From NCBI GenBank assembly GCA_002551355.1, contig NTHE01000022.1:1-64000 (forward strand): 64,000 nucleotides of DNA. Reading direction: 5' to 3'. A model generated the notes under the pieces. It saw only the letters and a program-made list of their open reading frames with translations, had not been told where the DNA came from and did not search any database. Shown piece by piece: positions 1 through 64,000 of the stretch; position 1 is the first letter of the stretch; each line of letters opens with the position of its first letter. The DNA is from Streptomyces sp. man185 (GTDB lineage Bacteria > Actinomycetota > Actinomycetes > Streptomycetales > Streptomycetaceae). The position numbers were made by a program, and so were the translations under genes.

Positions 1-448
1 CGACGCCGTCGTCCTCCATGCCCTGCACGTGCGCGTGGTCGACCGCGCCGCGCCGCTGCCGTGGAACGCGTACCGGATGGACAACGGCTGTGGCGGCGCT
101 GTCACCCCGCGCCACTTCGCCGTGAACCTCGACCGGCCACGCCCGCTCGCGAGGCCCGTCGACGGCCTTGACGCCTCCGGCGCCGAGGTCCGGAAGATCC
201 CGGCCGTCTCCTTCCCGTACAAGGTCACCTCCTCCGACCCCGAGGAGCTGCTGGTCTCCGCGCGGACGGCGGGCTGCGACTGCCGCTGGTACCTGGAGCT
301 GGAGTGGAGCGCCGGGGACCGTACGGGGACGGTGCGGATCACGGACGGCGGGAAGCCGTTCCGCACGAGCGGGAGCAGGGGGAGGCCGGCGTACGTGCAC
401 GACTCCGCCGAAGGGCGCTGGATCACAGACTCGGACTCTGGTGAGTAA
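1..448 (+). CDS. C-terminal part of an unidentified protein (5' end outside window)
   Basis: The reading frame is open from base 2 without an obvious start, so the gene begins upstream of the window. It stops at TAA 446-448. About 148 residues are visible. They contain a Cys-x-Cys pair (GCDCRWYLELEW) and end in a segment of alternating beta-type residues (TGTVRITDGGKPFRTSG). I recall similar C-termini in Streptomyces proteins that carry an N-terminal helix-turn-helix, which would make this a regulator, but the diagnostic part is missing. The coding sequence is intact up to the IS scar that follows. No function is assigned. Confidence 0.6.
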   Translation, partial: DAVVLHALHVRVVDRAAPLPWNAYRMDNGCGGAVTPRHFAVNLDRPRPLARPVDGLDASGAEVRKIPAVSFPYKVTSSDPEELLVSARTAGCDCRWYLELEWSAGDRTGTVRITDGGKPFRTSGSRGRPAYVHDSAEGRWITDSDSGE

Positions 449-480
449 CTTCGACTGACTGACATAGGCTGAGCAAGCGC

Positions 481-750
481 TTAGAGATCATCTCGTTCGG
501 CGAGTCTGCGGTAGCAGATGAGGGCGCAGACGATGCTGGTGAAGGCCAAGGAAGTGGTCGGCTTTGCGCTCGTAGCGACGGTGGCATCCGGAGAGCCATG
601 TCATCGTGCGTTCCACGGTCCAGCGGTGGCGGCCCAGGGACTCAACTCCCTTGCGGGAGATGCGGTGGGTAATGCCTCGCCCGCGTAACCATCGTCGCAG
701 GTGGTTGTCGTCGTAGCCCTTGTCGGCGTGGAGCTTGCCAGGCTTGCGCC
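481..750 (-). mobile_element. Remnant of an IS5-type transposase gene (3' end only, frameshifted)
   Basis: Read on the minus strand, 750 to 481 encodes the C-terminal part of an IS5/IS4-type DDE transposase. The typical KLHADKGYD, LRRWLRGRGITHRI and GRHRWTVERTMTW blocks are visible, the last with the family's catalytic glutamate region. After ADHFLG the frame breaks near 550. The family C-terminus (TSIVCALICYRRLAE) continues in another frame, as expected from a 1-base insertion. Short in-frame losses relative to the family are also likely. The 5' two thirds and the upstream terminal repeat are absent, so the element cannot be active. The left boundary near 481 is approximate. Confidence 0.8.
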
Positions 751-751
751 G

Positions 752-950
752 CCGTGATCCGGCGATCGCGGAGAACGCGGCCAAACTCGACGCGGTGGAA
801 CAGCTCGTCGAACTCGCGACGGGCATCGACTGCACCCTCCCGCAGCTCGCCGTGGCCTCAAGGGGGCGGCGCTCACCCTGGACGACGCGACCCTCGACCG
901 GATCGACGAGATCGTCCGACCCGGGACGAACCTCCGACCCCGCCGCCTCG
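752..950 (+). pseudogene. 3' remnant of an aldo/keto reductase gene
   Basis: Plus-strand reading from 756 gives DPAIAENAAKLDAVEQL and CTLPQLAVA, the penultimate helices of an NADPH-dependent aldo/keto reductase. In a different frame, from about 869, it gives ALTLDDATLDRIDEIV followed by PGTNL, which is the C-terminal signature of the same family. The 25 or so residues that normally separate these blocks (the HPAV...IIG segment) are deleted and the frame is shifted. The catalytic N-terminal barrel is missing, replaced by the IS fragment ending near 750. The gene is therefore dead. The IS insertion plus a deletion is the simplest explanation. Confidence 0.75.
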
Positions 951-1136
951 CTCCCTCCGCGCTCGCTGACCGAGCCCGCCCCGCGCCGCCGCCCGCTCGC
1001 GGAGCGCGCGGCGGCCTGAGCGAACCGGACGGCCCGCACACACCACCGCACCCGGCCCCCGAGCCACCGAAATCGGTGACCGGCGGACCGGGTGCGGTCG
1101 TAGTCGGCAGAGTGGCTTCACCGGCCCGAGGAGGCC

Positions 1137-1151
1137 GGGTCCACCGGACCC
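1137..1151 (-). terminator. Stem-loop downstream of sodN
   Basis: Perfect 6-bp arms GGGTCC/GGACCC with a 3-base loop lie 8 bases beyond the sodN stop. The stem is short and has no U-run, so this is a candidate terminator or mRNA-stabilising hairpin only. Confidence 0.4.
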
Positions 1152-1158
1152 GTCCGGA

Positions 1159-1554
1159 TCAGGCCTTCTTGGTCTCCCAGAAGATCCGGTCGACCTCGGC
1201 GATCAGGTCCAGGGCCTTCTGACCCGTCTTCGGGTCGTTCGAGCCCTTGGCCGCGGAGAGCGCCTTCAGGGTGTCGTTGATCAGCTGGTGCAGCTCCGGG
1301 TACTTCTCGAAGTGCGGGGGCTTGAAGTAGTCGCTCCAGAGCACCGACACGTGGTGCTTCGCGAGCTCGGCGCGCTGCTCCTTGATCAGGACGGCGCGGG
1401 TGCGGAAGTCCGCGTCCTCGTTGGCCTGGTACTTCTCCTGGACGGCCTTGACCGACTCGGCCTCGATGCGGGCCTGGGCCGGGTCGTACACGCCGCAGGG
1501 CAGGTCGCAGTGGGCGCTGACCTTCACCTTGGGGGCAAACAGGCGGGAAAGCAT
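1159..1554 (-). CDS. sodN: Nickel superoxide dismutase precursor
   Basis: This 131-residue protein is a cytoplasmic Ni-containing superoxide dismutase that converts superoxide to peroxide and oxygen. The Ni-hook HCDLPCGVY begins at residue 15. In this family the 14-residue leader (MLSRLFAPKVKVSA) is removed so that the new N-terminal His, Cys2 and Cys6 bind nickel. The rest is the usual four-helix bundle, with length matching the mature 117-residue enzyme. A GAGGAGG ribosome-binding site precedes the ATG. The divergent neighbour is the peptidase that removes the leader. Nickel-responsive (Nur) control is known for Streptomyces SODs, but I could not identify a Nur box with confidence in the 1555-1733 spacer. 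Confidence 0.97.
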   Translation of the reverse strand: MLSRLFAPKVKVSAHCDLPCGVYDPAQARIEAESVKAVQEKYQANEDADFRTRAVLIKEQRAELAKHHVSVLWSDYFKPPHFEKYPELHQLINDTLKALSAAKGSNDPKTGQKALDLIAEVDRIFWETKKA

Positions 1555-1733
1555 GGAGCTGTCCTCCTCGTGATCGTCTTCTCAGGTGGGACATTACTCC
1601 GTGGAGCGCCGCTTTCCGTGGCTGCCCCAGGGGCTTAGGTCAAAAGTCCGGGGTGAGAATCGGGCCGTCGGCCGAATGTACGGAGCCGTACGCGGGGCGA
1701 TGTACTGACGATGTGCTGGAGGAGGAGCGTGAG

Positions 1734-2171
1734 GTGCCGGAGATGCCGGAGCGGCGAAAGGTTTCCGGAGGCGGGCGTATGACGCGGCGTCCGTTGCGGG
1801 TCGTGGAGGTGACGGGCCCCTCGATGGTGCCCACGCTCTACCACGGCGACCTGCTGCTCGTGCAGTACGGAGCGCCCGTGCGCCCCGGTGATGTGGTGAT
1901 CCTGCGCCACCCCTTCCAGCAGGACCTGCTGGTGGTGAAGCGGGCCACCGAGCGGCGGTCCGGCGGCTGGTGGGTGCGGGGCGACAACACCTTCGCGGGC
2001 GGGGACAGCACCGATTACGGGACCGTGCCGGAGGAGCTGGTGCTGGCCCGGGTGCTGGCCCGCTACCGGCCCCCGGCGAAGGGTCAGCGGTCGGTGGCGG
2101 CCGTGGTGGGCTGGGCGGTCTCCGCGCTGCGGCCGGTGCGCTCGGCCTCCTCGCGCTTGCGGGCCCGGTAG
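1734..2171 (+). CDS. sodX: Nickel-type SOD maturation peptidase
   Basis: This S26 (signal-peptidase-like) serine protease is expected to cleave the SodN leader to expose the Ni-binding histidine. The catalytic serine lies in GPSMVPTLYHGD (about residue 28) and the general-base lysine in VVKRATE (about 67). The C-terminal box RGDNTFAGGDSTDYG matches the S26 D/E box. There is no N-terminal membrane anchor, as expected for a cytoplasmic substrate. The start chosen is GTG 1734, preceded by GGAGGAG with good spacing. An in-frame ATG at 1743 is the alternative. The 3' end overlaps the convergent CGNR gene by 88 bp. Confidence 0.92.
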   Translation: MPEMPERRKVSGGGRMTRRPLRVVEVTGPSMVPTLYHGDLLLVQYGAPVRPGDVVILRHPFQQDLLVVKRATERRSGGWWVRGDNTFAGGDSTDYGTVPEELVLARVLARYRPPAKGQRSVAAVVGWAVSALRPVRSASSRLRAR

Positions 2172-2704
2172 GCGGCCACGTTCGCCCGGGTCGCGCAGCG
2201 GTCCGAGCAGTAGCGCCGGGAGCGGTTGGTGGAGGTGTCCAGGTAGGCGTTGCGGCACGGCGACGCCTCGCACAGGCCGAGGCGGTCCACGCCGTGCTCG
2301 GTGAGGTGGAAGGCGAGGCCCATCGCCGCGATGGCCGCGTAGCCGGCGGTCGCGTTCGACGGATGGTCGGCCAGGTGCATGTGCCAGTCCGGCCTGCCGT
2401 CCTCGTCCCGCACGTCGTGCCCCGAGATCTGCGGGCTCACCGGGAACTCCAGCAGCAGCGAGTTCAGCAGGTCGACCGCGAGCGTCTCGTCGCCGCCGTC
2501 CGCCGCCTCGAAGACCGCGCGCAGCCGCGCCCGGACGGAGCGGAACCGGGTCACGTCCGCGTCCGTCGTCCGCCGAGCCGCCTGCTGATTCGCGCCGAAC
2601 AGTTCCCGGACCGCCTCCACCGAGGTGAGCGTGTCCTTGTTACGGGCCGGCTCCTCGGTGTTGACCAGGCGCACGGCGTAGTCCGAGTAATAGGCCAGTT
2701 CCAC
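2084..2704 (-). CDS. CGNR zinc-finger (ABATE-type) putative regulator
   Basis: The 206-residue protein has an N-terminal ABATE-like domain, seen as an early LVNTEE motif, DADVTRFRSVRARLRAV helices and a middle beta region. It ends in a CGNR zinc finger (CEASPCRNAYLDTSTNRSRRYC, given here in part as LCEASPCRN and SRRYCSDRCATR) with four cysteines able to bind zinc. Such proteins are believed to be transcriptional regulators. The C-terminal tail after the finger is basic. The gene diverges from the methyltransferase across an inverted repeat at 2750-2780 and overlaps sodX at its 3' end. Confidence 0.85.
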   Translation of the reverse strand: MELAYYSDYAVRLVNTEEPARNKDTLTSVEAVRELFGANQQAARRTTDADVTRFRSVRARLRAVFEAADGGDETLAVDLLNSLLLEFPVSPQISGHDVRDEDGRPDWHMHLADHPSNATAGYAAIAAMGLAFHLTEHGVDRLGLCEASPCRNAYLDTSTNRSRRYCSDRCATRANVAAYRARKREEAERTGRSAETAQPTTAATDR

Positions 2705-2749
2705 TTGTAGTCCTTACGGCGTCGGTCTAGAGTCGGGGCACCGGCCAGT

Positions 2750-2780
2750 GTAATGGTCGGTTGACGTGAACGGGCATTAC
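2750..2780. promoter_or_regulatory. Inverted repeat GTAATG-N19-CATTAC between divergent genes
   Basis: Perfect 6-bp arms at 2750-2755 and 2775-2780 lie in the divergent spacer between the CGNR regulator and the methyltransferase. A TTGACG hexamer at 2761-2766 sits between the arms. The placement suits an operator for the CGNR protein, which is an inference. No binding data are available. Confidence 0.4.
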
Positions 2781-2792
2781 GTGGAGGGTGAC

Positions 2793-3554
2793 GTGACGGA
2801 GACGGCTACGGGTACCGACTGGCAGTCCTGGCAGGAGAGCTGGGACCGCCAGCAGGAGTGGTACATGCCCGACCGCGAGGAGCGGTTCCGGGTGATGCTG
2901 GACATGGTCGAGGCGGTCGTCGGACCGGAACCGCGGGTGCTCGACCTCGCGTGCGGTACGGGAAGTGTCACGGACCGGCTCTTCAAGCGGTTCCCGAACG
3001 CCACGAGCACCGGCGTCGATCTCGACCCCGCGCTCCTGGCCATCGCCCGCGGCACCTTCGAGGGCGACGAACGGGTCACCTTCGTCACCGCCGACCTCAA
3101 GGACCCGGACTGGACGGCCCGGCTGCCCCACACCTCGTACGACGCCGTCCTCACCGCCACCGCCCTGCACTGGCTGCACGCCGAGCCGCTCGCCGCGCTC
3201 TACGGGCAGCTCGGCGGCCTCGTCCGGGACGGCGGGGTGTTCATGAACGCCGACCACATGATCGACACCGCCACACCCCGCATCAACGCCGCCGAACGCG
3301 CCCACCGGCACGCCGCGATGGACCGGGCCAAGGCCGCCGGCGCGCTGGACTGGGCCGACTGGTGGGCCGTCGCCGCGAAGGACCCGGTCCTCGCCGGGCC
3401 GACCGCCGAGCGGTTCACGATCTACGGCGAGCACGCGGACGGCGACATGCCCTCCGCCGACTGGCACGCCCGCACGCTCATCGCCTCCGGCTTCGGTGAG
3501 GCGCGCGCGGTCTGGGCGTCCCCCTCGGACACCCTGGTGCTCGCGGTGAAGTAG
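2793..3554 (+). CDS. Class I SAM-dependent methyltransferase
   Basis: This Rossmann-fold methyltransferase has about 253 residues. Motif I is VLDLACGTGSVTDRL, the acidic residue of motif II is in GVDLDP, and a motif IV-like TATALHWLH follows. No substrate-specific motif is recognisable, so the acceptor is unknown. The start was placed at GTG 2793 because GGAGGG lies 4-5 bases upstream. In-frame GTGs at 2766 and 2781 would add up to nine residues and run into the inverted repeat. The gene ends just before a strong stem-loop. The divergent CGNR gene may regulate it. Confidence 0.85.
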   Translation: MTETATGTDWQSWQESWDRQQEWYMPDREERFRVMLDMVEAVVGPEPRVLDLACGTGSVTDRLFKRFPNATSTGVDLDPALLAIARGTFEGDERVTFVTADLKDPDWTARLPHTSYDAVLTATALHWLHAEPLAALYGQLGGLVRDGGVFMNADHMIDTATPRINAAERAHRHAAMDRAKAAGALDWADWWAVAAKDPVLAGPTAERFTIYGEHADGDMPSADWHARTLIASGFGEARAVWASPSDTLVLAVK

Positions 3555-3560
3555 CCGGAG

Positions 3561-3606
3561 GAGGGAGGGGCGGTACGGGCCATCGAGCCCGTACCGCCCC
3601 TCCCTC
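3561..3606 (+). terminator. Perfect 20-bp stem-loop terminator
   Basis: Arms 3561-3580 and 3587-3606 are exactly complementary with a 6-base loop, followed by TTTG. It lies 6 bases after the methyltransferase stop. The arm core GGGAGGGGCGGTACGG recurs in the stem-loop at 5026-5063. Confidence 0.85.
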
Positions 3607-3731
3607 TTTGCCGCTGTCCGCAACCTGCCCGGCCCCCCGGCGCACTGGAAGGGTGAGACGGTCCGCCTCGGCGGGCCGAGGAGACGGGGAGAGAAGGGGC
3701 GGGGCGATGCGGATCCCGGAAAGGGGCCGGA

Positions 3732-4220
3732 ATGCGGGCCGATGACGACGCGGCGCTGCACGACTTCGTGGAGGGCAGACGGGCCGCGCTGTTCCGCAGC
3801 GCCTATCTGCTCTGTGGAGACCGGCACGAGGCCGAGGACCTCGTCCAGAGCGCACTGGTCAAGGTCGTCCTCGGCGGCCGACGGCACGGCGGGCTCGACA
3901 ACATCGAGGCGTACGCCCGCCGGACGCTGGTCAACACGTTCATCGCGAGCCGCCGGAGGTTCTGGCGGCGGGAGCGGGCGTACGGCGAACTGCCCGACCG
4001 CCCGGGGGACGCGGGCGACGCGGACACCGGGCTGGTCGTCAGGGCGGCGCTCGCCCGGCTCACGGCCCGGCAGCGGGCGGTGCTGGTGCTCCGCTACTGG
4101 GAGGACCTGAGCGTGGAGGCCACGGCCGAAGCGCTCGGGATGAGGACGAACACGGTCAAGAGCCACACGGCTCGGGGCCTGGCGGCGCTGCGCACCGGAA
4201 TGGTGGAGGAATGGGTATGA
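3732..4220 (+). CDS. SigE-family ECF RNA polymerase sigma factor
   Basis: This 162-residue sigma-70 family protein contains only regions 2 and 4. Region 2 (about residues 10-75) carries LLCGDRHEAEDLVQSALVKV. Region 4 (about 100-155) has LTARQRAVLVLRYWEDLS and the helix-turn-helix SVEATAEALGMRTNTVKSHT. It would direct RNA polymerase to a small set of promoters, probably in response to an envelope signal. The stop codon overlaps the start of the downstream membrane protein (ATGA), indicating translational coupling. This sits in a two-gene operon bracketed by matching stem-loops. This is not the classical sigE-cseABC locus, since no response regulator follows. Confidence 0.92.
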   Translation: MRADDDAALHDFVEGRRAALFRSAYLLCGDRHEAEDLVQSALVKVVLGGRRHGGLDNIEAYARRTLVNTFIASRRRFWRRERAYGELPDRPGDAGDADTGLVVRAALARLTARQRAVLVLRYWEDLSVEATAEALGMRTNTVKSHTARGLAALRTGMVEEWV

Positions 4221-5011
4221 ACGACGTCCGTGAACTGCTCGACCGTGCCGCCGAGGGCGCGGGGAAGCCCGCGTTCTCCACGGCGTCGGTGTACGCCAGG
4301 GCAGCCCGGGTCCGCCGGCGCCGCCGGGCAGTCGTCTCGGCGGCGGCCCTCACCGTGGTCGCCGCCGGGGCGTTCGCCCTGCCACGGACGGGCGGCGATG
4401 CGGACCCCGCGCACACCACGGTGGCGTCCCCCGGCCCGTCCGGCTCCCCGACGGCGTCGGCACCCGCGCCCACGAAGGCCGAACGGCTGGCGGCGCTCCT
4501 GCCGGGAGAAGTGGGGGAGATCGAGGAGGTCTCCCTCGCCGTGCTCATCAAGAACGCGACGCCCGAACAGGCCCGCGCCAAGTACCTCGGGCCGCTGGAC
4601 GGGCACTACGCCTTCCGCAGGGACGGCGGTGTGGGCTACCTCGTGCTGACTCTGGCGAGCCGGGAGGCGGTGGAGCGGAAGACGGGCCGCCCGGCCGATC
4701 CGGCCGAGGACCTGTGCGTACGGGTCGGCCAGGAGCCGGCCCGTACCCACTGCGTCCGGGAAGTGCTTCCGGACGGCCGGACGCTGACGACGTGGCACGA
4801 CTCGATGGACTACGAGGGCGACGACAACGTCGGCTGGGGGCCCGAGCTGGTCGGCCGCCTCACCCAGCAGGACGGCTCGCAGTTCCTCGTACGCTCCAGC
4901 ACCGGCTTCGAGGGCTCCGGCACCCAGGGGCCCCTGCTGCCGGAACCGCCGCTCTCCCGGCAGCAGCTGAAGGGCCTGCTGACCGGCCCGGAGGTGCTGC
5001 CGAAGGGCTGA
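4217..5011 (+). CDS. Single-pass membrane protein coupled to the ECF sigma factor
   Basis: This protein has 264 residues: a short cytoplasmic segment (NDVRELLDRAAEGAG), a basic RVRRRRR stretch, one membrane helix (VVSAAALTVVAAGAFAL), a Pro/Ser/Thr-rich linker and an extracytoplasmic domain with two cysteines. The start is ATG 4217 because GGAGGA lies 6 bases upstream and the ATGA overlap couples it to the sigma gene. An ATG at 4211 is also in frame. The position suggests an anti-sigma or sensing role, but there is no zinc-binding HxxxCxxC motif of the ZAS type and I do not recognise the outer domain. Function is inferred from context only. Confidence 0.75.
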   Translation: MNDVRELLDRAAEGAGKPAFSTASVYARAARVRRRRRAVVSAAALTVVAAGAFALPRTGGDADPAHTTVASPGPSGSPTASAPAPTKAERLAALLPGEVGEIEEVSLAVLIKNATPEQARAKYLGPLDGHYAFRRDGGVGYLVLTLASREAVERKTGRPADPAEDLCVRVGQEPARTHCVREVLPDGRTLTTWHDSMDYEGDDNVGWGPELVGRLTQQDGSQFLVRSSTGFEGSGTQGPLLPEPPLSRQQLKGLLTGPEVLPKG

Positions 5012-5025
5012 GGCCGCGGACGCGC

Positions 5026-5063
5026 GGGAGGGCGGTACGGACCGGAGTCCGTACCGCCCTCCC
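5026..5063. terminator. Perfect 17-bp stem-loop between convergent genes
   Basis: Arms 5026-5042 and 5047-5063 are fully complementary with loop CGGA. It separates the sigma operon from the convergent ABC ATPase gene and can serve both. It shares the arm core GGGAGGGCGGTACGG with the element at 3561-3606. Confidence 0.85.
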
Positions 5064-5085
5064 GTGTGCGACGGGCCCCGGAGAG

Positions 5086-5846
<761 letters not shown>

Positions 5847-5850
<4 letters not shown>

Positions 5851-6815
5851 GCGGAGGCACCTCCGGAGGGCCGGTTGCTGAACGCGGCGAGGTTGACCTT
5901 GACGCGCTGCAGCGGCGTGAGCGGCAGCGAGCGCAGCGAGCCGCGGGCGTAACGGCGCTCCAGGTAGTACTGGCCGACGCTGAACACACTGGTCATCGTT
6001 ATGTACCAGATGGACGCGACGAACAGCATCTCCATCACCGCGTACGAGGTGGAGCCGATCTGCGAGGTGGAGCGGAGCAGCTCGTTGTACGTGACCGCGT
6101 AGACCAGCGAGGAGGTCTTCAGCATGTTGATGAACTCGTTGCCGGTCGGCGGGATGATCACCCGCAGCGCCTGCGGGAGGACCACGCGGCGCATGGTCTT
6201 CGCCTGGGTCATGCCGAGCGCGTGCGAGGCCTCGGTCTGGCCCTCGTCGACCGACTGGATGCCGGCGCGGCAGATCTCCGCCATGTAGGCGGCCTCGTTC
6301 AGCGCGAGCCCCAGCAGGGCGCACATGAACGGGGTCATGACGTCCGTCATCTCGTCCTTGTAGATGAACGGGATGTTCAGGACCGGGAAGATCAGCGCCA
6401 GGTTGAACCAGAGCAGCAGCTGTACGTAGACCGGGGTGCCCCGGAAGAACCAGATGTACAGCCAGGCCACCCAGCTGGTGACCGGGTTCTTCGAGAGCCG
6501 CATCACGGCCAGCACGACGCCGAGGATCACGCCGAGGACCATCGCGAGGACGCTGATCAGCAGGGTGCGGCCCGCACCGGCGACGACGGTGCTGTCGAAC
6601 AGCTTGTCGCCGACGGCCTGCCACTGGATGTTGCCCTGCGAGAAGGCGTATCCGAGGGCGACGAGGAGGCCGATGACCACGACGCCGCTGATCCAACGGC
6701 CGACATGGCGGACGGGAATGGCCTTGATGTTCTCCGGGGCCGTGGTGGCGGCCTTGGAGACGGACACCTGGCCGGCCGGTGAGGCGGCGGGTGTCTTGTC
6801 GAACTTGTCAGTCAT
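5847..6815 (-). CDS. Polar amino-acid ABC transporter, permease subunit
   Basis: The 322-residue membrane protein belongs to the His/Glu/Gln/Arg permease family. A cytoplasmic N-terminal extension of about 35 residues precedes the first membrane helix ([18 protein letters not shown]). At least four further helices follow. The EAA loop that contacts the ATPase reads [20 protein letters not shown]. Only one permease gene is present, so the complex is probably a homodimer, unlike the four-gene gluABCD type. It lies 28 bp after the binding-protein gene and overlaps the ATPase gene by 4 bp. Confidence 0.93.
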
Positions 6816-6843
6816 CGTGACTGCCCTTCGGTGAAGCGTCCGG

Positions 6844-7806
6844 TCACTTGCCGCCGTTGACGGCGGCCTTGTCGATCGCTCCCGTACCGGCGCCCCACTT
6901 GTCGAGGACCTTCTGGTACGAACCGTCGGCGATGATCGCGTCGACGGCCTCCTTCAGGGCGTCGCGCAGCCCGGTGTTGGTCTTCTTGACGGCGATGCCG
7001 AACGGGCCGGCGTCGACCTGCTCGCCCACGACCTCGAACGCCTTGCCGCCGTCGGCCTTGCGGGCCAGGTCGACCGCGACCGGGTAGTCGTTGACCCCGG
7101 CGACCGCACCGCCGGACTTGACGCGGGTCTGCGCCTCGGTGTCGTTCTCGAACGACTCGATCTTGATGGCCTTCTCGCCACCGTCCGTACAGGCCTTCGA
7201 CTGCTTCTTGAGGGCCTCCTCGTACGTGGTGCCGCGCTGCACGGCGGCGGCCTTCCCACAGAGGTCCTCGATGGAGTTGATCTTCTCCGGGTTGCCCTTC
7301 TTCGTGTACACGGCGGTGCCGGCGAGGAAGTAGTCGACGAAGTCGACGCCCTCGCCCAGCTTCTTGCCGGAGTCGTCCAGACCCTCCTGGCGCTGCTTGT
7401 TGTCCGTGATGGACGACATGGCGATGTCGTGGCGGCCGGAGTTCAGGGCGGTGATCAGACCGTCGAAGGAACCCGAGGTGAACTCGAACTTCACGCCGAG
7501 CTGCTTGCCGAGAGCGTCGGCCAGATCGGGGTCGACACCCACGATCTTCCCGTTCTCCACGGACTCCATCGGGGCGTACTCGGCATTCGTGCCGACCTTG
7601 ATCACACCGGACTTCTGGTACTTCTCCGGCAGCTTGGAGAACAGCGGCGCACCGCTCTTGGTCTCCTTGCCGCTGCCGCTCTCCTGGGACGAGCTGTCGG
7701 TCTGGTCGCCACAGGCGGTGAGCAGCAGGGTGCCGGCGACCGCGATGGCGCCGATCGCCGCAATCCGGGACTTCGCGGTCGTACGACGCGTGGTGCTTGC
7801 GGTCAT
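6844..7806 (-). CDS. Amino-acid-binding lipoprotein of the ABC transporter
   Basis: This 320-residue solute-binding lipoprotein is secreted and lipid-anchored. The signal peptide ends in the lipobox LLTACG, followed by a Ser/Gln/Gly-rich tether. The family 3 binding fold shows VGTNAEYAPMES, then VGVDPDLADALGKQLGV, FDGLITALNSGRHD and DFVDYFLAGTAVY. The start is ATG 7806, which gives a classical n/h/c-region signal. An upstream in-frame start would place 37 unlikely residues before it. It is the promoter-proximal gene of the operon. The substrate is a polar amino acid by family, not proven. Confidence 0.93.
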   Translation of the reverse strand: MTASTTRRTTAKSRIAAIGAIAVAGTLLLTACGDQTDSSSQESGSGKETKSGAPLFSKLPEKYQKSGVIKVGTNAEYAPMESVENGKIVGVDPDLADALGKQLGVKFEFTSGSFDGLITALNSGRHDIAMSSITDNKQRQEGLDDSGKKLGEGVDFVDYFLAGTAVYTKKGNPEKINSIEDLCGKAAAVQRGTTYEEALKKQSKACTDGGEKAIKIESFENDTEAQTRVKSGGAVAGVNDYPVAVDLARKADGGKAFEVVGEQVDAGPFGIAVKKTNTGLRDALKEAVDAIIADGSYQKVLDKWGAGTGAIDKAAVNGGK

Positions 7807-8332
7807 GTCGGGATCCTCCGGCAGGTGAGGGTGAGGTGCTGGTGGGCGGCTTGGCACGCACCTTCGAGTGTCGCCACCTTGTGTGATGACGGCATCCTGC
7901 CATTTGGACTGGCCCATTCAGGGGTCCTGCCATGTCAAAATCGGATAACGGGCGACCCCCGAACATCAACGGCCGGTACCTCGGGGCCGGACCTTCTGTG
8001 GGGATTCATTCCCCTCGCCGGAGAATCTTCGGCATGTCTCGACTGGTGGATGGCATTTATGCCGGTTTGCCGACTTGTCCAGGTATTCGACTATGAGTCA
8101 CGTCACCGCGTCGATATGGACTCGTCCGTAACCCCGTCCGTCCGGTAAAAAAGACGTTTACACCCCTCATCCGGGGCTCAGGGCGCGTGTGCGGCGCGCC
8201 CGCGCGTACGTACCTCTTCCCTGCCGGGGCGGGCCAACCCGCTCGGTGCAGGGCGCGTACGCGGTGCCCGCCCACCCCTCCTCAACCAGGAGTGGCCACC
8301 CTCAAACGATGAAGACTTAAGGGGTCAACACC
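7807..8332. other. Divergent intergenic region, ABC transporter / malic enzyme
   Basis: I see no gene in these 526 bases. They contain a direct repeat TCCTGCCAT at 7895-7903 and 7925-7933 (30-bp period, transporter side), an inverted repeat GTAAA-N7-TTTAC near 8145-8161, and two related GC-rich blocks beginning CAGGGCGCGT near 8179 and 8250. Promoters for both flanking operons must lie here. I cannot fix them. Confidence 0.5.
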
Positions 8333-9574
8333 ATGGCAGCGGAGATCGTCAATCCTCGCAGCGACAGCACTACCGACAGCGGCATCCAGCGCACGAGCGC
8401 AGCGGACACCGGGGCCGACGAGCCCTTCGATCCGGCCTTCGCCCTCCACCGGGGCGGGAAGATGGCCGTGCAGTCCACCGTCCCGATCCGGGACAAGGAC
8501 GACCTTTCCCTGGCGTACACGCCCGGTGTGGCCAAAGTGTGCAGCGCCATCGCCGCCAACCCCGAGCTCGTCCACGACTACACCTGGAAGTCCCAGGTCG
8601 TGGCCGTCGTGACGGACGGCACCGCCGTGCTCGGCCTCGGCGACATCGGGCCCGAGGCGTCCCTCCCCGTGATGGAGGGCAAGGCCATCCTCTTCAAGCA
8701 GTTCGGCGGCGTCGACGCGGTGCCGATCGCGCTCGCGACCACCGACGCCGACGAGATCGTCGACACCGTCGTCCGGCTCGCCCCCTCCTTCGGCGGGGTC
8801 AACCTCGAGGACATCTCGGCGCCCCGCTGCTTCGAGATCGAGCGCAAGCTCCAGGAGCGGCTGGACATCCCGGTCTTCCACGACGACCAGCACGGCACCG
8901 CGGTCGTCACCCTCGCCGCCCTGCGCAACGCCGTGAAGCTCTCCGGGCGGACGCTGGGCGATCTGCGCGGTGTCATCTCCGGCGCGGGCGCGGCGGGCGT
9001 GGCCATCGCCAAGTTCCTGCTGGAGGCGGGGATCGGCGACATCGCGGTGGCCGACCGCAAGGGCATCGTCAGCCGCGACCGCGACGACCTCACCGAGGTC
9101 AAGCGCGAACTGGCCGAGCTGACCAACCGGGCCGGGATCTCCGGCTCGCTGGAGCAGGCGCTCGCGGGTGCGGACGTCTTCATCGGCGTCTCCGGCGGTA
9201 CGGTCCCGGAGGCGGCGGTGGCCTCGATGGCGCCCGGCGCGTACGTCTTCGCGATGGCCAACCCGAACCCGGAGGTCCACCCGGAGGTCGCGCACAAGTA
9301 CGCGGCCGTCGTGGCGACCGGCCGTTCGGACTTCCCGAACCAGATCAACAACGTGCTGGCGTTCCCGGGCATCTTCGCGGGCGCGCTCCAGGTCCGGGCC
9401 TCCCGGATCACCGAGGGCATGAAGATCGCCGCGGCGAACGCGCTGGCCGACGTGGTGGGCGACGAGCTGGCCGCCGACTACGTGATCCCGTCGCCGTTCG
9501 ACGAGCGGGTCGCCCCGGCGGTCACCGCGGCGGTCGCTGCGGCGGCTCGGGCGGAGGGTGTGGCTCGGCGCTGA
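8333..9574 (+). CDS. Malic enzyme (NAD(P)-dependent, decarboxylating)
   Basis: This 413-residue protein is a short bacterial-type malic enzyme that converts malate to pyruvate and CO2 with reduction of NAD or NADP, supplying pyruvate and reducing power. It has the N-terminal malic domain (SLAYTPGVAKVC, then TDGTAVLGLGDIGPEA, FGGVNLEDISAPRCFEIE and VFHDDQHGTAVV with metal ligands). The Rossmann domain starts at ISGAGAAGVAIAKFLLEAG and ends with NPNPEV and FPNQINNVLAFPGIF. AAGGGG precedes ATG 8333 with 8-base spacing. Streptomyces usually have two such enzymes of differing cofactor use. Synteny suggests the SCO5261 counterpart, but the cofactor cannot be decided by eye. Confidence 0.93.
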   Translation: MAAEIVNPRSDSTTDSGIQRTSAADTGADEPFDPAFALHRGGKMAVQSTVPIRDKDDLSLAYTPGVAKVCSAIAANPELVHDYTWKSQVVAVVTDGTAVLGLGDIGPEASLPVMEGKAILFKQFGGVDAVPIALATTDADEIVDTVVRLAPSFGGVNLEDISAPRCFEIERKLQERLDIPVFHDDQHGTAVVTLAALRNAVKLSGRTLGDLRGVISGAGAAGVAIAKFLLEAGIGDIAVADRKGIVSRDRDDLTEVKRELAELTNRAGISGSLEQALAGADVFIGVSGGTVPEAAVASMAPGAYVFAMANPNPEVHPEVAHKYAAVVATGRSDFPNQINNVLAFPGIFAGALQVRASRITEGMKIAAANALADVVGDELAADYVIPSPFDERVAPAVTAAVAAAARAEGVARR

Positions 9575-9597
9575 GGTGGCGCTGAGCGGTGCGTGAT

Positions 9598-9626
9598 GGG
9601 CGGGGCCTGTTGGTTGGGCCCCGCCC
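9598..9626 (+). terminator. Stem-loop terminator after malic enzyme
   Basis: Arms GGGCGGGGCC (9598-9607) and GGCCCCGCCC (9617-9626) are complementary over 10 bp with a 9-base loop. It lies 23 bases beyond the malic enzyme stop. Confidence 0.7.
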
Positions 9627-9635
9627 TTGCGTTTC

Positions 9636-9785
9636 AGCCCCTGCGGCGATCTCCTCAAGCCTCTCCGGCGATCGAGGAGCGGGTGCCCGAACCGCCAGCC
9701 CCTGCGGCGATTGAGCAGCGGGGGTCTGGGGGCGGAGCCCCCGGGGCGCCGCCCCGGACCCCGCTCCTCAATCGCCGCAGGGGCT
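9636..9785. repeat. Composite intergenic palindrome of Streptomyces type
   Basis: The module AGCCCCTGCGGCGAT occurs at 9636-9650 and 9697-9711 and inverted at about 9771-9785. Arms 9697-9726 and 9757-9785 pair over about 28 bases with one mismatch and one bulge. Between them lie the smaller hairpins GGGGGC-gga-GCCCCC and GGGGC-gcc-GCCCC. The extra direct copy at 9636 looks like a truncated unit. I recall similar 'gcgattgaggagcgg' elements between genes in other Streptomyces, possibly as dispersed palindromic repeats or terminators. Confidence 0.75.
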
Positions 9786-9927
9786 TGATGTGCCACCGGG
9801 GGCTGGTGCTGCCGCCGCACGGGCTTGATGTGCCGCCGCATGCGCAGGGTGCGGGCGCACCCCGGTTGGCGTGCGTCACACGCGTAGGCGGTTACGCGGG
9901 TCCCCCCGCCCCGCCTATCGTCGACCC

Positions 9928-10896
9928 ATGTTCGCCGCCTACGCAGCCCGCATCGACCCCGACCAGCCCCTCGACGGCCTGGAACTGGGCGATCGCCCGG
10001 CCCCCGAGGCGCGTCCCGGGTGGAGCACCGTCACCGTCCGGGCCGCCTCCCTCAACCACCACGACCTCTGGTCCCTCCGGGGCGTCGGCCTCTCGCAGGA
10101 CCGGCTGCCGATGATCCTCGGCTGCGACGCGGCCGGCGTCGACGAGGACGGTAACGAGGTCGTCCTGCACTCCGTCATCGGGCAGTCCGGGCACGGCGTC
10201 GGCCCGAAGGAGCCGCGCTCCATCCTCACCGAGCGCTACCAGGGCACCTTCGCCGAACAGGTCACCGTCCCCACCTGGAACGTGCTGCCCAAGCCGAAGG
10301 AGCTCAGCTTCGAGGAGGCCGCCTGCCTGCCGACCGCCTGGCTCACCGCGTACCGGATGCTGTTCACCAACGCCGGGGTGCGGCCCGGCGACTCCGTGCT
10401 CGTCCAGGGCGCCGGCGGCGGGGTCGCCACCGCCGCGATCGTGCTCGGGAAGGCCGCCGGGCTGCGGGTCTTCGCCACCAGCCGGGACAAGGCCAAGCGT
10501 GAGCGGGCGGTCGAACTCGGCGCGCTGGAGGCGTACGAGCCCGGCGCCCGGCTGCCACAGCGGGTGGACGCCGTCATCGAGACCGTGGGGGCCGCCACCT
10601 GGTCCCACTCCGTGAAGTCGCTCCGCCCCGGTGGCACCCTCGTCATCTCCGGGGCCACCAGCGGTGACCGGCCCACGCACGCCGAGCTGACCCGGATCTT
10701 CTTCCTGGAACTGAAGGTCGTCGGCTCCACCATGGGGTCCAAGGACGAGCTGGAGGACCTGCTCGCGTTCTGCGCCACCACCGGCGTGCGCCCGGTCATC
10801 GACGCGGTGCTGCCGCTGGACCGGGCCAGGGAGGGGTTCCGGCGGCTGGAGTCGGGCGACCTCTTCGGGAAGATCGTGCTCACGCCGACCTCCTAG
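9928..10896 (+). CDS. Zinc-binding-type MDR dehydrogenase / quinone oxidoreductase
   Basis: The 322-residue protein belongs to the medium-chain dehydrogenase/reductase family. The N-terminal GroES-like domain shows AASLNHHDLWSLRGVG and ILGCDAAGV. The nucleotide-binding domain has VLVQGAGGGVATAAIVLGKAAG with an AxxGxxG-type loop, then SRDKAKRERAVELGA. C-terminal LFGKIVLTP is typical. The cysteine cluster for structural zinc is not evident, so it is more like the zinc-independent quinone-oxidoreductase branch. The start is ATG 9928. No strong ribosome-binding site is visible, so a leaderless transcript is possible. Substrate unknown. Confidence 0.85.
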   Translation: MFAAYAARIDPDQPLDGLELGDRPAPEARPGWSTVTVRAASLNHHDLWSLRGVGLSQDRLPMILGCDAAGVDEDGNEVVLHSVIGQSGHGVGPKEPRSILTERYQGTFAEQVTVPTWNVLPKPKELSFEEAACLPTAWLTAYRMLFTNAGVRPGDSVLVQGAGGGVATAAIVLGKAAGLRVFATSRDKAKRERAVELGALEAYEPGARLPQRVDAVIETVGAATWSHSVKSLRPGGTLVISGATSGDRPTHAELTRIFFLELKVVGSTMGSKDELEDLLAFCATTGVRPVIDAVLPLDRAREGFRRLESGDLFGKIVLTPTS

Positions 10897-10954
10897 ATCC
10901 ACCAAGAACTTGTCGATAACGCATACTTGAACAAGTGTCAGTTTTGCTGATGGG

Positions 10955-12409
10955 ATGCCGCCCATGCGAATGGGCAGAGCACTCATAGCAGTTGTCGTCG
11001 CGTCCGTGCTCGCGGCGGGGGCCCTCGCTCCCGCCGCCTCGGCGCACCCCGCGTCCACCCGGGCCGCCGACCCGTCGACGTACGAGCGTTCCATCCCGCC
11101 CCTGACCGACGACCGGGGCCGCACCCTCACCCTGCGCGGCTGGAACGTCGAGGACAAGGCGAACCGCGGCGAGGAAGCCCTCAGCGCCATCACCGAACGG
11201 CACTTCCGCGATCTGCGCGCGAACGGCTTCAACTTCGCCCGCCTGCTGGTCTTCTGGGACGATCTGGAGCCCACGCGCGGCCGGTACAGCGAGCGCTACC
11301 TCCGGCGCATCGAACGCATCCTGGACTGGGCGCGCGAACACCGCGTCCATGTCCTCATCGACGCCCACCAGGACGTCTTCGGGCCCGCGTTCGGGCACCG
11401 GGGCATCCCGGAATGGGCCACCAGGACCGATGGGCTCCCGTTCACCCCCAACCCCGACGACTGGTTCTCCGAGTATTTCCAGCCCGCCGTCCAGCGGGCC
11501 TTCACCCACCTCTACGAGGACCCCGACCTCCAGCGCGCCCAGGCCGCCATGTGGCAGGTCCTCGCCGCACGCTTCGGGCGCCACCCGGCCGTCATCGGCT
11601 ACGACCTGATCAACGAGCCGATGGGGGAGCTGCGCGAGGGCGAGGACCTGCCGACCGCCGCCCGCCGGATCGAGGCCCAGCACCTCACCCCGATGTACAA
11701 CCGGCTCGCCCGCGCCGTCCGCGCCAAGGACCGCGACACCTGGCTCTTCGTCGAGCCCACCCCCATCGTCGGCGAGGGGGTGCCCACGGGGCTCGGCCGC
11801 ATCGAGGACCGGCGGACCGTGTACGCCCCGCACTTCTACAACACCGCCATGGAGGCGGGCGCGGACTACGACCCGGAGGCGGGCTGGATCGAGGCGTACG
11901 AGGCCGCCGTCACCGCCTATCCGGCCCGGTACCGGATGCCGGTCGTGGTCGGCGAGTGGGGGCCGCTGAACAACGCCCTCCCCAACATGGGCCGCTTCTA
12001 CCGCGACGCCGTCGACTCGCTGAACCGCTACGGCTCCGGCTGGGCGGGGTACGTCTGGTGCTACGGCGGCGGCTACTGCGCCGTCGACGAGCGGGGCCGG
12101 TTCCGTACGAACAAGGAGCTGACGGCGACCCCGTACGCCCCGGCCGTCGCGGGCGCCGTCCGCTCCGACACGTACGACGCGGACACCCGCACCTACCGCC
12201 TCGCCTACCGGGCGTCCGCCCGTCCCGGGGTGACCGAGCTGTCCCTGCCGCCCTCCTCCCGGGGCTGGCGGGTCACCGTCACCGGCCCGGCGCGCGTCCT
12301 CGGCAAGCCGTCGCGCGGGGGGCGGCCCGTCGTGCTTTCGTGGTACGGGGCCGAGGTGGTGGTGACCGTGCGGGAAGCTGGCCCGCATGGACGAACTGAC
12401 CACCCCTGA
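10955..12409 (+). CDS. Secreted GH5 glycoside hydrolase (cellulase / endoglycoceramidase type)
   Basis: This 484-residue protein has a Sec signal peptide (basic start, then ALIAVVVASVLAAGALAPAASA). A (beta/alpha)8 GH5 catalytic domain follows: LTLRGWNVEDKAN, GFNFARLLVFWDDLEPTRG, LIDAHQDVF, the acid/base glutamate in YDLINEPMG (about residue 220) and the nucleophile in VVVGEWGP (about 333). The HQD and NEP context resembles endoglycoceramidases, so glycolipids or beta-glucosides are possible substrates. A C-terminal beta domain covers the last 90 residues. Starts at 10955, 10967 or 10973 are possible. The 3' end overlaps the GNAT gene by 23 bp. Confidence 0.88.
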   Translation: MPPMRMGRALIAVVVASVLAAGALAPAASAHPASTRAADPSTYERSIPPLTDDRGRTLTLRGWNVEDKANRGEEALSAITERHFRDLRANGFNFARLLVFWDDLEPTRGRYSERYLRRIERILDWAREHRVHVLIDAHQDVFGPAFGHRGIPEWATRTDGLPFTPNPDDWFSEYFQPAVQRAFTHLYEDPDLQRAQAAMWQVLAARFGRHPAVIGYDLINEPMGELREGEDLPTAARRIEAQHLTPMYNRLARAVRAKDRDTWLFVEPTPIVGEGVPTGLGRIEDRRTVYAPHFYNTAMEAGADYDPEAGWIEAYEAAVTAYPARYRMPVVVGEWGPLNNALPNMGRFYRDAVDSLNRYGSGWAGYVWCYGGGYCAVDERGRFRTNKELTATPYAPAVAGAVRSDTYDADTRTYRLAYRASARPGVTELSLPPSSRGWRVTVTGPARVLGKPSRGGRPVVLSWYGAEVVVTVREAGPHGRTDHP

Positions 12410-12926
12410 GGGGTTCCTGCTGCGCCCCTGGCTGCCCGACGACGCCCCGGCGGTGCTCCGCGCCTTCGCCCCGGCCGAGATGGACCGCCAGACGGACCGG
12501 CCCGTGGACGACCGGTCCGGGGCGCTGGCCTGGATCGCGGACCGTGCGCGGGAGCGGGGGGCGCGCACCGGCTACTCCTGGGCCGTCGTGGGGGAGGAGG
12601 GGGAGGCGCTCGGCTGCGTGGCCCTCAACGTCGTCAACCGGACCCATGACAGCGGCTGGGTCTCCTACTGGACCACGCCGGAGGCGCGCGGCCGGGGCGT
12701 CGCTCCGGCCGGCGTGCGGGCGCTCGCGCGCTGGGCCTTCGACGAGCTCGGGCTGTACCGGCTGGAGCTGGGCCACCGCACCGACAACCGCGCCTCCTGC
12801 CGGGTTGCGACCCGGTCGGGATTCACGCCCGAGGGCATCGAGCGGGCCAAGCTGCGGTACGGCGACATCCGGTACGACGTCGAGCGGCACGCGCGCCTGG
12901 CCGACGATGATGTCAACTTTGGTTGA
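12387..12926 (+). CDS. GNAT-family N-acetyltransferase (RimJ/RimL-like)
   Basis: The 179-residue protein carries the GNAT fold: the early FLLRPWLPDDAPAVLRAF strand-helix, a central GWVSYWTTPEARGRGVAPAG (acetyl-CoA pyrophosphate loop, R/QxxGxG/A type), then LGLYRLELGHRTDNRASCRVA and GFTPEGIER. This is the signature of RimJ/RimL-type acetyltransferases, which modify N-terminal amines of proteins or small molecules. The ATG lies inside the end of the GH5 gene and suggests co-transcription. Its stop lies within the palindromic regulatory region of the next gene. The real acceptor is unknown. Confidence 0.88.
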   Translation: MDELTTPEGFLLRPWLPDDAPAVLRAFAPAEMDRQTDRPVDDRSGALAWIADRARERGARTGYSWAVVGEEGEALGCVALNVVNRTHDSGWVSYWTTPEARGRGVAPAGVRALARWAFDELGLYRLELGHRTDNRASCRVATRSGFTPEGIERAKLRYGDIRYDVERHARLADDDVNFG

Positions 12927-12958
12927 CGAGAAGGTGATGTCAATGTAAGTTGACATCA
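12911..12958 (+). promoter_or_regulatory. Leaderless promoter embedded in two palindromic operators
   Basis: Site 1 is TGTCAA-N6-TTGACG (12911-12928). Site 2 is TGATGTCAA-N6-TTGACATCA (12935-12958), with perfect 9-bp arms. Centres are 27 bp apart. A -35 hexamer TTGACG (12923-12928) is followed after exactly 17 bp by the -10-like TAAGTT (12946-12951). That places the transcription start about 7 bases on, at the A of ATG 12958. No ribosome-binding site is present, so the mRNA is probably leaderless. Both promoter hexamers lie inside the palindromes, as expected for autorepression by the encoded HTH protein. Confidence 0.75.
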
Positions 12959-13167
12959 TGACCGAAGCAACGGATCTGGCCGCACGCGCCGGTGACCGCG
13001 ACCCGCGCGTCGGGCTGCGGGCGGTGGCCGCGCTGCGGCGGCTGCTGGAGCAGCTCGAAGCCGTCCAAGTCAGAAGCGCCCGTGTTCAGGGCTGGTCGTG
13101 GCAGGAGATCGCCGCCGAGCTGGGCGTCAGCCGGCAGGCCGTGCACAAGAAGTACGGGAGGCGTTGA
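12958..13167 (+). CDS. Small helix-turn-helix protein, putative autorepressor
   Basis: This 69-residue protein consists of an N-terminal helical segment (GLRAVAALRRLLEQLEAVQV) and a C-terminal helix-turn-helix (WSWQEIAAELGVSRQAVHKKYG). The ATG coincides with the edge of a perfect palindrome and the predicted transcription start, so translation is probably leaderless. The stop overlaps the next start as TGATG, coupling it to the Clp_N protein. It probably binds the two TGTCAA-N6-TTGACA-type sites as a dimer, with the long helix as dimer interface. That role is an inference from size and placement. Confidence 0.85.
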   Translation: MTEATDLAARAGDRDPRVGLRAVAALRRLLEQLEAVQVRSARVQGWSWQEIAAELGVSRQAVHKKYGRR

Positions 13168-13751
13168 TGTTCGAGCGATTCACCCGAGGGGCCCGCGCCA
13201 CCGTGAAGGGCGCGGTGGCCCACGCCGAGCGGGCCGGGGCCGACGCGGTCACCGAGGAACACCTGCTGCTCGCGCTGCTGGAACAGGAGGGCGGCCGGGC
13301 CTCGTTCGCCGTCGCCGCCCTCGGCCTCCACGACCGCCGCGCCTCCCTGGACGCCGCCTTCGCCGAGGCCCGCCGCCGCGGCGGCCTGACCAAGGCCGAC
13401 ACCGACGCGCTGGCCGGTATCGGGATCGACATCGGCGCGATCGTGTCCCGGGTCGAAGGGGCCCACGGCGAGGGAGCCCTGGACCGCGGCCGCGGCAACC
13501 GCCGCTGGTGGTGGTCCGGGCACCGCCCCTTCACCTCGGGTGCGAAGACGGTCCTGGAGAACTCGCTACGGGTCGCCCTGGGGCGCGGCGACCGGTCCAT
13601 CGGCGAGGAGCACCTGCTCCTGGCCCTCACGGCGAAGCCGGGGGTCGTCGCCGACGTTCTCGCCGAGCACGGAGCGACCTGTGCGGCCGTGCAGCGCGCG
13701 CTGTACGGCCGTGACGCCGACGGGGGCCAGGGGCACGCCCAGGCCGGGTGA
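13167..13751 (+). CDS. Clp N-terminal (Clp_N) domain-only protein
   Basis: The 194-residue protein contains two Clp_N-type repeats. The first is about residues 1-70 (ATVKGAVAHAERAGADAVTEEHLLLALLEQEGG). The second is about 118-185 (AKTVLENSLRVALGRGDRSIGEEHLLLALTAKPG). No AAA+ ATPase or Walker motifs are present. In ClpA/ClpC this domain binds adaptors and substrates, so a stand-alone version might be an adaptor, decoy or substrate receptor. It is translationally coupled to the small HTH gene. GC content and codon use look like the surroundings. No function is established from sequence. Confidence 0.88.
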   Translation: MFERFTRGARATVKGAVAHAERAGADAVTEEHLLLALLEQEGGRASFAVAALGLHDRRASLDAAFAEARRRGGLTKADTDALAGIGIDIGAIVSRVEGAHGEGALDRGRGNRRWWWSGHRPFTSGAKTVLENSLRVALGRGDRSIGEEHLLLALTAKPGVVADVLAEHGATCAAVQRALYGRDADGGQGHAQAG

Positions 13752-13753
13752 GC

Positions 13754-13783
13754 GGTGGGGTGGAGCTCCTGCACCACCCCACC
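13754..13783. terminator. Bidirectional stem-loop between convergent genes
   Basis: Arms GGTGGGGTGG (13754-13763) and CCACCCCACC (13774-13783) pair perfectly with a 10-base loop. They lie between the Clp_N gene and the convergent PadR gene. Confidence 0.7.
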
Positions 13784-13789
13784 CCACCC

Positions 13790-14839
13790 TCAGGCCTTCT
13801 CGCCGTCCTCGTCCTCCGTCGTCAGCAGCGCCTCGATCCGCGCCGTCGCCGCGCCCAGGTGGCGGCGGGCCTCCGCGAGCCGGGCCTCCGTCACCCCGTG
13901 GTCGCGGGCCGCGTCCCGGATGCCGTCGCGGAAACGGTCCAACAAGCGGTCCAGGTCGCGCACCGGGTCGCCGGTCGGCGGAACGTCCTGCCCCCAGTCC
14001 CCACCGGGATCCGGGTCCTGGACGGGCGGGGCGGTCTCCGGCTCGGGCTTGCCGAACGGGGGCCAGGCGCCGGACCGGGCGAAGCCGCCGAGCTGGCCGG
14101 TGATCTCCGCGAGGCCTTCCCGCACCCCGGAGGGCCAGTCGCCCCGGGCGAAGTGCTCCTGCACCTGCCGGGCGGCGGCCTGCATCTGCTCGCGCGCCTT
14201 CTCCTGGGCCTCCTTGGCCTGGCGGCGGGCCTGCTGCGCGTCCTCGCGGGCGCGCCGGGACTCGTCCTTCGCCCGGCGGGCCTGCTCCTTCCACTCCTGC
14301 TTGGCCCGGCGCAGCTCCTCCTTCGCCGTGCGCCACGCCTCGCTCTCGCCGAGGTCGCCCCGATTGCCGAAGTCCCCGAAGTCGCCGAAGGGGGAGGACG
14401 GGGCGCCCTTGCTCCGGCCCTTGCGGCTCTCGGCCCCCGTCGCCGTGCCGTGCCGGGACTCCGACGCCGCCGCCCGCATGTCGCTGCGGAGCCGGCCCGC
14501 CGCGCCCCGCACGTCGTCGCGTATCTCGGCGGCCAGCTCGGAGACCGAGTCGCGGATCTCCAGCTCCAGGTCGGCCAGTTCGGCGCTGCGGCCCGCCAGC
14601 TCCTCGCGTCCGGCGCCGGTGATCGAGTACACCTTGCGGCCGCCCTCGGTGGCATGGGTGACCAGGCCCTCGGCCTCCAGCTTGGCCAGCCGCGGGTAGA
14701 CCGTGCCGGCGGACGGCGCGTACAGGCCCTGGAAGCGCTCCTCCAGCAGGCGGATGACCTCGTAGCCGTGGCGGGGAGCCTCGTCCAGGAGCTTGAGGAG
14801 ATAGAGGCGCAGGCGGCCGTGGGCGAATACGGGGGGCAT
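13790..14839 (-). CDS. PadR-family regulator with long coiled-coil extension
   Basis: The 349-residue protein starts with a PadR winged helix (residues 1-80: LRLYLLKLLDEAPRHGYEVI, then YAPSAGTVYPRLAKLEAEGLV and RKVYSITGAGREEL). The rest is unusual for PadR, which is normally 110-180 residues. It has a helical linker, a repetitive FGDFGDFG segment and a highly charged coiled coil (about residues 175-245, Lys/Arg/Glu/Gln-rich), followed by a Pro-rich stretch and a C-terminal helix. It starts one base after the DUF4097 stop, so the two are co-transcribed. It probably represses this operon from the palindrome near 15755. The tail may sense an envelope or cytoskeletal signal (speculative). Confidence 0.88.
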   Translation of the reverse strand: MPPVFAHGRLRLYLLKLLDEAPRHGYEVIRLLEERFQGLYAPSAGTVYPRLAKLEAEGLVTHATEGGRKVYSITGAGREELAGRSAELADLELEIRDSVSELAAEIRDDVRGAAGRLRSDMRAAASESRHGTATGAESRKGRSKGAPSSPFGDFGDFGNRGDLGESEAWRTAKEELRRAKQEWKEQARRAKDESRRAREDAQQARRQAKEAQEKAREQMQAAARQVQEHFARGDWPSGVREGLAEITGQLGGFARSGAWPPFGKPEPETAPPVQDPDPGGDWGQDVPPTGDPVRDLDRLLDRFRDGIRDAARDHGVTEARLAEARRHLGAATARIEALLTTEDEDGEKA

Positions 14840-14840
14840 G

Positions 14841-15698
14841 TCAGAGAACCTTTCCGGTCGGCTCGGCGGCGTACGCCTCGTCCTCGGCGGGCGGCCTGCG
14901 CAGGAGGGCGATCGAACCGGACACGGTCGTCGCCCGCAGGGTCCCCGTTCCGGCGCCCAGCGTGCCGGTGATCTTCTTCGCGCCCCACTGCCCGCCGACC
15001 CGCAGGTCCTCGAAGGCGTTGGAGACGGCCCCGCTCGCGGTGTTCGCCTCGACCTTCGCGTCCGCCGGGTGCGGCAGCCGGATCGCGATCTCGCCGGACA
15101 CCGTGGTCAGCCGGATGTCCGTGGGCCTCCCGGACGGGTCGACGTCCAGCACCATGTCACCGCTGACCGACTCGGCCCGGACCGAGGCCCCCGCCCCGTC
15201 GATCACCGTCAGATCCCCGGCCACGGACTGGAAGCGCAGGTCCCCCGTGACGCTCTGGGCCTCCAGGCTGCCCGACACGGACTCCCCGCGCACCGCGCCG
15301 GTCAGCCCGACGAGCGTGGAGTCCCCGGTGATGCCGCGGACTTCGGTGCGACCGCTGATGCCGGAGACGACGGCCCCGGCGCCGATCACGCCGACCTCGA
15401 CCGAGGAGGCGGCGGGCACGACGAGCGAGACGACGGCGCTGCGGCGGCGGCCCTTGGGGTCGAACCAGCGCAGGAAGTCCTGCCAGGGCAGGTCCTCGTA
15501 GGCCACGGTGAGCCGACCGTCCTCCTGGGTCACGATCAGCGGTGGGCCATCGATCGCGGAGATCTCCAGCCGGGCGTCCGGCTCATCGGTCCCGACCACG
15601 TTGACCGTGCCGTCGACGATGCGCACCTGGAGCGCCGCCACCGGATCGTCGAAGGAGAGCTTCCGCGGCTCATCGATGGTCCATGTCGACACAGGCAT
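14841..15698 (-). CDS. DUF4097-family beta-repeat protein
   Basis: The 285-residue protein is built of short beta-repeats in which 'VSG', 'ITG' or 'VTGDL' recur about every 17-20 residues (SGISGRTEVRGITGD, then GESVSGSLEAQSVTGDL). This is the DUF4097 right-handed beta-helix-like fold. No signal peptide or membrane segment is present, so it should be cytoplasmic. The start is ATG 15698, with GGGAGGT upstream. It is the first gene of an operon with the PadR regulator, a pairing often seen in actinobacteria. The biochemical role of the family is unknown to me. Confidence 0.85.
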   Translation of the reverse strand: MPVSTWTIDEPRKLSFDDPVAALQVRIVDGTVNVVGTDEPDARLEISAIDGPPLIVTQEDGRLTVAYEDLPWQDFLRWFDPKGRRRSAVVSLVVPAASSVEVGVIGAGAVVSGISGRTEVRGITGDSTLVGLTGAVRGESVSGSLEAQSVTGDLRFQSVAGDLTVIDGAGASVRAESVSGDMVLDVDPSGRPTDIRLTTVSGEIAIRLPHPADAKVEANTASGAVSNAFEDLRVGGQWGAKKITGTLGAGTGTLRATTVSGSIALLRRPPAEDEAYAAEPTGKVL

Positions 15699-15730
15699 GG
15701 ATGTGACCTCCCGGAAAGCGCGGCAACGCA

Positions 15731-15767
15731 ACATATCGCGTCTCTTCCAGAACACGATATATCGCGG
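15731..15767 (-). promoter_or_regulatory. Operator-like repeats upstream of the DUF4097-padR operon
   Basis: A 10-bp perfect palindrome CGATATATCG (15755-15764) is extended by GCG, and a related ACATATCGCG lies at 15731-15740, about 24 bp away. AT-rich palindromes of this kind are exceptional in this GC-rich context. They lie 33-69 bp upstream of the start, where a PadR repressor would act. The -10 region probably overlaps the downstream copy. Confidence 0.6.
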
Positions 15768-15861
15768 ATGGGTGAAGTCAAGGGCCGCCGGGCCCCGGCG
15801 GTGGTCGGCCTCATGCCTGCAAAGCAATCAAATGTGTCCGAATTGACCTAGCGTGTGAGCC

Positions 15862-16692
15862 ATGAACGCGACATCCACCGGGGCCCTCCTGCTGTGCCGG
15901 GCCGACCCCGAGACCGTACGGCCGCTCGCCCACCTGCTGCGCGAGCAGATGCTGCTGGTCCGCGCGGGTGAGGAGTGGAGCGTGCTCGTCCCGGAGGGGA
16001 AGCCCTGGCGGACCGGGGGCACCGAGCAGGACGCCGAGCCGGTCGACCGGGTCCTCGGCGGCTGGGCCACCGCACTCGCCGTCGGCTCCACCTGGCCGGT
16101 GCTCGCCCTGTGGTGGGACGCCGACCGGGCCGGATACACCCTCGCCGCCGGGTTCCGCCGGCCCGTGGGCTACGTCTGGCTGACCGACGGCACCCCGGTG
16201 GGCGAGGACGAGGCGACGCGCACCTTCGCCGCCCGGCTCGGCCTCGACCCGGTGCTGGACGTGCAGGCGCTGGAGGAGCTGACCCGCCCCGATCCGGAGG
16301 CGAACGCCGAGGCCCGGCTGCGCGGACTGCTCGCCGTCCTCACCCGTACCGGACTGACGCTGCCCGCCGGGCTCTCACCGGGCGAGAGCGCCGACCGGCT
16401 GCGCAGCGTCGCGGCCGTGCAGCGCGAGGTGGAGCGCGTCGAGTGGGCCGGCTGGCGCGATGCCGTACGGGTCGAACTGGACGCGGTCGAGAGCAGCCGG
16501 GTCGGCCCGTGGGTACGCGGCCCCCGCGCCCGGGCCGTCGCCGCCGTCCAGCTCGCGGCCGGACTCCCGCTCCTGCTGTGGGGCGCGCGACGCCGCAGCG
16601 GCGGCTGGGCGGCGGCCGGCGCGGTGCTCCTCGCACAGGGCGTACTGGGATTCGCGTACGAGCGGGCCAGGGCCGGCGCGGACGCCTCCTAG
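15862..16692 (+). CDS. Protein of unknown function with C-terminal membrane helices
   Basis: I do not recognise this 276-residue protein. The N-terminal 110 residues look like a compact alpha/beta domain (ALLLCRADPETVRPLAHLL, WSVLVPEGKPW, PVLALWWDADRAGYTLAAGF). A helical, acidic middle follows. The last 50 residues hold one or two hydrophobic helices (VAAVQLAAGLPLLLWGA and GGWAAAGAVLLAQGVLGFAYE), so it is likely membrane-anchored by its C-terminus. It stands alone, divergent from the DUF4097 operon and convergent with the DUF6104 gene. Confidence 0.8.
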   Translation: MNATSTGALLLCRADPETVRPLAHLLREQMLLVRAGEEWSVLVPEGKPWRTGGTEQDAEPVDRVLGGWATALAVGSTWPVLALWWDADRAGYTLAAGFRRPVGYVWLTDGTPVGEDEATRTFAARLGLDPVLDVQALEELTRPDPEANAEARLRGLLAVLTRTGLTLPAGLSPGESADRLRSVAAVQREVERVEWAGWRDAVRVELDAVESSRVGPWVRGPRARAVAAVQLAAGLPLLLWGARRRSGGWAAAGAVLLAQGVLGFAYERARAGADAS

Positions 16693-16710
16693 CAACCCTG
16701 GGACCGGGAG

Positions 16711-16896
16711 TTACGCGTCCTCGTCGTCCTCGTCGTCCAGCCGGGCCAGCCAGGTCGCGAGGCGCTCCACGGGCACCTCGAAGTCGGGGTTCAGATCGAC
16801 GAACGTCCGCAGCTGCTCGGCGAGCCACTCGAAGGTGACCTCCTCCTCGCCGCGCCGCTTCTCCAGTTCCTCGATGCCTCGGTCCGTGAAGTACAT
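16711..16896 (-). CDS. DUF6104 family protein
   Basis: This 61-residue acidic protein reads MYFTDRGIEELEKRRGEEEV then TFEWLAEQLRTFVDLNPDFE and ends in a run of Asp/Glu. It matches the short DUF6104 proteins found next to kgd in streptomycetes. The function is unknown. The gene lies downstream of kgd on the same strand, beyond a probable kgd terminator, so it may have its own promoter. Confidence 0.85.
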   Translation of the reverse strand: MYFTDRGIEELEKRRGEEEVTFEWLAEQLRTFVDLNPDFEVPVERLATWLARLDDEDDEDA

Positions 16897-16943
16897 GCGG
16901 CCAGGATATCGGGGCCCGTACGCCCTCGGAAACGCCGGATACG

Positions 16944-16986
16944 CCGGGGACCCGGCCCCGCGACAAGCGCGGAACCGGGTCCCCGG
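16944..16986 (-). terminator. 12-bp stem-loop downstream of kgd
   Basis: Arms CCGGGGACCCGG (16944-16955) and CCGGGTCCCCGG (16975-16986) pair perfectly around a 19-base loop. It lies about 33 bases beyond the kgd stop on the minus strand. Confidence 0.7.
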
Positions 16987-17019
16987 TGAACGTGCGAACA
17001 GCTCGTGGAGCTACCGGTC

Positions 17020-20000
17020 CTAGGCCTCGAAGACCTCGTTGACCAGCTGCGTCTGCTCCGCCTGGTGACGCTTGGCCGAGCCGACCGCCGGGGACGAGCC
17101 GTGCGGCCGCGAGATGCGGCGCAGGCGCTCGCCGTGCGGCACGTCCGAGCCGACCGCGAGGTCCAGGTGGTCGATCAGGTTGAGCGCGATGAACGGCCAC
17201 GCACCCTGGTTCGCCGGCTCCTCCTGCGCCCACAGGTACTTCTCGGCGTTCGGGTACTTCGCGATCTCGGCCTGGATCTCCGCACCCGGCAGCGGGTACA
17301 GGCGCTCCAGCCGGATGATCGCCGTCTCCGTGTCGCCGCGCTTGACCCGCTCGGCGTCCAGGTCGTAGTACAGCTTGCCGGAGACGAAGACGACCTTGCG
17401 GACGTCCTCGGCCTTGACCGACGCGTCGCCGATCACCGGGCGGAAGCCGCCGGTGGTGAACTCCTCGATGGACGAGGCCGCCGCCTTCAGACGCAGCATC
17501 GACTTCGGGGTGAAGACGATGAGCGGCTTGTGGTGCGGGTTGTGCACCTGCCAGCGCAGCAGGTGGAAGTAGTTCGACGGCAGGGTCGGCATCGCGACCG
17601 TCATGTTGTCCTGCGCGCACATCTGGAGGAAGCGCTCCGGGCGGGCGGAGCTGTGGTCCGGGCCCTGGCCCTCGTAGCCGTGCGGCAGCAGCAGCGTGAC
17701 GCCGGAGGTCTGGCCCCACTTCTGCTCGGCCGAGGAGATGAACTCGTCCACGACGGTCTGCGCGCCGTTGACGAAGTCACCGAACTGGGCCTCCCAGATG
17801 ACCAGCGACTCCGGGCGGGCCAGCGAGTAGCCGTACTCGAAGCCCATCGCCGCGTACTCCGAGAGCAGCGAGTCGTAGACGTTGTACCGGGCCTGGTCGT
17901 CCGCCAGGTACAGCAGCGGGGTGTAGTCCTCGCCGGTGACCTGGTCGACCAGGACCGCGTGGCGCTGGCCGAACGTGCCGCGGCGGGTGTCCTGGCCGGC
18001 GAGCCGGACCGGGGTGCCCTCCATCAGCAGCGAACCGATGGCCAGGGTCTCGCCCATGCCCCAGTCGATCGTGGCGTTCTCCACCGAGGCCGCGCGACGC
18101 TGCATCTGCGGCATCAGGCGGGGGTGGACGGTGATCGAATCGGGGATGTTGACCTGCGACTCGGCGATCCGCTTGACGACCTCCGCGGAGACGGCCGTCT
18201 CCACGGCCACCGGGAACGCGGCCTGCGGCTCCGGGACGTGCGGGGCGGCCGGCTGCGAGGTGGCCTCGCGGACCTCGGCGAACACCTTCTCCAGCTGACC
18301 CTGGAAGTCCTGGAGCGCCTGCTCCGCCTCTTCCAGCGTGATGTCGCCGCGACCGATGAGGGACTCGGTGTAGAGCTTGCGCACCGAGCGCTTCTTGTCG
18401 ATCAGGGTGTACATCTGCGGGTTGGTGAACTCCGGGTTGTCGCCCTCGTTGTGACCGCGGCGGCGGTAGCAGATGAGGTCGATCACGACGTCCTTGTTGA
18501 ACGCCTGCCGGAACTCGAAGGCGAGCCGCGCGACGCGGACCACGGCCTCCGGGTCGTCGCCGTTGACGTGGATGATCGGCGCCTCGATCATGCGCGCCAC
18601 GTCGGTGGCGTACATCGAGGAGCGCGAGGACTCCGGGGCGGCGGTGAAGCCGACCTGGTTGTTGATCACCACGTGCACGGTGCCGCCGGTGCGGTAACCG
18701 CGCAGCTGCGACATGTTGAGAGTCTCGGCGACGACGCCCTGGCCCGCGAAGGCCGCGTCGCCGTGGAGCGCGACCGGCAGGACCGTGAAGTCCGTGCCGC
18801 CCTTGTTGATGATGTCCTGCTTGGCTCGGGCGATGCCCTCCAGGACCGGGTCGACCGCCTCCAGGTGCGAGGGGTTGGCGGCCAGCGAGACCTTGATCTG
18901 CTCGCCGTCCAGACCGGTGAAGGTGCCCTCGGCGCCCAGGTGGTACTTGACGTCGCCGGAGCCGTGCATCGAGCGCGGGTCGAGGTTGCCCTCGAACTCG
19001 CGGAAGATCTGGGCATACGACTTGCCGACGATGTTCGCCAGCACGTTCAGCCGGCCGCGGTGGGCCATGCCGATGACGACCTCGTCGAGGCGGGCCTCGG
19101 CGGCGGAGTCGAGGACGGCGTCGAGCAGCGGGATGACGGACTCGCCGCCCTCCAGCGAGAACCGCTTCTGGCCGACGTACTTCGTCTGCAGGAACGTCTC
19201 GAACGCCTCGGCCGCGTTCAGCCGGCGCAGGATGCGCAGCTGCTCCTCGCGCTCGGGCTTCGGGCGCGGGCGCTCGACCCGGTCCTGGAGCCACTTGCGC
19301 TGCTTCGGGTCCTGGATGTGCATGAACTCGATGCCGGTGGTGCGGCAGTACGACTCACGCAGCACGCCGAGGATGTCGCGGAGCTTCATCATCGTCTTGC
19401 CGGCGAACCCGCCGACCGCGAAGTCCCGCTCCAGGTCCCACAGGGTGAGGCCGTGCTCGGTGATGTCCAGGTCGGGGTGCTTGCGCTGGTGGTACTCCAG
19501 CGGGTCGGTGTCGGCCATGACGTGGCCGCGGACCCGGTAGGAGTGGATCAGCTCGAAGACCCGCGCGGCCTTGGTGACGTCGTCGTCGTGCGAGGCGTCG
19601 ATGTCCTTGAGCCAGCGGACCGGCTCGTAGGGGATGCGCAGCGCCTTGAAGATCTCGTCGTAGAACTCGTTCTCGCCGAGCAGCAGCTGGGACAGGACGC
19701 GGAGGAACTCGCCGGAGGCGGCGCCCTGGATGACCCGGTGGTCGTAGGTCGACGTGAGCGTCATGACCTTCGAGATGCCGAGCTTGTTGAGGGTGTCCTG
19801 CGAGGTGCCCTGGAACTCCGCCGGGTAGTCCATCGCGCCGACGCCCATGATGAGGCCCTGACCGGGCATCAGGCGGGGCACCGAGTGGACGGTGCCGATG
19901 CCGCCGGGGTTGGTCAGCGAGGCGGTGACGCCGGAGAAGTCGTCCATGCCGAGCTTGCCGATGCGGGCGCGGCGGACGATGTCCTCGTACGCCTGCCAGA

Positions 20001-20829
20001 ACTCGAAGAAGTTGAGCGTCTCGGCCTTCTTGATGGCCGCGACGACCAGCTGGCGGTCGCCGTTCGGCTTCACCAGGTCGATGGCCAGACCCAGGTTGAC
20101 GTGCTCCGGCTTGACCAGGGTCGGCTTGCCGTCCTTCGTGGCGAAGGAGTAGTTCATCGACGGCATGGCCTTGAGGGCCTGCACCATCGCGTACCCGATG
20201 AGGTGCGTGAAGGAGATCTTCCCGCCGCGGGCGCGCTTGAGGTGGTTGTTGATGACGATGCGGTTGTCGAAGAGCAGCTTCACCGGGACCGCGCGGACGG
20301 ACGTGGCCGTCGGCAGCTCCAGCGAGGCGTTCATGTTCTTCGCGACGGCGGCCGAAGGGCCGCGCAGCGTCACGTACTCAGGGCCTGCCGGGGCCTCGGT
20401 GGCCTCGTCCGCCTTGGGCTTCGCCGTGGCGGGCGCGGCAGCGGGCTTCGCCGGAGCGGGCTTCGCCTCGGCGGGGGCGGCCTTGGCCGGGGCCGGCTGC
20501 GCGGGGGCGGCCGGAGCGGCGGCGGGCGCTGCCTTCGCCGGAGCCGGAGCGGCTGCCGGAGCAGACGCGGCCGGTGCGGCAGCCTCGGTCACCGGGGCCC
20601 CCGAGGCCCCGGCGCCGGGAGCGGGCTTGTCCGCCGTGCCGGAGGCACCCGGCTTGTAGTCGGCGAAGAAGTCCCACCAGGCGCGATCGACCGAACTGGG
20701 ATCCTGGAGGTACTGCTGGTAGATCTCGTCGACGAGCCATTCATTGGCGCCGAAAGCCGCGGCCGGGTTGGTGCCCGGGCTGGCTTGGTCGGTCGAGATG
20801 CTCGAGTTACTGGGGGACTGAGACGACAC
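17020..20829 (-). CDS. kgd: Multifunctional 2-oxoglutarate decarboxylase/dehydrogenase (E1-E2-like)
   Basis: This 1269-residue actinobacterial protein catalyses the 2-oxoglutarate step of the TCA cycle. An N-terminal E1 helix motif ([15 protein letters not shown]) is followed by an Ala/Pro/Lys linker (about 80-135). The E2-like succinyltransferase domain (about 150-385) has the YDHRVIQGA catalytic box. The ThDP-dependent E1 domain shows [15 protein letters not shown] (about 585), [10 protein letters not shown] and [17 protein letters not shown] lipoyl domain is absent, as in mycobacterial Kgd/SucA, which works with a separate E2. The start is GTG 20829 (protein [11 protein letters not shown]...). 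An upstream in-frame ATG would add 56 improbable residues. FHA/GarA-type control is known in mycobacteria but not visible here. Confidence 0.95.
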
Positions 20830-21111
20830 GGCGGCAACCGCCCTCTTCCGCTTCACAAGGTGATGGACAGCGGAAATCAAGGCTACGCCCCCCGAACCGT
20901 TCCTTGCAGGCCGGGCCGGTGCTTCGTCGTGCACATCACATCGAAGGGCGGGTTTCGGCGCAGGAAATGGCGGGAAACAAGCGAGGTTCCACTGCACTTC
21001 GGGTACGCAGGACCGGGGAGACGATCCTGCGACCGCATCCCCTTGAGGTCCCTTGCTGGAAGGACACTGATGAACGTGCCCTTCCGGTTCGACCCTATGC
21101 CAACCAGACCG

Positions 21112-22188
21112 TCAACCGCGCTGCTCGGGGATTCCCGGGAGGGTGACCTGGATCCGGCAACCCCGAGCGGATTCGGCCACTCCGATCCGGCCGCCGTGCA
21201 GATCGACCGCCCAACGGGCGATGGCCAGGCCCAGTCCCGTACCGCCGTCGCTGCCCGGACCGTGCGGGGACGGCGCCTGGCCCCGGTTGAAGCGCTCGAA
21301 CACCCGGTGGCGCTCCGCCTCCGGGATGCCGGGCCCCTCGTCGATGACTTCCAGCTCCAGCGACTCGGGGTACGCCCCGCGCCGGGCCAGCACCGTCACC
21401 CGGCCGTGCGGCGGGCTGTGCTTGACCGCGTTGTCGATGAGGTTGGCGACCACCTGGTGCAGCCGCTCCGCGTCCGCGTGCGCGGTGAGTTCCGGGGGCG
21501 AGACGTCCAGGTGCAGGTGGACGTCCGTACGGGAGTGATTGCCCGAACCCGACGACAGGCGTCGCTGGGAGGCGGCGAGATTGGCCTCTTTCAGTACGCC
21601 CGACAGATACGGCCACACCTCGAAACGGCGGGCCTTGAGTGCGACGACCCCGTTGTCCAGGCGCGACAGGTCCAGCAGCGTCTCGACCAGCCGGCCGAGC
21701 CGCTCCGTCTGTTTCAGCGCGGTGCGCATCGTCTCGGGATCGGCGGCGGACACCCCGTCCACCACGTTCTCCAGCACGGCTCTCAGCGCCGCGATGGGGG
21801 TGCGCAGCTCATGGCTGACGTTGGCGACCAGCTCTTTTCGATGCCGGTCCTCCGCCTCCAGATCGTCCGCCATGCGGTTGATCGTCTGCGCCAGATCGCC
21901 CAGCTCGTCCCGCCGTCCGGCGCCGCTCACCCGGCGGGTGTAGTCGCCGTGCGAGATCGACCGGGCCACCGCTCTCATCTCGTCCAGCGGCGCGGTCAGA
22001 CCGTGCGCCACGAACTGGGTGATCAGCAGCGTGGCGATCACCGAGAACACGGTGATGAACTGGAACTCGGTCCGGGTCCGCAGGGCGACGATCAGCAGCC
22101 CGGTCGTGATGAACACCGAGACCACGACGAGCGTGCCCAGCTTGGCCTTGATGGAGAAGGGCCGCATTCCGGGCCCTGGCCAGGTCAT
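21112..22188 (-). CDS. HAMP-domain sensor histidine kinase
   Basis: The 358-residue kinase has two closely spaced membrane helices (LGTLVVVSVFITTGLLIVAL and FITVFSVIATLLITQFV) with almost no extracellular loop, so it probably senses the membrane itself or a partner. A HAMP domain with ADDLEAEDRHRKE follows. The dimerisation box is LVANVSHELRTPIAAL (phospho-accepting His), and the ATPase boxes are NLIDNAVKHS, DEGPGIPE and GTGLGLAIA. ATG 22188 overlaps the response-regulator stop (ATGA). The pair lies upstream of kgd on the same strand with a 282-bp gap, so co-transcription with kgd is possible but not shown. Confidence 0.93.
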   Translation of the reverse strand: MTWPGPGMRPFSIKAKLGTLVVVSVFITTGLLIVALRTRTEFQFITVFSVIATLLITQFVAHGLTAPLDEMRAVARSISHGDYTRRVSGAGRRDELGDLAQTINRMADDLEAEDRHRKELVANVSHELRTPIAALRAVLENVVDGVSAADPETMRTALKQTERLGRLVETLLDLSRLDNGVVALKARRFEVWPYLSGVLKEANLAASQRRLSSGSGNHSRTDVHLHLDVSPPELTAHADAERLHQVVANLIDNAVKHSPPHGRVTVLARRGAYPESLELEVIDEGPGIPEAERHRVFERFNRGQAPSPHGPGSDGGTGLGLAIARWAVDLHGGRIGVAESARGCRIQVTLPGIPEQRG

Positions 22189-22922
22189 GGCGCCGGAGTC
22201 TCCAGGGCGTAGCCCACGCCGTGCACGGTACGGATCCGCTCCGCGCCGATCTTCCGGCGCAGCGCCTTGATGTGGCTGTCGACCGTACGGGTGCCCGAGG
22301 CGTCCGCCCAGTCCCACACCTCGGCCAGCAACTGCTCCCGGGAGAGCACCGCGCGCGGGGTGTTGGCGAGGCAGACCAGCAGGTCGAACTCGGTCGGCGT
22401 GAGGTGGACGTCCTCGGCGCGCACCCGGACCCGGCGCTGCGCGTGGTCGATCTCCAGCTCACCCAGACGCAGTATCCCGCTGCGCGGGGTCACGGCGGCC
22501 AGCGCGGCCCGCTCCACCCGGCGCAGCAGCACGTGCACCCGGGCGGCCAGCTCCCGCATGGAGAACGGCTTGGTCATGTAGTCGTCGGCGCCGACCCCGA
22601 GCCCGACCAGCATGTCGGTCTCGTCGTCGCGTGCGGTGAGCATCAGCACCGGCACCGGACGCGCCGCCTGCACCCGACGGCAGACCTCCAGGCCGTCGAA
22701 GCCCGGAAGCATGATGTCGAGCACCATCAGGTCGGGCTGCCAGGCCTCTGCCGCGTCCACGGCCGCGGGGCCGTCCAGCGCTGTCTGCACGAGGAAGCCC
22801 TCCGCCCGCAGCCGGGCGGAAATGGCGTCGACGATCGTGGCGTCGTCCTCGACCACCAGCACCCGGCGCTGAGCCCCCGGGGTGGCCGCGACGCCGTTGT
22901 GGGTGGTGTGTGTCTGTTCCAT
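22185..22922 (-). CDS. OmpR/PhoB-family response regulator
   Basis: The 245-residue regulator has a receiver domain with VLVVEDDATI (acidic pair), phospho-acceptor Asp in LMVLDIMLPGFDG, Thr in LMLTARDDE and Lys in YMTKPFSM. It ends in a winged-helix DNA-binding domain (LTPTEFDLLVCLANTPRAVL, then SREQLLAEVWDW and RTVDSHIKALRRKIG). It is translationally coupled to the downstream sensor kinase and forms a complete two-component system. The ATG at 22922 has GGGGCG upstream. Targets are unknown; neighbouring kgd is a candidate from position only. Confidence 0.93.
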   Translation of the reverse strand: MEQTHTTHNGVAATPGAQRRVLVVEDDATIVDAISARLRAEGFLVQTALDGPAAVDAAEAWQPDLMVLDIMLPGFDGLEVCRRVQAARPVPVLMLTARDDETDMLVGLGVGADDYMTKPFSMRELAARVHVLLRRVERAALAAVTPRSGILRLGELEIDHAQRRVRVRAEDVHLTPTEFDLLVCLANTPRAVLSREQLLAEVWDWADASGTRTVDSHIKALRRKIGAERIRTVHGVGYALETPAP

Positions 22923-23157
22923 CGCCCCGCCCCTGCCCGTTCTCGCGGGAGCCATTCCCCCGCAAGGCACGGTCTTCGCTCGTGGATTTCGTGGGTGATC
23001 CCGTGTGCCGGTCAGCAGCGTAAAGGCAGCGGAGGGCTCCCGGCTACGCAGGGTGTTGCCCCGACGGCGCGAGGACCCGCCGGACGGGCGGCCGGATCGT
23101 CGGCCTTGTGCCGGTTGGCCCGTGCGACCGCCGGGCCGTGCATACCGGGAGGGGGGT

Positions 23158-23877
23158 TCAGGGGGCACGCAGTGCGAGATGGACCACGTCGGGCACACCT
23201 CGGGCAACGGCCACCTCTTCCGCCCTAACCCCGCTGAACCCGGCATTCCGCAATGCCCGTTCGAAGGCGGGCGACGGCTGCGCGGACCAGACGGCGAGGA
23301 CTCCGCCCGGGGTCAGGCGGTCGCGGCAGGACCCCAGACCGGCGGGGGAGTAGAGGCTTTCGTTGCCCTCCGTGACGGTCCAGTCGGGCCCGTTGTCGAT
23401 GTCCAGGCAGAGTGCGTCGTAACGCTCCGTGGTGGTACGGAGGTGGGCCACCAGGTCCGCGTGCAGGATCCCGGTCCGGGGGTCGGTCAGCGCCGGCCCG
23501 GAGATCCGGTCCAGCGGCCCGGCCAGGTGCCAGTCCACGATCGCCTGCTCCCGCTCCACGACCGTGATCCGCCCCCAGCGCTCCTCCTCGGCGGCCCGCA
23601 CCAGGGAGAAGCCGACGCCCAGACCGCCGATGAGCACCGAGGGCCCGGTCCGCCCGGGAGGCAGCGCGGCCAGCGCGGCGTCGATCAGCAGCCGCTCGGA
23701 GCGTCCGTCGGAGGTGTCCATCAGGAAGCAGCCGTTGGCGATGATCTCGAAGTGCTCCCCGCGCTCCCGCAGCACGACCTCACCGAAGGGGCCCTCGCGG
23801 CGGTCGAGGACGACGGGGGTGTCGGGGAGGCGGGTCGGCAGCGATTCCATCGGTTCGGGGGCGGCCTTCGCGAGCAT
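23158..23877 (-). CDS. Spermidine-synthase-like / class I methyltransferase-fold protein
   Basis: This 239-residue Rossmann protein resembles spermidine synthases: GEVVLRERGEHFEIIANG, then VLIGGLGVGFSLVRAAEE (nucleotide loop), ITVVEREQAIVDWH, and YDALCLDIDNGPDW at the motif holding the catalytic aspartate. It lacks the N-terminal beta-hairpin domain typical of true SpeE and is shorter, so polyamine synthesis is unproven. Many such actinobacterial proteins are of unknown substrate. It diverges from lon. The ATG at 23877 has a weak GGAGA site, and an in-frame ATG 9 codons later is possible. Confidence 0.78.
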   Translation of the reverse strand: MLAKAAPEPMESLPTRLPDTPVVLDRREGPFGEVVLRERGEHFEIIANGCFLMDTSDGRSERLLIDAALAALPPGRTGPSVLIGGLGVGFSLVRAAEEERWGRITVVEREQAIVDWHLAGPLDRISGPALTDPRTGILHADLVAHLRTTTERYDALCLDIDNGPDWTVTEGNESLYSPAGLGSCRDRLTPGGVLAVWSAQPSPAFERALRNAGFSGVRAEEVAVARGVPDVVHLALRAP

Positions 23878-24114
23878 GATGTGGCTCTCCGGTCTCCGGT
23901 CGTAGCAGTCGGTGCCCGCCCATCCTGTCCGCCGCCCGCGGTGAAGGCCAGTGTGTTTCCTGCTCCGGGGGTGGGGAACAACGGTCCGCTCGGTGGCGCT
24001 CCCCTACGTGCGGGGCCTGCCCGGCGAGAGGGGCGACGGCCGGTCCACGGGGGGCGAGCCACCTGATCGCTCAGAGCGAACAGCGGCTGGGGAACATTCG
24101 GCGACTCACGAGCA

Positions 24115-24133
24115 TTGAGCCCACATAGCTCAA
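24115..24133 (+). promoter_or_regulatory. HAIR-type operator (HspR site) upstream of lon
   Basis: TTGAGC-N7-GCTCAA has perfect 6-bp arms with the exact 7-base spacer of the HAIR element (consensus CTTGAGT-N7-ACTCAAG) that HspR binds. Only the inner T/A pair differs, replaced by C/G. It ends 22 bases before the lon ATG, where a bound repressor would block transcription. HspR control of lon is established in Streptomyces. Confidence 0.85.
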
Positions 24134-24155
24134 CTTGCCTGCCGAAGGGGAGATC

Positions 24156-26588
24156 ATGACTAACGAGTCCCAGGTGTTCACACCGGTCGACCTGCCCGTG
24201 CTGCCGCTCGACGACGAGGTCGTCCTGCCCGGCATGGTGGTGCCGCTGGACCTGTCCGACACCGAGGTGCGCGCCGCCGTCGAGGCCGCGCAGGCGGCCG
24301 CCCGCCCCGGCGGCGGCAAGCCCCAGGTGCTGCTGGTCCCGCGGATCGACGGCACCTACACGGGGACCGGTGTCCTCGGCACCGTCGAGCAGGTCGGACG
24401 CCTGTCGGACGGCGATCCGGGCGCTCTCATCCGGGCCCGTGACCGGGTCCGCATCGGCGCCGGGACCAGCGGTCCCGGCCGGGCACTCTGGGTCGAGGGG
24501 ACCGTGCTGGAGACGGCCGCCCCCGATCCGCTGCCCGGATCCGCCGCCGAGCTGGTCAAGGAGTACAAGGCGCTCGCCACCAGCTGGCTGAAGAAGCGCG
24601 GCGCCTGGCAGGTCGTTGACCGGGTCCAGCAGATCGACGACGTCTCCGCGCTCGCCGACAACTCCGGATACTCGCCGTTCCTCACCACCGGCCAGAAGGT
24701 CCAGCTCCTGGAGACCGTGGACCCGGTCGCCCGGCTGAAGCTCGCCATCCAGTGGCTGAGCGAGCACCTCGCCGAGCAGGACGTGGCCGAGTCCATCGCC
24801 AAGGACGTCCAGGACGGCGTCGACAAGCAGCAGCGGGAGTTCCTGCTGCGCCGCCAGCTCGACGCCGTACGCAAGGAGCTGTCCGAGCTCAACGGCGACC
24901 CGGACGACGAGTCCGACGACTACCGGGCCCGCGTCGAGGCCGCCGACCTGCCCGAGCACGTCCGCGAGGCCGCGCTCAAGGAGGTCGAGAAGCTGGAGCG
25001 CTCCAGCGACCAGTCACCCGAGGGCTCCTGGATCCGCACCTGGCTGGACACCGTCCTCGAACTGCCGTGGACCGAGCGGACCGAGGACGCCTACGACATC
25101 CGCGGCGCCCGGGAGGTCCTGGACGCCGAGCACGCGGGCCTCGCCGATGTGAAGGAACGCATCACCGAGTACCTCGCGGTGCGCAAGCGGCGTGCCGACC
25201 GGGGGCTGGGTGTCGTCGGCGGCCGTCGCGGTGGCGCCGTCCTCGCCCTCGTCGGGCCGCCCGGCGTCGGCAAGACCTCGCTCGGCGAGTCCGTAGCGCA
25301 CGCCATGGGCCGCAAGTTCGTCCGCGTCGCGCTCGGCGGCGTCCGGGACGAGGCGGAGATCCGCGGCCACCGGCGTACGTACGTCGGCGCGCTCCCCGGA
25401 CGCATCGTGCGGGCCATCAAGGAGGCCGGTTCGATGAACCCGGTCGTCCTGCTCGACGAGATCGACAAGGTCGGCTCCGACTTCCGGGGCGACCCGGCCG
25501 CCGCCCTCCTCGAAGTCCTCGACCCGGCGCAGAACCACACCTTCCGCGACCACTACCTGGAGGTCGAGCTCGACCTCAGCGACGTCGTCTTCCTCGCCAC
25601 CGCCAACGTGCTCGAAGCCATCCCGGAGGCCCTGCTCGACCGGATGGAGCTGGTCAGGCTGGACGGCTACACCGAGGACGAGAAGGTCGTCATCGCCCGG
25701 GACCACCTGCTCCCGCGCCAGCTGGAGCGGGCCGGACTGGAGAAGGACGAGGTCGCCCTGGAGGAGTCGGCGCTGCGCAAGCTGGCCGGCGAGTACACCC
25801 GCGAGGCGGGCGTACGGAATCTGGAGCGGTCGGTCGCCCGGCTGCTCCGCAAGGTCGCGGCCCAGCACGAACTGGGCGACCGCGAGCTGCCGTTCGCGGT
25901 GACCGACGCGGACCTGCGCGGCCTGATCGGGCGTCCGCACCACGTGCCCGAGTCCGCCCAGGACCCGGCCGAGCGCCGCACCGCGGTGCCGGGCGTGGCC
26001 ACCGGGCTCGCGGTGACCGGGGCGGGCGGTGACGTCCTCTTCGTCGAGGCGTCGCTCGCCGACCCGGAGACCGGGGCGTCCGGACTGACCCTGACCGGTC
26101 AGCTCGGCGACGTCATGAAGGAGTCGGCGCAGATCGCGCTGAGCTTCCTGCGGTCGCACGGCGCGGAGCTGGAGCTGCCGGTCGCCGATCTCAAGGACCG
26201 GGGCGTGCACATCCACTTCCCGGCGGGCGCGGTCCCCAAGGACGGCCCGAGCGCCGGTATCACGCTCACGACGGCCCTGGCCTCGCTGCTCTCCGGACGC
26301 CTGGTCCGTACGGATGTGGCGATGACCGGAGAGGTGTCGCTGACCGGACGGGTGCTGCCTATCGGCGGCCTCAAGCAGAAGCTGCTGGCCGCCCACCGGG
26401 CGGGCATCACCACCGTGGTGATCCCCCAGCGCAACGAGGCCGATCTGGACGACGTCCCGGCCGAGGTGCTGGAGAAGCTGGACGTCCACCCGGTCACCGA
26501 CGTCCGCCAGGTGCTGGAGATCGCCCTCAGCCCGGCTTCGGCCAGGACCGGGGACAGGGCCGGGGAGAAGATCCCGGCCGCGGCCTGA
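24156..26588 (+). CDS. lon: ATP-dependent protease Lon (endopeptidase La)
   Basis: This 810-residue Lon protease has an N-terminal substrate-binding domain (LPVLPLDDEVVLPGMVVPL), a coiled-coil region, and the AAA+ module with Walker A GPPGVGKTS (about 366) and Walker B PVVLLDEIDKVG. The C-terminal serine protease domain has catalytic Ser in KDGPSAGI (about 695) and Lys in GLKQKLLAAHRAG (about 738). It degrades misfolded and some regulatory proteins in the cytoplasm. GAAGGGG lies 5 bases before ATG 24156. A HAIR operator just upstream indicates HspR heat-shock control. The transcript ends at a stem-loop shared with the convergent deacetylase gene. Confidence 0.96.
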   Translation: MTNESQVFTPVDLPVLPLDDEVVLPGMVVPLDLSDTEVRAAVEAAQAAARPGGGKPQVLLVPRIDGTYTGTGVLGTVEQVGRLSDGDPGALIRARDRVRIGAGTSGPGRALWVEGTVLETAAPDPLPGSAAELVKEYKALATSWLKKRGAWQVVDRVQQIDDVSALADNSGYSPFLTTGQKVQLLETVDPVARLKLAIQWLSEHLAEQDVAESIAKDVQDGVDKQQREFLLRRQLDAVRKELSELNGDPDDESDDYRARVEAADLPEHVREAALKEVEKLERSSDQSPEGSWIRTWLDTVLELPWTERTEDAYDIRGAREVLDAEHAGLADVKERITEYLAVRKRRADRGLGVVGGRRGGAVLALVGPPGVGKTSLGESVAHAMGRKFVRVALGGVRDEAEIRGHRRTYVGALPGRIVRAIKEAGSMNPVVLLDEIDKVGSDFRGDPAAALLEVLDPAQNHTFRDHYLEVELDLSDVVFLATANVLEAIPEALLDRMELVRLDGYTEDEKVVIARDHLLPRQLERAGLEKDEVALEESALRKLAGEYTREAGVRNLERSVARLLRKVAAQHELGDRELPFAVTDADLRGLIGRPHHVPESAQDPAERRTAVPGVATGLAVTGAGGDVLFVEASLADPETGASGLTLTGQLGDVMKESAQIALSFLRSHGAELELPVADLKDRGVHIHFPAGAVPKDGPSAGITLTTALASLLSGRLVRTDVAMTGEVSLTGRVLPIGGLKQKLLAAHRAGITTVVIPQRNEADLDDVPAEVLEKLDVHPVTDVRQVLEIALSPASARTGDRAGEKIPAAA

Positions 26589-26634
26589 GCGCCACGCTGT
26601 GACGGACGCGGCGACAGGTGCGCGACCGGTACGG

Positions 26635-26669
26635 ACGGCCCGCTTCCCGAGTCAACGGGGGCGGGCCGT
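26635..26669. terminator. Stem-loop between convergent lon and deacetylase genes
   Basis: Arms ACGGCCCGC (26635-26643) and GCGGGCCGT (26661-26669) pair perfectly with a 17-base loop. The location between two convergent stops suits a bidirectional terminator. Confidence 0.65.
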
Positions 26670-26699
26670 TCCGCATGCCGTGATGGCCGGCTTGGGCGC

Positions 26700-27464
26700 T
26701 CAGGGGCGGTAGATCGTGCCCGGCTGCGGCTCGGCGGGGGCCATCAGTTCGGGGACGGTCACGAAGGTGTAGCCGTCCTTCTGGAGCGCGTCGATGATCC
26801 CGGGCACGGCGGGCACGGTGCCTTTGTAGATGTCGTGCAGCAGGATGACGCCGTCCTTGCTCGCCTGGTCCAGGATCCGCTTCTTGATCAGCGCCGAGTC
26901 GTTCGTCGAGTAGTCCTTGGCGGTGGCGCTCCACAGCACTTGGGAGAGCCCCAGGTCCTTGGCTATCTCCGAGACCGTGTCGTCGGTCCGGCCCTGCGGC
27001 GGTCGCATCAGCCGGGGCTTCTTGCCGGTGATCTTCTCGATGGCCAGCTGCGTCTTCTCCAGCTCGGCGCGTATCTCGTCCGGCTTCCGGTCGGTCAGGA
27101 TCTCGTGGGTCCAGGTGTGGTTGGCGACCTCGTGGCCCTCGTCCTCGATGCGCTGCACCACCTCGGGGTGCTTGACGACGTGGTGCTTGCCGAGCAGGAA
27201 GAAGGTGGCGTGCACCTTCTTCTCCTTCAGGATGTCGAGCAGCCTCGGTGTGTCCTCGCCCGGGCCCGCGTCGAAGGTCAGGGCGATGCACTTGGCCTTG
27301 CGGCAGTCCGCCGGCCCGAACGCGCCCTTGGCGTCGGAGGCGGCCTCCCCGCGTGCCGAGCCGGGGGCGGTCGTGTCCATCGAGCAGCCGCCCAGCGTCA
27401 GTGTGAGCGCCGTCACCAGCGCCGCGGTCAACCCGCATCTCGACAACGGCATCTTTCCGGGCAC
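26700..27464 (-). CDS. Polysaccharide deacetylase lipoprotein (NodB / CE4 family)
   Basis: This 254-residue protein has a lipoprotein signal (lipobox LTLGGC) and a NodB homology domain. Motif 1 is ALTFDAGPGEDT, with the usual second catalytic aspartate position changed to Ala (TFDAG instead of TFDDG, which also occurs in active CE4 enzymes). Motif 2 is ANHTWTHEILTDR with two His metal ligands, motif 3 is LMRPPQGRTDD, and motif 5 is VILLHDIYKG. It probably deacetylates peptidoglycan or another wall polymer outside the membrane. The GTG start at 27464 has GAGGAG upstream. An ATG at 27452 is the alternative. A small hairpin precedes the ribosome-binding site. Confidence 0.88.
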   Translation of the reverse strand: MPGKMPLSRCGLTAALVTALTLTLGGCSMDTTAPGSARGEAASDAKGAFGPADCRKAKCIALTFDAGPGEDTPRLLDILKEKKVHATFFLLGKHHVVKHPEVVQRIEDEGHEVANHTWTHEILTDRKPDEIRAELEKTQLAIEKITGKKPRLMRPPQGRTDDTVSEIAKDLGLSQVLWSATAKDYSTNDSALIKKRILDQASKDGVILLHDIYKGTVPAVPGIIDALQKDGYTFVTVPELMAPAEPQPGTIYRP

Positions 27465-27479
27465 GACACATCACTCCTC

Positions 27480-27552
27480 TGTGCGGGAAATCCGCACAGG
27501 TGTGCGGTACGCCGATGACTATACATAGTGCGTATACACCGAGTGCATAGTG
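27480..27552. promoter_or_regulatory. Repeats in the deacetylase / MarR divergent spacer
   Basis: TGTGCGG-N5-CCGCACA (27480-27498, perfect 7-bp arms) lies directly upstream of the deacetylase ribosome-binding site. Further out are CTAT-AC-ATAG (27519-27528), the overlapping TATAC-N7-GTATA (27520-27536) and direct repeats CATAGTG at 27524 and 27546. These AT-rich elements in a GC-rich genome suggest a divergent promoter with an operator, perhaps for the MarR protein encoded next door. No binding data. Confidence 0.45.
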
Positions 27553-27694
27553 GGGTTCGAGGCGCTGGGAAACCCGGGATCCGGGGCCGGGCCGCCGCCG
27601 TCGGTCCACTCCTGCGAAATACTGGCCGAGCTGCGGCGCCGACCGGTCGCGGAGGAAGCTTTCATCGGCAGGAAACCGTACGAGGGGTACTGAC

Positions 27695-28177
27695 GTGCGC
27701 GGGAACGACAGCGAGCCGGAGCCGGGCATCCCAGACGCACGTGGCGTCGACCACGAGTTTCTGGCGCTGGAGCGTGAGTTGGCCGTGTTCCTGCGCCGGG
27801 CGCGCGCCAGCTCGGGCGAGATGGCCCGGGAGGTCCACCCGGAACTGGAGCCCGCCGCCTACGGCCTGCTCGTCCGCCTGGAGGCGGCGGGCCGGCAGCG
27901 GGCCACCGAGCTGGCCGCCTACTTCGGCGTCGGCAAGGCCACCATGAGCCGCCAGCTGCACTCCCTGGAGAACCTCGGACTGGTGGCCCGCGAACCCGAC
28001 CCGGCCGACGGGCGCGCCTGGCTCGTCCACCTCACCGACGACGGCCTGGCCCGCTTCCGCAGCGTCCGGGACGCTCGCCGCGGGCGCTACGTGCGCAAGC
28101 TGGCCGACTGGGACCGGGCCGAGGTCGCCGAGCTGGCCCGGCTCCTGCACCAGCTGAACGCCCGCGCCGAGAACTGA
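27695..28177 (+). CDS. MarR-family transcriptional regulator
   Basis: The 160-residue protein has the MarR architecture: an N-terminal dimerisation helix (LALERELAVFLRRAR), the winged helix (GRQRATELAAYFGVGKATMSRQLHSLENLGLV) given here in part as TELAAYFGVGKATMSRQL, the wing EPDPADGRAWLVHLTDDG, and a long C-terminal helix. The start is GTG 27695, with GAGGGG upstream. It diverges from the deacetylase gene across a repeat-rich spacer and may regulate it. The ligand is unknown. Confidence 0.9.
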   Translation: MRGNDSEPEPGIPDARGVDHEFLALERELAVFLRRARASSGEMAREVHPELEPAAYGLLVRLEAAGRQRATELAAYFGVGKATMSRQLHSLENLGLVAREPDPADGRAWLVHLTDDGLARFRSVRDARRGRYVRKLADWDRAEVAELARLLHQLNARAEN

Positions 28178-28198
28178 CCCGGCCCCGAATCCGGGTCA
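28175..28198. terminator. Stem-loop overlapping the marR stop codon
   Basis: TGACCCGG (28175-28182) pairs with CCGGGTCA (28191-28198) around CCCCGAAT. The left arm includes the TGA stop of the MarR gene. It lies between two convergent genes. Confidence 0.6.
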
Positions 28199-28209
28199 GC
28201 CTTACCCGG

Positions 28210-29004
28210 TCAGCCCAGCTCCACCAGGAGCGCCGTGGCGTCGTCGTGCGTCTTGGCGCGCCCCAGTCGTACGCGCCCCGCCTCCGCGTCGGCGAGTTCC
28301 AGTTCCCGCACCCGGTCGATCAGCCCCTGGGGCCCCGCCTTCCGCAGCAGCCCCAGCGCGCCCGCCCAGTCACCCTCGCCGAAGACCTCCGTCCAGCGGG
28401 CCGCGCCGTCCGTGAGTGCGGCGAAGGCCCGTACCCCGGCCGCCGGGGTGCTGCCCGTCACCGCCCGCGAGGCCGCCGACGGGTCGGCGGCGGCCGTGAA
28501 GAACCCGCCCTCCTTGTTGCGCACCGTGGCATCGGCGATCTCGTTGGAGGCGAGCGAGCCCGGCGGGAGCCGGTTCAGCCGGTCGTCGAGAACCGCCTGG
28601 ACCGCGCCGTCGCGGGACTCCAGCAACAGGACCGAGTCGGACAGCACCAGGTACTCGATCCGGTGTCCGCTCCAACGTGCCAGGGTCACCGTCGCCTGAG
28701 GCGTACGCACGTGAGAAAGGTCACAGGTGACCCGATGGGCGTCGGCTGTACGGGAGATGGCCGCGGCCAGGATCTCGGTCAGGGTCAGGTCGGGGCGGGA
28801 ACCGGACAGTTCCACCAGCGCGCCGCCCAGCCGCGCGGTGAACCACGGGACCGAGTGCACACAACCGTCGTCCCCCCGCGGCGGCGTGACGCCGTCGAGC
28901 AGGACCAGCACACCGCCCTGGCCGGACGCGGGAAGGGTCCCGGAGGCCCAGTCCTCGTTGGGGCGTTCGGGGCTGCCGGGCGCGGTGGCGAGTTCGATGC
29001 GCAT
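28210..29004 (-). CDS. PP2C/PPM-like protein phosphatase domain protein
   Basis: The 264-residue protein shows a reduced PPM pattern: RPNEDW (first metal Asp region), VLLDGVTPP in place of the canonical DGxGG, LSDSVLLL, ALTDGAARW and the C-terminal KTHDDATALLVELG with the terminal Asp pair. These suggest a metal-dependent Ser/Thr phosphatase or a divergent relative that has lost the GG of the active-site loop. There is no membrane segment. ATG 29004 is the preferred start because the fold begins there; a GTG at 29019 would add five residues. It is convergent with the MarR gene. Its partner kinase is unknown. Confidence 0.72.
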   Translation of the reverse strand: MRIELATAPGSPERPNEDWASGTLPASGQGGVLVLLDGVTPPRGDDGCVHSVPWFTARLGGALVELSGSRPDLTLTEILAAAISRTADAHRVTCDLSHVRTPQATVTLARWSGHRIEYLVLSDSVLLLESRDGAVQAVLDDRLNRLPPGSLASNEIADATVRNKEGGFFTAAADPSAASRAVTGSTPAAGVRAFAALTDGAARWTEVFGEGDWAGALGLLRKAGPQGLIDRVRELELADAEAGRVRLGRAKTHDDATALLVELG

Positions 29005-29341
29005 GCCGCCAGTCTGCACGAGCCCTTCACCACCCCCGCACGCGACCGGATATGACCCTTACCAGCAGGTCAACGCGGGCGAGCCAGGCGGAAGAACCGG
29101 CTCCGAACCTCGTGCGGGCGGGCATCCTGCCAAAGGCGGAGCGGAAGTTCCACCCGGTGGTCCACGCATGGTCAGAGGCGCGCCTGGGGAGACTTGTTCG
29201 CCAACTCCAGAGTGATGTTCACTCCTTCGAGTGGCGGAGCGGTTGATGCGCGCCCCCCTCTCAAAAGCGCTGGAATGGTCAGAAGCCGTACCAGGAGCGG
29301 GGCGCCCTTCCATGTGACCGTGCGTCACCTCTGCTTCAAGG
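29005..29341. other. Intergenic region upstream of the conservon
   Basis: I see no convincing gene in these bases; a short open frame near 29052-29246 lacks a ribosome-binding site and any recognisable sequence. The region holds a perfect inverted repeat GAGTGA-TGT-TCACTC (29210-29224), a plausible operator or hairpin, and must contain the promoter of the cvn operon. Confidence 0.5.
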
Positions 29342-32300
29342 GTGGACGAGTCAAGATTGCGAGCACCGGTGCAGAAGAAGCGGCCGCGGAGCAAGGGCAC
29401 GACGCGCGACGGTTCCGGGGCGACGCCTCCGGCGCCCGGTGCGGACAAGCGGACCGTGCGGGTGCGCAGCCGACTGGTCGCCGGGGTCGCGGTCGTCGGC
29501 GTCATCGTCGTGGCGGCGGGCGCCCCCGCCGTGCTCGGGGCCTCCAGCGATCTGAACGAGTCCCAGCGGCTGGTCACCCTCGCTGAGCTGAACCAGCAGG
29601 CGGTCACCCTCGGGCACTCCCTCGCCGACGAGCGTGACTCCGTCACCGCGTACATCGCCGACGGCCGGAACGAGCAGGCCGACGGCGACGACGGTGCGAA
29701 GAACCGCGCCGCCCGCAGCACCCGCGTCGACCAGCAGATCGACGAGATCCACGAGGCGGCCCCCGCGGCCCTGCGCCGCGACCTCTCGACGGTTCCCTCA
29801 CTGCGCCGCTCCGCGCTGACCGGCAAGGGCTCGGCCCTGGAGGCGCACCAGGCGTACTCCGACCTCATCGCCAAGCTGCACGGCATCGCCGCCGAACTGG
29901 CGGAGAGGACCCCGCCGCGCGCCGCCGACGCCACCCGGGCCCCGCTCACCCTCGGCGGCGCGTCCGAACAGGCCTCCGCCACCCGCGGGCTCCTCCTCGC
30001 CGCGCTCGCCGTGCCGAGCCCCGAGCCCACGACCCCGCAGACCGACCCCTTCACCGGGCTGCCCGTGCAGACCCAGGACGAGGGCGTCGCCCGGGCCGAC
30101 CGCGAACGCGACGCGCTGAGCGCCGCCGCTCAGCAGGCCCGCGTCCGGGAACTGGCCTCGCTCGCCGACTTCGACCAGGCGGCGGACCCGGAGGCCCGCG
30201 ACAAGCTCTCCGCCACCGTCACCGGATCCGAGGTCAACAACGCGGAGAAGTACCTCACCCGCCTCACCGACCGCCCCGAGCTCTCGGAGGCGGAGCGCGG
30301 GGTCAGCCCCGAGAAGCTGGAGGCCGCGCTCTCCGCCCGCGTCGACCGGATGCGCAGCGTCGAGTCCGCCCTGACCACGGGCCAGGTCCGGCACCTGGAG
30401 GGCCTGCGCGACGACGACGTCACCGCCCTCGAACTGAGCATCGCGCTGCTCGGCGGCTGCTTCCTGCTCGCCGTCGGCGTCTCCACCGCCGTCGCCCGCA
30501 CCCTCACCCAGCCGCTCGCCGTCCTGCGCATCGGAGCCGCCCGCCTCGCCGAGGACCCCGAGAACGCCGAACCGGTCCGCTACACCGGCCGCAACGACGA
30601 GTTCGCCCAGGTCGTACGGTCGATGAACACCCTGCACGGCAGGCTCACCACCCTGCACCAGGACCTCGGCGGACGCGTCGAGAGCCTCACCGGCGAACGG
30701 TCCAAGCTGATCGCGGGCCGGGAGGCCCTCGTCACCCAGCGGGCCGAACTCCAGAAGCAGGCCGCCGAGCTGGCCACCCAGCTGGAGCAGCTGAGGAACA
30801 CGGTCAACCACACCTTCGTCAACCTCTCCCTGCGCACCCTCGGACTGGTCGAGCGGCAGCTCGGCGTCATCGAGGGCCTGGAGGAGCGCGAGCAGGACCC
30901 GGAGCGCCTGGCCACGCTGTTCAAGCTGGACCACATGGCCACGGTCATGCGCCGCCACAGCGAGAACATGCTCGTCCTCGCCGGCGCCGAGCACGGTCAC
31001 GGCCACCCCGGGCCGATCCCGCTGGTCGACGTCGCGCGCGCGGCCGTCAGCGAGATCGAGCGGTACGAGCGGGTGACCATCCAGTCCCTGCCGCCGCACG
31101 CCCAGATCGCCGGGTTCGCCGCCGACGACCTGTCCCACCTGCTGGCCGAACTCCTGGAGAACGCGACCTCCTTCTCGCCGCCCGACTCCCATGTCGAGCT
31201 GTCCGGCTGGCTGCTGGAGAGCGGCGAGGTGATGCTCTCCGTGTCGGACGAGGGCATCGGCATGTCGACGGTCCGGATGGGCGAGCTGAATGCCAGGCTG
31301 GCCGACCCGGCCTCGTTCGAGCCGGGGGAACGGCACGTCGACATGACCGGGGCCGGACTCGGCCTGCAGGTCACGTCGCTGCTGGCCGCCCGGCACGGAG
31401 TGCGGGTCCAGCTGCGCGAGCAGAAGGGGAGTGGTGTGACGGCCGTCGTCGTCCTGCCGCAGGCCCTGCTGCCCAAGACCCTGCCCGCCGCGTCGCCGCC
31501 CGCTGTGCAGCTGCCCGGTGACGCGCCCACGCTCAACCTGCCGGGCTCGGTGGCGGAGGCCAACTCCAACGCCCTGCCGAGCCGTTCACCGCTGCCCGCC
31601 GCGCTGCCCGAGCCGGGCACGCCCGCCGGAGCCGAGGCGACGCCGGCCCTGGAGCCCGAGGCGCCGTCGGCGGCCGACCCGGCCGCGGAGCCGCTCGCCG
31701 AGGCCGCGTCGGACCCGTCGGACCGCGACGCGGAGAACGCCCAGGAGCCGGTGACCGAGCCGGTGACGAAGGCTCTGCCCGCCGTCGACCCGATGATCGC
31801 CGCCGCCGAGCGGACGATCCGTGAGAGCGCCGCGGGCGAGGACGCCGGAGTCGACGACGAGGCCCCGGAAGCCACCGCCGGAACGCGGCAGGAGCAGGAG
31901 CGGGAAGAGTCCGCCCAGCAGCCGTTCACGGAAGCCGAGCCCGAAGCCGAAGCCGAGGCCGCTGCCGTAACCGGACCCGACGCCGAGCCGGACCCCGAGC
32001 CGGACGCCGAGATCACGCTGCAGGTCCGACTGCCGAAGCCCCCGGCTGCCCCGGAGACCCTGCCGGGCCCGGCCGCCCCGGCGACGGCCGACCCGTACGC
32101 CATCGGCCCGGACCGCCACGAGCGCCCGGCCGAGACCGGCCCTCGCGACCAGGACCCGGACGGGCCCGCGTTCCGCCCCGCGCCCCGCGCCGAAGCCCCC
32201 GCCGACACCGTTCCCGGTCCCCGCCGCCCCGAGGCCGGGCGGATCACCGACAAGGGGCTGCCGAAGCGCACCCCCAAGGTGGCTCGGCCCGACACGGCCC

Positions 32301-32608
32301 CCGCCCCCGGGCGTACCGGCAGCCTCGACCGGGACGCCCTGCGCCGTCGGCTCGGCAGCTTCCACCAGGCGGCGAAGGAAGGCCGGCGCGACGTCGAGGC
32401 GGAGATCGCCGAGACCGGCGGTATCGCCGTCGCCGCTCCCGGAGGCGTACCCACCGACCGCACCGGGCACGAGACCACCAACGCACACACCACAGGCACC
32501 GCACAGGACACACGTAACGCAAGGACCGCACGGGACGCAGAGACCGGCGCCCGGGCGGACGGCCGGAACGAAGAGACGGGGGACACAGTCGAGGAGGCAC
32601 GCAGTTGA
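29342..32608 (+). CDS. cvnA: Conservon sensor protein CvnA (nitrate/nitrite-sensing-like histidine kinase)
   Basis: This 1088-residue membrane protein has a first membrane helix (LVAGVAVVGVIVVAAGAPAV), a large NIT-type extracytoplasmic helical domain (about 64-360, TLAELNQQAVTLGHSLADER), a second helix (LSIALLGGCFLLAVGVSTAV) and a HAMP domain. A kinase-like module ends in an ATPase domain with ELLENATSFSPP, SDEGIGMS and GAGLGLQV. The phospho-His box is atypical, as in other conservon A proteins. A Pro/Ala/Glu-rich tail of about 380 residues follows. Start codons GTG 29342 and GTG 29369 are both possible, with poor ribosome-binding sites. It is the first gene of cvnABCD. Confidence 0.9.
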   Translation: MDESRLRAPVQKKRPRSKGTTRDGSGATPPAPGADKRTVRVRSRLVAGVAVVGVIVVAAGAPAVLGASSDLNESQRLVTLAELNQQAVTLGHSLADERDSVTAYIADGRNEQADGDDGAKNRAARSTRVDQQIDEIHEAAPAALRRDLSTVPSLRRSALTGKGSALEAHQAYSDLIAKLHGIAAELAERTPPRAADATRAPLTLGGASEQASATRGLLLAALAVPSPEPTTPQTDPFTGLPVQTQDEGVARADRERDALSAAAQQARVRELASLADFDQAADPEARDKLSATVTGSEVNNAEKYLTRLTDRPELSEAERGVSPEKLEAALSARVDRMRSVESALTTGQVRHLEGLRDDDVTALELSIALLGGCFLLAVGVSTAVARTLTQPLAVLRIGAARLAEDPENAEPVRYTGRNDEFAQVVRSMNTLHGRLTTLHQDLGGRVESLTGERSKLIAGREALVTQRAELQKQAAELATQLEQLRNTVNHTFVNLSLRTLGLVERQLGVIEGLEEREQDPERLATLFKLDHMATVMRRHSENMLVLAGAEHGHGHPGPIPLVDVARAAVSEIERYERVTIQSLPPHAQIAGFAADDLSHLLAELLENATSFSPPDSHVELSGWLLESGEVMLSVSDEGIGMSTVRMGELNARLADPASFEPGERHVDMTGAGLGLQVTSLLAARHGVRVQLREQKGSGVTAVVVLPQALLPKTLPAASPPAVQLPGDAPTLNLPGSVAEANSNALPSRSPLPAALPEPGTPAGAEATPALEPEAPSAADPAAEPLAEAASDPSDRDAENAQEPVTEPVTKALPAVDPMIAAAERTIRESAAGEDAGVDDEAPEATAGTRQEQEREESAQQPFTEAEPEAEAEAAAVTGPDAEPDPEPDAEITLQVRLPKPPAAPETLPGPAAPATADPYAIGPDRHERPAETGPRDQDPDGPAFRPAPRAEAPADTVPGPRRPEAGRITDKGLPKRTPKVARPDTAPAPGRTGSLDRDALRRRLGSFHQAAKEGRRDVEAEIAETGGIAVAAPGGVPTDRTGHETTNAHTTGTAQDTRNARTARDAETGARADGRNEETGDTVEEARS

Positions 32609-33096
32609 CTGCGCCCAGCACATTCGGGCTGAGTACCGAGGCCCGGAACCTTCACTGGTTGCTGAGCAATCTCGTGGAGGAGGTGCCAGGGGTCCACTCG
32701 GTCACCGTCGTCTCGTCCGACGGCCTGATGCTGCTCTCCTCCGACCCCGGCCATCTGACCGCGAAGGCGGCCGCACCGGCCGCCGGGATGTCGGACGGGC
32801 CCAAGGGGTCCAGCGCCGACCTGGCCACGATCGTCTCCGGCATCGGTTCGCTGACCGTCGGAGCCGCGAAGCTGATGGACGGCGGCGGCGTCAAACAGAC
32901 GATGGTCGCCATGGACGGGGGCAGCGTCTTCGTCATGTCGATCAGCGACGGCTCCCTCCTGGGCGTCCACGCCACCCCGGACTGCGACATGAGCGTCGTC
33001 GCGTACCACATGGCCCTCTTCGTCGGCCGGGCCGGACACGTACTCACCCCCGAACTCCGCAGTGAGCTGCGCACATCGTTGGAGAGCACCCAGTGA
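32605..33096 (+). CDS. cvnB: Conservon roadblock/LC7 protein CvnB
   Basis: This 163-residue Roadblock/LC7-domain protein (LHWLLSNLVEEVPGVHSVTV, VSSDGLMLLSSD, GGGVKQTMVAMDGGSVFVMS) is expected to form dimers and act on the downstream GTPase, like MglB with MglA. The start is TTG 32605, overlapping the cvnA stop (TTGA) and preceded by GAGGAGG. A rare start codon with tight coupling is notable. A region of 15 Ala/Pro-rich residues interrupts the first strand-helix unit. Confidence 0.93.
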   Translation: MTAPSTFGLSTEARNLHWLLSNLVEEVPGVHSVTVVSSDGLMLLSSDPGHLTAKAAAPAAGMSDGPKGSSADLATIVSGIGSLTVGAAKLMDGGGVKQTMVAMDGGSVFVMSISDGSLLGVHATPDCDMSVVAYHMALFVGRAGHVLTPELRSELRTSLESTQ

Positions 33097-33509
33097 CCAC
33101 CGCCGCCGCAGAACCCGCCCCCCGGCTCCCCGTCCGCGGGGCCGACAAGCGCCCCGCCCGGGTCCGCCCGTACTCCCTCACCGGCGGCCGCACCCGGTTC
33201 GGGCACGTCCTGCTGGTCGAGACGTTCGTCGCGGCCCTCGAAGCACCCGAGGAGCGCCGCGAGCTCACCAACGGCAACCTCGCCTCGCGGGTCATGCCGG
33301 AGCTCCAGGCCATCGTCGAACTCTGCCGCCGGATGCGTACGGTCGCGGAGATCTCGGCCCTGCTGAAGATGCCGCTCGGAGTCGTCCGGGTGCTCCTCAG
33401 CGACCTGGCCGACCAAGGAAAGATCCGCGTGTACGGAACCGGTCACGGAACCGGTCAGCCCGACCGCGCACTGCTCGAAAGGGTGCTCAATGGACTCCGC
33501 CGTCTCTGA
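33093..33509 (+). CDS. cvnC: Conservon DUF742 protein CvnC
   Basis: The 138-residue protein belongs to DUF742, with an N-terminal Pro/Arg segment (RVRPYSLTGGRTRFG) and a C-terminal winged-helix-like region (IVELCRRMRTVAEISALLKM, then PLGVVRVLLSDLADQGKIRV). It is coupled to cvnB by a GTGA overlap and overlaps cvnD by 20 bp. CvnC proteins bind their conservon partners at the membrane; a DNA-binding role has not been established. Confidence 0.92.
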   Translation: MTTAAAEPAPRLPVRGADKRPARVRPYSLTGGRTRFGHVLLVETFVAALEAPEERRELTNGNLASRVMPELQAIVELCRRMRTVAEISALLKMPLGVVRVLLSDLADQGKIRVYGTGHGTGQPDRALLERVLNGLRRL

Positions 33510-34161
33510 GGCGCCGCTCTTCGCCCCGCGCCAGCAGGGGCCCCGGGGCCAGGCGTCACGGCCTTCCGACCAGGCCGAGGAGTCCCTCCAGGCCTGGCAG
33601 CTCGACCACACCCGCGCGCCCACTGCCACCAAGATCGTGGTGGCGGGCGGATTCGGCGTCGGCAAGACGACCTTCGTCGGCTCGGTCTCCGAGATCACGC
33701 CGCTGCAGACCGAAGCGCTGATGACCCAGGCCAGCGAGGAGACCGACGACCTCTCCGCGACGCCCGACAAGACCACCACCACCGTGGCGATGGACTTCGG
33801 CCGGCTCACGCTGGAGGACGACCTCGTCCTGTACGTCTTCGGCACCCCGGGCCAGCAGCGCTTCTGGTTCATGTGGGACGACCTGGTGCGCGGGGCGATC
33901 GGCGCGGTCGTCCTCGCCGACACCCGGCGGCTTGAGGACTGCTTCCCCGCGCTCGACTACTTCGAGAGCTGCGGCCTGCCGTACATCGTGGCGGTCAACC
34001 ACTTCGAGGGGACGCCGGGTTACGCGGCGGAGGACGTCAGGGAGGCCCTGACCGTACCCCCGCAGGTGCCGATAGTGATCATGGACGCGCGTAACAGGAT
34101 CACGGTCGTCGAGTCGTTGCTCGCCCTGGTGGGCCACGCTCTCGACGTCACCCCCGCGTAG
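33490..34161 (+). CDS. cvnD: Conservon small GTPase CvnD
   Basis: This 223-residue Ras-like GTPase of the MglA/CvnD type has a P-loop GGFGVGKTTFVGSVSE, a switch region with TTTTVAMDFGR, and a G3 box DLVLYVFGTPGQQRF in which the usual DxxG is VFGTPGQQ. The specificity loop is VNHFEG where classical Ras has NKxD. It probably cycles under CvnB control and signals to the cell surface or to the adjacent flavoprotein. It is the last of the four core conservon genes and overlaps cvnC. Confidence 0.93.
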   Translation: MDSAVSEAPLFAPRQQGPRGQASRPSDQAEESLQAWQLDHTRAPTATKIVVAGGFGVGKTTFVGSVSEITPLQTEALMTQASEETDDLSATPDKTTTTVAMDFGRLTLEDDLVLYVFGTPGQQRFWFMWDDLVRGAIGAVVLADTRRLEDCFPALDYFESCGLPYIVAVNHFEGTPGYAAEDVREALTVPPQVPIVIMDARNRITVVESLLALVGHALDVTPA

Positions 34162-34203
34162 ATCGCACAGATCGCCCCGAATGAGAGACAACGGAGAGCC
34201 GCG

Positions 34204-35439
34204 ATGCGGAAGATACTCATAGTCGGAGCCGGCCAGTCCGGGCTCCAGCTGGCCCTGGGACTGCAGTCCAGAGGCTACGAAGTCACCCTGATGTCCAACC
34301 GCACCGCCGACGAGATCCGCACCGGCCGGGTCATGTCGACGCAGTGCATGTTCCACACCGCGCTCCAGCACGAGCGGGACTACCAGCTGAACTTCTGGGA
34401 GTCCCAGGCCCCGAGGATCGAGGGCCTCGGTGTCTCCGTCGCCGCCCCCGACTCCTCCCGCGCCATCGACTGGGTCGGCAAGCTGGACGGCTTCGCCCAG
34501 TCCGTCGACCAGCGCGTGAAGATGGCCGGCTGGATGGAGACCTTCGCCCAGCGCGGCGGGCAGCTCGTCATCCACGGGGCGGCCGTCTCCGACCTGGACT
34601 ACTTCTCCCGCACCTACGACCTGGTGATGGTCTCGGCCGGCAAGGGCGAGCTGGTGTCCATGTTCGGCCGGGACGCGACCCGTTCGCCGTTCGACGCCCC
34701 GCAGCGCGCGCTGGCCGTGGCGTACGTCCACGGGATGGGCCCGCGCCCCGAGCACCCGGAGTTCGACGCGGTCCGCTGCAACCTGGTGCCGGGCGTCGGC
34801 GAGCTGTTCGTGATGCCGACGCTCACCACCTCCGGCCGCGCCGACATCCTCTTCTGGGAGGGCATCCCGGGCGGTCCGCTGGACGCCTTCCAGGGCATCA
34901 AGGACCCCTCCGAGCACCTGGCGAAGACGCTGGAGCTGATGGAGAGGTTCACGCCGTGGGAGTACGCCCGCGCCACCAAGGTCGAGCTGACCGACGCCAA
35001 CGGCACCCTCGCCGGCCGTTACGCCCCCACGGTCCGCAAGCCGGTCGGCCGGCTGCCCGGCGGCGGCCTGGTCCTCGGCGTCGCGGACGTCGTCGTGGCC
35101 AACGACCCGATCACCGGCCAGGGCTCCAACTCGGCCTCCAAGTGCGCGAACGCGTACCTGGACTCGATCATCGAGCACGGTGAGAAGGAGTTCGACGCGG
35201 CGTGGATGCAGTCCACGTTCGACCGTTACTGGGAGACCGCGCAACACGTCACGAAGTGGACCAACGCGATGCTCGGCGTCCCGCCGGAGCACGTACTGAA
35301 CCTGATCGGCGCCGCCGGTCAGCTCCAGCCGGTCGCGGACCGCTTCGCCAACGGGTTCAACAACCCGGCGGACTTCGAGAACTTCTTCTACGAGCCCGAG
35401 AAGACGAACGCGTACCTGGCCTCGGTCGCCGGGGCCTGA
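34204..35439 (+). CDS. Styrene/indole-monooxygenase-like flavoprotein (StyA type)
   Basis: This 411-residue FAD-binding protein resembles the oxygenase component StyA of styrene monooxygenases. It has an N-terminal dinucleotide fold (KILIVGAGQSGLQLALGLQS), then the DEIRTGRVMSTQCMFHTALQ segment typical of this family, RADILFWEGIPGG, and the late FAD motif GVADVVVANDPITGQGSNSA. No StyB-like flavin reductase is in the window, so electron supply is unknown. It starts 42 bp after cvnD with GGAGAG upstream and ends in a strong terminator, so it is probably the fifth gene of the conservon operon. The substrate is unknown. Confidence 0.87.
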   Translation: MRKILIVGAGQSGLQLALGLQSRGYEVTLMSNRTADEIRTGRVMSTQCMFHTALQHERDYQLNFWESQAPRIEGLGVSVAAPDSSRAIDWVGKLDGFAQSVDQRVKMAGWMETFAQRGGQLVIHGAAVSDLDYFSRTYDLVMVSAGKGELVSMFGRDATRSPFDAPQRALAVAYVHGMGPRPEHPEFDAVRCNLVPGVGELFVMPTLTTSGRADILFWEGIPGGPLDAFQGIKDPSEHLAKTLELMERFTPWEYARATKVELTDANGTLAGRYAPTVRKPVGRLPGGGLVLGVADVVVANDPITGQGSNSASKCANAYLDSIIEHGEKEFDAAWMQSTFDRYWETAQHVTKWTNAMLGVPPEHVLNLIGAAGQLQPVADRFANGFNNPADFENFFYEPEKTNAYLASVAGA

Positions 35440-35454
35440 GCCTCCCGATCACCG

Positions 35455-35495
35455 CCTCGGCGGCCGGACCCGCACCGCCGGTCCGGCCGCCGAGG
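35455..35495. terminator. Perfect 16-bp bidirectional stem-loop
   Basis: Arms 35455-35470 and 35480-35495 are complementary (CCTCGGCGGCCGGACC) around a 9-base loop and are followed by GCTTT. It separates the flavoprotein gene from the convergent NlpC/P60 gene. Confidence 0.85.
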
Positions 35496-35512
35496 GCTTT
35501 CCGCGGCCGTTG

Positions 35513-36766
35513 CTACGGGGCGTCCGGCGCGGTGTCCGCGCTGTAGCCGGTGTCCGCGCCGACGCGGGCGCCCTGGGGGAGTTCCGGGCGCGTGTACGCG
35601 GACAGGGGCGCGCCGCCCGGGTCGGGGCGTACGGCGCCCAGCAGTGGGTTCGACGCCAGCGGTGAGACCTTGACCTTCGTGCCGGGACGGGGCGCCTGCA
35701 CCACCAGGCCGTCGCCGATGTACAGCGCCACATGGGTCGCCTTCGGGAAGTAGATCACCAGGTCCCCTGGGCGCAGGGCCGACACCGGCACCTTCGGGAG
35801 CTCCTTCCACTGCTCCTGCGAGGTGCGCGGGATTCCCCGCCCGGCCGCCGACCAGGCCTGGGACGTGAGCCCGGAGCAGTCGAAGGAATCGGGCCCCTCG
35901 GCCCCCCACACGTACGGCTTGCCGATCTGCCGGACCGCGTATGTCACGGCGTCGCCGCCCTGCCGGGTGGGCGGCCGGGTGGAGCTGAGCGCCCCGGAGG
36001 CCACCAGCTCGCGCTGGGCCTTGTCCACACCCTGCTGTTCGAGACCGGCGAGCTGGGCGATCTGCTCCTCGGAGAGTGTGGCGAGCAGCCCTTCGACCTC
36101 CTTCAGCCTGCCGTTCACGGCATCGCGCTGCTTCTCCTGCCGCGCGACCAGCTTCTTCTGCTGGTCCAGGGCCTTGCGAGAGGCGGCGGCGAGCGTGTCG
36201 GCCCGCCGGGCGGTTTCGGTGAGCCGGTCCACCGTCGCCGCGCGGTTGGCGGCCAGCCGCCCCACGACATGGCTCTGGTCCAAGGCCCGCTGGGGGTCGT
36301 GGGCCAGCAGCAGCCGGAGAAACGCGGAGAACTCGGTGCGCCCCCGGTACTGCTCCCTGGCCAGCCGCCCTGCGTCCCCGCGGCTGACCTCCAGCGCGGC
36401 CCGCGCCTTCGCCAGGTCCGCGTCCACCTTCTTCACCTGCGCGGTGCGCTGCTTCAGCTTCTCGGCGGTGGCGTTGTAGGTCTCGCTCGCCTCCTCTGCC
36501 GCCCGGTAGCGGGTCTGCAGCTCACGCAGCAGGGCGACGACGCTCTTGGGCGCCTCGGGGGCGGCGAGGGCGGTCTCGGCGTCGACCTCCGCCGCGTCCG
36601 TCCCGTCGGCTTCCTCCGTCGCGTCCGGGTCGGCCGTCTCCTCCGCGAGGGGTGCGGAATCCTCGGACGGTGCGGGGCCCGGCTCGGCCGACGCGGTGGT
36701 GGGGGAGACCGTGAGCGCCGCGGCCAGCGCGGTCGTGCAGACCGCGCGCAGGAGCCTGCCTGACAC
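35513..36766 (-). CDS. Secreted NlpC/P60 peptidoglycan hydrolase with coiled coil
   Basis: The 417-residue protein has a signal peptide (LLRAVCTTALAAALTVSPTTASA), a low-complexity acidic stretch, a long coiled coil (about 80-250) and a C-terminal NlpC/P60 endopeptidase. The catalytic Cys is in DSFDCSGLTSQAW (about 294), His in ATHVALYIGDG (about 345), and a polar third residue follows. This matches RipA/PcsB-type hydrolases that cut peptide stems at division sites, with the coiled coil as an inhibitory or docking region. The GTG start at 36766 has an ideal GGAGGT 7 bases upstream. That site is folded into a small hairpin. Confidence 0.9.
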   Translation of the reverse strand: MSGRLLRAVCTTALAAALTVSPTTASAEPGPAPSEDSAPLAEETADPDATEEADGTDAAEVDAETALAAPEAPKSVVALLRELQTRYRAAEEASETYNATAEKLKQRTAQVKKVDADLAKARAALEVSRGDAGRLAREQYRGRTEFSAFLRLLLAHDPQRALDQSHVVGRLAANRAATVDRLTETARRADTLAAASRKALDQQKKLVARQEKQRDAVNGRLKEVEGLLATLSEEQIAQLAGLEQQGVDKAQRELVASGALSSTRPPTRQGGDAVTYAVRQIGKPYVWGAEGPDSFDCSGLTSQAWSAAGRGIPRTSQEQWKELPKVPVSALRPGDLVIYFPKATHVALYIGDGLVVQAPRPGTKVKVSPLASNPLLGAVRPDPGGAPLSAYTRPELPQGARVGADTGYSADTAPDAP

Positions 36767-36772
36767 GACATC

Positions 36773-36787
36773 ACCTCCGTTACGGAG
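36773..36787 (-). promoter_or_regulatory. Hairpin sequestering the ribosome-binding site of the NlpC gene
   Basis: In the mRNA, CTCCG-TAA-CGGAG (36787 to 36775) folds a 5-bp GC-rich stem whose 3' arm is the GGAGG Shine-Dalgarno. This could damp translation of a potentially lytic enzyme. The stem is short, so the effect may be modest. Confidence 0.4.
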
Positions 36788-36937
36788 ACGCAGCCCGGCA
36801 ACAGGCTCGTCCAAAAGTGAGCGAATCCCATTAATCCGGTCACTCGTCGTCAGGTGATGCAAGCACCGAAGGGCGCGCCGCCCGGAGATCCCCCCGGACG
36901 GCGGCGGCCGTGGTGCTCGTGGCGAAGGGCCCGGGGC

Positions 36938-39847
36938 TCAGGCCACCGGGAAGGCGTAGAAGGACCTGCCCCGCTGGACGACGGCGGTCTCCCCGACGGC
37001 GAGCACCCGGTACCACGCGCTGACCGTCGCCCCCTTCGCATCGGCCGACCCGATGTCCTGGAACTTCCACAGCCGCTCGCCGTCGGCCGCCGAGAACGCC
37101 GTGACCTGGACGGCGTCGGCCGCGATCAGGGTCTTCTCGCTGCCGCTCAGGGTGAGCGACGGGGCGTTCCCGATGCCCGGCACCTCCGTGGAGCGCCGCC
37201 ACACGAGCCGGCCGCTCTCCCGCTCCACCGCGCCGACCAGCCGGCTGCGTTCGGTGGTGTGAATCAGGGGCCCGGCGACCAGGGGGGTGCCGAACACGGA
37301 ATCCTCGCTGCCCTCGACGCGCCACAGCGGCTTGGAGGTGTCCGCCTCGAAGGCCTGGAGATCCGTGCCGACCGCCGCGTACAGCGTCCCGTCCTCGTCG
37401 CCCGCGGTGGCCGCTTGGGGGGAGGCCGCGCCGTACTGCTTGGTCCACAGCAGCTCGCCGGTCTTCTGGTCGAACGAGCGGACCGACCCCTTCCCCTTCT
37501 TGACCTCGGCCGCCGTCAGGCTGACCGCGTCCTGCCGTACGAGGACGTCGGCGGAGCGCTCCGCGACCACCCGGTAGGCGGGGGCGCCGGGGTCGCGGCC
37601 CGCCGGCACGGAGGTCCGCCACAGCTCCTTGCGCTGCACGATGTCGTACGCGAAGAAGTAGGCCTCGACGACCTCCTTGTCCTTGCCCCTCTTCTTGCCC
37701 TTCTTCGGCTTCGGAGCCTTCACGGTGACCGTGTGCGACCCGGTGAACCAGATGACCGGCCCGGAACTCCCGGCCAGCCGCCCGACGGTGAGGTCCGGCA
37801 GGTCCTCGAAGGCGTCGGTGTAGCGCACGCGGTGCACGACCTTGCCGTTCTCCGGCGACAGCCACAGGAACTCCGTCGGGCTCGCCACGAAGACCAGATC
37901 GGCGCCCGCCGCCAGCGCGGCCTGCCCCTCCGCGGCGTCCGCGCGCTGCCACAGCCGCTTGCCGGTGCGCAGGTCCACGGCGCTGGCCTGGCTCTCGCTG
38001 GTCACCACGAGCAGCTTGTCCTGCCAGACGGCGGTGGTGAGCGGGGCCGACTCGGATGCCGGGTGCGCGTAGATCCAGCGCGGCTCGGGGGCCTGCCCCG
38101 CGATCGTACGGCGGGGCTTGGGCGCGGGCTTGTCGTCCGTCGCCTCCGCGGTGTCCCCGGAGCCGAGCGCGGCGACCGAACCGCCGCCCACGATCAGCCC
38201 GCCGACGGCCGCCGCCGCGATGGTCAGCAGGGTCCGGCGGCTCGCGCCGGGGTCGGGCGCCGGGGCCGGTGCGGGCGGCAGCGGCAACGACACCATCGGG
38301 CCGCCGCCGGGGCCGCCCGGACCCGCGGGCCCGGCCGGGAGGGCGGCCGCGGGATACGGGGCGGGTCCGCCGTACGTGTGGCCCGGCTGCTGCTGGGCGA
38401 CGGGTGCGGAGGGCAGGGCGGGCGGCGCGGGGTGGACCGCCGGGAGGGCGCCGGGGGCCTGGGGTGCGGTGAGTTGGTGGGGAAGCGCGAGCTGGGTGGT
38501 CGGGCGGTCGTTCCGCGGCGGCCGTGGCCCGGTGTTGAGGAACCGGGTGGTGCCCCGGTCCTCGCCCTCACCGATCTCCCCGTCATCCGGGGACGCGGGC
38601 ACCGGCGCGCCGGCGGGGGCCCGGGGCGCGGACGCGGGCACCAGCGCGTCCGACGGCCGGGCGTCCTGCGGTCCCGGGGTCACGGGGCTCCGCGTGGCTT
38701 CCGGGGCCACGGCGGCTCCCACCGGCGGCGCGGGCGCGTCCACCGGGGACGCCGGCGCGTCCGACGGCCGGGTGTCCTCGGGCTCCGGGCCCTCGTGCGC
38801 GCTCACCGGCTCCTGGGTCGCGCGGGGGTCTTCGGGCCGGGCGTCCTCAGGAGCGGGAGGAGTATCGGCGTGCCCGGCCGCGTCCGCTTGCTCGGCCTCC
38901 CCGGCAGCAGGGGCCCCGGCTTCCTCCTCCGGCACCTCCAGTGCCAGGACCCGCGCCTCCTGGTCCGCGACCGCCGCCGCGAGCGCTTCGGGCAGCCAGC
39001 CGCCCCGGGCGAGGCCCGCCGCGCCCTCCAGGGCCAGTTCGGCGGCGACCGCGCCGGCCGTGGGGCGCTCGGCCGGGTCCTTCGCCAGGCAGCTCGCGAC
39101 CAGCTCGCGCAACTCCTGTGGTACGGAGTCGAGTTCGGGCTCGTCCTCGGCGATCCGGCGAGCGGCCTCCTCGGCCGGACCCTCCGTGAACGGGGTGGTC
39201 CCGGTTGCCGCGTACGCCAGGAGCAGCCCCAGGACGAACAGGTCGGAGGCGGCCGAGACCTCCTTGCCCTCGATCTGCTCGGGCGTCAGATAGCCCAGCC
39301 GTACCGAGAGCTGGCCGCCCGGCCTGGCCTCCGCCGAGGCGGCCGCGCCCAGCGGGCCGAAAGCAGTGAGGCGGGGGCCGTCGGCGGCCAGCAGCACCGT
39401 GCCGGGGGCCAGGCCCTGGAGCACGGACCCGGCGGCGTGCACCCGGGAGAGGATCTCGGCGATGCCCGCGCCCAGTATCCGCAGGGCCCGCTCGGGCAGC
39501 GGACCGGCGATGCCGATCGCCTCGGCCAGCGGCAGTGCGGGGACGTAACCCGCCGCCGTCCAGAGCGGTTCCGTCCCGTCGGCGGGCGTCCCCGCCGGAT
39601 CGCCGGCGCCCAGGGGCGGGGCCACCCAGCCGCCCGCGAGGCGCTCGGCGGTGCGGGCCTCGGCCTGGAAGCGGCGGCTGAAGACCGGTACGGCGGCCAG
39701 TTCGGGGCGTGCGGCGGTGATGAGGGCCACCTCGCCGGACGCGGTGTCCCGGGCCACGTACCGCACGGCGCTCGCGCCTTCGTCGAAGCGGGCCAGCGCG
39801 GTGAAGCGGCCGAAGCGGCGTGGATCGTCCTGACGCAGCGCCTCCAT
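36938..39847 (-). CDS. Pseudokinase - transmembrane - PQQ-type beta-propeller protein
   Basis: This 969-residue protein has three parts. Residues 10-270 resemble a Ser/Thr kinase but are degenerate: the beta-3 lysine motif reads EVALITAARP (Lys lost), the catalytic loop reads GLAPGTVLLAADG without HRD, and DFG is replaced by TAFGP. The APE-like YLTPEQIEGKEVSAASDLFV is kept. A Pro/Ala linker (about 285-530) and a membrane helix (TLLTIAAAAVGGLIVGGGSV) follow. The outer domain (about 595-969) has PQQ-type beta-propeller repeats (DLRTGKRLWQRAD, FDQKTGELLWTKQY, FEADTSKPLWRVEG, ERESGRLVWRR). It probably senses or scaffolds at the cell surface rather than phosphorylating. A GGGGG ribosome-binding site precedes ATG 39847. 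Confidence 0.88.
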   Translation of the reverse strand: MEALRQDDPRRFGRFTALARFDEGASAVRYVARDTASGEVALITAARPELAAVPVFSRRFQAEARTAERLAGGWVAPPLGAGDPAGTPADGTEPLWTAAGYVPALPLAEAIGIAGPLPERALRILGAGIAEILSRVHAAGSVLQGLAPGTVLLAADGPRLTAFGPLGAAASAEARPGGQLSVRLGYLTPEQIEGKEVSAASDLFVLGLLLAYAATGTTPFTEGPAEEAARRIAEDEPELDSVPQELRELVASCLAKDPAERPTAGAVAAELALEGAAGLARGGWLPEALAAAVADQEARVLALEVPEEEAGAPAAGEAEQADAAGHADTPPAPEDARPEDPRATQEPVSAHEGPEPEDTRPSDAPASPVDAPAPPVGAAVAPEATRSPVTPGPQDARPSDALVPASAPRAPAGAPVPASPDDGEIGEGEDRGTTRFLNTGPRPPRNDRPTTQLALPHQLTAPQAPGALPAVHPAPPALPSAPVAQQQPGHTYGGPAPYPAAALPAGPAGPGGPGGGPMVSLPLPPAPAPAPDPGASRRTLLTIAAAAVGGLIVGGGSVAALGSGDTAEATDDKPAPKPRRTIAGQAPEPRWIYAHPASESAPLTTAVWQDKLLVVTSESQASAVDLRTGKRLWQRADAAEGQAALAAGADLVFVASPTEFLWLSPENGKVVHRVRYTDAFEDLPDLTVGRLAGSSGPVIWFTGSHTVTVKAPKPKKGKKRGKDKEVVEAYFFAYDIVQRKELWRTSVPAGRDPGAPAYRVVAERSADVLVRQDAVSLTAAEVKKGKGSVRSFDQKTGELLWTKQYGAASPQAATAGDEDGTLYAAVGTDLQAFEADTSKPLWRVEGSEDSVFGTPLVAGPLIHTTERSRLVGAVERESGRLVWRRSTEVPGIGNAPSLTLSGSEKTLIAADAVQVTAFSAADGERLWKFQDIGSADAKGATVSAWYRVLAVGETAVVQRGRSFYAFPVA

Positions 39848-39973
39848 GGCGCACCCCCTTGTGACCGTTGTACGGCGACCGGATGGCCCGTCCCCGGCGC
39901 CTGACCGTCGATCTTAGGGCCTGCGGCCCCGCGGACGGCCCGTCCGCCGCACAGTCGTGGCCCCGCCCGCCGC

Positions 39974-40249
39974 TCAGTCCCGGCTCGGCGGCTTGGACCA
40001 GGGCCACTTGAGCGTGCGGTGCTCCCGGCCGCCGGGGGCGTACTCGTACACCCAGCCGCGCTGGAGGCCGAGCCGCTTGGTGTAGCCGGCCGGGACCCGC
40101 TGGTAGGCGTACACCGTGGCGGGGCCGCCGTCGGGGGAGGGCACCGGGACCTCGTACCACTTCGGCGGGTGGCCGGTCGGGCCCAGCAGGATCGGCAGGA
40201 TCCGGCCGTCCAGGGGGCCGCCGCGGAAAGGGGTGTTCTCGCTCTTCAC
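39974..40249 (-). CDS. Small protein of unknown function, operon with TetR
   Basis: This 91-residue protein starts at GTG 40249, only 4 bp after the TetR stop, and so lies third in the aurF-tetR operon. It opens with FRGGPLDGRILPILLG, a GGPLDG motif seen in several short hypothetical families. It continues with PPKWYEVPVPSPDGGPATVY and a basic, aromatic C-terminus (EHRTLKWPWSKPP). No domain is recognised. No signal peptide is present. Confidence 0.7.
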   Translation of the reverse strand: MKSENTPFRGGPLDGRILPILLGPTGHPPKWYEVPVPSPDGGPATVYAYQRVPAGYTKRLGLQRGWVYEYAPGGREHRTLKWPWSKPPSRD

Positions 40250-40253
40250 CCGG

Positions 40254-41030
40254 TCAGTCTGACGCAGGGGACGCGGGCAGCAGGTGTGCCGCCTCCGCGA
40301 CGACCGGAATCACCCGTTCCGCCAGCTGCCCGGCCGGGCCGTCGGAGGTCTCCAGGGCCAACAGGTCGTTCACCACCGCCGCGGTCTCCGGGTCCGTGGC
40401 GGCGGTCGCGGCGAGCAGGGCGATCAGGTGGTCGACCAGCCAGCCGCGCAGCTCGGCCGCGGCCGGCTGCTTCCCGTCGTCCAGCCAGATCAGCGAGGCC
40501 GCCTCGACGGCCGCGATCCAGCTGCGCACCATCATCCGCAGTCTCGGCCCGGCGAGCCGCTCCCCGGACCCGCCGAACCGCCCGAGGTGGCGCAGGATCT
40601 CGTCGGCCGCCGCCCGGCGCACCCCGTCCACGATCGTCGTCGTACGGGAGGTCTCCACGACGCTGCCGCCGCGCAGCAGGGCGCTGAACCCGGTGTCGTG
40701 CTCGTCGACGAAGCGCAGATAGCGGTCCAGGACCCGGGCGACCCGCTCGGTCGGCGGGCCCACCGGCGGTTCGGTGAAGCACAGCGTCAGCTCGTCGGCC
40801 GCCGAACCGAGCGCGGCCTCGTACAACTGCTGCCGCCCGCCCGGGAAGTAGCGGTAGACGAGGGGCCGGGACACCCCGGCCGCCACCGCGACCTCGTCGA
40901 GCGAGACCTCGTCGGGCGCCCGGTGGGCGAAGAGGCCGAGCGCGGCGAGCAGCAGCTGGGCGCGCCGCTCCTCGACGCTGAGCCTGCGGTACGTCGCCCG
41001 GGGCGGCGGGACTGCGGCGGTGGAGGTCAT
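40254..41030 (-). CDS. TetR/AcrR-family transcriptional regulator
   Basis: The 258-residue regulator has an N-terminal TetR helix-turn-helix (RAQLLLAALGLFAHRAPDEV, then SLDEVAVAAGVSRPLVYRYFPGG) and a large helical ligand domain. It starts 34 bp after the AurF-type gene on the same strand and is followed at 4 bp by a small gene. It probably represses this operon and perhaps the divergent diiron gene through the 42001-42237 spacer. The start is ATG 41030; an upstream in-frame alternative adds 11 residues. Confidence 0.9.
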   Translation of the reverse strand: MTSTAAVPPPRATYRRLSVEERRAQLLLAALGLFAHRAPDEVSLDEVAVAAGVSRPLVYRYFPGGRQQLYEAALGSAADELTLCFTEPPVGPPTERVARVLDRYLRFVDEHDTGFSALLRGGSVVETSRTTTIVDGVRRAAADEILRHLGRFGGSGERLAGPRLRMMVRSWIAAVEAASLIWLDDGKQPAAAELRGWLVDHLIALLAATAATDPETAAVVNDLLALETSDGPAGQLAERVIPVVAEAAHLLPASPASD

Positions 41031-41064
41031 GCCACCGAGCCTAAGCGCTGACCCGCGATACACC

Positions 41065-42000
41065 TCAGGCCAGCAGACCGGAGCTTCGCCACAGTCGGCG
41101 GCCGACGCCGTTCAGCAGCCCGATGTCGTCGAAGAAGTCCGTCAGCCGCTTGGAGCCGGTCTGCATGACCTCCCTGCGGTGGCCGCTCGCCTTCACCTGG
41201 GCGACGGCCTCGCGGCGGTCCAGGCCGACGTTCTCGTACACCTGCGGGTTGACGAAGCAGACGGAGAAGACCCGGGCCGCCTCGCCGCAGCTGACCTTGG
41301 TCAGTTCGCGCTCCCAGCGCGGGGCGGTCACCATCTGGCGGCGCAGCTCCTCCCGGGCGTACCGGACGTGCCGGGCCTCCTCGATGACGTGGATCCGGGT
41401 CACGCCGCGCACCAGGGTCTGCACGCGGTCGTCCGGGAAGGTCAGGCGCTGCATCCAGTCGAGGATCTCCTCGCCGAGCAGGGTCGCGGCGAACGAACCG
41501 GGGGTGGTGGAGACGGTCTTCAGGACCCGCGCGAGGTTGTGGTAGACGCGCGGCACCGGATACGTCGGGGCGCCGCCCCAGTCGATCATGCGGCCGAACA
41601 TCATCGAGTGCCGGCACTCGTCGGCTATCTCCGTGAGCGCGTAGCGGACGTGGTTGCTGGTCACCGGCTTGTCGTAGATGTGCCGGACCAGAAGCTGCAT
41701 CAGGATGATCTCGAACCAGATGCCGAGCGAGGCCAGTGCGGCCCCCTCGTGCCGGGACAGGTCGAGGCGCTGCTCCTCGGACATGCGGTCCCACATCGGG
41801 GTTCCGTACAGCGAGAGCAGCTCCGGCGGCCAGAACCACCTGCCCTCCTCGACGGCCGAGTCCCAGTCGAGTTCGGTGTCGGGGTCGAAGGAGTGCTTGG
41901 CCGAGGATTCGAGCAGTCGCAGGGCGATCTGCTCGCGGTCGCGGAGCGGCCCGAGCGCGTCGCGGAGCACGGTCACATCGCGAGCGGTGACGGTCGTCAT
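41065..42000 (-). CDS. AurF-type diiron oxygenase
   Basis: This 311-residue helical protein matches the AurF/p-aminobenzoate N-oxygenase family of diiron enzymes. Ligand-rich motifs are ALTEIADECRHSMMFGR (EIADECRHS), the GEEILDWMQ helix and VIEEARHVRYAREELRRQM. These motifs supply the Glu/His ligands for two irons. The N-terminal ELLSLYGTPMWDRMSEEQRL resembles the same region in the divergent diiron gene, so the two are likely paralogues. The family oxidises aryl amines to nitro groups, but there is no biosynthetic cluster here. The substrate is unknown. It is first in an operon with TetR and a small protein. Confidence 0.85.
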   Translation of the reverse strand: MTTVTARDVTVLRDALGPLRDREQIALRLLESSAKHSFDPDTELDWDSAVEEGRWFWPPELLSLYGTPMWDRMSEEQRLDLSRHEGAALASLGIWFEIILMQLLVRHIYDKPVTSNHVRYALTEIADECRHSMMFGRMIDWGGAPTYPVPRVYHNLARVLKTVSTTPGSFAATLLGEEILDWMQRLTFPDDRVQTLVRGVTRIHVIEEARHVRYAREELRRQMVTAPRWERELTKVSCGEAARVFSVCFVNPQVYENVGLDRREAVAQVKASGHRREVMQTGSKRLTDFFDDIGLLNGVGRRLWRSSGLLA

Positions 42001-42237
42001 GGCGGGAGCACCTCACACAGGGGTTGCCGGGCACGGGAGTTGCCGACGGTCGCCCCTTATGAGACTGCCTGTCAGCAAGGCCGTCAATCCCTTGCGCACG
42101 ACTCCGTGCGACTTGTTGACCCGATGTCTACCAACGTGTGAACCTGCCGGGGAGGCGGCTGATGCACGCGCTCAACTGCCCGCTGAGTCATGGAACTTGT
42201 CGATCACGTCGAGCCAGTCGAGGCGAAGGAGCCGCCC

Positions 42238-43350
42238 GTGTCCACCCATGACCTCTACACCACTCCGCCGGCCGAACAGATCTGGCAGGTCCCCGCCACC
42301 GGAGCCGCCCGGTTCAGCTGGGACTACGACGACGGCCGCGAACGCCTTCTCGCCCTCTACCAGAAGGGCAAGGACAAGCAGTGGGACGGCAACAAGCGCA
42401 TCGACTGGTCCCTGGAGGTCGACCCCACCGACCCGCTCGGCACTCCCGACGAGGCACTCACCCTGTACGGCACCCCGCACTGGGCGAAGATGACGGAGAA
42501 GGACCGGGGCGAGCTGCGCAAGCACTACACCTCCTGGCAGTTCAGCCAGTTCCTGCACGGCGAGCAGGGTGCGATGGTGTGCGCGGCGCGCATCGTGGAG
42601 TCCGTCCCCGACCTGGACGCCAAGTTCTACTCCGCCACCCAGGCCATGGACGAGGCCCGGCACGCCGAGATCTACGGCCGCTTCCTGCACGAGAAGGTCG
42701 GCATGCTCTACCCGGTCAACGACAACCTCCAGGGGCTGCTGGGCGACACCCTGCGCGACTCCCGCTGGGACATGCCCTACCTCGGGATGCAGGTCCTGAT
42801 AGAAGGCCTGGCGCTGGCCGCCTTCGGGATGATCCGCGACACCACGACCAAGCCGCTGCCCAAGCAGATCCTCGCGTACGTGATGCAGGACGAGGCCCGG
42901 CACGTCGCCTTCGGGCGGATGGCGCTGCGCGACTACTACCGGCAGCTCAGCGACGCCGAACTGCGCGAGCGCGAGGAGTTCGTCATCGAGGGCTGCTACC
43001 TGATGCGCGACCGGCTCAGCGGTGTCGAGGTCCTGGAGAACTTCGGCATCGGCAAGCAGGAGGCGAAGGACCTCTCGGAGCACTCCGAGTTCCTCCAGCT
43101 CTTCCGCAAGCTCCTGTTCAGCCGGATCGTCCCGTGCGTCAAGGACATCGGCCTGTGGGGCCCGCGGCTCCAGAAGGCGTACGTCGACATGGGCGTCCTC
43201 GAACTCGGCGACTCCAACCTCGACCTGCTGATGTCAAGGGACGAGGAGATAGCCGAGGAACTGGACCGCGAACGCTTCGCCGTCGAGGAGGAGGCCCGGG
43301 TGGCGGAGGTCGCGGAGGCGGTCGAGGAGGGCGCGGCCGATGCCGCGTGA
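42238..43350 (+). CDS. Ferritin-like diiron protein
   Basis: This 370-residue helical protein carries two diiron EARH motifs: AMDEARHAEIYGRFL and MQDEARHVAFGRMAL. Upstream helices LYGTPHWAKMTEKDRGELRK align by eye with the AurF-type protein. It resembles ribonucleotide-reductase-like or fatty-acid-desaturase-like ferritin domains of unknown function. The start is GTG 42238, with GAAGGAG 7 bases upstream. An ATG at 42190 lacks a site and would add 16 residues. The C-terminus is a charged Glu/Ala-rich tail. It is divergent from the aurF-tetR operon. Confidence 0.88.
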   Translation: MSTHDLYTTPPAEQIWQVPATGAARFSWDYDDGRERLLALYQKGKDKQWDGNKRIDWSLEVDPTDPLGTPDEALTLYGTPHWAKMTEKDRGELRKHYTSWQFSQFLHGEQGAMVCAARIVESVPDLDAKFYSATQAMDEARHAEIYGRFLHEKVGMLYPVNDNLQGLLGDTLRDSRWDMPYLGMQVLIEGLALAAFGMIRDTTTKPLPKQILAYVMQDEARHVAFGRMALRDYYRQLSDAELREREEFVIEGCYLMRDRLSGVEVLENFGIGKQEAKDLSEHSEFLQLFRKLLFSRIVPCVKDIGLWGPRLQKAYVDMGVLELGDSNLDLLMSRDEEIAEELDRERFAVEEEARVAEVAEAVEEGAADAA

Positions 43351-43399
43351 GAGGCCGCGGTGCGGGGGCGGCGGGGACGAGGTGGGGCCGGGGCGGCTC

Positions 43400-43838
43400 C
43401 GCGCCTTCAGCTGCCGCCGGCCGACCGGGTGAGGAACCCGTACGAGGCGGGGCCCCCTCCTCGGGCGCCCCGGGGTGCTGATCGGGCCGGCCCCACCCGA
43501 AGCCGTCCGGATTCACCGCCGCGGCCACCCGCTCCGGACGCGTCGCGGCGTACACCGCGGCCACCACGCCGCCCAACGAGTGCCCCGCCACGGCCACCGG
43601 GCCCGTCGCCCCGGCCGCCGCCAGGGTGTCGCCCAGGTCGGCGCAGACCGTCGCGAAGTCCCATGAGGACGCCGGTGCGCTGCGGCCGCGGACGGGCAGG
43701 TGCACCGCCGGCACCCGGTGGCGGCCGGTCGGACGCGGTGCCGCGGCGCCCCAGTCGGCCGGCGGGCGGCCCGCCCCGTGCGGCAGGAGCAGAAAGCGGC
43801 CCGTCGCCGTCGTGGAGGCGGGAAGGGAGAAGCGTCAT
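43400..43838 (-). pseudogene. Broken alpha/beta hydrolase gene
   Basis: On the minus strand, RFLLLPHGAGRPPADWG, VHLPVRGRSAPASSWDFATV, AGHSLGGVVAAVYAATRPE (nucleophile elbow) and NPDGFGWGRPDQ form the N-terminal half of an alpha/beta hydrolase. The ATG at 43838 is in another frame, and the frame of the hydrolase is closed by a TGA overlapping that ATG. No other start lies before the conserved part. After GWGRPDQ the similarity ends, so the acid and His of the catalytic triad are gone. It is a 5' frameshifted and 3' truncated remnant. The boundaries are approximate. Confidence 0.6.
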
Positions 43839-43957
43839 GCGAGCCACCGTGGGCCCCGGAGAGTCCCACAAGATCGTCCGCCGGAACGATGAGAAACAGG
43901 GGTCCGCGGGCCCGTAATGGATATACGCCACCGGGCCCCGGCAGCCACGATGCAGGC

Positions 43958-44854
43958 ATGACGACCAACCCGCCCGCAACCACCGCCGGTCACGCGGCCG
44001 CCCGTCGCAGTCTCGAAGCCCTCGCGCTCGGCGACGCGTTCGGGGAGCGCTGGTTCCCCCTCTTCCGTGAGCCCCGGCAGGCCGTGAACGAGATCCGGGC
44101 CCGCCGCACCCCTCCGGAGCCCCGCTGGCACTGGACCGACGACACGGCCCTCGCGCTCGCCCTGAACCGCTGCCTGGACGAGCGCGGCCACGTCGACCAG
44201 GACCACCTGGCGCTCTGCTACGCGCTGGCCTTCGACGCCGACCAGGCCCGCGGATACGGCCACGGCATGCATCTCCTGCTGCCCCAACTGCTCGTGTCCC
44301 CTGCCGACTGGCGCACCCTGGCCCCCGAACTCTTCGACGGCGGCAGCCTCGGCAACGGCGCGGCCATGCGGGTCGCGCCGCTCGGCGCCCGCTTCCACGA
44401 GGACCTGGACCGGGTCGTGGAGCAGGCCGCGCTCTCCGCCGCCGTCACCCACGCCCACCCGGACGGTGTCGCGGGCGCGGTGGCCGTCGCGGTGGCGGCG
44501 GCGCTCTCCGCCCGCGGCGAACTGACGCTGGACGCGGTCGCCGGCCGGACGCCCGAAGGGCCGTTGCGCGACGGTGTGCGGCGCGCGGCCCGGACGCCGT
44601 TCACCACACAACCGTGGAAGGCCGCCGACCTCCTCGGCAACGGGCAGCGCATCCGTGCCGACGACACCGTGCCCTTCGCGCTGTGGACCGCGGCCCGCCA
44701 CCGGGACGACCTGGAGGCGGCGCTCTGGGCGACCGCGGAGGGGCTCGGCGACGTCGACACCACGTGCGCCATCACCGGGGGAGTGGTCGGGGCGGCGACC
44801 GGGGTGGCCGGGGCCCCGGAGGAATGGCTGTTCAGGCGCGAGCCGTTGGGGTGA
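43958..44854 (+). CDS. ADP-ribosylglycohydrolase family protein
   Basis: The 298-residue protein has the DraG/ARH fold signatures: LEALALGDAFGERWF (first metal site), HWTDDTALALAL (TDDT metal ligands), GGSLGNGAAMRVAPLG and the late GDVDTTCAITGGVVGAATG (D-T-x-x-I-x-G). Two Mg ions are bound in this family, which removes ADP-ribose from protein side chains or hydrolyses related conjugates. The start is ATG 43958. No DraT or toxin partner is adjacent. It could also act on ADP-ribosylated nucleic acid or nucleotide adducts. Confidence 0.9.
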   Translation: MTTNPPATTAGHAAARRSLEALALGDAFGERWFPLFREPRQAVNEIRARRTPPEPRWHWTDDTALALALNRCLDERGHVDQDHLALCYALAFDADQARGYGHGMHLLLPQLLVSPADWRTLAPELFDGGSLGNGAAMRVAPLGARFHEDLDRVVEQAALSAAVTHAHPDGVAGAVAVAVAAALSARGELTLDAVAGRTPEGPLRDGVRRAARTPFTTQPWKAADLLGNGQRIRADDTVPFALWTAARHRDDLEAALWATAEGLGDVDTTCAITGGVVGAATGVAGAPEEWLFRREPLG

Positions 44855-44957
44855 GGGGCGCGGGGCGACCGGCTTGGAGGAGGGCGGTCCGTCCCGGCCC
44901 GGTACCGATGCCTGCCGCGTCGAAATTCCGTTCGCAAACGTGTCGTACCGTGAGCGC

Positions 44958-45845
44958 ATGACCACCCCGCCGCAGGGCCCGTACGGGCCGCCCCCGCCCA
45001 CGCCCCCGCAGAGCCCCTACGGCCCGCCGGCCGCCGCTCCCGGGGCGCCGCCGCAACAGCCCTACGGACAGCCGCAACAGCCTACGGCCCCGCCCCAGCA
45101 GGGCGGCGGTTGGGGGCAACCCGGCTGGGGGCAGCTGCCCGGGATACCCGGCGGGGCCGCTCCCGGCGCGGCGAGCTGGCCGCCCCAAGGACCGCAGCCG
45201 CCGCGGAAGAAGCGGCCCGTGCTGATCGTCGGGATCGTGGCCGGCGCGGTCCTGGCGGCGGGCGGAATCACCTACGGGGTCTCCCAGCTGGTCGGGAGGA
45301 CCACCGACGCGGCGTTCCCGGAGGCCGAGCACAAGCTCGTCCTGCGGCAGAAAGTGCTGGACGGCGAGTTCACCCTGGCCCAGGACCTGTCGTCCTCCGA
45401 GGGCAAGAAGATCGAGGACATGTACGACCCGTCCGTCCGGGACGCGAAGGCCGTCGTCGGCCAGTACGGCTCGGCCGAGGGCGGAGCCCTGGTGATCTCC
45501 GGGATGTACGGGCGGTTCAGCGAGCCGGAGGCCATGAGCGGCAAGATGATGGAGGGCGGGGCCGAAGGGCAGGGCGCGACCGTCGCCGTCCCCCCGAAGG
45601 AGTTCACCCCCGCCGGTCACGACATCACGCTGAAGTGCCAGGTGCTCCAGTCGAACCAGAACGGCGTCAGGGCGAACATCCCGATGTGCGCCTGGGGCGA
45701 CGACAACACCGGGGCGTCCGTGGGGATCATCCGTCCCGATACGGCCGTCGAGGACGCCACGGCGATCGACCTGGAGGCGGCGGCGGCCGAGACCGCCGAG
45801 ATTCGCGAGGAGATCCGCGAGGAGATCCGGCGGCCGACCGGCTGA
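44958..45845 (+). CDS. Pro/Gln-rich single-pass membrane protein with extracytoplasmic domain
   Basis: The 295-residue protein begins with a cytoplasmic Pro/Gln/Gly tail (PQQPYGQPQQPTAPPQQ), followed by a KKRP stop and one membrane helix (VLIVGIVAGAVLAAGGITYG). An outer domain follows (EAEHKLVLRQKVLDGEFTLA, then two cysteines at KCQVLQSNQ and PMCAWGDD) that may form a disulphide. It ends in a repetitive EIREEIREEIRR helix. I do not recognise the outer domain. Similar Pro-rich membrane proteins of unknown role are abundant in Streptomyces. Confidence 0.82.
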   Translation: MTTPPQGPYGPPPPTPPQSPYGPPAAAPGAPPQQPYGQPQQPTAPPQQGGGWGQPGWGQLPGIPGGAAPGAASWPPQGPQPPRKKRPVLIVGIVAGAVLAAGGITYGVSQLVGRTTDAAFPEAEHKLVLRQKVLDGEFTLAQDLSSSEGKKIEDMYDPSVRDAKAVVGQYGSAEGGALVISGMYGRFSEPEAMSGKMMEGGAEGQGATVAVPPKEFTPAGHDITLKCQVLQSNQNGVRANIPMCAWGDDNTGASVGIIRPDTAVEDATAIDLEAAAAETAEIREEIREEIRRPTG

Positions 45846-45871
45846 GCCGTCGCGGCCGGGTGCGACCGGGT

Positions 45872-45893
45872 CCGGGGCCGCCACCGGCCCCGG
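45872..45893. terminator. 9-bp stem-loop between convergent genes
   Basis: CCGGGGCCG (45872-45880) pairs with CGGCCCCGG (45885-45893) around CCAC. It lies between the membrane protein and the convergent DUF3291 gene. Confidence 0.6.
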
Positions 45894-45911
45894 CCGTCCG
45901 CCCGTCGTGGA

Positions 45912-46397
45912 TCAGCGCACCCCGGCCGGCGGCGGAAAGCGGGTGCGCAGGGTGAACGCCCGCTCGGTCGGGCCGTGTTCGCGCAGGTGGAGCAGGCGCT
46001 CCTCGGCGTCCGCGACGGTCGGGCGTTCCCCCGCGGGCACCCACCACAGGGCGGTCATCGCCTCCCGGATCTGCTCGAACCACTCGCGGCGCCGGCGCAT
46101 CAGCTCCCGGTGCCGCCCGGCGTACATGAAGGCGGTGAGCGCTTCCGCGTCCCGCCACACAGACATGTTGATGATCATCCAGTCGTCCCCGAAGACCGGG
46201 ACGTCCGTGGCGTTCCCGGAGTCCGAGCGCAGCCGCCAGACGAACCCCTCGGCCCGGTCGGCGACCGCGTTCACCGGGTCCAGCCCGTCGACGAAGTCCT
46301 TCAACCGCGGTGAATCCAGCGGGAAACCGAGCCGGGAGATGTTCACCTGGGCCAACTCGTGTTTGCCGCTGCCGCTTTCCGTCTCCATGGAGGTCAT
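45912..46397 (-). CDS. DUF3291 (monooxygenase-like ABM fold) protein
   Basis: The 161-residue protein fits DUF3291: [20 protein letters not shown], then [46 protein letters not shown], and [20 protein letters not shown]. The fold is a dimeric alpha/beta barrel like antibiotic-biosynthesis monooxygenases, but the reaction is unknown. The ATG at 46397 overlaps the stop of the amidase gene (ATGA). The two genes are therefore co-translated, with the amidase downstream on the minus strand order. Confidence 0.85.
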
Positions 46398-47470
46398 GAC
46401 CGCACGGTAGGCAGGGTGTCCTCCACCGCGCGGGCCATTCCGAGCAGCGAGACGTCCGCCCCGCGCTGCGCCACCAGGTGGAGCCCCACCGGGCAGCCGT
46501 CTCCGGTGAATCCGGCGGGCAGGCTGGCCGCCGGATGGCCGCTCAGGTTGAACGCCCAGGTCAGGGCGGTGGAGTAGAGGTCGCCCGGACCCTCGTGTCC
46601 GTGCGGCCGGTTCGGCGTGACCGGGGTCAGCAACAGGGGCGCGGCGGCGAAGAGGTCATCGAGCCGGCCGTCGTTCGCCCGCCGGACCGCCACTGCCTCC
46701 GGGTCCCCGGGCGCCCCGCCCCGTACCGCCTGCCAGGCCCGCACCGGGTCGAGCAGAGCGCAGTCGGCGTCCAGCAGGCGTACGGTCCCCGCCGCGACGA
46801 GCCGGTCCACGGCCGCCCGGACGACGCCCGCCACTTCCGGGTCGACGTCGGCGAAGCCGAGGTCCTCGCTGTAGACGGCGGGCAGCGGGAGAGCAGGGGC
46901 GGCCGGCGGCTCGTACCCGTCCAGGACATGGCGGAGATACCGTTCCGCCCCGGCCGCCGACCGCGCCAGCACCCCGGCAGAGGCCAGCCCGGACCGGTCG
47001 GGGGAGGGGAGCCGCCCGTTCGTCGTCTTCAGCCCGAACACCCCGCACCAGGCGGCCGGGATGCGCACGGACCCGGCCCCGTCGCTGCCCGTCGCCAGCT
47101 CCACCATCCCCGCCGCCACCGCGACCGCCGCCCCGGCCGACGATCCGCCCGGAGTACGGTCCGCCCGCCACGGGTTGACCGTACGGCCGTGCGCCCCCTG
47201 CCCCCAGGTCTGCCAGAGGGTGCCGGGCCCGGGCACCGACGTCGCGCCGACCGGGACCCCGCCCGCCGCGATCAGCCGGCGGGCCGCGTACGACCGGATG
47301 CCGGAGGGGCCCTTCACCGCGAACGGCAGCCCGCCCAGCGGGAGTCGCCGCGCCACGGCCTCCCGCTCCCGGGCGAGCGACTCGCCCGGCCAGACCTCGA
47401 TGAAGGCGTGCAGCGCAGGGTCCAGCTCCTCGATCCGCCGCAGGGCCACGGCGGAGGTCGTACGCGTCAT
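46394..47470 (-). CDS. Amidase-signature family enzyme
   Basis: This 358-residue amidase-signature hydrolase is short compared with the usual 450-500. The Ser-cisSer-Lys triad is visible: Lys in [10 protein letters not shown], Ser-rich loop [15 protein letters not shown] and nucleophile Ser in [16 protein letters not shown]. It probably hydrolyses an amide of small size. The start is ATG 47470. The gene is coupled by a 4-bp overlap to the DUF3291 gene, which follows it on the minus strand. Confidence 0.88.
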
Positions 47471-47507
47471 GGCCCCAGTCTGCCCGCACCGCCCGACGCC
47501 GGGCGGG

Positions 47508-48965
47508 TCACTCCTCCAACGCCGCCTCCATCACGGCCCGGGCGATCGGGGCCGCGCTGCCGCCGCCGCTGATGTCGGCCCGGTCGGCGGCGGCGTCCTC
47601 CACGACGACCGCCACCGCGACGGCGGGGCGACCGGAGTCGGGGGCCTGGGCCCAGGAGATGAACCAGGCGTACGGCAGACCGGAGTTGTCGACGCCGTGC
47701 TGTGCGGTGCCGGTCTTGCCGCCGACCGTCACCCCGTCGATGGCCGCGTTCGACCCGGTGCCGTTCTCCACCACCTCGACCATCATCCGCTGGAGCTGCA
47801 CGGCCGTCGCCGGGTTCATCGGCCGCTCGTACGACTCCGACCCCTGCTGCCGGACGGTGTCCCCGTCGTTCGTGGTCACCCGGTCCACCAGATGCGGACG
47901 GCGCAGGTCCCCGCCGTTGGCCACCGCCGAGGCGACCATCGCCATCTGGAGCGGGGTCGCCGTCGTGTTGAACTGCCCGATCGAGGACAGGGCCAGCTGG
48001 TCCTCGCTCATGTCCGTGTCGAAGTCGCTCCGCGCCACTGCGGACGGGATGCGCAGCCCGGTGTCGTTGAAGCCGAACTTCTTCGCCGTCTCCACCATCC
48101 CGTCGAGGCCGACCTCCACCCCCAGATGGGCCATCACGGTGTTGCAGGAGACCCGGATCGCGTCCGCCAGCGACGCCTCCTCGCAGCCTCTCGCCTCGTT
48201 GGGCAGCGTCGTCCGCGTCCCCGGCAGGACGTACGGCGACGGGGTGTCCGTGGCCGCGTCGGCGTCCGTCACCTCGCGGGCGTCCAGGGCCGCGGCCGCC
48301 GTCACGATCTTGAAGGTGGAGCCCGGCGGATAGGTCTGCCGGATGGCCCGGTTGAGCATCGGCAGGCTCTTGGCCGCGTTCAGCCGGGCCCACGCGTCGG
48401 TCACCGCGGAGCCGGTCCCGGACAGCCGCTCGGGGTCGTACGACGGGGTGGAGACCAGGGCCAGGATCGCGCCCGTCGACGGATCCAGGGCCGCCACCGC
48501 GCCCCGCCGCCCGCGCAGCCCCTCGTACGCGGCCTGCTGCATCGACGCCTTGATCGTGGTGACCACATCGCCGCCCGGCTGCCGCCCCCGCGTGAACTCG
48601 TTCCAGAAGGGCACCGGCGCCAGCAGGGAGTCCGTACCGGACAGCACGGCGTCCTCGGCGTTCTCGATCAGCGTGGTGCCGTACGTCTGCGAGGCGTATC
48701 CGGTCACCGGCGCGTACAGCGGCCCGTGCAGATAGGTGCGCTCGAAGCTGAGCTGCTCGCCGGTCTCCTTGTTGCCCGTCACGGGCCGGTCGCCGACCAG
48801 GATGTTGCCGCGCGGCTGGTCGTAACGGGCGATGGAGCTGCGGCGGTTGGCCGGGTTGTCGTCCAGCTCGTCGGCCTCGAAGAGCTGGACGCGGGCCGCG
48901 TTGACGAGCAGCGCCACGAGCAGCAGCAGACAGAAGGCGGCGGCCCGCCGGATGCAGCGGATCAC
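47508..48965 (-). CDS. Class B penicillin-binding protein (transpeptidase)
   Basis: This 485-residue PBP has one N-terminal membrane anchor ([20 protein letters not shown]), a dimerisation domain with [12 protein letters not shown], and a transpeptidase domain with SxxK in PPGSTFKIV, SxN in [10 protein letters not shown] and KTG in VGGKTGTAQ. It crosslinks new peptidoglycan outside the membrane. GTG 48965 overlaps the stop of the SEDS gene (GTGA), so the two make a SEDS/PBP glycan polymerase-transpeptidase pair. The length is short for a PBP2/FtsI and fits the actinobacterial PbpA type. Confidence 0.94.
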
Positions 48966-50341
48966 CGGTCCTCCTCCCCGGCGGCCGCGATGACCCCGGT
49001 CTCCACCTGCTCCGGGTGAGGTCTGCGCGCGACGTCGCTGACCCGGATCAGCAGCGCCACGATGATCCAGTTGGTGACGACGGACGAGCCGCCCTGCGCC
49101 AGGAACGGCATCGCCATCCCGGTCAGCGGGATCAGCCCCATGACCCCGCCCGCGATCACGAAGACCTGGAGCGCCAGGATCGAGGCGAGGCCGATGGCGA
49201 GCAGCCGCCCGAACGGGTCGCGCAGGGCGAGCCCGGCCCGGTAGCCGCGCGCCACGAGCAGCGCGTAGAGCAGGAAGATCGCGGTCAGACCGCTCAGCCC
49301 CAGCTCCTCGCCGGCGGTCGCCAGGATGAAGTCGGACTTGGCGGCGAAGCCGATCAGGATGGACTGGCCGGCGCCGAGCCCGGTGCCCAGCATCCCGCCC
49401 GCGGCGAACGCGAACAGCGACTGGGCGAGCTGGCCCGGGCCCTGCCCCGCGTCGATCGAGGCGAACGGGTCCAGCCAGTCCTGCACCCGGCTGTGGACGT
49501 GCGGTTCGAAGGAGCCCACGACGAAGGCCCCGACGGCGGCCAGGAGCAGGCCGACCGCGATCCAGCCGGTCCGGCCCGTCGCCACGTACAGCATGATGAC
49601 GAAGAGGCCGAAGAACAGCAGCGAGGTGCCTAGGTCGCGCTCCAGCACCAGCACCCCGACGCTCAGCAGCCAGATCGCCACGATCGGCCCGAGCACCCGG
49701 CCGGAGGGCAGCTGCAGCTTCCACACCGTGCGGCCGGTGTACGCGAGCGCGTTGCGGTTGCTTGCCAGATAGGCGGCGAAGAACACCGCGAGCAGGATCT
49801 TGGCGAACTCCCCGGGCTGGAAGGAGAGTCCGCCGATCCGGATCCAGATCTTCGCCCCGTTCACCGCCGGGAAGAAGATCGGGACGGTCATGAGCACGAG
49901 CGCCGCGGCCACCGAGAGATACGCGTACCGCTGGAGCACCCGGTGGTCCCGCAGCAGCACCACCACGGCGGTGAACAGTGCGACGCCGAGCGTCGACCAG
50001 ACGAGCTGGGTGGGTGCGGCCTGGTCCCTGGGGGTCTCCAGATCGAGCCGGTAGATCAGCACCAGGCCAAGACCGTTGAGCAGGACGGCGATCGGGAGCA
50101 GCAGCGGATCGGCGTACGGGGCCCGGAAGCGGACCGCCACATGGGCGAGCAGCGCGAGCGCCCCGAGCCCGGCGCCGTATCCGGCGACATCGGGGGGCAC
50201 GGCGCTGTCGTGGGCGAGGCCGACCGCCGCATAGCCGAAGACGGAGATCAGGACGGCCCCGACGAGGAGGGCGAGCTCCACCCCGCGCCGCTTGGGCAGG
50301 CGGAGCTCGGGCGGGGGAGCGTCCGCCGTCGTTGCGGTCAT
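48962..50341 (-). CDS. SEDS-family peptidoglycan polymerase (RodA/FtsW/SpoVE)
   Basis: This 459-residue integral membrane protein has about ten helices. Conserved motifs are GAKIWIRIGGLSFQPGEFAK, LERDLGTSLLFFGLF (catalytic Asp), SDFILATAGEELGLSG and AMPFLAQGGSSVVTNW. SEDS proteins polymerise lipid II at the outer face and work with a class B PBP. The gene lies directly upstream of such a PBP with a 4-bp overlap. ATG 50341 was chosen; an in-frame ATG three codons upstream is less likely. Confidence 0.94.
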   Translation of the reverse strand: MTATTADAPPPELRLPKRRGVELALLVGAVLISVFGYAAVGLAHDSAVPPDVAGYGAGLGALALLAHVAVRFRAPYADPLLLPIAVLLNGLGLVLIYRLDLETPRDQAAPTQLVWSTLGVALFTAVVVLLRDHRVLQRYAYLSVAAALVLMTVPIFFPAVNGAKIWIRIGGLSFQPGEFAKILLAVFFAAYLASNRNALAYTGRTVWKLQLPSGRVLGPIVAIWLLSVGVLVLERDLGTSLLFFGLFVIMLYVATGRTGWIAVGLLLAAVGAFVVGSFEPHVHSRVQDWLDPFASIDAGQGPGQLAQSLFAFAAGGMLGTGLGAGQSILIGFAAKSDFILATAGEELGLSGLTAIFLLYALLVARGYRAGLALRDPFGRLLAIGLASILALQVFVIAGGVMGLIPLTGMAMPFLAQGGSSVVTNWIIVALLIRVSDVARRPHPEQVETGVIAAAGEEDR

Positions 50342-50456
50342 GCCCCGCAACGTAGCAAGAGGTGGGCGGCATTTCCCTTATGTCACACCTTTGCTCATGT
50401 CAGGCCCCCGGCTCGCGCCGGGTCCCCGCCCCTGCCGGAGCCCCCTGCGCGCACGC

Positions 50457-50504
50457 GCCCGCCCGCGAAGCGCGCGGCGACGGGGCCGGGCTTCGCGGGC
50501 GGGC
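50457..50504 (-). terminator. 15-bp stem-loop downstream of the SH3 gene
   Basis: Arms GCCCGCCCGCGAAGC (50457-50471) and GCTTCGCGGGCGGGC (50490-50504) pair perfectly around an 18-base loop. They lie 29 bases beyond the SH3 gene stop and before the SEDS operon promoter. Confidence 0.75.
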
Positions 50505-50532
50505 GGATGTGCGGGGTGCGGGTGACGCGAGG

Positions 50533-51033
50533 TCAGCACCACTTCGGCGCGGAGCCGATGTTCTCGATGTAGCGGGCCGAGCCCCAGGCCCAGGTGCCGT
50601 CGGTCAGCAGGTACCAGCGGTTGTTGCCGTCGACCTGGTCGCCCTGCGTCTTGCAGAAGATGTTGACGTACGAGCCGTACTTCACCGAGCCGACGACGCG
50701 GCTGCTGCGGGTCGGCTTGTCACGGAGCAGCAGGTACGGCTTGGCGATGACCCGTCCCTTGTAGGTCCGCTTGGGCGCCTGGGGCCGCGCCTGGCCCTGG
50801 GCCTGCGCCTCCTGGCGGGCCTCCTTCTGCTGCGCCTCGTGCTCGCGCTGCAGCGCCGAGGCGGAGAGCTCGTCGGACGTCGGGTCCGGAGCGGTGGCCT
50901 CCGCGCGCTGGCCGACGGGCTGGGGGTCGGCCGCCAGCGCGGCGGGAGCGGCGGCCGTGAGCGCCGCGAGCGTGCCGGTGGCGACGCAGAGACCGAGCCG
51001 GCGAAGCCGCGAGGAGCGGGACAGGGGGGACAT
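50533..51033 (-). CDS. Secreted bacterial SH3-domain protein
   Basis: This 166-residue protein has a Sec signal (LCVATGTLAALTAAAPAALA), an Ala/Gln/Glu-rich helix (QREHEAQQKEARQEAQAQGQ) and a C-terminal SH3b domain (LLLRDKPTRSSRVVGSVKYG, then SYVNIFCKTQGDQVDGNNRW). A cysteine pair probably forms a disulphide. It is likely to bind cell wall. The start is ATG 51033. It is separated by 93 bp from the sensor kinase gene upstream and may be in the same transcript. Confidence 0.85.
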   Translation of the reverse strand: MSPLSRSSRLRRLGLCVATGTLAALTAAAPAALAADPQPVGQRAEATAPDPTSDELSASALQREHEAQQKEARQEAQAQGQARPQAPKRTYKGRVIAKPYLLLRDKPTRSSRVVGSVKYGSYVNIFCKTQGDQVDGNNRWYLLTDGTWAWGSARYIENIGSAPKWC

Positions 51034-51126
51034 GCTGCCTCCATGCGATGAGGAACGGGACCGTGGGGGACACGAGCTGGGCTCGTGATCGTCACGCTAG
51101 ATTCGCCACTCACGGTCTGCAACGCG

Positions 51127-52509
51127 TCACGATGCGTGAGGGCTGCTCCTCGTTGAGCCGTCCGGGTCGTCCGGGCCGTCCGGACCCCCGTCACCACCGG
51201 GATTCCCGTCACCATCGCCGTTGCCGAGCCGCACGTACTCCGGCAGGGTCAACCGGGCGAGCGCGCCGCCGTCCGGCGGATTGTCGAAATCCAGCCGGGC
51301 GCCGATGACCTGGGCCTGGCCGAGGGCGATGGTCAGCCCGAGGCCGTGCCCCTTGCCCGCGCCGTCCGTGCGGAACCGCTGCGGCCCGCCGTCCAGCAGA
51401 TACGCCGGAAACCCGGGGCCGTGGTCCGTCACGGTGACCACCGGGCCGTCCACGCTCAGCACCACCGGAGGACCTCCGTGCCGATGGGCGTTGGCCACCA
51501 GGTTGCCGATCACCCGCTCCAGGCGCCGCCGGTCGGTCTCCACCCGCGCCGCGCCGCTCACCCGTACCTCGGTGTCGGTGCCCGACGCCCGCACGACCCG
51601 CTCCGCCACCGGCGCGAGGTCGTGAACGGCGAGGTCGACCTGCTCGGTACGGGCGTCGAGGCGGGAGATCTCCAGCAGGTCCTCCGTCAGCGCCCGCATG
51701 GCCCGGACCCGGTCGCGCACCAGCTCCGCCGGGCGGCCGGGCGGCAGCAGTTCGGCTGCGGCAGACAGACCGGTCAGCGGGGTGCGCAGCTCGTGCGCCA
51801 CGTCGGCGGTGAACCGCTGCTCGGTCTGGAGCTTGCGCTGGAGGGTCGAGGCCATGGTGTCGAGCGCGCCCGCCACGATCGCCACCTCGTCCTGGGCGCG
51901 GACCGGACGCGCGGTCCGGGGGTCCGCCACCCGGGCGTCGAGATCGCCCGCGCTGATCCGGCGGGCCACCCGGGCGCTCTGGTGGAGCCTGCGGGTCACC
52001 CGGCCGACGGCGAACAGTCCGACGAGCAGAGTGGCGGCGATGGCCAGCAGCGAGGAGCCGATGATCGCCCGGTCCAGCCCGCCGATGGTGCGGGCACTGT
52101 GGCTGTAGTCCGTCCAAGTGGCCAGCGCCCGCCCGTCCGCCGGGCCCGCCGCCCACATGGCGGGGCCGCCCTGCCCGTCGGGGTCGCCCGGCGGGTGCGG
52201 TCCGTCCGCGACGAGGGTGCCCCGCTCGCCGTCGGCGGCCAGTGCGCGCAGCGAGGCGGGCAGGCCCGGCGGGTCGATGCCGGAGCCCCGGGGCAGCGGC
52301 TCCCCGGCCTCGTACGCGTCGGTGACGACCTCCAGCCGGCTCAGCGCCTTCTCGCGGGCGTGCTCGACCGTCTGCCGGGTGACCGCGGTGTGCACCAGGA
52401 GACCGAGGAGGGCGGCCAGGGTGCAGCACATGGCGGTCAGGAAGACCGCCGACTTCCAGGTGAGGCTCGCGGTCCAGGAGGGCGAGCGGAACCGGCGCCG
52501 ACGTCTCAT
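51127..52509 (-). CDS. Sensor histidine kinase with extracytoplasmic domain (CseC-like)
   Basis: The 460-residue kinase has two membrane helices (FLTAMCCTLAALLGLLVHT and IIGSSLLAIAATLLVGLFAV) flanking an extracellular domain of about 110 residues, then HAMP. The dimer box is FTADVAHELRTPLTGL, and the ATPase domain has NLVANAHRHGG, VTDHGPGFP and GKGHGLGL. The C-terminus is a low-complexity Gly/Asp tail. It starts with a 4-bp overlap after the lipoprotein gene. Overall it resembles CseC of the sigE-cseABC envelope-stress system, but neither the response regulator nor the sigma gene is adjacent. Confidence 0.9.
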   Translation of the reverse strand: MRRRRRFRSPSWTASLTWKSAVFLTAMCCTLAALLGLLVHTAVTRQTVEHAREKALSRLEVVTDAYEAGEPLPRGSGIDPPGLPASLRALAADGERGTLVADGPHPPGDPDGQGGPAMWAAGPADGRALATWTDYSHSARTIGGLDRAIIGSSLLAIAATLLVGLFAVGRVTRRLHQSARVARRISAGDLDARVADPRTARPVRAQDEVAIVAGALDTMASTLQRKLQTEQRFTADVAHELRTPLTGLSAAAELLPPGRPAELVRDRVRAMRALTEDLLEISRLDARTEQVDLAVHDLAPVAERVVRASGTDTEVRVSGAARVETDRRRLERVIGNLVANAHRHGGPPVVLSVDGPVVTVTDHGPGFPAYLLDGGPQRFRTDGAGKGHGLGLTIALGQAQVIGARLDFDNPPDGGALARLTLPEYVRLGNGDGDGNPGGDGGPDGPDDPDGSTRSSPHAS

Positions 52510-53261
52510 CGCGTCTCCGCGGCGAATTCCGAAGGCGTACGGGAGGAGGGGCCGGAGGGCGTCGGCGTGCGCGTCGCCCTCGGGGCCTTCCGGTGCTCGG
52601 GCGTCCGCAGGATCTCGTCACGGGTGGCCAGCATCGCGCGCTGCCGCTCGTCCCAGGACCACGCGGTGCGGTACTCGTACCCCGGGATCACCGAGGGAGC
52701 CCGCATGATCAGGTCCCGGCCCGCCAGCTCCACGCTGATCACGGCGTCGTAGGTGGACATGATCCGGGTCAGCCCGCCCCCGTCCGGCATGTAGACGCGC
52801 ACGGCGAGCTGCCGGTCGGGCATCCGGATGCCGAGCACCAGTTCGTCTCTGCCGTCACCGGTCAGATCGCGGTAGTACGGCGGGAGGACCGGGCAGTCGT
52901 CCGGGGCGGTCCGGCACGCCTCGATCTGCCGGACCGTGCTGTCCGGCAGATCGTCCAGGCCGCTGTCCCGGTCCGTCTTCGCCTTCAGACCGGCCTGAGC
53001 CACGGCCACCGGGTCCAGCCGCCGCACATCACCGCCGGTCACCCGGACCCCCGGGATGCGGGCGGTCTCGCCCTCGCCGTAGTCGTACGGGGCGGCGGAG
53101 GCCGGCGGCAGATCCGGCCAGAGGCTCTTGGGCTCGACGGCAGACGACGCGTCCCCCGCGCTCTTCAGCCCGCCGGCCGCGCCGCAGCCGGACAGCAGGG
53201 CGAGCGCGGCGACGGCGGACACGGCGGTGCGGGTCGCCGCCGGGGCGCGGTGCGGGCGCAC
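52506..53261 (-). CDS. Lipoprotein coupled to a sensor kinase (CseA-like context)
   Basis: This 251-residue lipoprotein has the signal VSAVAALALLSGCG (lipobox LLSGC). An outer domain follows with YDYGEGETARIPGVRVTGGD, a Cys pair (EACRTAPDDCPVL), YYRDLTGDGRDELVLGIRMP and a C-terminal Thr/Pro/Arg-rich tail. In the cse system CseA is a lipoprotein that restrains the kinase. The same arrangement is suggested by the ATGA coupling with the downstream kinase. The start is GTG 53261, with GAGGAGG upstream. Homology to CseA itself is not proven by eye. Confidence 0.82.
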   Translation of the reverse strand: MRPHRAPAATRTAVSAVAALALLSGCGAAGGLKSAGDASSAVEPKSLWPDLPPASAAPYDYGEGETARIPGVRVTGGDVRRLDPVAVAQAGLKAKTDRDSGLDDLPDSTVRQIEACRTAPDDCPVLPPYYRDLTGDGRDELVLGIRMPDRQLAVRVYMPDGGGLTRIMSTYDAVISVELAGRDLIMRAPSVIPGYEYRTAWSWDERQRAMLATRDEILRTPEHRKAPRATRTPTPSGPSSRTPSEFAAETR

Positions 53262-53389
53262 GGCTCGCCTCCTCTTCCGACGACAGCGATCTCACACCCT
53301 AATCGGACGTCCGCGCGCAATGCCCGGTTCGCACCACCGTGTAACGGTGCGTGGCTCTACGTTCGCCGCAGGGTCAGCGCTGGTACAGG

Positions 53390-53707
53390 TCAGCGCTGGT
53401 ACGGGTTCTGCCCGGGCGGCGTGACGCCGGGCTGCTGCGGGGCCTGACCGTAGGCGTTGCCGTCCTGCCCGGCCGCGGCCTGGGCGAGCAGCTGGTCCGC
53501 CTCCTCCTTGGGTATCTGCCGCTCCCCGCCGCAGAACGTGCACTGCGTGGCGTACTTCGTCGAGAACGGGAACAGCGGGATGAAGAACAGCGTGAACTTC
53601 GTGACCCGCTTGCGCAGGGTGTGCGCCGCAGGGTTGCCGCACCAGCCGCACACCATCGTCAGGACGGCCAGCTGGTAGAGGTAGCCCTTGGTACCGAAAA
53701 TGATCAT
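53390..53707 (-). CDS. Zinc-ribbon membrane-associated small protein
   Basis: The 105-residue protein has CGWCGNPAAH and CTFCGGE, two CxxC knuckles separated by a hydrophobic stretch (FTLFFIPLFPFSTKY). That pattern fits a zinc-ribbon with a short membrane-associated segment. The C-terminus is a Pro/Gln-rich tail. The ATG at 53707 overlaps the stop of the large HEAT-repeat gene (ATGA) and has AAGGGA upstream. Function unknown. Confidence 0.82.
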   Translation of the reverse strand: MIIFGTKGYLYQLAVLTMVCGWCGNPAAHTLRKRVTKFTLFFIPLFPFSTKYATQCTFCGGERQIPKEEADQLLAQAAAGQDGNAYGQAPQQPGVTPPGQNPYQR

Positions 53708-55968
53708 GTCGTGGTCCCTTTCCCCGTCCCCCGGAGTGCCTGTCGGCACAGCGCCAGGAGCTTTTCGTCCTCGTGGATGTCATGACTGCCGTACCCGCCG
53801 TCCATCGCGTTGTGACGGCGTACGGAGGCGAGTTCGCTCCGCAGGACGTGTGCTGCGGCCGACCCCTCCGGGACCGGCCCCATCCGTGCCAGGCATTCTG
53901 CCACCCGGAGCCGGACATGGCGGCTCTGCTCCCAGGCGGTGAGCAGTGCGTCGGTCGTCTCCCGCGACCGGCCGGACACCTCCCACAGCGCGATCGCCGC
54001 ATCCACCCGCAGCCACAGCTCCTCGTGCGCCAGCAGCCCGCGCAGCCGGGGCGCGACCACCGCGGCACGCGGCCCGAGGGCCCCCAGCGCCACCGCCGCC
54101 GCCCGCCGGTCGTGCACCTGGTCCGACTGGAGGCCCTCGATCAGCACCGGCAACACCGCCTCCGCGTCCCCGGAGACCGCCCACAGCGCCTCGGCCGCCT
54201 CCGTCGCGGAGGCCGTCCCCGGGCGGCGGGTCAGCGCCCGCAGCTCCGGGACGGCCTCTCGTGCTGCGGGCCCGAACGACCCCAGCGCCCGCAGCGCCGC
54301 CGTACGCAGCCACTCGCCCCGGTACTCCGGCGCCCCGCGCAGCACCCGCAGCACCTCGGGGGCGGCCTCGCCCGCGCGCAGCCCGGTCAGCCCGGCCAGC
54401 AGCGGGCTCGCCCGGTCGTAGGCGCCCTCGTCCAGAACCACTTCCGCGAGCCTGCGCCGCAGCGCCCCGGCGAGTGGCCGGGCCACCGCCCCCAGGTGGC
54501 CCACCGCGAACCCCACGTCGTGCGCCACCTGCGGCAGCTCCAGGGCCGCCGCGAGCGCGGGCACCGCACGGGCGTCGCCGAGCCGCGCCAGGGCCTTCAC
54601 GGTGGAGCCGAGCCCGGGCGGACCGCTGGCCCAGGTCTTCACCCAGCTCCCGGGATCGGCGGCCAGCCGGGCGGCCAGGGCGTCCGCGGCCGGCGCGGCG
54701 AGGCCGAACAGCTCCTCCAGCACATGGGACGCGGCCTCGGCCAGCCGGGGCTCGGGGTCGGAGAGCTGCTCGCCGACGAGCGCCACCAACTCCTCGTACG
54801 GGCCGCGCCAGGCCCGTATCAGCCCGCCGCTCATCCGTACGGCGTCGATGCGCTGCCGACGGTCGGGGCTGCGCAACTGGTCGGCGAGCAGCGCTGTGCG
54901 GTCGCCGACCCGGTCGTCGAGGCCGACGTGCAGGGTGCGCAGCAGGTCCGCGGCCCAGGGAGCGCCGCGTCCGGCGTTGTCCTGGGTGGACAGTGACCGC
55001 AGCTGCCCCACGAGCGTCGGCGTCGTGACGTGCTCGCCCCGGCAGGTCTCCGCCGCGGTCACGGGCTCCGCGTCGACGGGCTCGGCGTCCACCGGCTCCG
55101 AGTCGACCGGTTGCGCTTCCACCGGCTCCGCTTCGAACGGCTCCGCGTCGGGGGCCCGACCGGGGCCCGGCGCGGAGCCCTTCCGCGCTGCGATGTCCTC
55201 CCGTGCGGCGTCGACTTCCGGGGCGGCGCACTCCTCCGGCGTCGCACGCATCTCGCGCAGCAGCCCCGAGACCACCGGCACCACGTCGTCGGGCAGCCCG
55301 TCGGGCGAACAGCGCGCCAGCTGGGCCAGGGCCGCGAGCCGCAGCCTCGGGGAGTGCGCCCGGGACGCCAGCCGGCCCAGCCACTGAGCGACCCGTCCCG
55401 CCAGCGGCCGGTGCCGCAGCGCGACCCGCCCGGCGGCCTCCACGAGGGCGAGCCGCACCTCCTCGTCGGGCTCCACCGGAAGCCGCTCCCGCAGCAGCGC
55501 GAGCACCCGCACGGGGTGCCGGTGCAGTGTGGCGAGCGCCAGCGGGGCCGCGAGCCGCACCCCGGGGTCCTCGTCGGCGATCAGCTCGAAGAACACCCCC
55601 GCGCCCGCGGTGACCGCGGCCGCCGCCATCGCGTAGTTCGCGGCGCCCTCGATCTCGTCCTCGTCTATCTCCGCCTCGTCGTCCTCGTCGAGGTCGAAGC
55701 CGCCGATGCTGGTGAGCAGTTCGACCACGCTGCCCCGGTCCTGCACCCCCGGGGCCACGATCAGCTCGAAAAGGAACGGGATGCACGCGAGCGTGCACGC
55801 GTACACATCGCCCTGGTGGTGCACCGCGCCGTACATGCCGTCGAGCGCGGCCTCCCGTTCCGCCGGATCGTCGGACGCCAGCCCCCGCAGCAGCTCCGGC
55901 ACGTCGTCGGCAGGCCCGTAGGCATGCTCCATCGAGGCCCAGTCGACCTCGTCGATCCCCGAGAACAC
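53704..55968 (-). CDS. HEAT-repeat protein
   Basis: This 754-residue protein is composed of HEAT/PBS-lyase-like helical repeats throughout (examples: EVRLALVEAAGRVALRH, LRTAALRALGSFGPAAREAV, DRRAAAVALGALGPRAAVVA, LRVDAAIALWEVSG). An acidic segment (DLDEDDEAEIDEDEIEGA) lies near residue 95-110. A six-fold pentapeptide linker (xAEPV type) lies near residue 275-302. There is no signal or membrane helix, so it is a cytoplasmic scaffold. GTG 55968 has GGAGGGG upstream. It is coupled to the zinc-ribbon gene. Partners are unknown. Confidence 0.88.
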   Translation of the reverse strand: MFSGIDEVDWASMEHAYGPADDVPELLRGLASDDPAEREAALDGMYGAVHHQGDVYACTLACIPFLFELIVAPGVQDRGSVVELLTSIGGFDLDEDDEAEIDEDEIEGAANYAMAAAAVTAGAGVFFELIADEDPGVRLAAPLALATLHRHPVRVLALLRERLPVEPDEEVRLALVEAAGRVALRHRPLAGRVAQWLGRLASRAHSPRLRLAALAQLARCSPDGLPDDVVPVVSGLLREMRATPEECAAPEVDAAREDIAARKGSAPGPGRAPDAEPFEAEPVEAQPVDSEPVDAEPVDAEPVTAAETCRGEHVTTPTLVGQLRSLSTQDNAGRGAPWAADLLRTLHVGLDDRVGDRTALLADQLRSPDRRQRIDAVRMSGGLIRAWRGPYEELVALVGEQLSDPEPRLAEAASHVLEELFGLAAPAADALAARLAADPGSWVKTWASGPPGLGSTVKALARLGDARAVPALAAALELPQVAHDVGFAVGHLGAVARPLAGALRRRLAEVVLDEGAYDRASPLLAGLTGLRAGEAAPEVLRVLRGAPEYRGEWLRTAALRALGSFGPAAREAVPELRALTRRPGTASATEAAEALWAVSGDAEAVLPVLIEGLQSDQVHDRRAAAVALGALGPRAAVVAPRLRGLLAHEELWLRVDAAIALWEVSGRSRETTDALLTAWEQSRHVRLRVAECLARMGPVPEGSAAAHVLRSELASVRRHNAMDGGYGSHDIHEDEKLLALCRQALRGTGKGTTT
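55061..55150 (-). repeat. Six tandem 15-bp units inside the HEAT gene
   Basis: Positions 55061-55150 are six contiguous 15-bp units (consensus ACCGGCTCCGCGTCG, each with 1-4 changes). They encode pentapeptides DAEPV, EAQPV, DSEPV and similar on the minus strand. It is an in-frame microsatellite-like linker that could vary in copy number between strains. Confidence 0.85.
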
Positions 55969-56255
55969 GCCATCCCCTCCCCACGACCACGGCAGCGCCC
56001 GGACCGGAGCGCCCCGTGCCGCGCCCTGTCCGTCACACTCCTCCCGGCGCGCCCCGTAGAAAGCGCCTGCGCAGAGTGTGCACCACCGGTCCGACAATCC
56101 ACCCGCCACTTGTGGCCTTTCCTCGGCCCGTAACCAGGTCATGACCCCATCAAGACGTTTCGGCCGTGACGTCCTTGTGGGATCCCTGTGAACCGTGCCG
56201 CCTCCGGGGACGTCCCAGCGGGTCTCCGGGGGTCTCCGGACGTCGCCCGGGAGTG

Positions 56256-57146
56256 TCACACGGGCAGCGGACGTGCCTGTTCCGGGTCGTTCAGCGGGGC
56301 GAGGAGGTCGCCGTGCCGGTCCAGCCGGGCGGCCATGTCCTCGGCGCGGAACACCAGGGCCCCGGCCTCCCGGCACCCCGCGATCTCGTCCCAGGTGACC
56401 GGGGCCGAGACGGTGGGCTCGGACCTGGCGCGCAGGGTGTAGGGCGTGGCGGTCGTCTTCGACGCGGCGTTCTGGCTGAAGTCGACGAACACCTTGCCCG
56501 GCCGCAGGGCGCGCTTCATCCGGTGCAGGGCCAGCCCCGGGAGGGACTCCTCCGCCTCCATGGCGAGCCGCTTCGCGTACGCGGACACCTCGCCGGACGG
56601 GGTCGGCTCCAGCGGAACCAGCAGGTGCAGCCCCTTGGACCCGGACGTCTTCCCGTACGCGAGCAGCCCGTCGGCCGCGAGCCGCTCCCGCAGCCAGAGC
56701 GCCACCGCGCAGCACTCCACGACGGTCGCGGGGGAGCCGGGGTCCAGGTCGAAGACCATCCGGTCGGCGATCTCCGGCGCGTCGTCACGCCACTGCGGGG
56801 TGTGGAACTCCACCACCAGGTTCGCCGCCCACATCAGCGAGGCCAGATCGCCCACGACCACCTGCCGGGCGCCCGGGTCCTCGCTCCGGGGGACGGGGGT
56901 GGTCCCCACCCAGGCGGGCGTACCGGGGGGCGGATTCTTGGTGAAGAAGAGCTGGCCGCCCGGCCCGTCCGGATACCGCAGGAAGGACACCGGCCGGTCG
57001 CGCAGATGGGGCAGGATCACGCCGCCCGCGGTGGCCGCGTAGTAGTGCAGCACCTCGCCCTTGGTCGTTCCGGTGGCCGGATACAGGACCTTGTCGAGAT
57101 TGCTGAGCGAGACCCGTCGCCCCTCCACCTCGGTGATCGGCGTCAT
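56256..57146 (-). CDS. LigD-type polymerase (PolDom / primase-polymerase) for end joining
   Basis: The 296-residue protein is the stand-alone LigD polymerase domain of the archaeo-eukaryotic primase superfamily: VSLSNLDKVLYPATGTTKGE, then RPVSFLRYPDGPGG, the metal site DRMVFDLDPG (DxD), KTSGSKGLHLLVPL (GSKGxH loop) and KVFVDFSQN (third Asp). It fills and extends ends during non-homologous end joining. The ligase and nuclease domains are absent and are presumably encoded elsewhere. It diverges from the Ku gene, its functional partner, over a 95-bp spacer with a palindrome. Confidence 0.93.
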   Translation of the reverse strand: MTPITEVEGRRVSLSNLDKVLYPATGTTKGEVLHYYAATAGGVILPHLRDRPVSFLRYPDGPGGQLFFTKNPPPGTPAWVGTTPVPRSEDPGARQVVVGDLASLMWAANLVVEFHTPQWRDDAPEIADRMVFDLDPGSPATVVECCAVALWLRERLAADGLLAYGKTSGSKGLHLLVPLEPTPSGEVSAYAKRLAMEAEESLPGLALHRMKRALRPGKVFVDFSQNAASKTTATPYTLRARSEPTVSAPVTWDEIAGCREAGALVFRAEDMAARLDRHGDLLAPLNDPEQARPLPV

Positions 57147-57179
57147 ACGATAAGAGTCACACGAAATCAGACCAAATCG

Positions 57180-57196
57180 TCTTTAACCGCTAAAGA
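57180..57196. promoter_or_regulatory. Palindrome in the LigD-polymerase / Ku divergent spacer
   Basis: TCTTTA-N5-TAAAGA with perfect 6-bp arms lies between the divergent end-joining genes, 46 bases before the Ku start. The spacer is markedly AT-richer than its surroundings, consistent with back-to-back promoters. An operator or regulator-binding role is inferred. Confidence 0.5.
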
Positions 57197-57241
57197 GTCC
57201 TTCATGGTCGAGAGTCCATAGCGGTCGGCAAGGGGTGAACG

Positions 57242-58450
57242 GTGAGGTCCATCTGGAACGGCGCGATCTCCTTCGGGCTGGTCAGCATCCCGATCAAGCT
57301 GGTCAACGCCACCGAGAACCACTCGATCCACTTCCGGCAGATCCACCTCGCCGACGGTGGCCGGATCCGGTACCGCAAGGTCTGCGAACTGGACGAGGAA
57401 GAGGTCGCCGGCGGCGACATCGGCAAGGCCTACGAGGACGCCGACGGCACGATGATCCCGATCACCGACGAGGACCTCGCCCAGCTCCCGCTGCCCACGG
57501 CGAAGACGATCGAGATCGTCGCCTTCGTACCCGCGGACCGGATCGACCCGCTCCAGATGGACGCGGCGTACTACCTCTCCGCCAACGGCGTCCCGGCCGC
57601 CAAGCCGTACACCCTGCTCCGCGAGGCCCTCAAGCGCAGCAACAAGGTCGCCGTCGCCAAGTACGCCCTGCGCGGCCGCGAACGGCTCGGCATGCTCCGC
57701 GTCGTGGACGACGTGATCGCCATGCACGGCCTGCTGTGGCCGGACGAGATCCGCGCCCCCGAGGGCGTCGCCCCGGACGGCGACGTCACGGTCCGCGACG
57801 CCGAACTCGACCTGGCGGACGCCCTGATGGACACGCTCGGCGAGGTCGACATGGACAGCCTCCACGACGACTACCGGGAGGCGGTGGAGGAACTCATCGC
57901 CGCCAAGGCCTCCGGTGAGAGCGTGCGCCCGGCCGAGTCCGAGGACACCGGCGGCGGCAAGGTCATCGACCTGATCGCGGCCCTGGAGAACAGTGTGCAG
58001 GCGGCCAAGAAGTCCCGGGGCGAGGAGGGAGCCGGGACGGAGGACGAGGGCGAGGACGAGGGCGACATCGCCGACGTCCACCCCATCAAGAAGACGTCCG
58101 GAAAGTCCGCCGGGAAGACGTCGGGGAAGTCCTCCGCACAGACCACGAAGAAGACCACGCACCGCGCCCCGACCGGCAAGACGGTCACCCGCTCCGGAGG
58201 CTCCACGGCGAAGAAGTCCGCCCCCAAGCCCACCGGCGCGAAGAAGTCCACGTCGACGGCGAAGAAGTCCGCCCCCAAGTCCACCGGCGCGAAGAAGTCC
58301 ACGTCGACGGCGAAGAAGTCCGCCGGAAGCGGGGGGAGCGGCGGGGGCCGGACGGCCGCGAAGAAGACCCCCGCAAAGAAGCGGACGTCGTCGAGCGGCG
58401 GCACCTCGGCGAACAAGACGGCATCCTCCCGCGGACGCGCCTCGGCCTGA
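57242..58450 (+). CDS. ku: Ku protein (non-homologous end joining) with Lys-rich tail
   Basis: This 402-residue Ku homodimer subunit has the core ring domain at residues 1-260: MRSIWNGAISFGLVSIPIKL, then CELDEEEVAGGDIGKAYE, GRERLGMLRVVDDVIAMHGL and AELDLADALMDTLG. It threads onto broken DNA ends and recruits LigD-type enzymes. The C-terminal 130 residues form a histone-like tail of KKSA/KKST/KPTGAKK repeats, including a 17-residue duplicated unit. Such tails bind DNA and are typical of actinobacterial Ku. The start is GTG 57242, at the very edge of the divergent promoter region. Confidence 0.95.
   Translation: MRSIWNGAISFGLVSIPIKLVNATENHSIHFRQIHLADGGRIRYRKVCELDEEEVAGGDIGKAYEDADGTMIPITDEDLAQLPLPTAKTIEIVAFVPADRIDPLQMDAAYYLSANGVPAAKPYTLLREALKRSNKVAVAKYALRGRERLGMLRVVDDVIAMHGLLWPDEIRAPEGVAPDGDVTVRDAELDLADALMDTLGEVDMDSLHDDYREAVEELIAAKASGESVRPAESEDTGGGKVIDLIAALENSVQAAKKSRGEEGAGTEDEGEDEGDIADVHPIKKTSGKSAGKTSGKSSAQTTKKTTHRAPTGKTVTRSGGSTAKKSAPKPTGAKKSTSTAKKSAPKSTGAKKSTSTAKKSAGSGGSGGGRTAAKKTPAKKRTSSSGGTSANKTASSRGRASA
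58205..58321 (+). repeat. 51-bp direct repeat in the Ku tail
   Basis: Two 51-bp units (58205-58255 and 58256-58306) differ at one base (CCC versus TCC), and a third partial copy begins at 58307. They encode TAKKSAPKPTGAKKSTS and TAKKSAPKSTGAKKSTS. Copy-number change would lengthen or shorten the DNA-binding tail in frame. Confidence 0.9.
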
Positions 58451-58477
58451 GGAGGGGCGGGCGCGGCGGGAGGCAGG

Positions 58478-58610
58478 ACGATCAGGCCCCGGGTGTCGGG
58501 CGATCCACATCCGGGCGGCAGGGGCGATCCGGGTGCGGGGCGCAGGACGATCCGGACCCGGGAGGCGAGGCGAGCGATTCGGACCCGGGGTGCAGGCGAT
58601 CCGCATCCGG
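58478..58610 (+). repeat. Degenerate 22-27-bp tandem repeat downstream of Ku
   Basis: Six imperfect units begin with CGAT at about 58479, 58501, 58525, 58548, 58575 and 58597, with cores like CGATCCGGACCCGGG and a trailing GCAGG. They are in non-coding DNA after the Ku stop. No CRISPR-like spacer structure is present, and the unit length varies. Confidence 0.6.
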
Positions 58611-58709
58611 ATGCTGGGCGTCTACGTCTCCGACACCCGCGGCGGCACCTTCCTCACCGTCGGACTGGACGGCAGGGTCATCGAGAGGAACCCCCGTCCC
58701 AAGGGCTGA
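58611..58709 (+). CDS. Possible short ORF or gene remnant
   Basis: A 32-residue frame from ATG 58611 reads MLGVYVSDTRGGTFLTVGLD then ends RVIERNPRPKG at TGA 58709. It looks like the C-terminus of a larger protein. It overlaps the convergent gene by 32 bp, lacks a clear ribosome-binding site and follows a degenerate repeat. It is weakly supported. Confidence 0.2.
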   Translation: MLGVYVSDTRGGTFLTVGLDGRVIERNPRPKG

Positions 58710-60384
58710 ACACCGGCTCGACCGGATCCGGCAGGAGCGGCAGGTCCAGCCCGAACGGATCCCGCTCGATGACATAGGTGCAGCTGGTGTACGTGTAGCC
58801 CGGCTGGACCTTCGACCCCGAGGAGTAGCTGTCCACGCCGGCGGTCGCGCCCGTGCCGTGCTTGTAGAGGAAGTGGTATTCCCCGGGGGGAAGTTGGAGC
58901 CGCGCCTTCGGGTAGCTCCTGCCGCTCGCCCCGCAGGCCCGCCGCGCGCCTTCGGAGGCGCTGTACCGCTCGCAGCCGGCGCAGGCCCGCAGGCTGACGG
59001 TGCCGGTGACCGGGCCGGTGTAGAGCACCTCGACCGTGTTCGGCGCGTCATTGCTGATGACCAGCTCCATCCGGGCCCCGCCGGGCCGCTTCGACGGCGG
59101 CAGCCGCTTGCCCGCGGCCGGCCGGTCCTCGGCTATCTCCGCGGCTATCGCGATGTTCCGCGCCTGCCGCACCCGCCCGTCGCTCTTGTACGTCCGCGCG
59201 AAGTCGGTCAGCGTGGTGCGCGCGTCGCCGAACTTCTCGTCCTTGAACTGGTCGACGCCACAGGCGTACACCCCGTCCACGACGCCTTCGTCGGCATCGG
59301 CGCTCAGCGCCTTCACACCCTCGGAGGGAAGCCGGGAGGCAGTGGCGCCGAGGCCGCGCAGCACCTGGGTGGCCGCACACGGCTCGGCCCCCTTCAACGC
59401 CGCGACCTGGGTCTTGATCCGCTCGCCGATCGCGGGCCCGACCTGCCGCGCGGAGGCGGAATCGGGGAATGTGCGCAACAGCTCGCCCAGCTCCGTACTG
59501 CCATCACTGCCGCCGCCCGACCCGCCCAGACGCGAGACACCGCACGCGTACAGCGACTCGGCGAGCGGCTCGTCGGGCCAGGCGGCCAGGTCACCCAGCA
59601 GCTTCCCGTCCACCGAGTCCGGCAGCGTCCGCAGATGGGTCAACGGCGCGACTGCCTCGCAGTGCCGCTTCTTCGCGTACGGGGCGGAGACGGCGTCGTA
59701 GTACGCCTTCAGGCGGTCCGGGACGAGCTTCGCGGCCCGCGAGTCGGGATGGTCCTCGCCGAGCGCGCGATAGACGTCGAGGGCCTTACCGTACTCGCCC
59801 TTCGCCGCACCGAACGGCTGCTGCGAGGCGGTGGCGACCCGCTCGTCCCCGGCCTCCAGCCTCTCCAGGAGCATCTGCTCCCGCGCCTCGTCCCGCGCGG
59901 AGCCGTACACCACTGCCCCGCCCGCCGGCACGGCCAGCAGCACCACGCCCAGCCCCACCGCCAGACCGGGCCGCCACGCCCCGCCCAGCACCGAACGCCG
60001 GGCGATCCGGCCCCCGTCGACGGCGGCGAGCACCAGGACGAGCAGATACCCGACGAGCACGCCCCCGGGCACCCCGTCCGGATCGGCCGGCAACGCCACC
60101 CGGAGCAGCACCGCCGTGGCCGCCCAGCACACGGCGGCCCGAGCCCAGCGCCCCAACAGGGCGTAACCGAGACCGAGTCCCGTCAGATTGAGCAACGCGA
60201 CGGCGACCGCCCGCAACGGCGCACCGGGCGGCGGCGGCCCGACGGTCGGTGGACGGGAGGGCGGTGGCCCGAACCCGGACGACCCGAACGCGGGCGGCCC
60301 GTCCGGAGGCGGCGGCACGTCCCCGCCGAACCCTGCCCCGCCGGCTCCCTGCCCCGCAGCCGCATACCGATCACCGGACTCCAT
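58678..60384 (-). CDS. Membrane protein of unknown function with helical extracytoplasmic repeats
   Basis: The 568-residue protein starts at ATG 60384 with a Gly/Pro-rich cytoplasmic segment. It has at least four membrane helices (AVAVALLNLTGLGLGYALLG, AAVCWAATAVLLRVAL, VLVGYLLVLVLAAVDGG, LAVGLGVVLLAVPAGGAVV). A large outer domain of helical tetratricopeptide-like units follows (GEYGKALDVYRALGEDHPDS, GDARTTLTDFARTYKSDGRV). The last 90 residues are a beta domain with CxxC/Cys clusters (ACAGCERYS, GARRACGASG). I do not recognise the family. It diverges from glyA. Confidence 0.8.
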   Translation of the reverse strand: MESGDRYAAAGQGAGGAGFGGDVPPPPDGPPAFGSSGFGPPPSRPPTVGPPPPGAPLRAVAVALLNLTGLGLGYALLGRWARAAVCWAATAVLLRVALPADPDGVPGGVLVGYLLVLVLAAVDGGRIARRSVLGGAWRPGLAVGLGVVLLAVPAGGAVVYGSARDEAREQMLLERLEAGDERVATASQQPFGAAKGEYGKALDVYRALGEDHPDSRAAKLVPDRLKAYYDAVSAPYAKKRHCEAVAPLTHLRTLPDSVDGKLLGDLAAWPDEPLAESLYACGVSRLGGSGGGSDGSTELGELLRTFPDSASARQVGPAIGERIKTQVAALKGAEPCAATQVLRGLGATASRLPSEGVKALSADADEGVVDGVYACGVDQFKDEKFGDARTTLTDFARTYKSDGRVRQARNIAIAAEIAEDRPAAGKRLPPSKRPGGARMELVISNDAPNTVEVLYTGPVTGTVSLRACAGCERYSASEGARRACGASGRSYPKARLQLPPGEYHFLYKHGTGATAGVDSYSSGSKVQPGYTYTSCTYVIERDPFGLDLPLLPDPVEPVFSPWDGGSSR

Positions 60385-60504
60385 ACGGTCCCCCCACCGC
60401 CGAGCCGAAAAGTCACCGGGAATCTGCCCCGTTCTGTCACCGATCACGCACGTTCGCGGCGGCCTCTTCGTGCGTCGGGCCACCGTCCCCGCGCCCCACC
60501 CCCC

Positions 60505-60510
60505 TAAACT
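60505..60510 (+). promoter_or_regulatory. Predicted -10 element for the glyA riboswitch transcript
   Basis: TAAACT at 60505-60510 fits the TANNNT -10 consensus and would place the start of transcription near 60517, just before the riboswitch aptamer. A good -35 hexamer is not visible in the C-rich sequence upstream. Confidence 0.45.
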
Positions 60511-60518
60511 GCCGAACG

Positions 60519-60668
60519 CCGCGACTGGCGCGTGCCCCGGCAGGGGCGCTCCGTGGAACCGACCACGAGGAAGCGGCACACCCCGGGTGCGCCCGGGGCG
60601 TCATCTCCGGAGAGCCGTCCGCCTGGGCATCCGGGTCCACGCCGCGTACAGCGGCCGACCCGGAAGGA
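60519..60668 (+). promoter_or_regulatory. ZTP (pfl-type) riboswitch controlling glyA
   Basis: The 60519-60629 segment carries the hallmarks of the pfl/ZTP aptamer: GCGACTGGCGC (60521 onward), GGAACCGACCAC (60555-60566), a variable linker hairpin CCCCGGG/CCCGGGG, and the invariant 3' core CCGCCTGGGCA (60619-60629). Directly after comes a hairpin CCGGGTC...GACCCGG (60631-60663, with inner stem GCCGC/GCGGC) that ends against the AAGGA ribosome-binding site. The aptamer senses ZTP/ZMP, signals of folate shortage, and glyA is a classical target. The platform probably controls ribosome access. Confidence 0.88.
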
Positions 60669-60676
60669 CTTCTTCC

Positions 60677-61975
60677 ATGACCGCCCGGACCATCACCCCC
60701 GCCCCCGCCGCCGCGCCACGCCATCCGGCCCTCACCGCGTCCGACCCGGAAGTGGCCGCCCTGATCGGCGCGGAGGAGCGGCTCCAGGCCGACACCCTGC
60801 GCCTGATCCCCAGTGAGAACTACGTCTCCGCCGCCGTGCTCGAAGCCTCGGGCACCGTGCTCCAGAACAAGTACTCCGAGGGCTACCCCGGCAAGCGGTA
60901 CTACGAGGGCCAGCAGATCATCGACCAGGTCGAGACGCTGGCGATCCGCCGCGCCCAGGCCCTCTTCGGGATGGCCCACGCCAACGTCCAGCCCTACTCC
61001 GGCTCCCCGGCCAACCTCGCCGCGTACCTGGCCTTCCTCCAGCCCGGCGACACCGTCCTCGGCATGTCCCTCCCGATGGGCGGTCACCTCACGCACGGCT
61101 GGGACGTCTCGGCCACCGGCCGCTGGTTCCGCGGCGTCCGGTACGGCGTGCGCCGCGACACCGGCCGGGTCGACCTGGACGAGGTCCGCGACCTGGCCCT
61201 GGCCGAACGGCCCAAGCTGATCTTCTGCGGCGGCACGGCCGTCCCCCGCACGATCGACTTCGCGGGCTTCGCGGAGATCGCCCGCGAGACGGGCGCGGTC
61301 CTGGTCGCGGACATCGCGCACATCGCCGGCCTGATCGCGGGCGGGGCGCACCCCTCGCCCGCCGGTCATGTGGACGTCGTCTCCACCACCACCCACAAGA
61401 CCCTGCGCGGCCCGCGCGGCGCGATGCTGCTCTCCACCGCCGAACACGCCCGTGCCATCGACCGCGCGGTCTTCCCCGGCCTCCAGGGCGGCCCGCACAA
61501 CCAGACCACGGCCGCCATCGCCGTCGCCCTCGGCGAAGCCGCCACCGCCGGCTTCTGCTCCTACGCCCACCAGGTCGTGGCCAACGCCCGTGCTCTGGGC
61601 GAGGAGTTGGCCGCCCGCGGCTTCGACCTGGTCTCCGGCGGCACCGACAACCACCTCCTGCTGATCGACCTCACGAACAGGGACGTCCCCGGCAAGACCG
61701 CGGCCAAGGCCCTCGACCGGGCCGGCATCGTCGTCAACCACAACACCGTCCCCTACGACCCCCGTAAGCCGTTCGACCCCTCCGGCATCCGGATCGGCAC
61801 CCCGGCGCTCACCTCCCGGGGCGTCCCCGCCTCCGCGATGGGCACGGTCGCCGCCTGGATCGACACGGCCGTCGAAGCGGCGCGCACGGGCGACGAGACC
61901 GCGACCAGGAAGGTGCGGGAAGAGGTGAAGGACCTCATGGACGCCTACCCGGCACCGGGGTTGCCCGTCGGCTGA
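60677..61975 (+). CDS. glyA: Serine hydroxymethyltransferase
   Basis: This 432-residue PLP enzyme interconverts serine and glycine and loads tetrahydrofolate with one-carbon units. Motifs are LRLIPSENYVSAAVLEASG, NKYSEGYPGKRYYEGQ, VADIAHIAGLIAGG, the PLP lysine in TTTHKTLRGPRGA (about residue 239), and IRIGTPALTSRG. The first 27 residues form an Ala/Pro-rich extension. ATG 60677 has AAGGA 8 bases upstream. It is expressed from a transcript with a ZTP riboswitch. Streptomyces usually have another glyA; this one is probably the folate-stress-responsive copy. Confidence 0.95.
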   Translation: MTARTITPAPAAAPRHPALTASDPEVAALIGAEERLQADTLRLIPSENYVSAAVLEASGTVLQNKYSEGYPGKRYYEGQQIIDQVETLAIRRAQALFGMAHANVQPYSGSPANLAAYLAFLQPGDTVLGMSLPMGGHLTHGWDVSATGRWFRGVRYGVRRDTGRVDLDEVRDLALAERPKLIFCGGTAVPRTIDFAGFAEIARETGAVLVADIAHIAGLIAGGAHPSPAGHVDVVSTTTHKTLRGPRGAMLLSTAEHARAIDRAVFPGLQGGPHNQTTAAIAVALGEAATAGFCSYAHQVVANARALGEELAARGFDLVSGGTDNHLLLIDLTNRDVPGKTAAKALDRAGIVVNHNTVPYDPRKPFDPSGIRIGTPALTSRGVPASAMGTVAAWIDTAVEAARTGDETATRKVREEVKDLMDAYPAPGLPVG

Positions 61976-62089
61976 CGAGCCACTCTGTGCGCCTTCTTCA
62001 CCTGTTCTCCGCCCTCCCAACCACCCTCTGTGGCACCGTGGATCGACTGGTGATCCGGATCTCCGGGCATCCGCGTAGGGGGGACTTCC

Positions 62090-62416
62090 ATGCGACTTCG
62101 TACCGTCGCGGCCTCGGCCGCACTCGTCCTGTGCGTCACGGTGGGCGCAGCGGCCTGTTCGTCCTCGCCGGATGCCACGGACGCCGAGGGGCCCGCCGCC
62201 CCCGCCACCGTGCCGGCCCCCGCGGGCGGCCTGGAAGGGAAGATCGAAACGGGCAAGCGCCAGGCGGACGGCCCCGAGTTGAACGGGCAGAGCGTGGCGG
62301 GCCCCGAGAAGTGCGCCACCTCCGCCGCCGAGATCCCGGCGGAGTGCGCCCTCGACCTCCCGTTCGCCGACGTCGCCGAGGGGGAGCGGGCCGCAGAGCC
62401 ACCCACCCTGCCGTGA
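62090..62416 (+). CDS. Small secreted lipoprotein of unknown function
   Basis: The 108-residue protein has a lipoprotein signal (VAASAALVLCVTVGAAACSS; lipobox GAAAC). A short Ala/Pro/Gly-rich tether is followed by a compact domain with two further cysteines (PEKCATSAAEIPAECALDLP) that could form a disulphide. There is no similarity that I recognise. It stands between glyA and a perfect 33-bp inverted repeat, its likely terminator. Confidence 0.75.
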   Translation: MRLRTVAASAALVLCVTVGAAACSSSPDATDAEGPAAPATVPAPAGGLEGKIETGKRQADGPELNGQSVAGPEKCATSAAEIPAECALDLPFADVAEGERAAEPPTLP

Positions 62417-62431
62417 GCACCCGCTCGTGAA

Positions 62432-62501
62432 CGGGTGAGAGCGTAGAAGGGAGGGCGGGCACACGGTTGTGTGCCCGCCCTCCCTTCTACGCTCTCACCC
62501 G
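62432..62501. terminator. Perfect 33-bp inverted repeat with 4-base loop
   Basis: Arms 62432-62464 and 62469-62501 are complementary at every one of 33 positions around GGTT. It lies 15 bases after the lipoprotein stop. The stem is far longer than needed for termination and has no following T-run. It can also form a cruciform. The core GGGAGGGCGGGCACAC in each arm recalls, loosely, the GGGAGGG-type stem-loops near 3561 and 5026. Confidence 0.8.
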
Positions 62502-62605
62502 CCTTGGGCGCACGGCCGACGCGCATCACCAGGAGCCTCACAGAGCACGTGCGTCACAGGAGCCCCTTCCATCCGTCACAGCGATCTCTTAGGCTCACAC
62601 CCTGT

Positions 62606-62615
62606 TCACATGTGA
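62606..62615 (+). promoter_or_regulatory. Palindrome TCACATGTGA upstream of the secreted-protein gene
   Basis: A perfect 10-bp palindrome lies 47 bases before the start of the next gene, in a slightly AT-rich patch that probably holds its promoter. It resembles a Crp-like half-site pair in reversed order. The assignment is uncertain. Confidence 0.35.
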
Positions 62616-62661
62616 TAGTTGATGATCTCTCCACAGAGGTCAGGCGCGGGGGTAGTGAAGT

Positions 62662-63225
62662 ATGCGTGAAAACTGGCGCTCGAAGTTGAGCGTTCTCGCC
62701 GCCGCGTCGGCACTCGCTCTCTCGGTCGCCACCGCGACGCCGGCGCTGGCCGACGACGCTCCGGAGGCCCCCCTCGAAGTGCAGATGCCCACGGACGTGA
62801 AGATCGTCGAAGGCACTGCCCCGGAACCCGGGACGGACGTCCCCTTCCCGGTGGACGAGACGCAGACGACCGGATCGGCGGACGCGATGGCATCCGCGAA
62901 GGCCGCTCCGCCGTCGGGCACGTGCCTCGGCGCGACCGCCGCCTACGGTTCAAACGGATGCTTCCAGCACAACGGCGACATCGTCTGGGCGGGCGACACG
63001 AAGAAGGACGGCATGTCCGCGGCCGTCGGCGTCTACACCGACTACGGGCGCGCCGAGGAGGTCTGCGTCAACAAGCTCGGCGTCAACACCTGGGCGACCT
63101 GCAACAAGGACTACCGCGAGACCGGCAACGTACGGCTGCGAGTTCTGCGCTACGACGGCGACACCGGCAAGTTCTACCAGCCCGAGGCCTGGTCCGGCTG
63201 GATCCCGGTCGACGGCAAGTACTGA
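62662..63225 (+). CDS. Secreted protein of unknown function
   Basis: The 187-residue protein has a clear Sec signal (LSVLAAASALALSVATATPALA, ending ALA-DD; shown in part). A Pro/Asp/Glu-rich spacer and a C-terminal domain of about 110 residues follow, with four cysteines (GTCLGATAAYGSNGCF and VCVNKLGVNTWATCNK), which would give two disulphides. The domain looks like a small beta protein (RLRVLRYDGDTGKFYQ, WSGWIPVDGKY). I do not recognise it. The ribosome-binding site is weak. Confidence 0.8.
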   Translation: MRENWRSKLSVLAAASALALSVATATPALADDAPEAPLEVQMPTDVKIVEGTAPEPGTDVPFPVDETQTTGSADAMASAKAAPPSGTCLGATAAYGSNGCFQHNGDIVWAGDTKKDGMSAAVGVYTDYGRAEEVCVNKLGVNTWATCNKDYRETGNVRLRVLRYDGDTGKFYQPEAWSGWIPVDGKY

Positions 63226-63302
63226 CCCGCCCGCTCCCGGGGCGAGCCGGACCGCACCCCGGTCGCCGCGGGAGCGGTGCGACACGGACGCACGCACGAA
63301 AA

Positions 63303-63330
63303 AACCGGACCAGCCTCTGCTGGTCCGGTT
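63303..63330. terminator. 12-bp bidirectional rho-independent terminator
   Basis: AACCGGACCAGC (63303-63314) pairs perfectly with GCTGGTCCGGTT (63319-63330) around CTCT. An AA-rich left flank and TTCTT right flank give U-runs in either direction. It ends the secreted-protein gene on the plus strand and the tRNA on the minus strand. Confidence 0.9.
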
Positions 63331-63344
63331 CTTCAATCCGGAAG

Positions 63345-63416
63345 TGCCCCCGGCAGGATTCGAACCTGCGCACCCGGCTCCGGAGGCCGATGCTCTATCC
63401 CCTGAGCTACGGGGGC
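63345..63416 (-). tRNA. tRNA-Arg (anticodon CCG)
   Basis: The minus strand folds as a 72-nt cloverleaf: a 7-bp acceptor stem (GCCCCCG/CGGGGGC), the D arm GCTCAGGGGATAGAGC, and the anticodon stem-loop TCGGC-CTCCGGA-GCCGG with anticodon CCG (reads CGG). The T arm is GCAGGTTCGAATCCTGC, and the discriminator is A. CCA is not encoded. The terminator lies just beyond its 3' end. No integrase or att duplication is seen nearby. Confidence 0.95.
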
Positions 63417-63594
63417 GTATCGCGCTGCTGCTCTGCGACGGGTGAAACACTACCAGCTCCCACGGGGTGTCCGTGAACAGGTATTCCGCCGTGCTTCCGC
63501 GCCTCTTCCTCCCGGTCGGGCGGCCCGGGGAAGCTGGGACCACCCGACCGGGGCGGAAGTGGACAAAACCCGGACGCCGCCGCTCCGGCCGACC

Positions 63595-63609
63595 TACTCT
63601 CGAAGGGTG
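63595..63609 (+). promoter_or_regulatory. Possible leaderless promoter of the response regulator
   Basis: TACTCT at 63595-63600 fits a -10 element with a predicted transcription start near 63607, which is the first base of the GTG start. No ribosome-binding site precedes this GTG. The -35 region is poor. Confidence 0.35.
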
Positions 63610-64000
63610 CCAGGGGCGTACGGCCGCGTGCTTGTTGTCGACGACAACAAGGTCATCCGGCAGCTGATCAGGGTCAATCTCGAGCTGGAGGGCTTCGAGG
63701 TCGTGACCGCGGCCGATGGTGTCGAGTGCCTGGACCTGGTAGAGAGAGTCCGTCCCGACGCGATCACCCTCGACGTCGTGATGCCCCGGCTGGACGGTCT
63801 CCAGACCGCCACCCGCCTCCGTTCCGACCCCCGGACCCGCCGTCTTCCCATCGCCGTCATCAGCGCCTGTACGCCCTACGAGGTCGACGCGGGTGTCGCG
63901 GCCGGGGTCGACGCGTTCCTGGCGAAGCCGTTCGAGCCCAGCGAGTTGGTGCGGATCATGCGCCGGCTGGTGACCGGGGAGGAAGCGCCCTCGGCGGACG
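63607..64000 (+). CDS. Response regulator receiver protein (3' end beyond window)
   Basis: The frame is open to the window edge, and 131 residues are visible. The receiver fold is complete: acidic pair in RVLVVDDNKVIRQLI, phospho-acceptor Asp in AITLDVVMPRLDGL, Ser in VISACTPYE and Lys in AFLAKPFEPSEL. What follows the receiver, for example a DNA-binding or output domain, is outside. The start is GTG 63607 or GTG 63628. No kinase gene is adjacent in the window. The gene stands alone beside the tRNA. Confidence 0.85.
   Translation, partial: MPGAYGRVLVVDDNKVIRQLIRVNLELEGFEVVTAADGVECLDLVERVRPDAITLDVVMPRLDGLQTATRLRSDPRTRRLPIAVISACTPYEVDAGVAAGVDAFLAKPFEPSELVRIMRRLVTGEEAPSAD

Follow-up and report, generated by a model that had tools for sequence, protein, structure and literature searches.

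The window analysed here (the whole 64,000-nt stretch) contains a split paralogue of the ClpC2 kind, in which two palindrome-wired genes encode a small HTH protein and a separate Clp_N protein. The locus is conserved and probably functional. The most likely function, to which we give a probability of roughly 0.6 on the model of ClpC2, is that of an autoregulated sensor and sponge for ligands of the ClpC N-terminal domain (NTD). The HTH protein would dimerise, bind both tandem palindromes and shut its own leaderless promoter; such autorepression of the operon is likely. The Clp_N gene, with its own ribosome-binding site, would make a mimic of the ClpC NTD that keeps most of the cyclic-peptide pocket. 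When a ligand (a natural-product peptide, an unfolded client or a tagged substrate) occupied Clp_N, contact with the HTH repressor would be lost; the promoter would then open, more of the mimic would be made, and the ligand would be titrated away from ClpC. The anatomy of the locus is well supported: the sequence shows the tandem operators and their overlap with the promoter, the missing Shine-Dalgarno motif of the HTH gene, the autoregulatory layout, the homology of both halves to ClpC2 and the conserved pocket. For the window pair we infer DNA binding by the HTH protein, its contact with Clp_N, the ligand, induction and sponge action; ligand sensing and sponge action are extrapolated from ClpC2 and from conservation of the pocket.

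Mycobacterial ClpC2 (Rv2667) consists of an N-terminal domain fused to Clp_N (Taylor et al. 2023, PMC10030653). It represses its own promoter through tandem CGTCAAC-n5-GTTGACG sites that lie over the -35 and -10, it binds this operator in vitro, and its transcript is probably leaderless (PMC10030653). Cyclomarin induces ClpC2, which binds and sequesters cyclomarin A and protects ClpC1; heat also induces it about twofold, and a holdase role has been proposed (PMC10030653). The preliminary description of the window presented the system as one whose function is not known to be described. In general form this fails, because the fused ClpC2 of Taylor et al. is a kindred system that represses itself, probably has a leaderless transcript and sequesters its ligand (PMC10030653). 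The fused system is thus already known. What is new is the split version with its N6 operator; no earlier description of this HTH/Clp_N arrangement or of its motif was found in the literature searched.

Two palindromes precede the pair, all features being on the forward strand. Operator 1, TGTCAACTTTGGTTGACG (12911..12928), has the -35 hexamer TTGACG (12923-12928) as its right half, and its centre is not conserved. Operator 2, TGTCAATGTAAGTTGACA (12938..12955), has perfect 9-bp arms (12935-12943 and 12950-12958) and holds the -10 hexamer TAAGTT (12946-12951). The predicted core promoter (12923..12957) consists of TTGACG, a 17-bp spacer, TAAGTT and 6 nt to the ATG. Transcription is predicted to start on the A of the ATG at 12958, which would make the transcript leaderless. 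The palindromes, their embedded promoter elements and the 9-bp arms are all present where the preliminary description had placed them. The pattern TGTCAA-N6-TTGAC(A/G) has two sites in the window against a chance expectation of 0.02. In the 8.07-Mb genome GTCAAYN4RTTGAC is confined to this locus, with exactly two occurrences, and TGTCAAN6TTGACA matches operator 2 alone. Chance palindromes are ruled out by the low expectation and by the uniqueness of both sites in the genome. The upstream GNAT acetyltransferase ORF (12387-12926) extends into operator 1, and its stop codon lies within the palindrome; of the 30 orthologous loci, only five have a detectable upstream GNAT gene.

Conservation within the genus was assessed on 30 fetched Streptomyces loci. 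Every one retains the two palindromes together with the 69-aa HTH gene and the Clp_N gene, and of 61 genomes sampled from the genus, 43 contain homologues of the Clp_N protein (E <= 1e-24). Operator 1 sits 27-29 bp upstream of operator 2, and the HTH ATG follows operator 2 by 2-3 nt (30/30 for each), a geometry suited to autoregulation. Column counts show GTCAA/TTGAC kept at both sites in all 30 loci. The centre T and A are kept (29/30 each) at site 2 only, where they give a -10 of TANRTT, while site 1 gives TTGACA/G; the operator can therefore be separated from the promoter. The promoter spacer varies from 17 to 19 bp, and the distance from the end of the -10 to the HTH ATG is 6 nt in 28 loci and 7 nt in the other two. 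None of the 30 has a Shine-Dalgarno-like motif within the 18 nt that precede the HTH ATG. As judged from this and from the 2-3 nt spacing, the predicted leaderless start lies directly past operator 2, as it probably does in ClpC2. The proposed lack of a ribosome-binding site is thus borne out for the HTH gene, but the Clp_N gene has its own Shine-Dalgarno sequence, GGGAGG (13156..13161), which lies inside the HTH reading frame and is conserved in 30/30 orthologues. A leaderless first gene and a Shine-Dalgarno-driven second gene would favour an excess of Clp_N over repressor. A search for conserved sites before orthologous HTH/Clp_N pairs had been named in advance as a check. It found them in all 30 Streptomyces loci and in dozens of other genera. 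Phylogenetic footprinting and the experimentally characterised relative ClpC2 lend good support to the idea first put forward, an autoregulated leaderless switch that makes a Clp substrate-receptor decoy.

The first gene (P0001, 12958..13167) encodes, as originally described, a 69-residue protein with Pfam HTH matches. It is predicted to be an autorepressor and shares homology with RelI and with the N-terminal/HTH domain of ClpC2. In a profile search against PDB its best match is RelI (9SDC, E 1.3e-9), and the N-domain of Rv2667 (8ADA) is matched at E 6.6e-4. Aligned by hhalign with the ClpC2 of the same genome, it scores a probability of 95%. The window thus has a ClpC2-type N-terminal dimerisation/HTH domain as a separate gene. 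The dimer salt bridge of ClpC2, D46-R57 (residues from PMC10030653), aligns with E/D31-R42 of the split HTH, a pair kept in 93 of 107 split and 14 of 14 fused HTHs. The recognition helix differs: H63 is present in all 107 split HTHs, versus Q in all 14 fused ones. The AlphaFold model has a pLDDT of 89.5. A fold search with it returned generic HTH and Fis-like matches only (best VIA Z 5.5; Foldseek E > 1), and neither 8ADA nor 9SDC is among the matches listed, so the link to ClpC2 and RelI depends on sequence profiles. Elsewhere in the genome, locus L212 (G000:C35) encodes an HTH protein of the same family that has a proline-rich extension and no Clp_N.

The second gene (P0002, 13167..13751) is coupled to the first through TGATG. 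The two are separate genes in all 30 orthologues, with the 1-nt TGATG overlap in 28. Its 194-aa product matches Pfam Clp_N in two stretches. The coupling and the two Clp_N repeats without an ATPase agree with the preliminary description, and ClpC2 likewise has the double repeat without AAA+ domains. The AlphaFold model (pLDDT 89.4) matches the complexes of the ClpC1 NTD with ecumicin, lassomycin, rufomycin and cyclomarin, as well as the C-terminal domain of ClpC2 (ClpC2-CTD). Residues F96, F172 and E181 of the ClpC2 cyclomarin pocket correspond to F2, F122 and E131 in the window protein. Among 90 split actinobacterial Clp_N proteins, 88 retain F2 and 80 retain F80 (ClpC numbering), the pocket phenylalanines that contact cyclomarin, and the ClpC-pocket residues E31/H32 and E106/H107 are mostly kept. 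E89 (ClpC numbering), the equivalent of which contacts cyclomarin in ClpC2, is kept in only 68 of the 90; the ligand may thus differ from that of ClpC2. The split proteins also share a conserved insert between the repeats (motif GIDxxxVxxxVE...G.GAL), which is absent from fused ClpC2 and from ClpC. As a bare suggestion, this insert may dock the HTH protein.

The genome that contains the window also encodes a fused ClpC2 of 245 aa (G000:C93:176638, in locus L213, G000:C93:176400-177700). Two 7-bp-centred palindromes, with one mismatch each, end 2 nt before its ATG. Operator geometry separates the two forms cleanly: split genes follow GTCAA-N6-TTGAC and fused genes follow GTCAA-N7-TTGAC, and 30 of 32 tandem N7 loci start a fused ClpC2 ORF. 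Seven further sampled Streptomyces carry both operator forms, and both protein forms coexist in Mycobacteriaceae-like genomes. In a phylogenetic tree the fused proteins form one clade (100/99), and the split Clp_N proteins, that of the window included, fall outside it. The split proteins group on one side with support of only 57/26, too little for the tree to place the ClpC NTDs and fused ClpC2 relative to them or to favour either a split-first or a fused-first origin. Since split and fused forms are two old clades, the difference in operator and helix counts as one evolutionary contrast rather than many independent ones.

The tandem N6 operator extends well beyond Streptomyces. A loose tandem pattern matches 129 of the 394 genomes scanned in the class, and its reversed control matches none. 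However, a minority of these matches represent a different GTCAAG-N4-CTTGAC motif (L048, L049, L053), and a stricter Y/R pattern was therefore used for counting. This other motif is likewise a tandem inverted repeat, and in L048 it recurs every 42 bp. An unbiased scan of public genomes with the stricter pattern gave 80 loci among the matches listed. The second site is followed, usually after 2-4 nt, by the start of an HTH ORF in 72 of these 80 (69 identified by HMM, three truncated where the locus ends), and Clp_N follows the HTH in 58 of the 69 HMM-identified loci. The complete module, with a divergent Clp_N, is also present in Devosia, in Ensifer, in another Alphaproteobacterium and in a record labelled Cycloclasticus (L093, L102, L115, L143), and Pfam Clp_N was found in three of these four non-actinobacterial proteins. 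Its presence in Devosia, Ensifer and the Cycloclasticus-labelled record suggests that operators and genes were transferred together. In Microbacteriaceae (Microbacterium, Cryobacterium, Okibacterium and relatives) an ABC exporter gene replaces Clp_N after the operator and HTH gene (L091, L101, L113, L135, L147 and L163; also L035, L036, L040, L041 and L045). The exporter was identified by Pfam ABC_membrane for L113 and by sequence likeness for the other loci. Arthrobacter, Pseudarthrobacter and their relatives have the operator and HTH gene alone, with nothing recognisable downstream. The remaining eight of the 80 listed tandem sites have no adjacent HTH ORF. Tandem palindromes of the same pattern without an HTH ORF precede hydrolase-like genes in L120 and L125, and similar membrane-protein genes in L110 and L164.

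These arrangements bear on which part of the system reads the operator. In the view of Taylor et al., arginines R185 and R189 in the Clp_N domain of ClpC2 make the contact with the operator (PMC10030653). R185 has an equivalent in ClpC itself (R93). At the R189 position all 14 fused proteins have R and the split ones mostly A or G, although the operator is kept. The N6 operator also tracks the HTH gene where an ABC exporter, or nothing, stands in for Clp_N. The lack of R189 in most split proteins and the operator-HTH loci without adjacent Clp_N favour the HTH as reader. To go by these comparisons, it is probably the HTH, rather than the Clp_N domain proposed for ClpC2, that reads the operator; a supporting role for Clp_N is compatible with this. 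The split arrangement is thus a natural domain dissection, which argues for the HTH against the assignment made in the ClpC2 study. However, loci with an exporter or nothing after the HTH gene have no neighbouring Clp_N partner, and this counts against the sensor and sponge model.

A possible but rather doubtful alternative is that the locus is an autoregulated proteostasis buffer, in which Clp_N would be an anti-adaptor, a holdase or a competitor for ClpC substrates, and unfolded or tagged proteins would be the inducers instead of antibiotics. The twofold heat induction and proposed holdase role of ClpC2 (PMC10030653) are in keeping with this, as is the retention, in most cases, of the ClpC-pocket residues E31/H32 and E106/H107. 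The same PadR-type regulator gene adjoins the pair in 22 of 30 loci, which looks more like a housekeeping locus than a mobile resistance island. A toxic small molecule, however, would better fit the finding that Microbacteriaceae have an ABC exporter in place of Clp_N. A toxin-antitoxin-like module, with the HTH as antitoxin and Clp_N toxic by jamming ClpC, is highly improbable: an overlapping gene pair behind tandem promoter palindromes is typical of such modules and the HTH is a relative of the antitoxin RelI (PMC13284704), but the second gene encodes Clp_N instead of a RelE/BrnT-type toxin, neither protein has a PADLOC match, the genes are widespread in the genus and the related ClpC2 protects and does not kill. 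PADLOC, used to look for defence-system membership, likewise gave no grounds for it. It is equally hard to credit that the palindromes serve some other regulator, with the HTH gene as a mere passenger; some listed tandem sites lacking an adjacent HTH ORF do precede hydrolase-like or membrane-protein genes, but in many actinobacterial genera and in Alphaproteobacteria alike the tandem operator accompanies the HTH gene whatever lies downstream, the genome has such a site nowhere else, and ClpC2 binds a related N7 operator in vitro (PMC10030653).

A conserved mimic of the ClpC NTD that represses its own synthesis would give Streptomyces a candidate intrinsic defence against ClpC-targeting compounds, and would be a ready biosensor for finding new ones. 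Cyclomarin, rufomycin, ecumicin and lassomycin all act on ClpC, and actinomycetes make several of them. Tentatively, and at somewhat short of even odds, a second widespread ClpC2-type defence branch can be envisaged. Its small HTH repressor would read the 6-bp-centred tandem operator and would be insulated from the 7-bp ClpC2 operator of the same cell by one bp and by a recognition helix that differs (H63, against Q). Its effectors, a Clp_N sponge or an ABC exporter, would be interchangeable; in Streptomyces it would protect ClpC from peptides made by the genus, and the HTH would read the operator in both branches. The split and fused operators suggest a simple one-base-pair rule that separates two paralogous circuits within the same cell.

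Among known systems, the RelI antitoxin of RelS-RelI (Rv2664) is likewise a short HTH protein and belongs to the family of the window HTH, but its partner is a RelE-type RNase, whereas the window HTH is paired with Clp_N; the RelI authors report no evidence for DNA binding (PMC13284704). The NTD of ClpC1 shares the Clp_N fold and ligand pocket with the window protein, which even begins MFERFT. Unlike ClpC1, the window protein has no ATPase domains, stands alone at 194 aa and carries an insert between its repeats. ClpC3, named by Hoi et al. (2023), is a small mycobacterial Clp protein that, as cited in PMC10864484, competes with ClpC1 and has cyclomarin and ecumicin as ligands; its small size and this competition resemble what is proposed for the window Clp_N. 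The closest relative is ClpC2. ClpC2 is one fused polypeptide with a 7-bp operator centre, whereas the window has two genes with a TGATG overlap and a 6-bp centre, an own Shine-Dalgarno sequence for Clp_N and the insert between repeats; the split form does not conserve R189, the arginine proposed to touch DNA. Common to both are a dimerising HTH-type domain and a Clp_N double repeat without ATPase, the dimer salt bridge and pocket phenylalanines, and tandem palindromes over the -35 and -10 with a putative leaderless start right after the second site.
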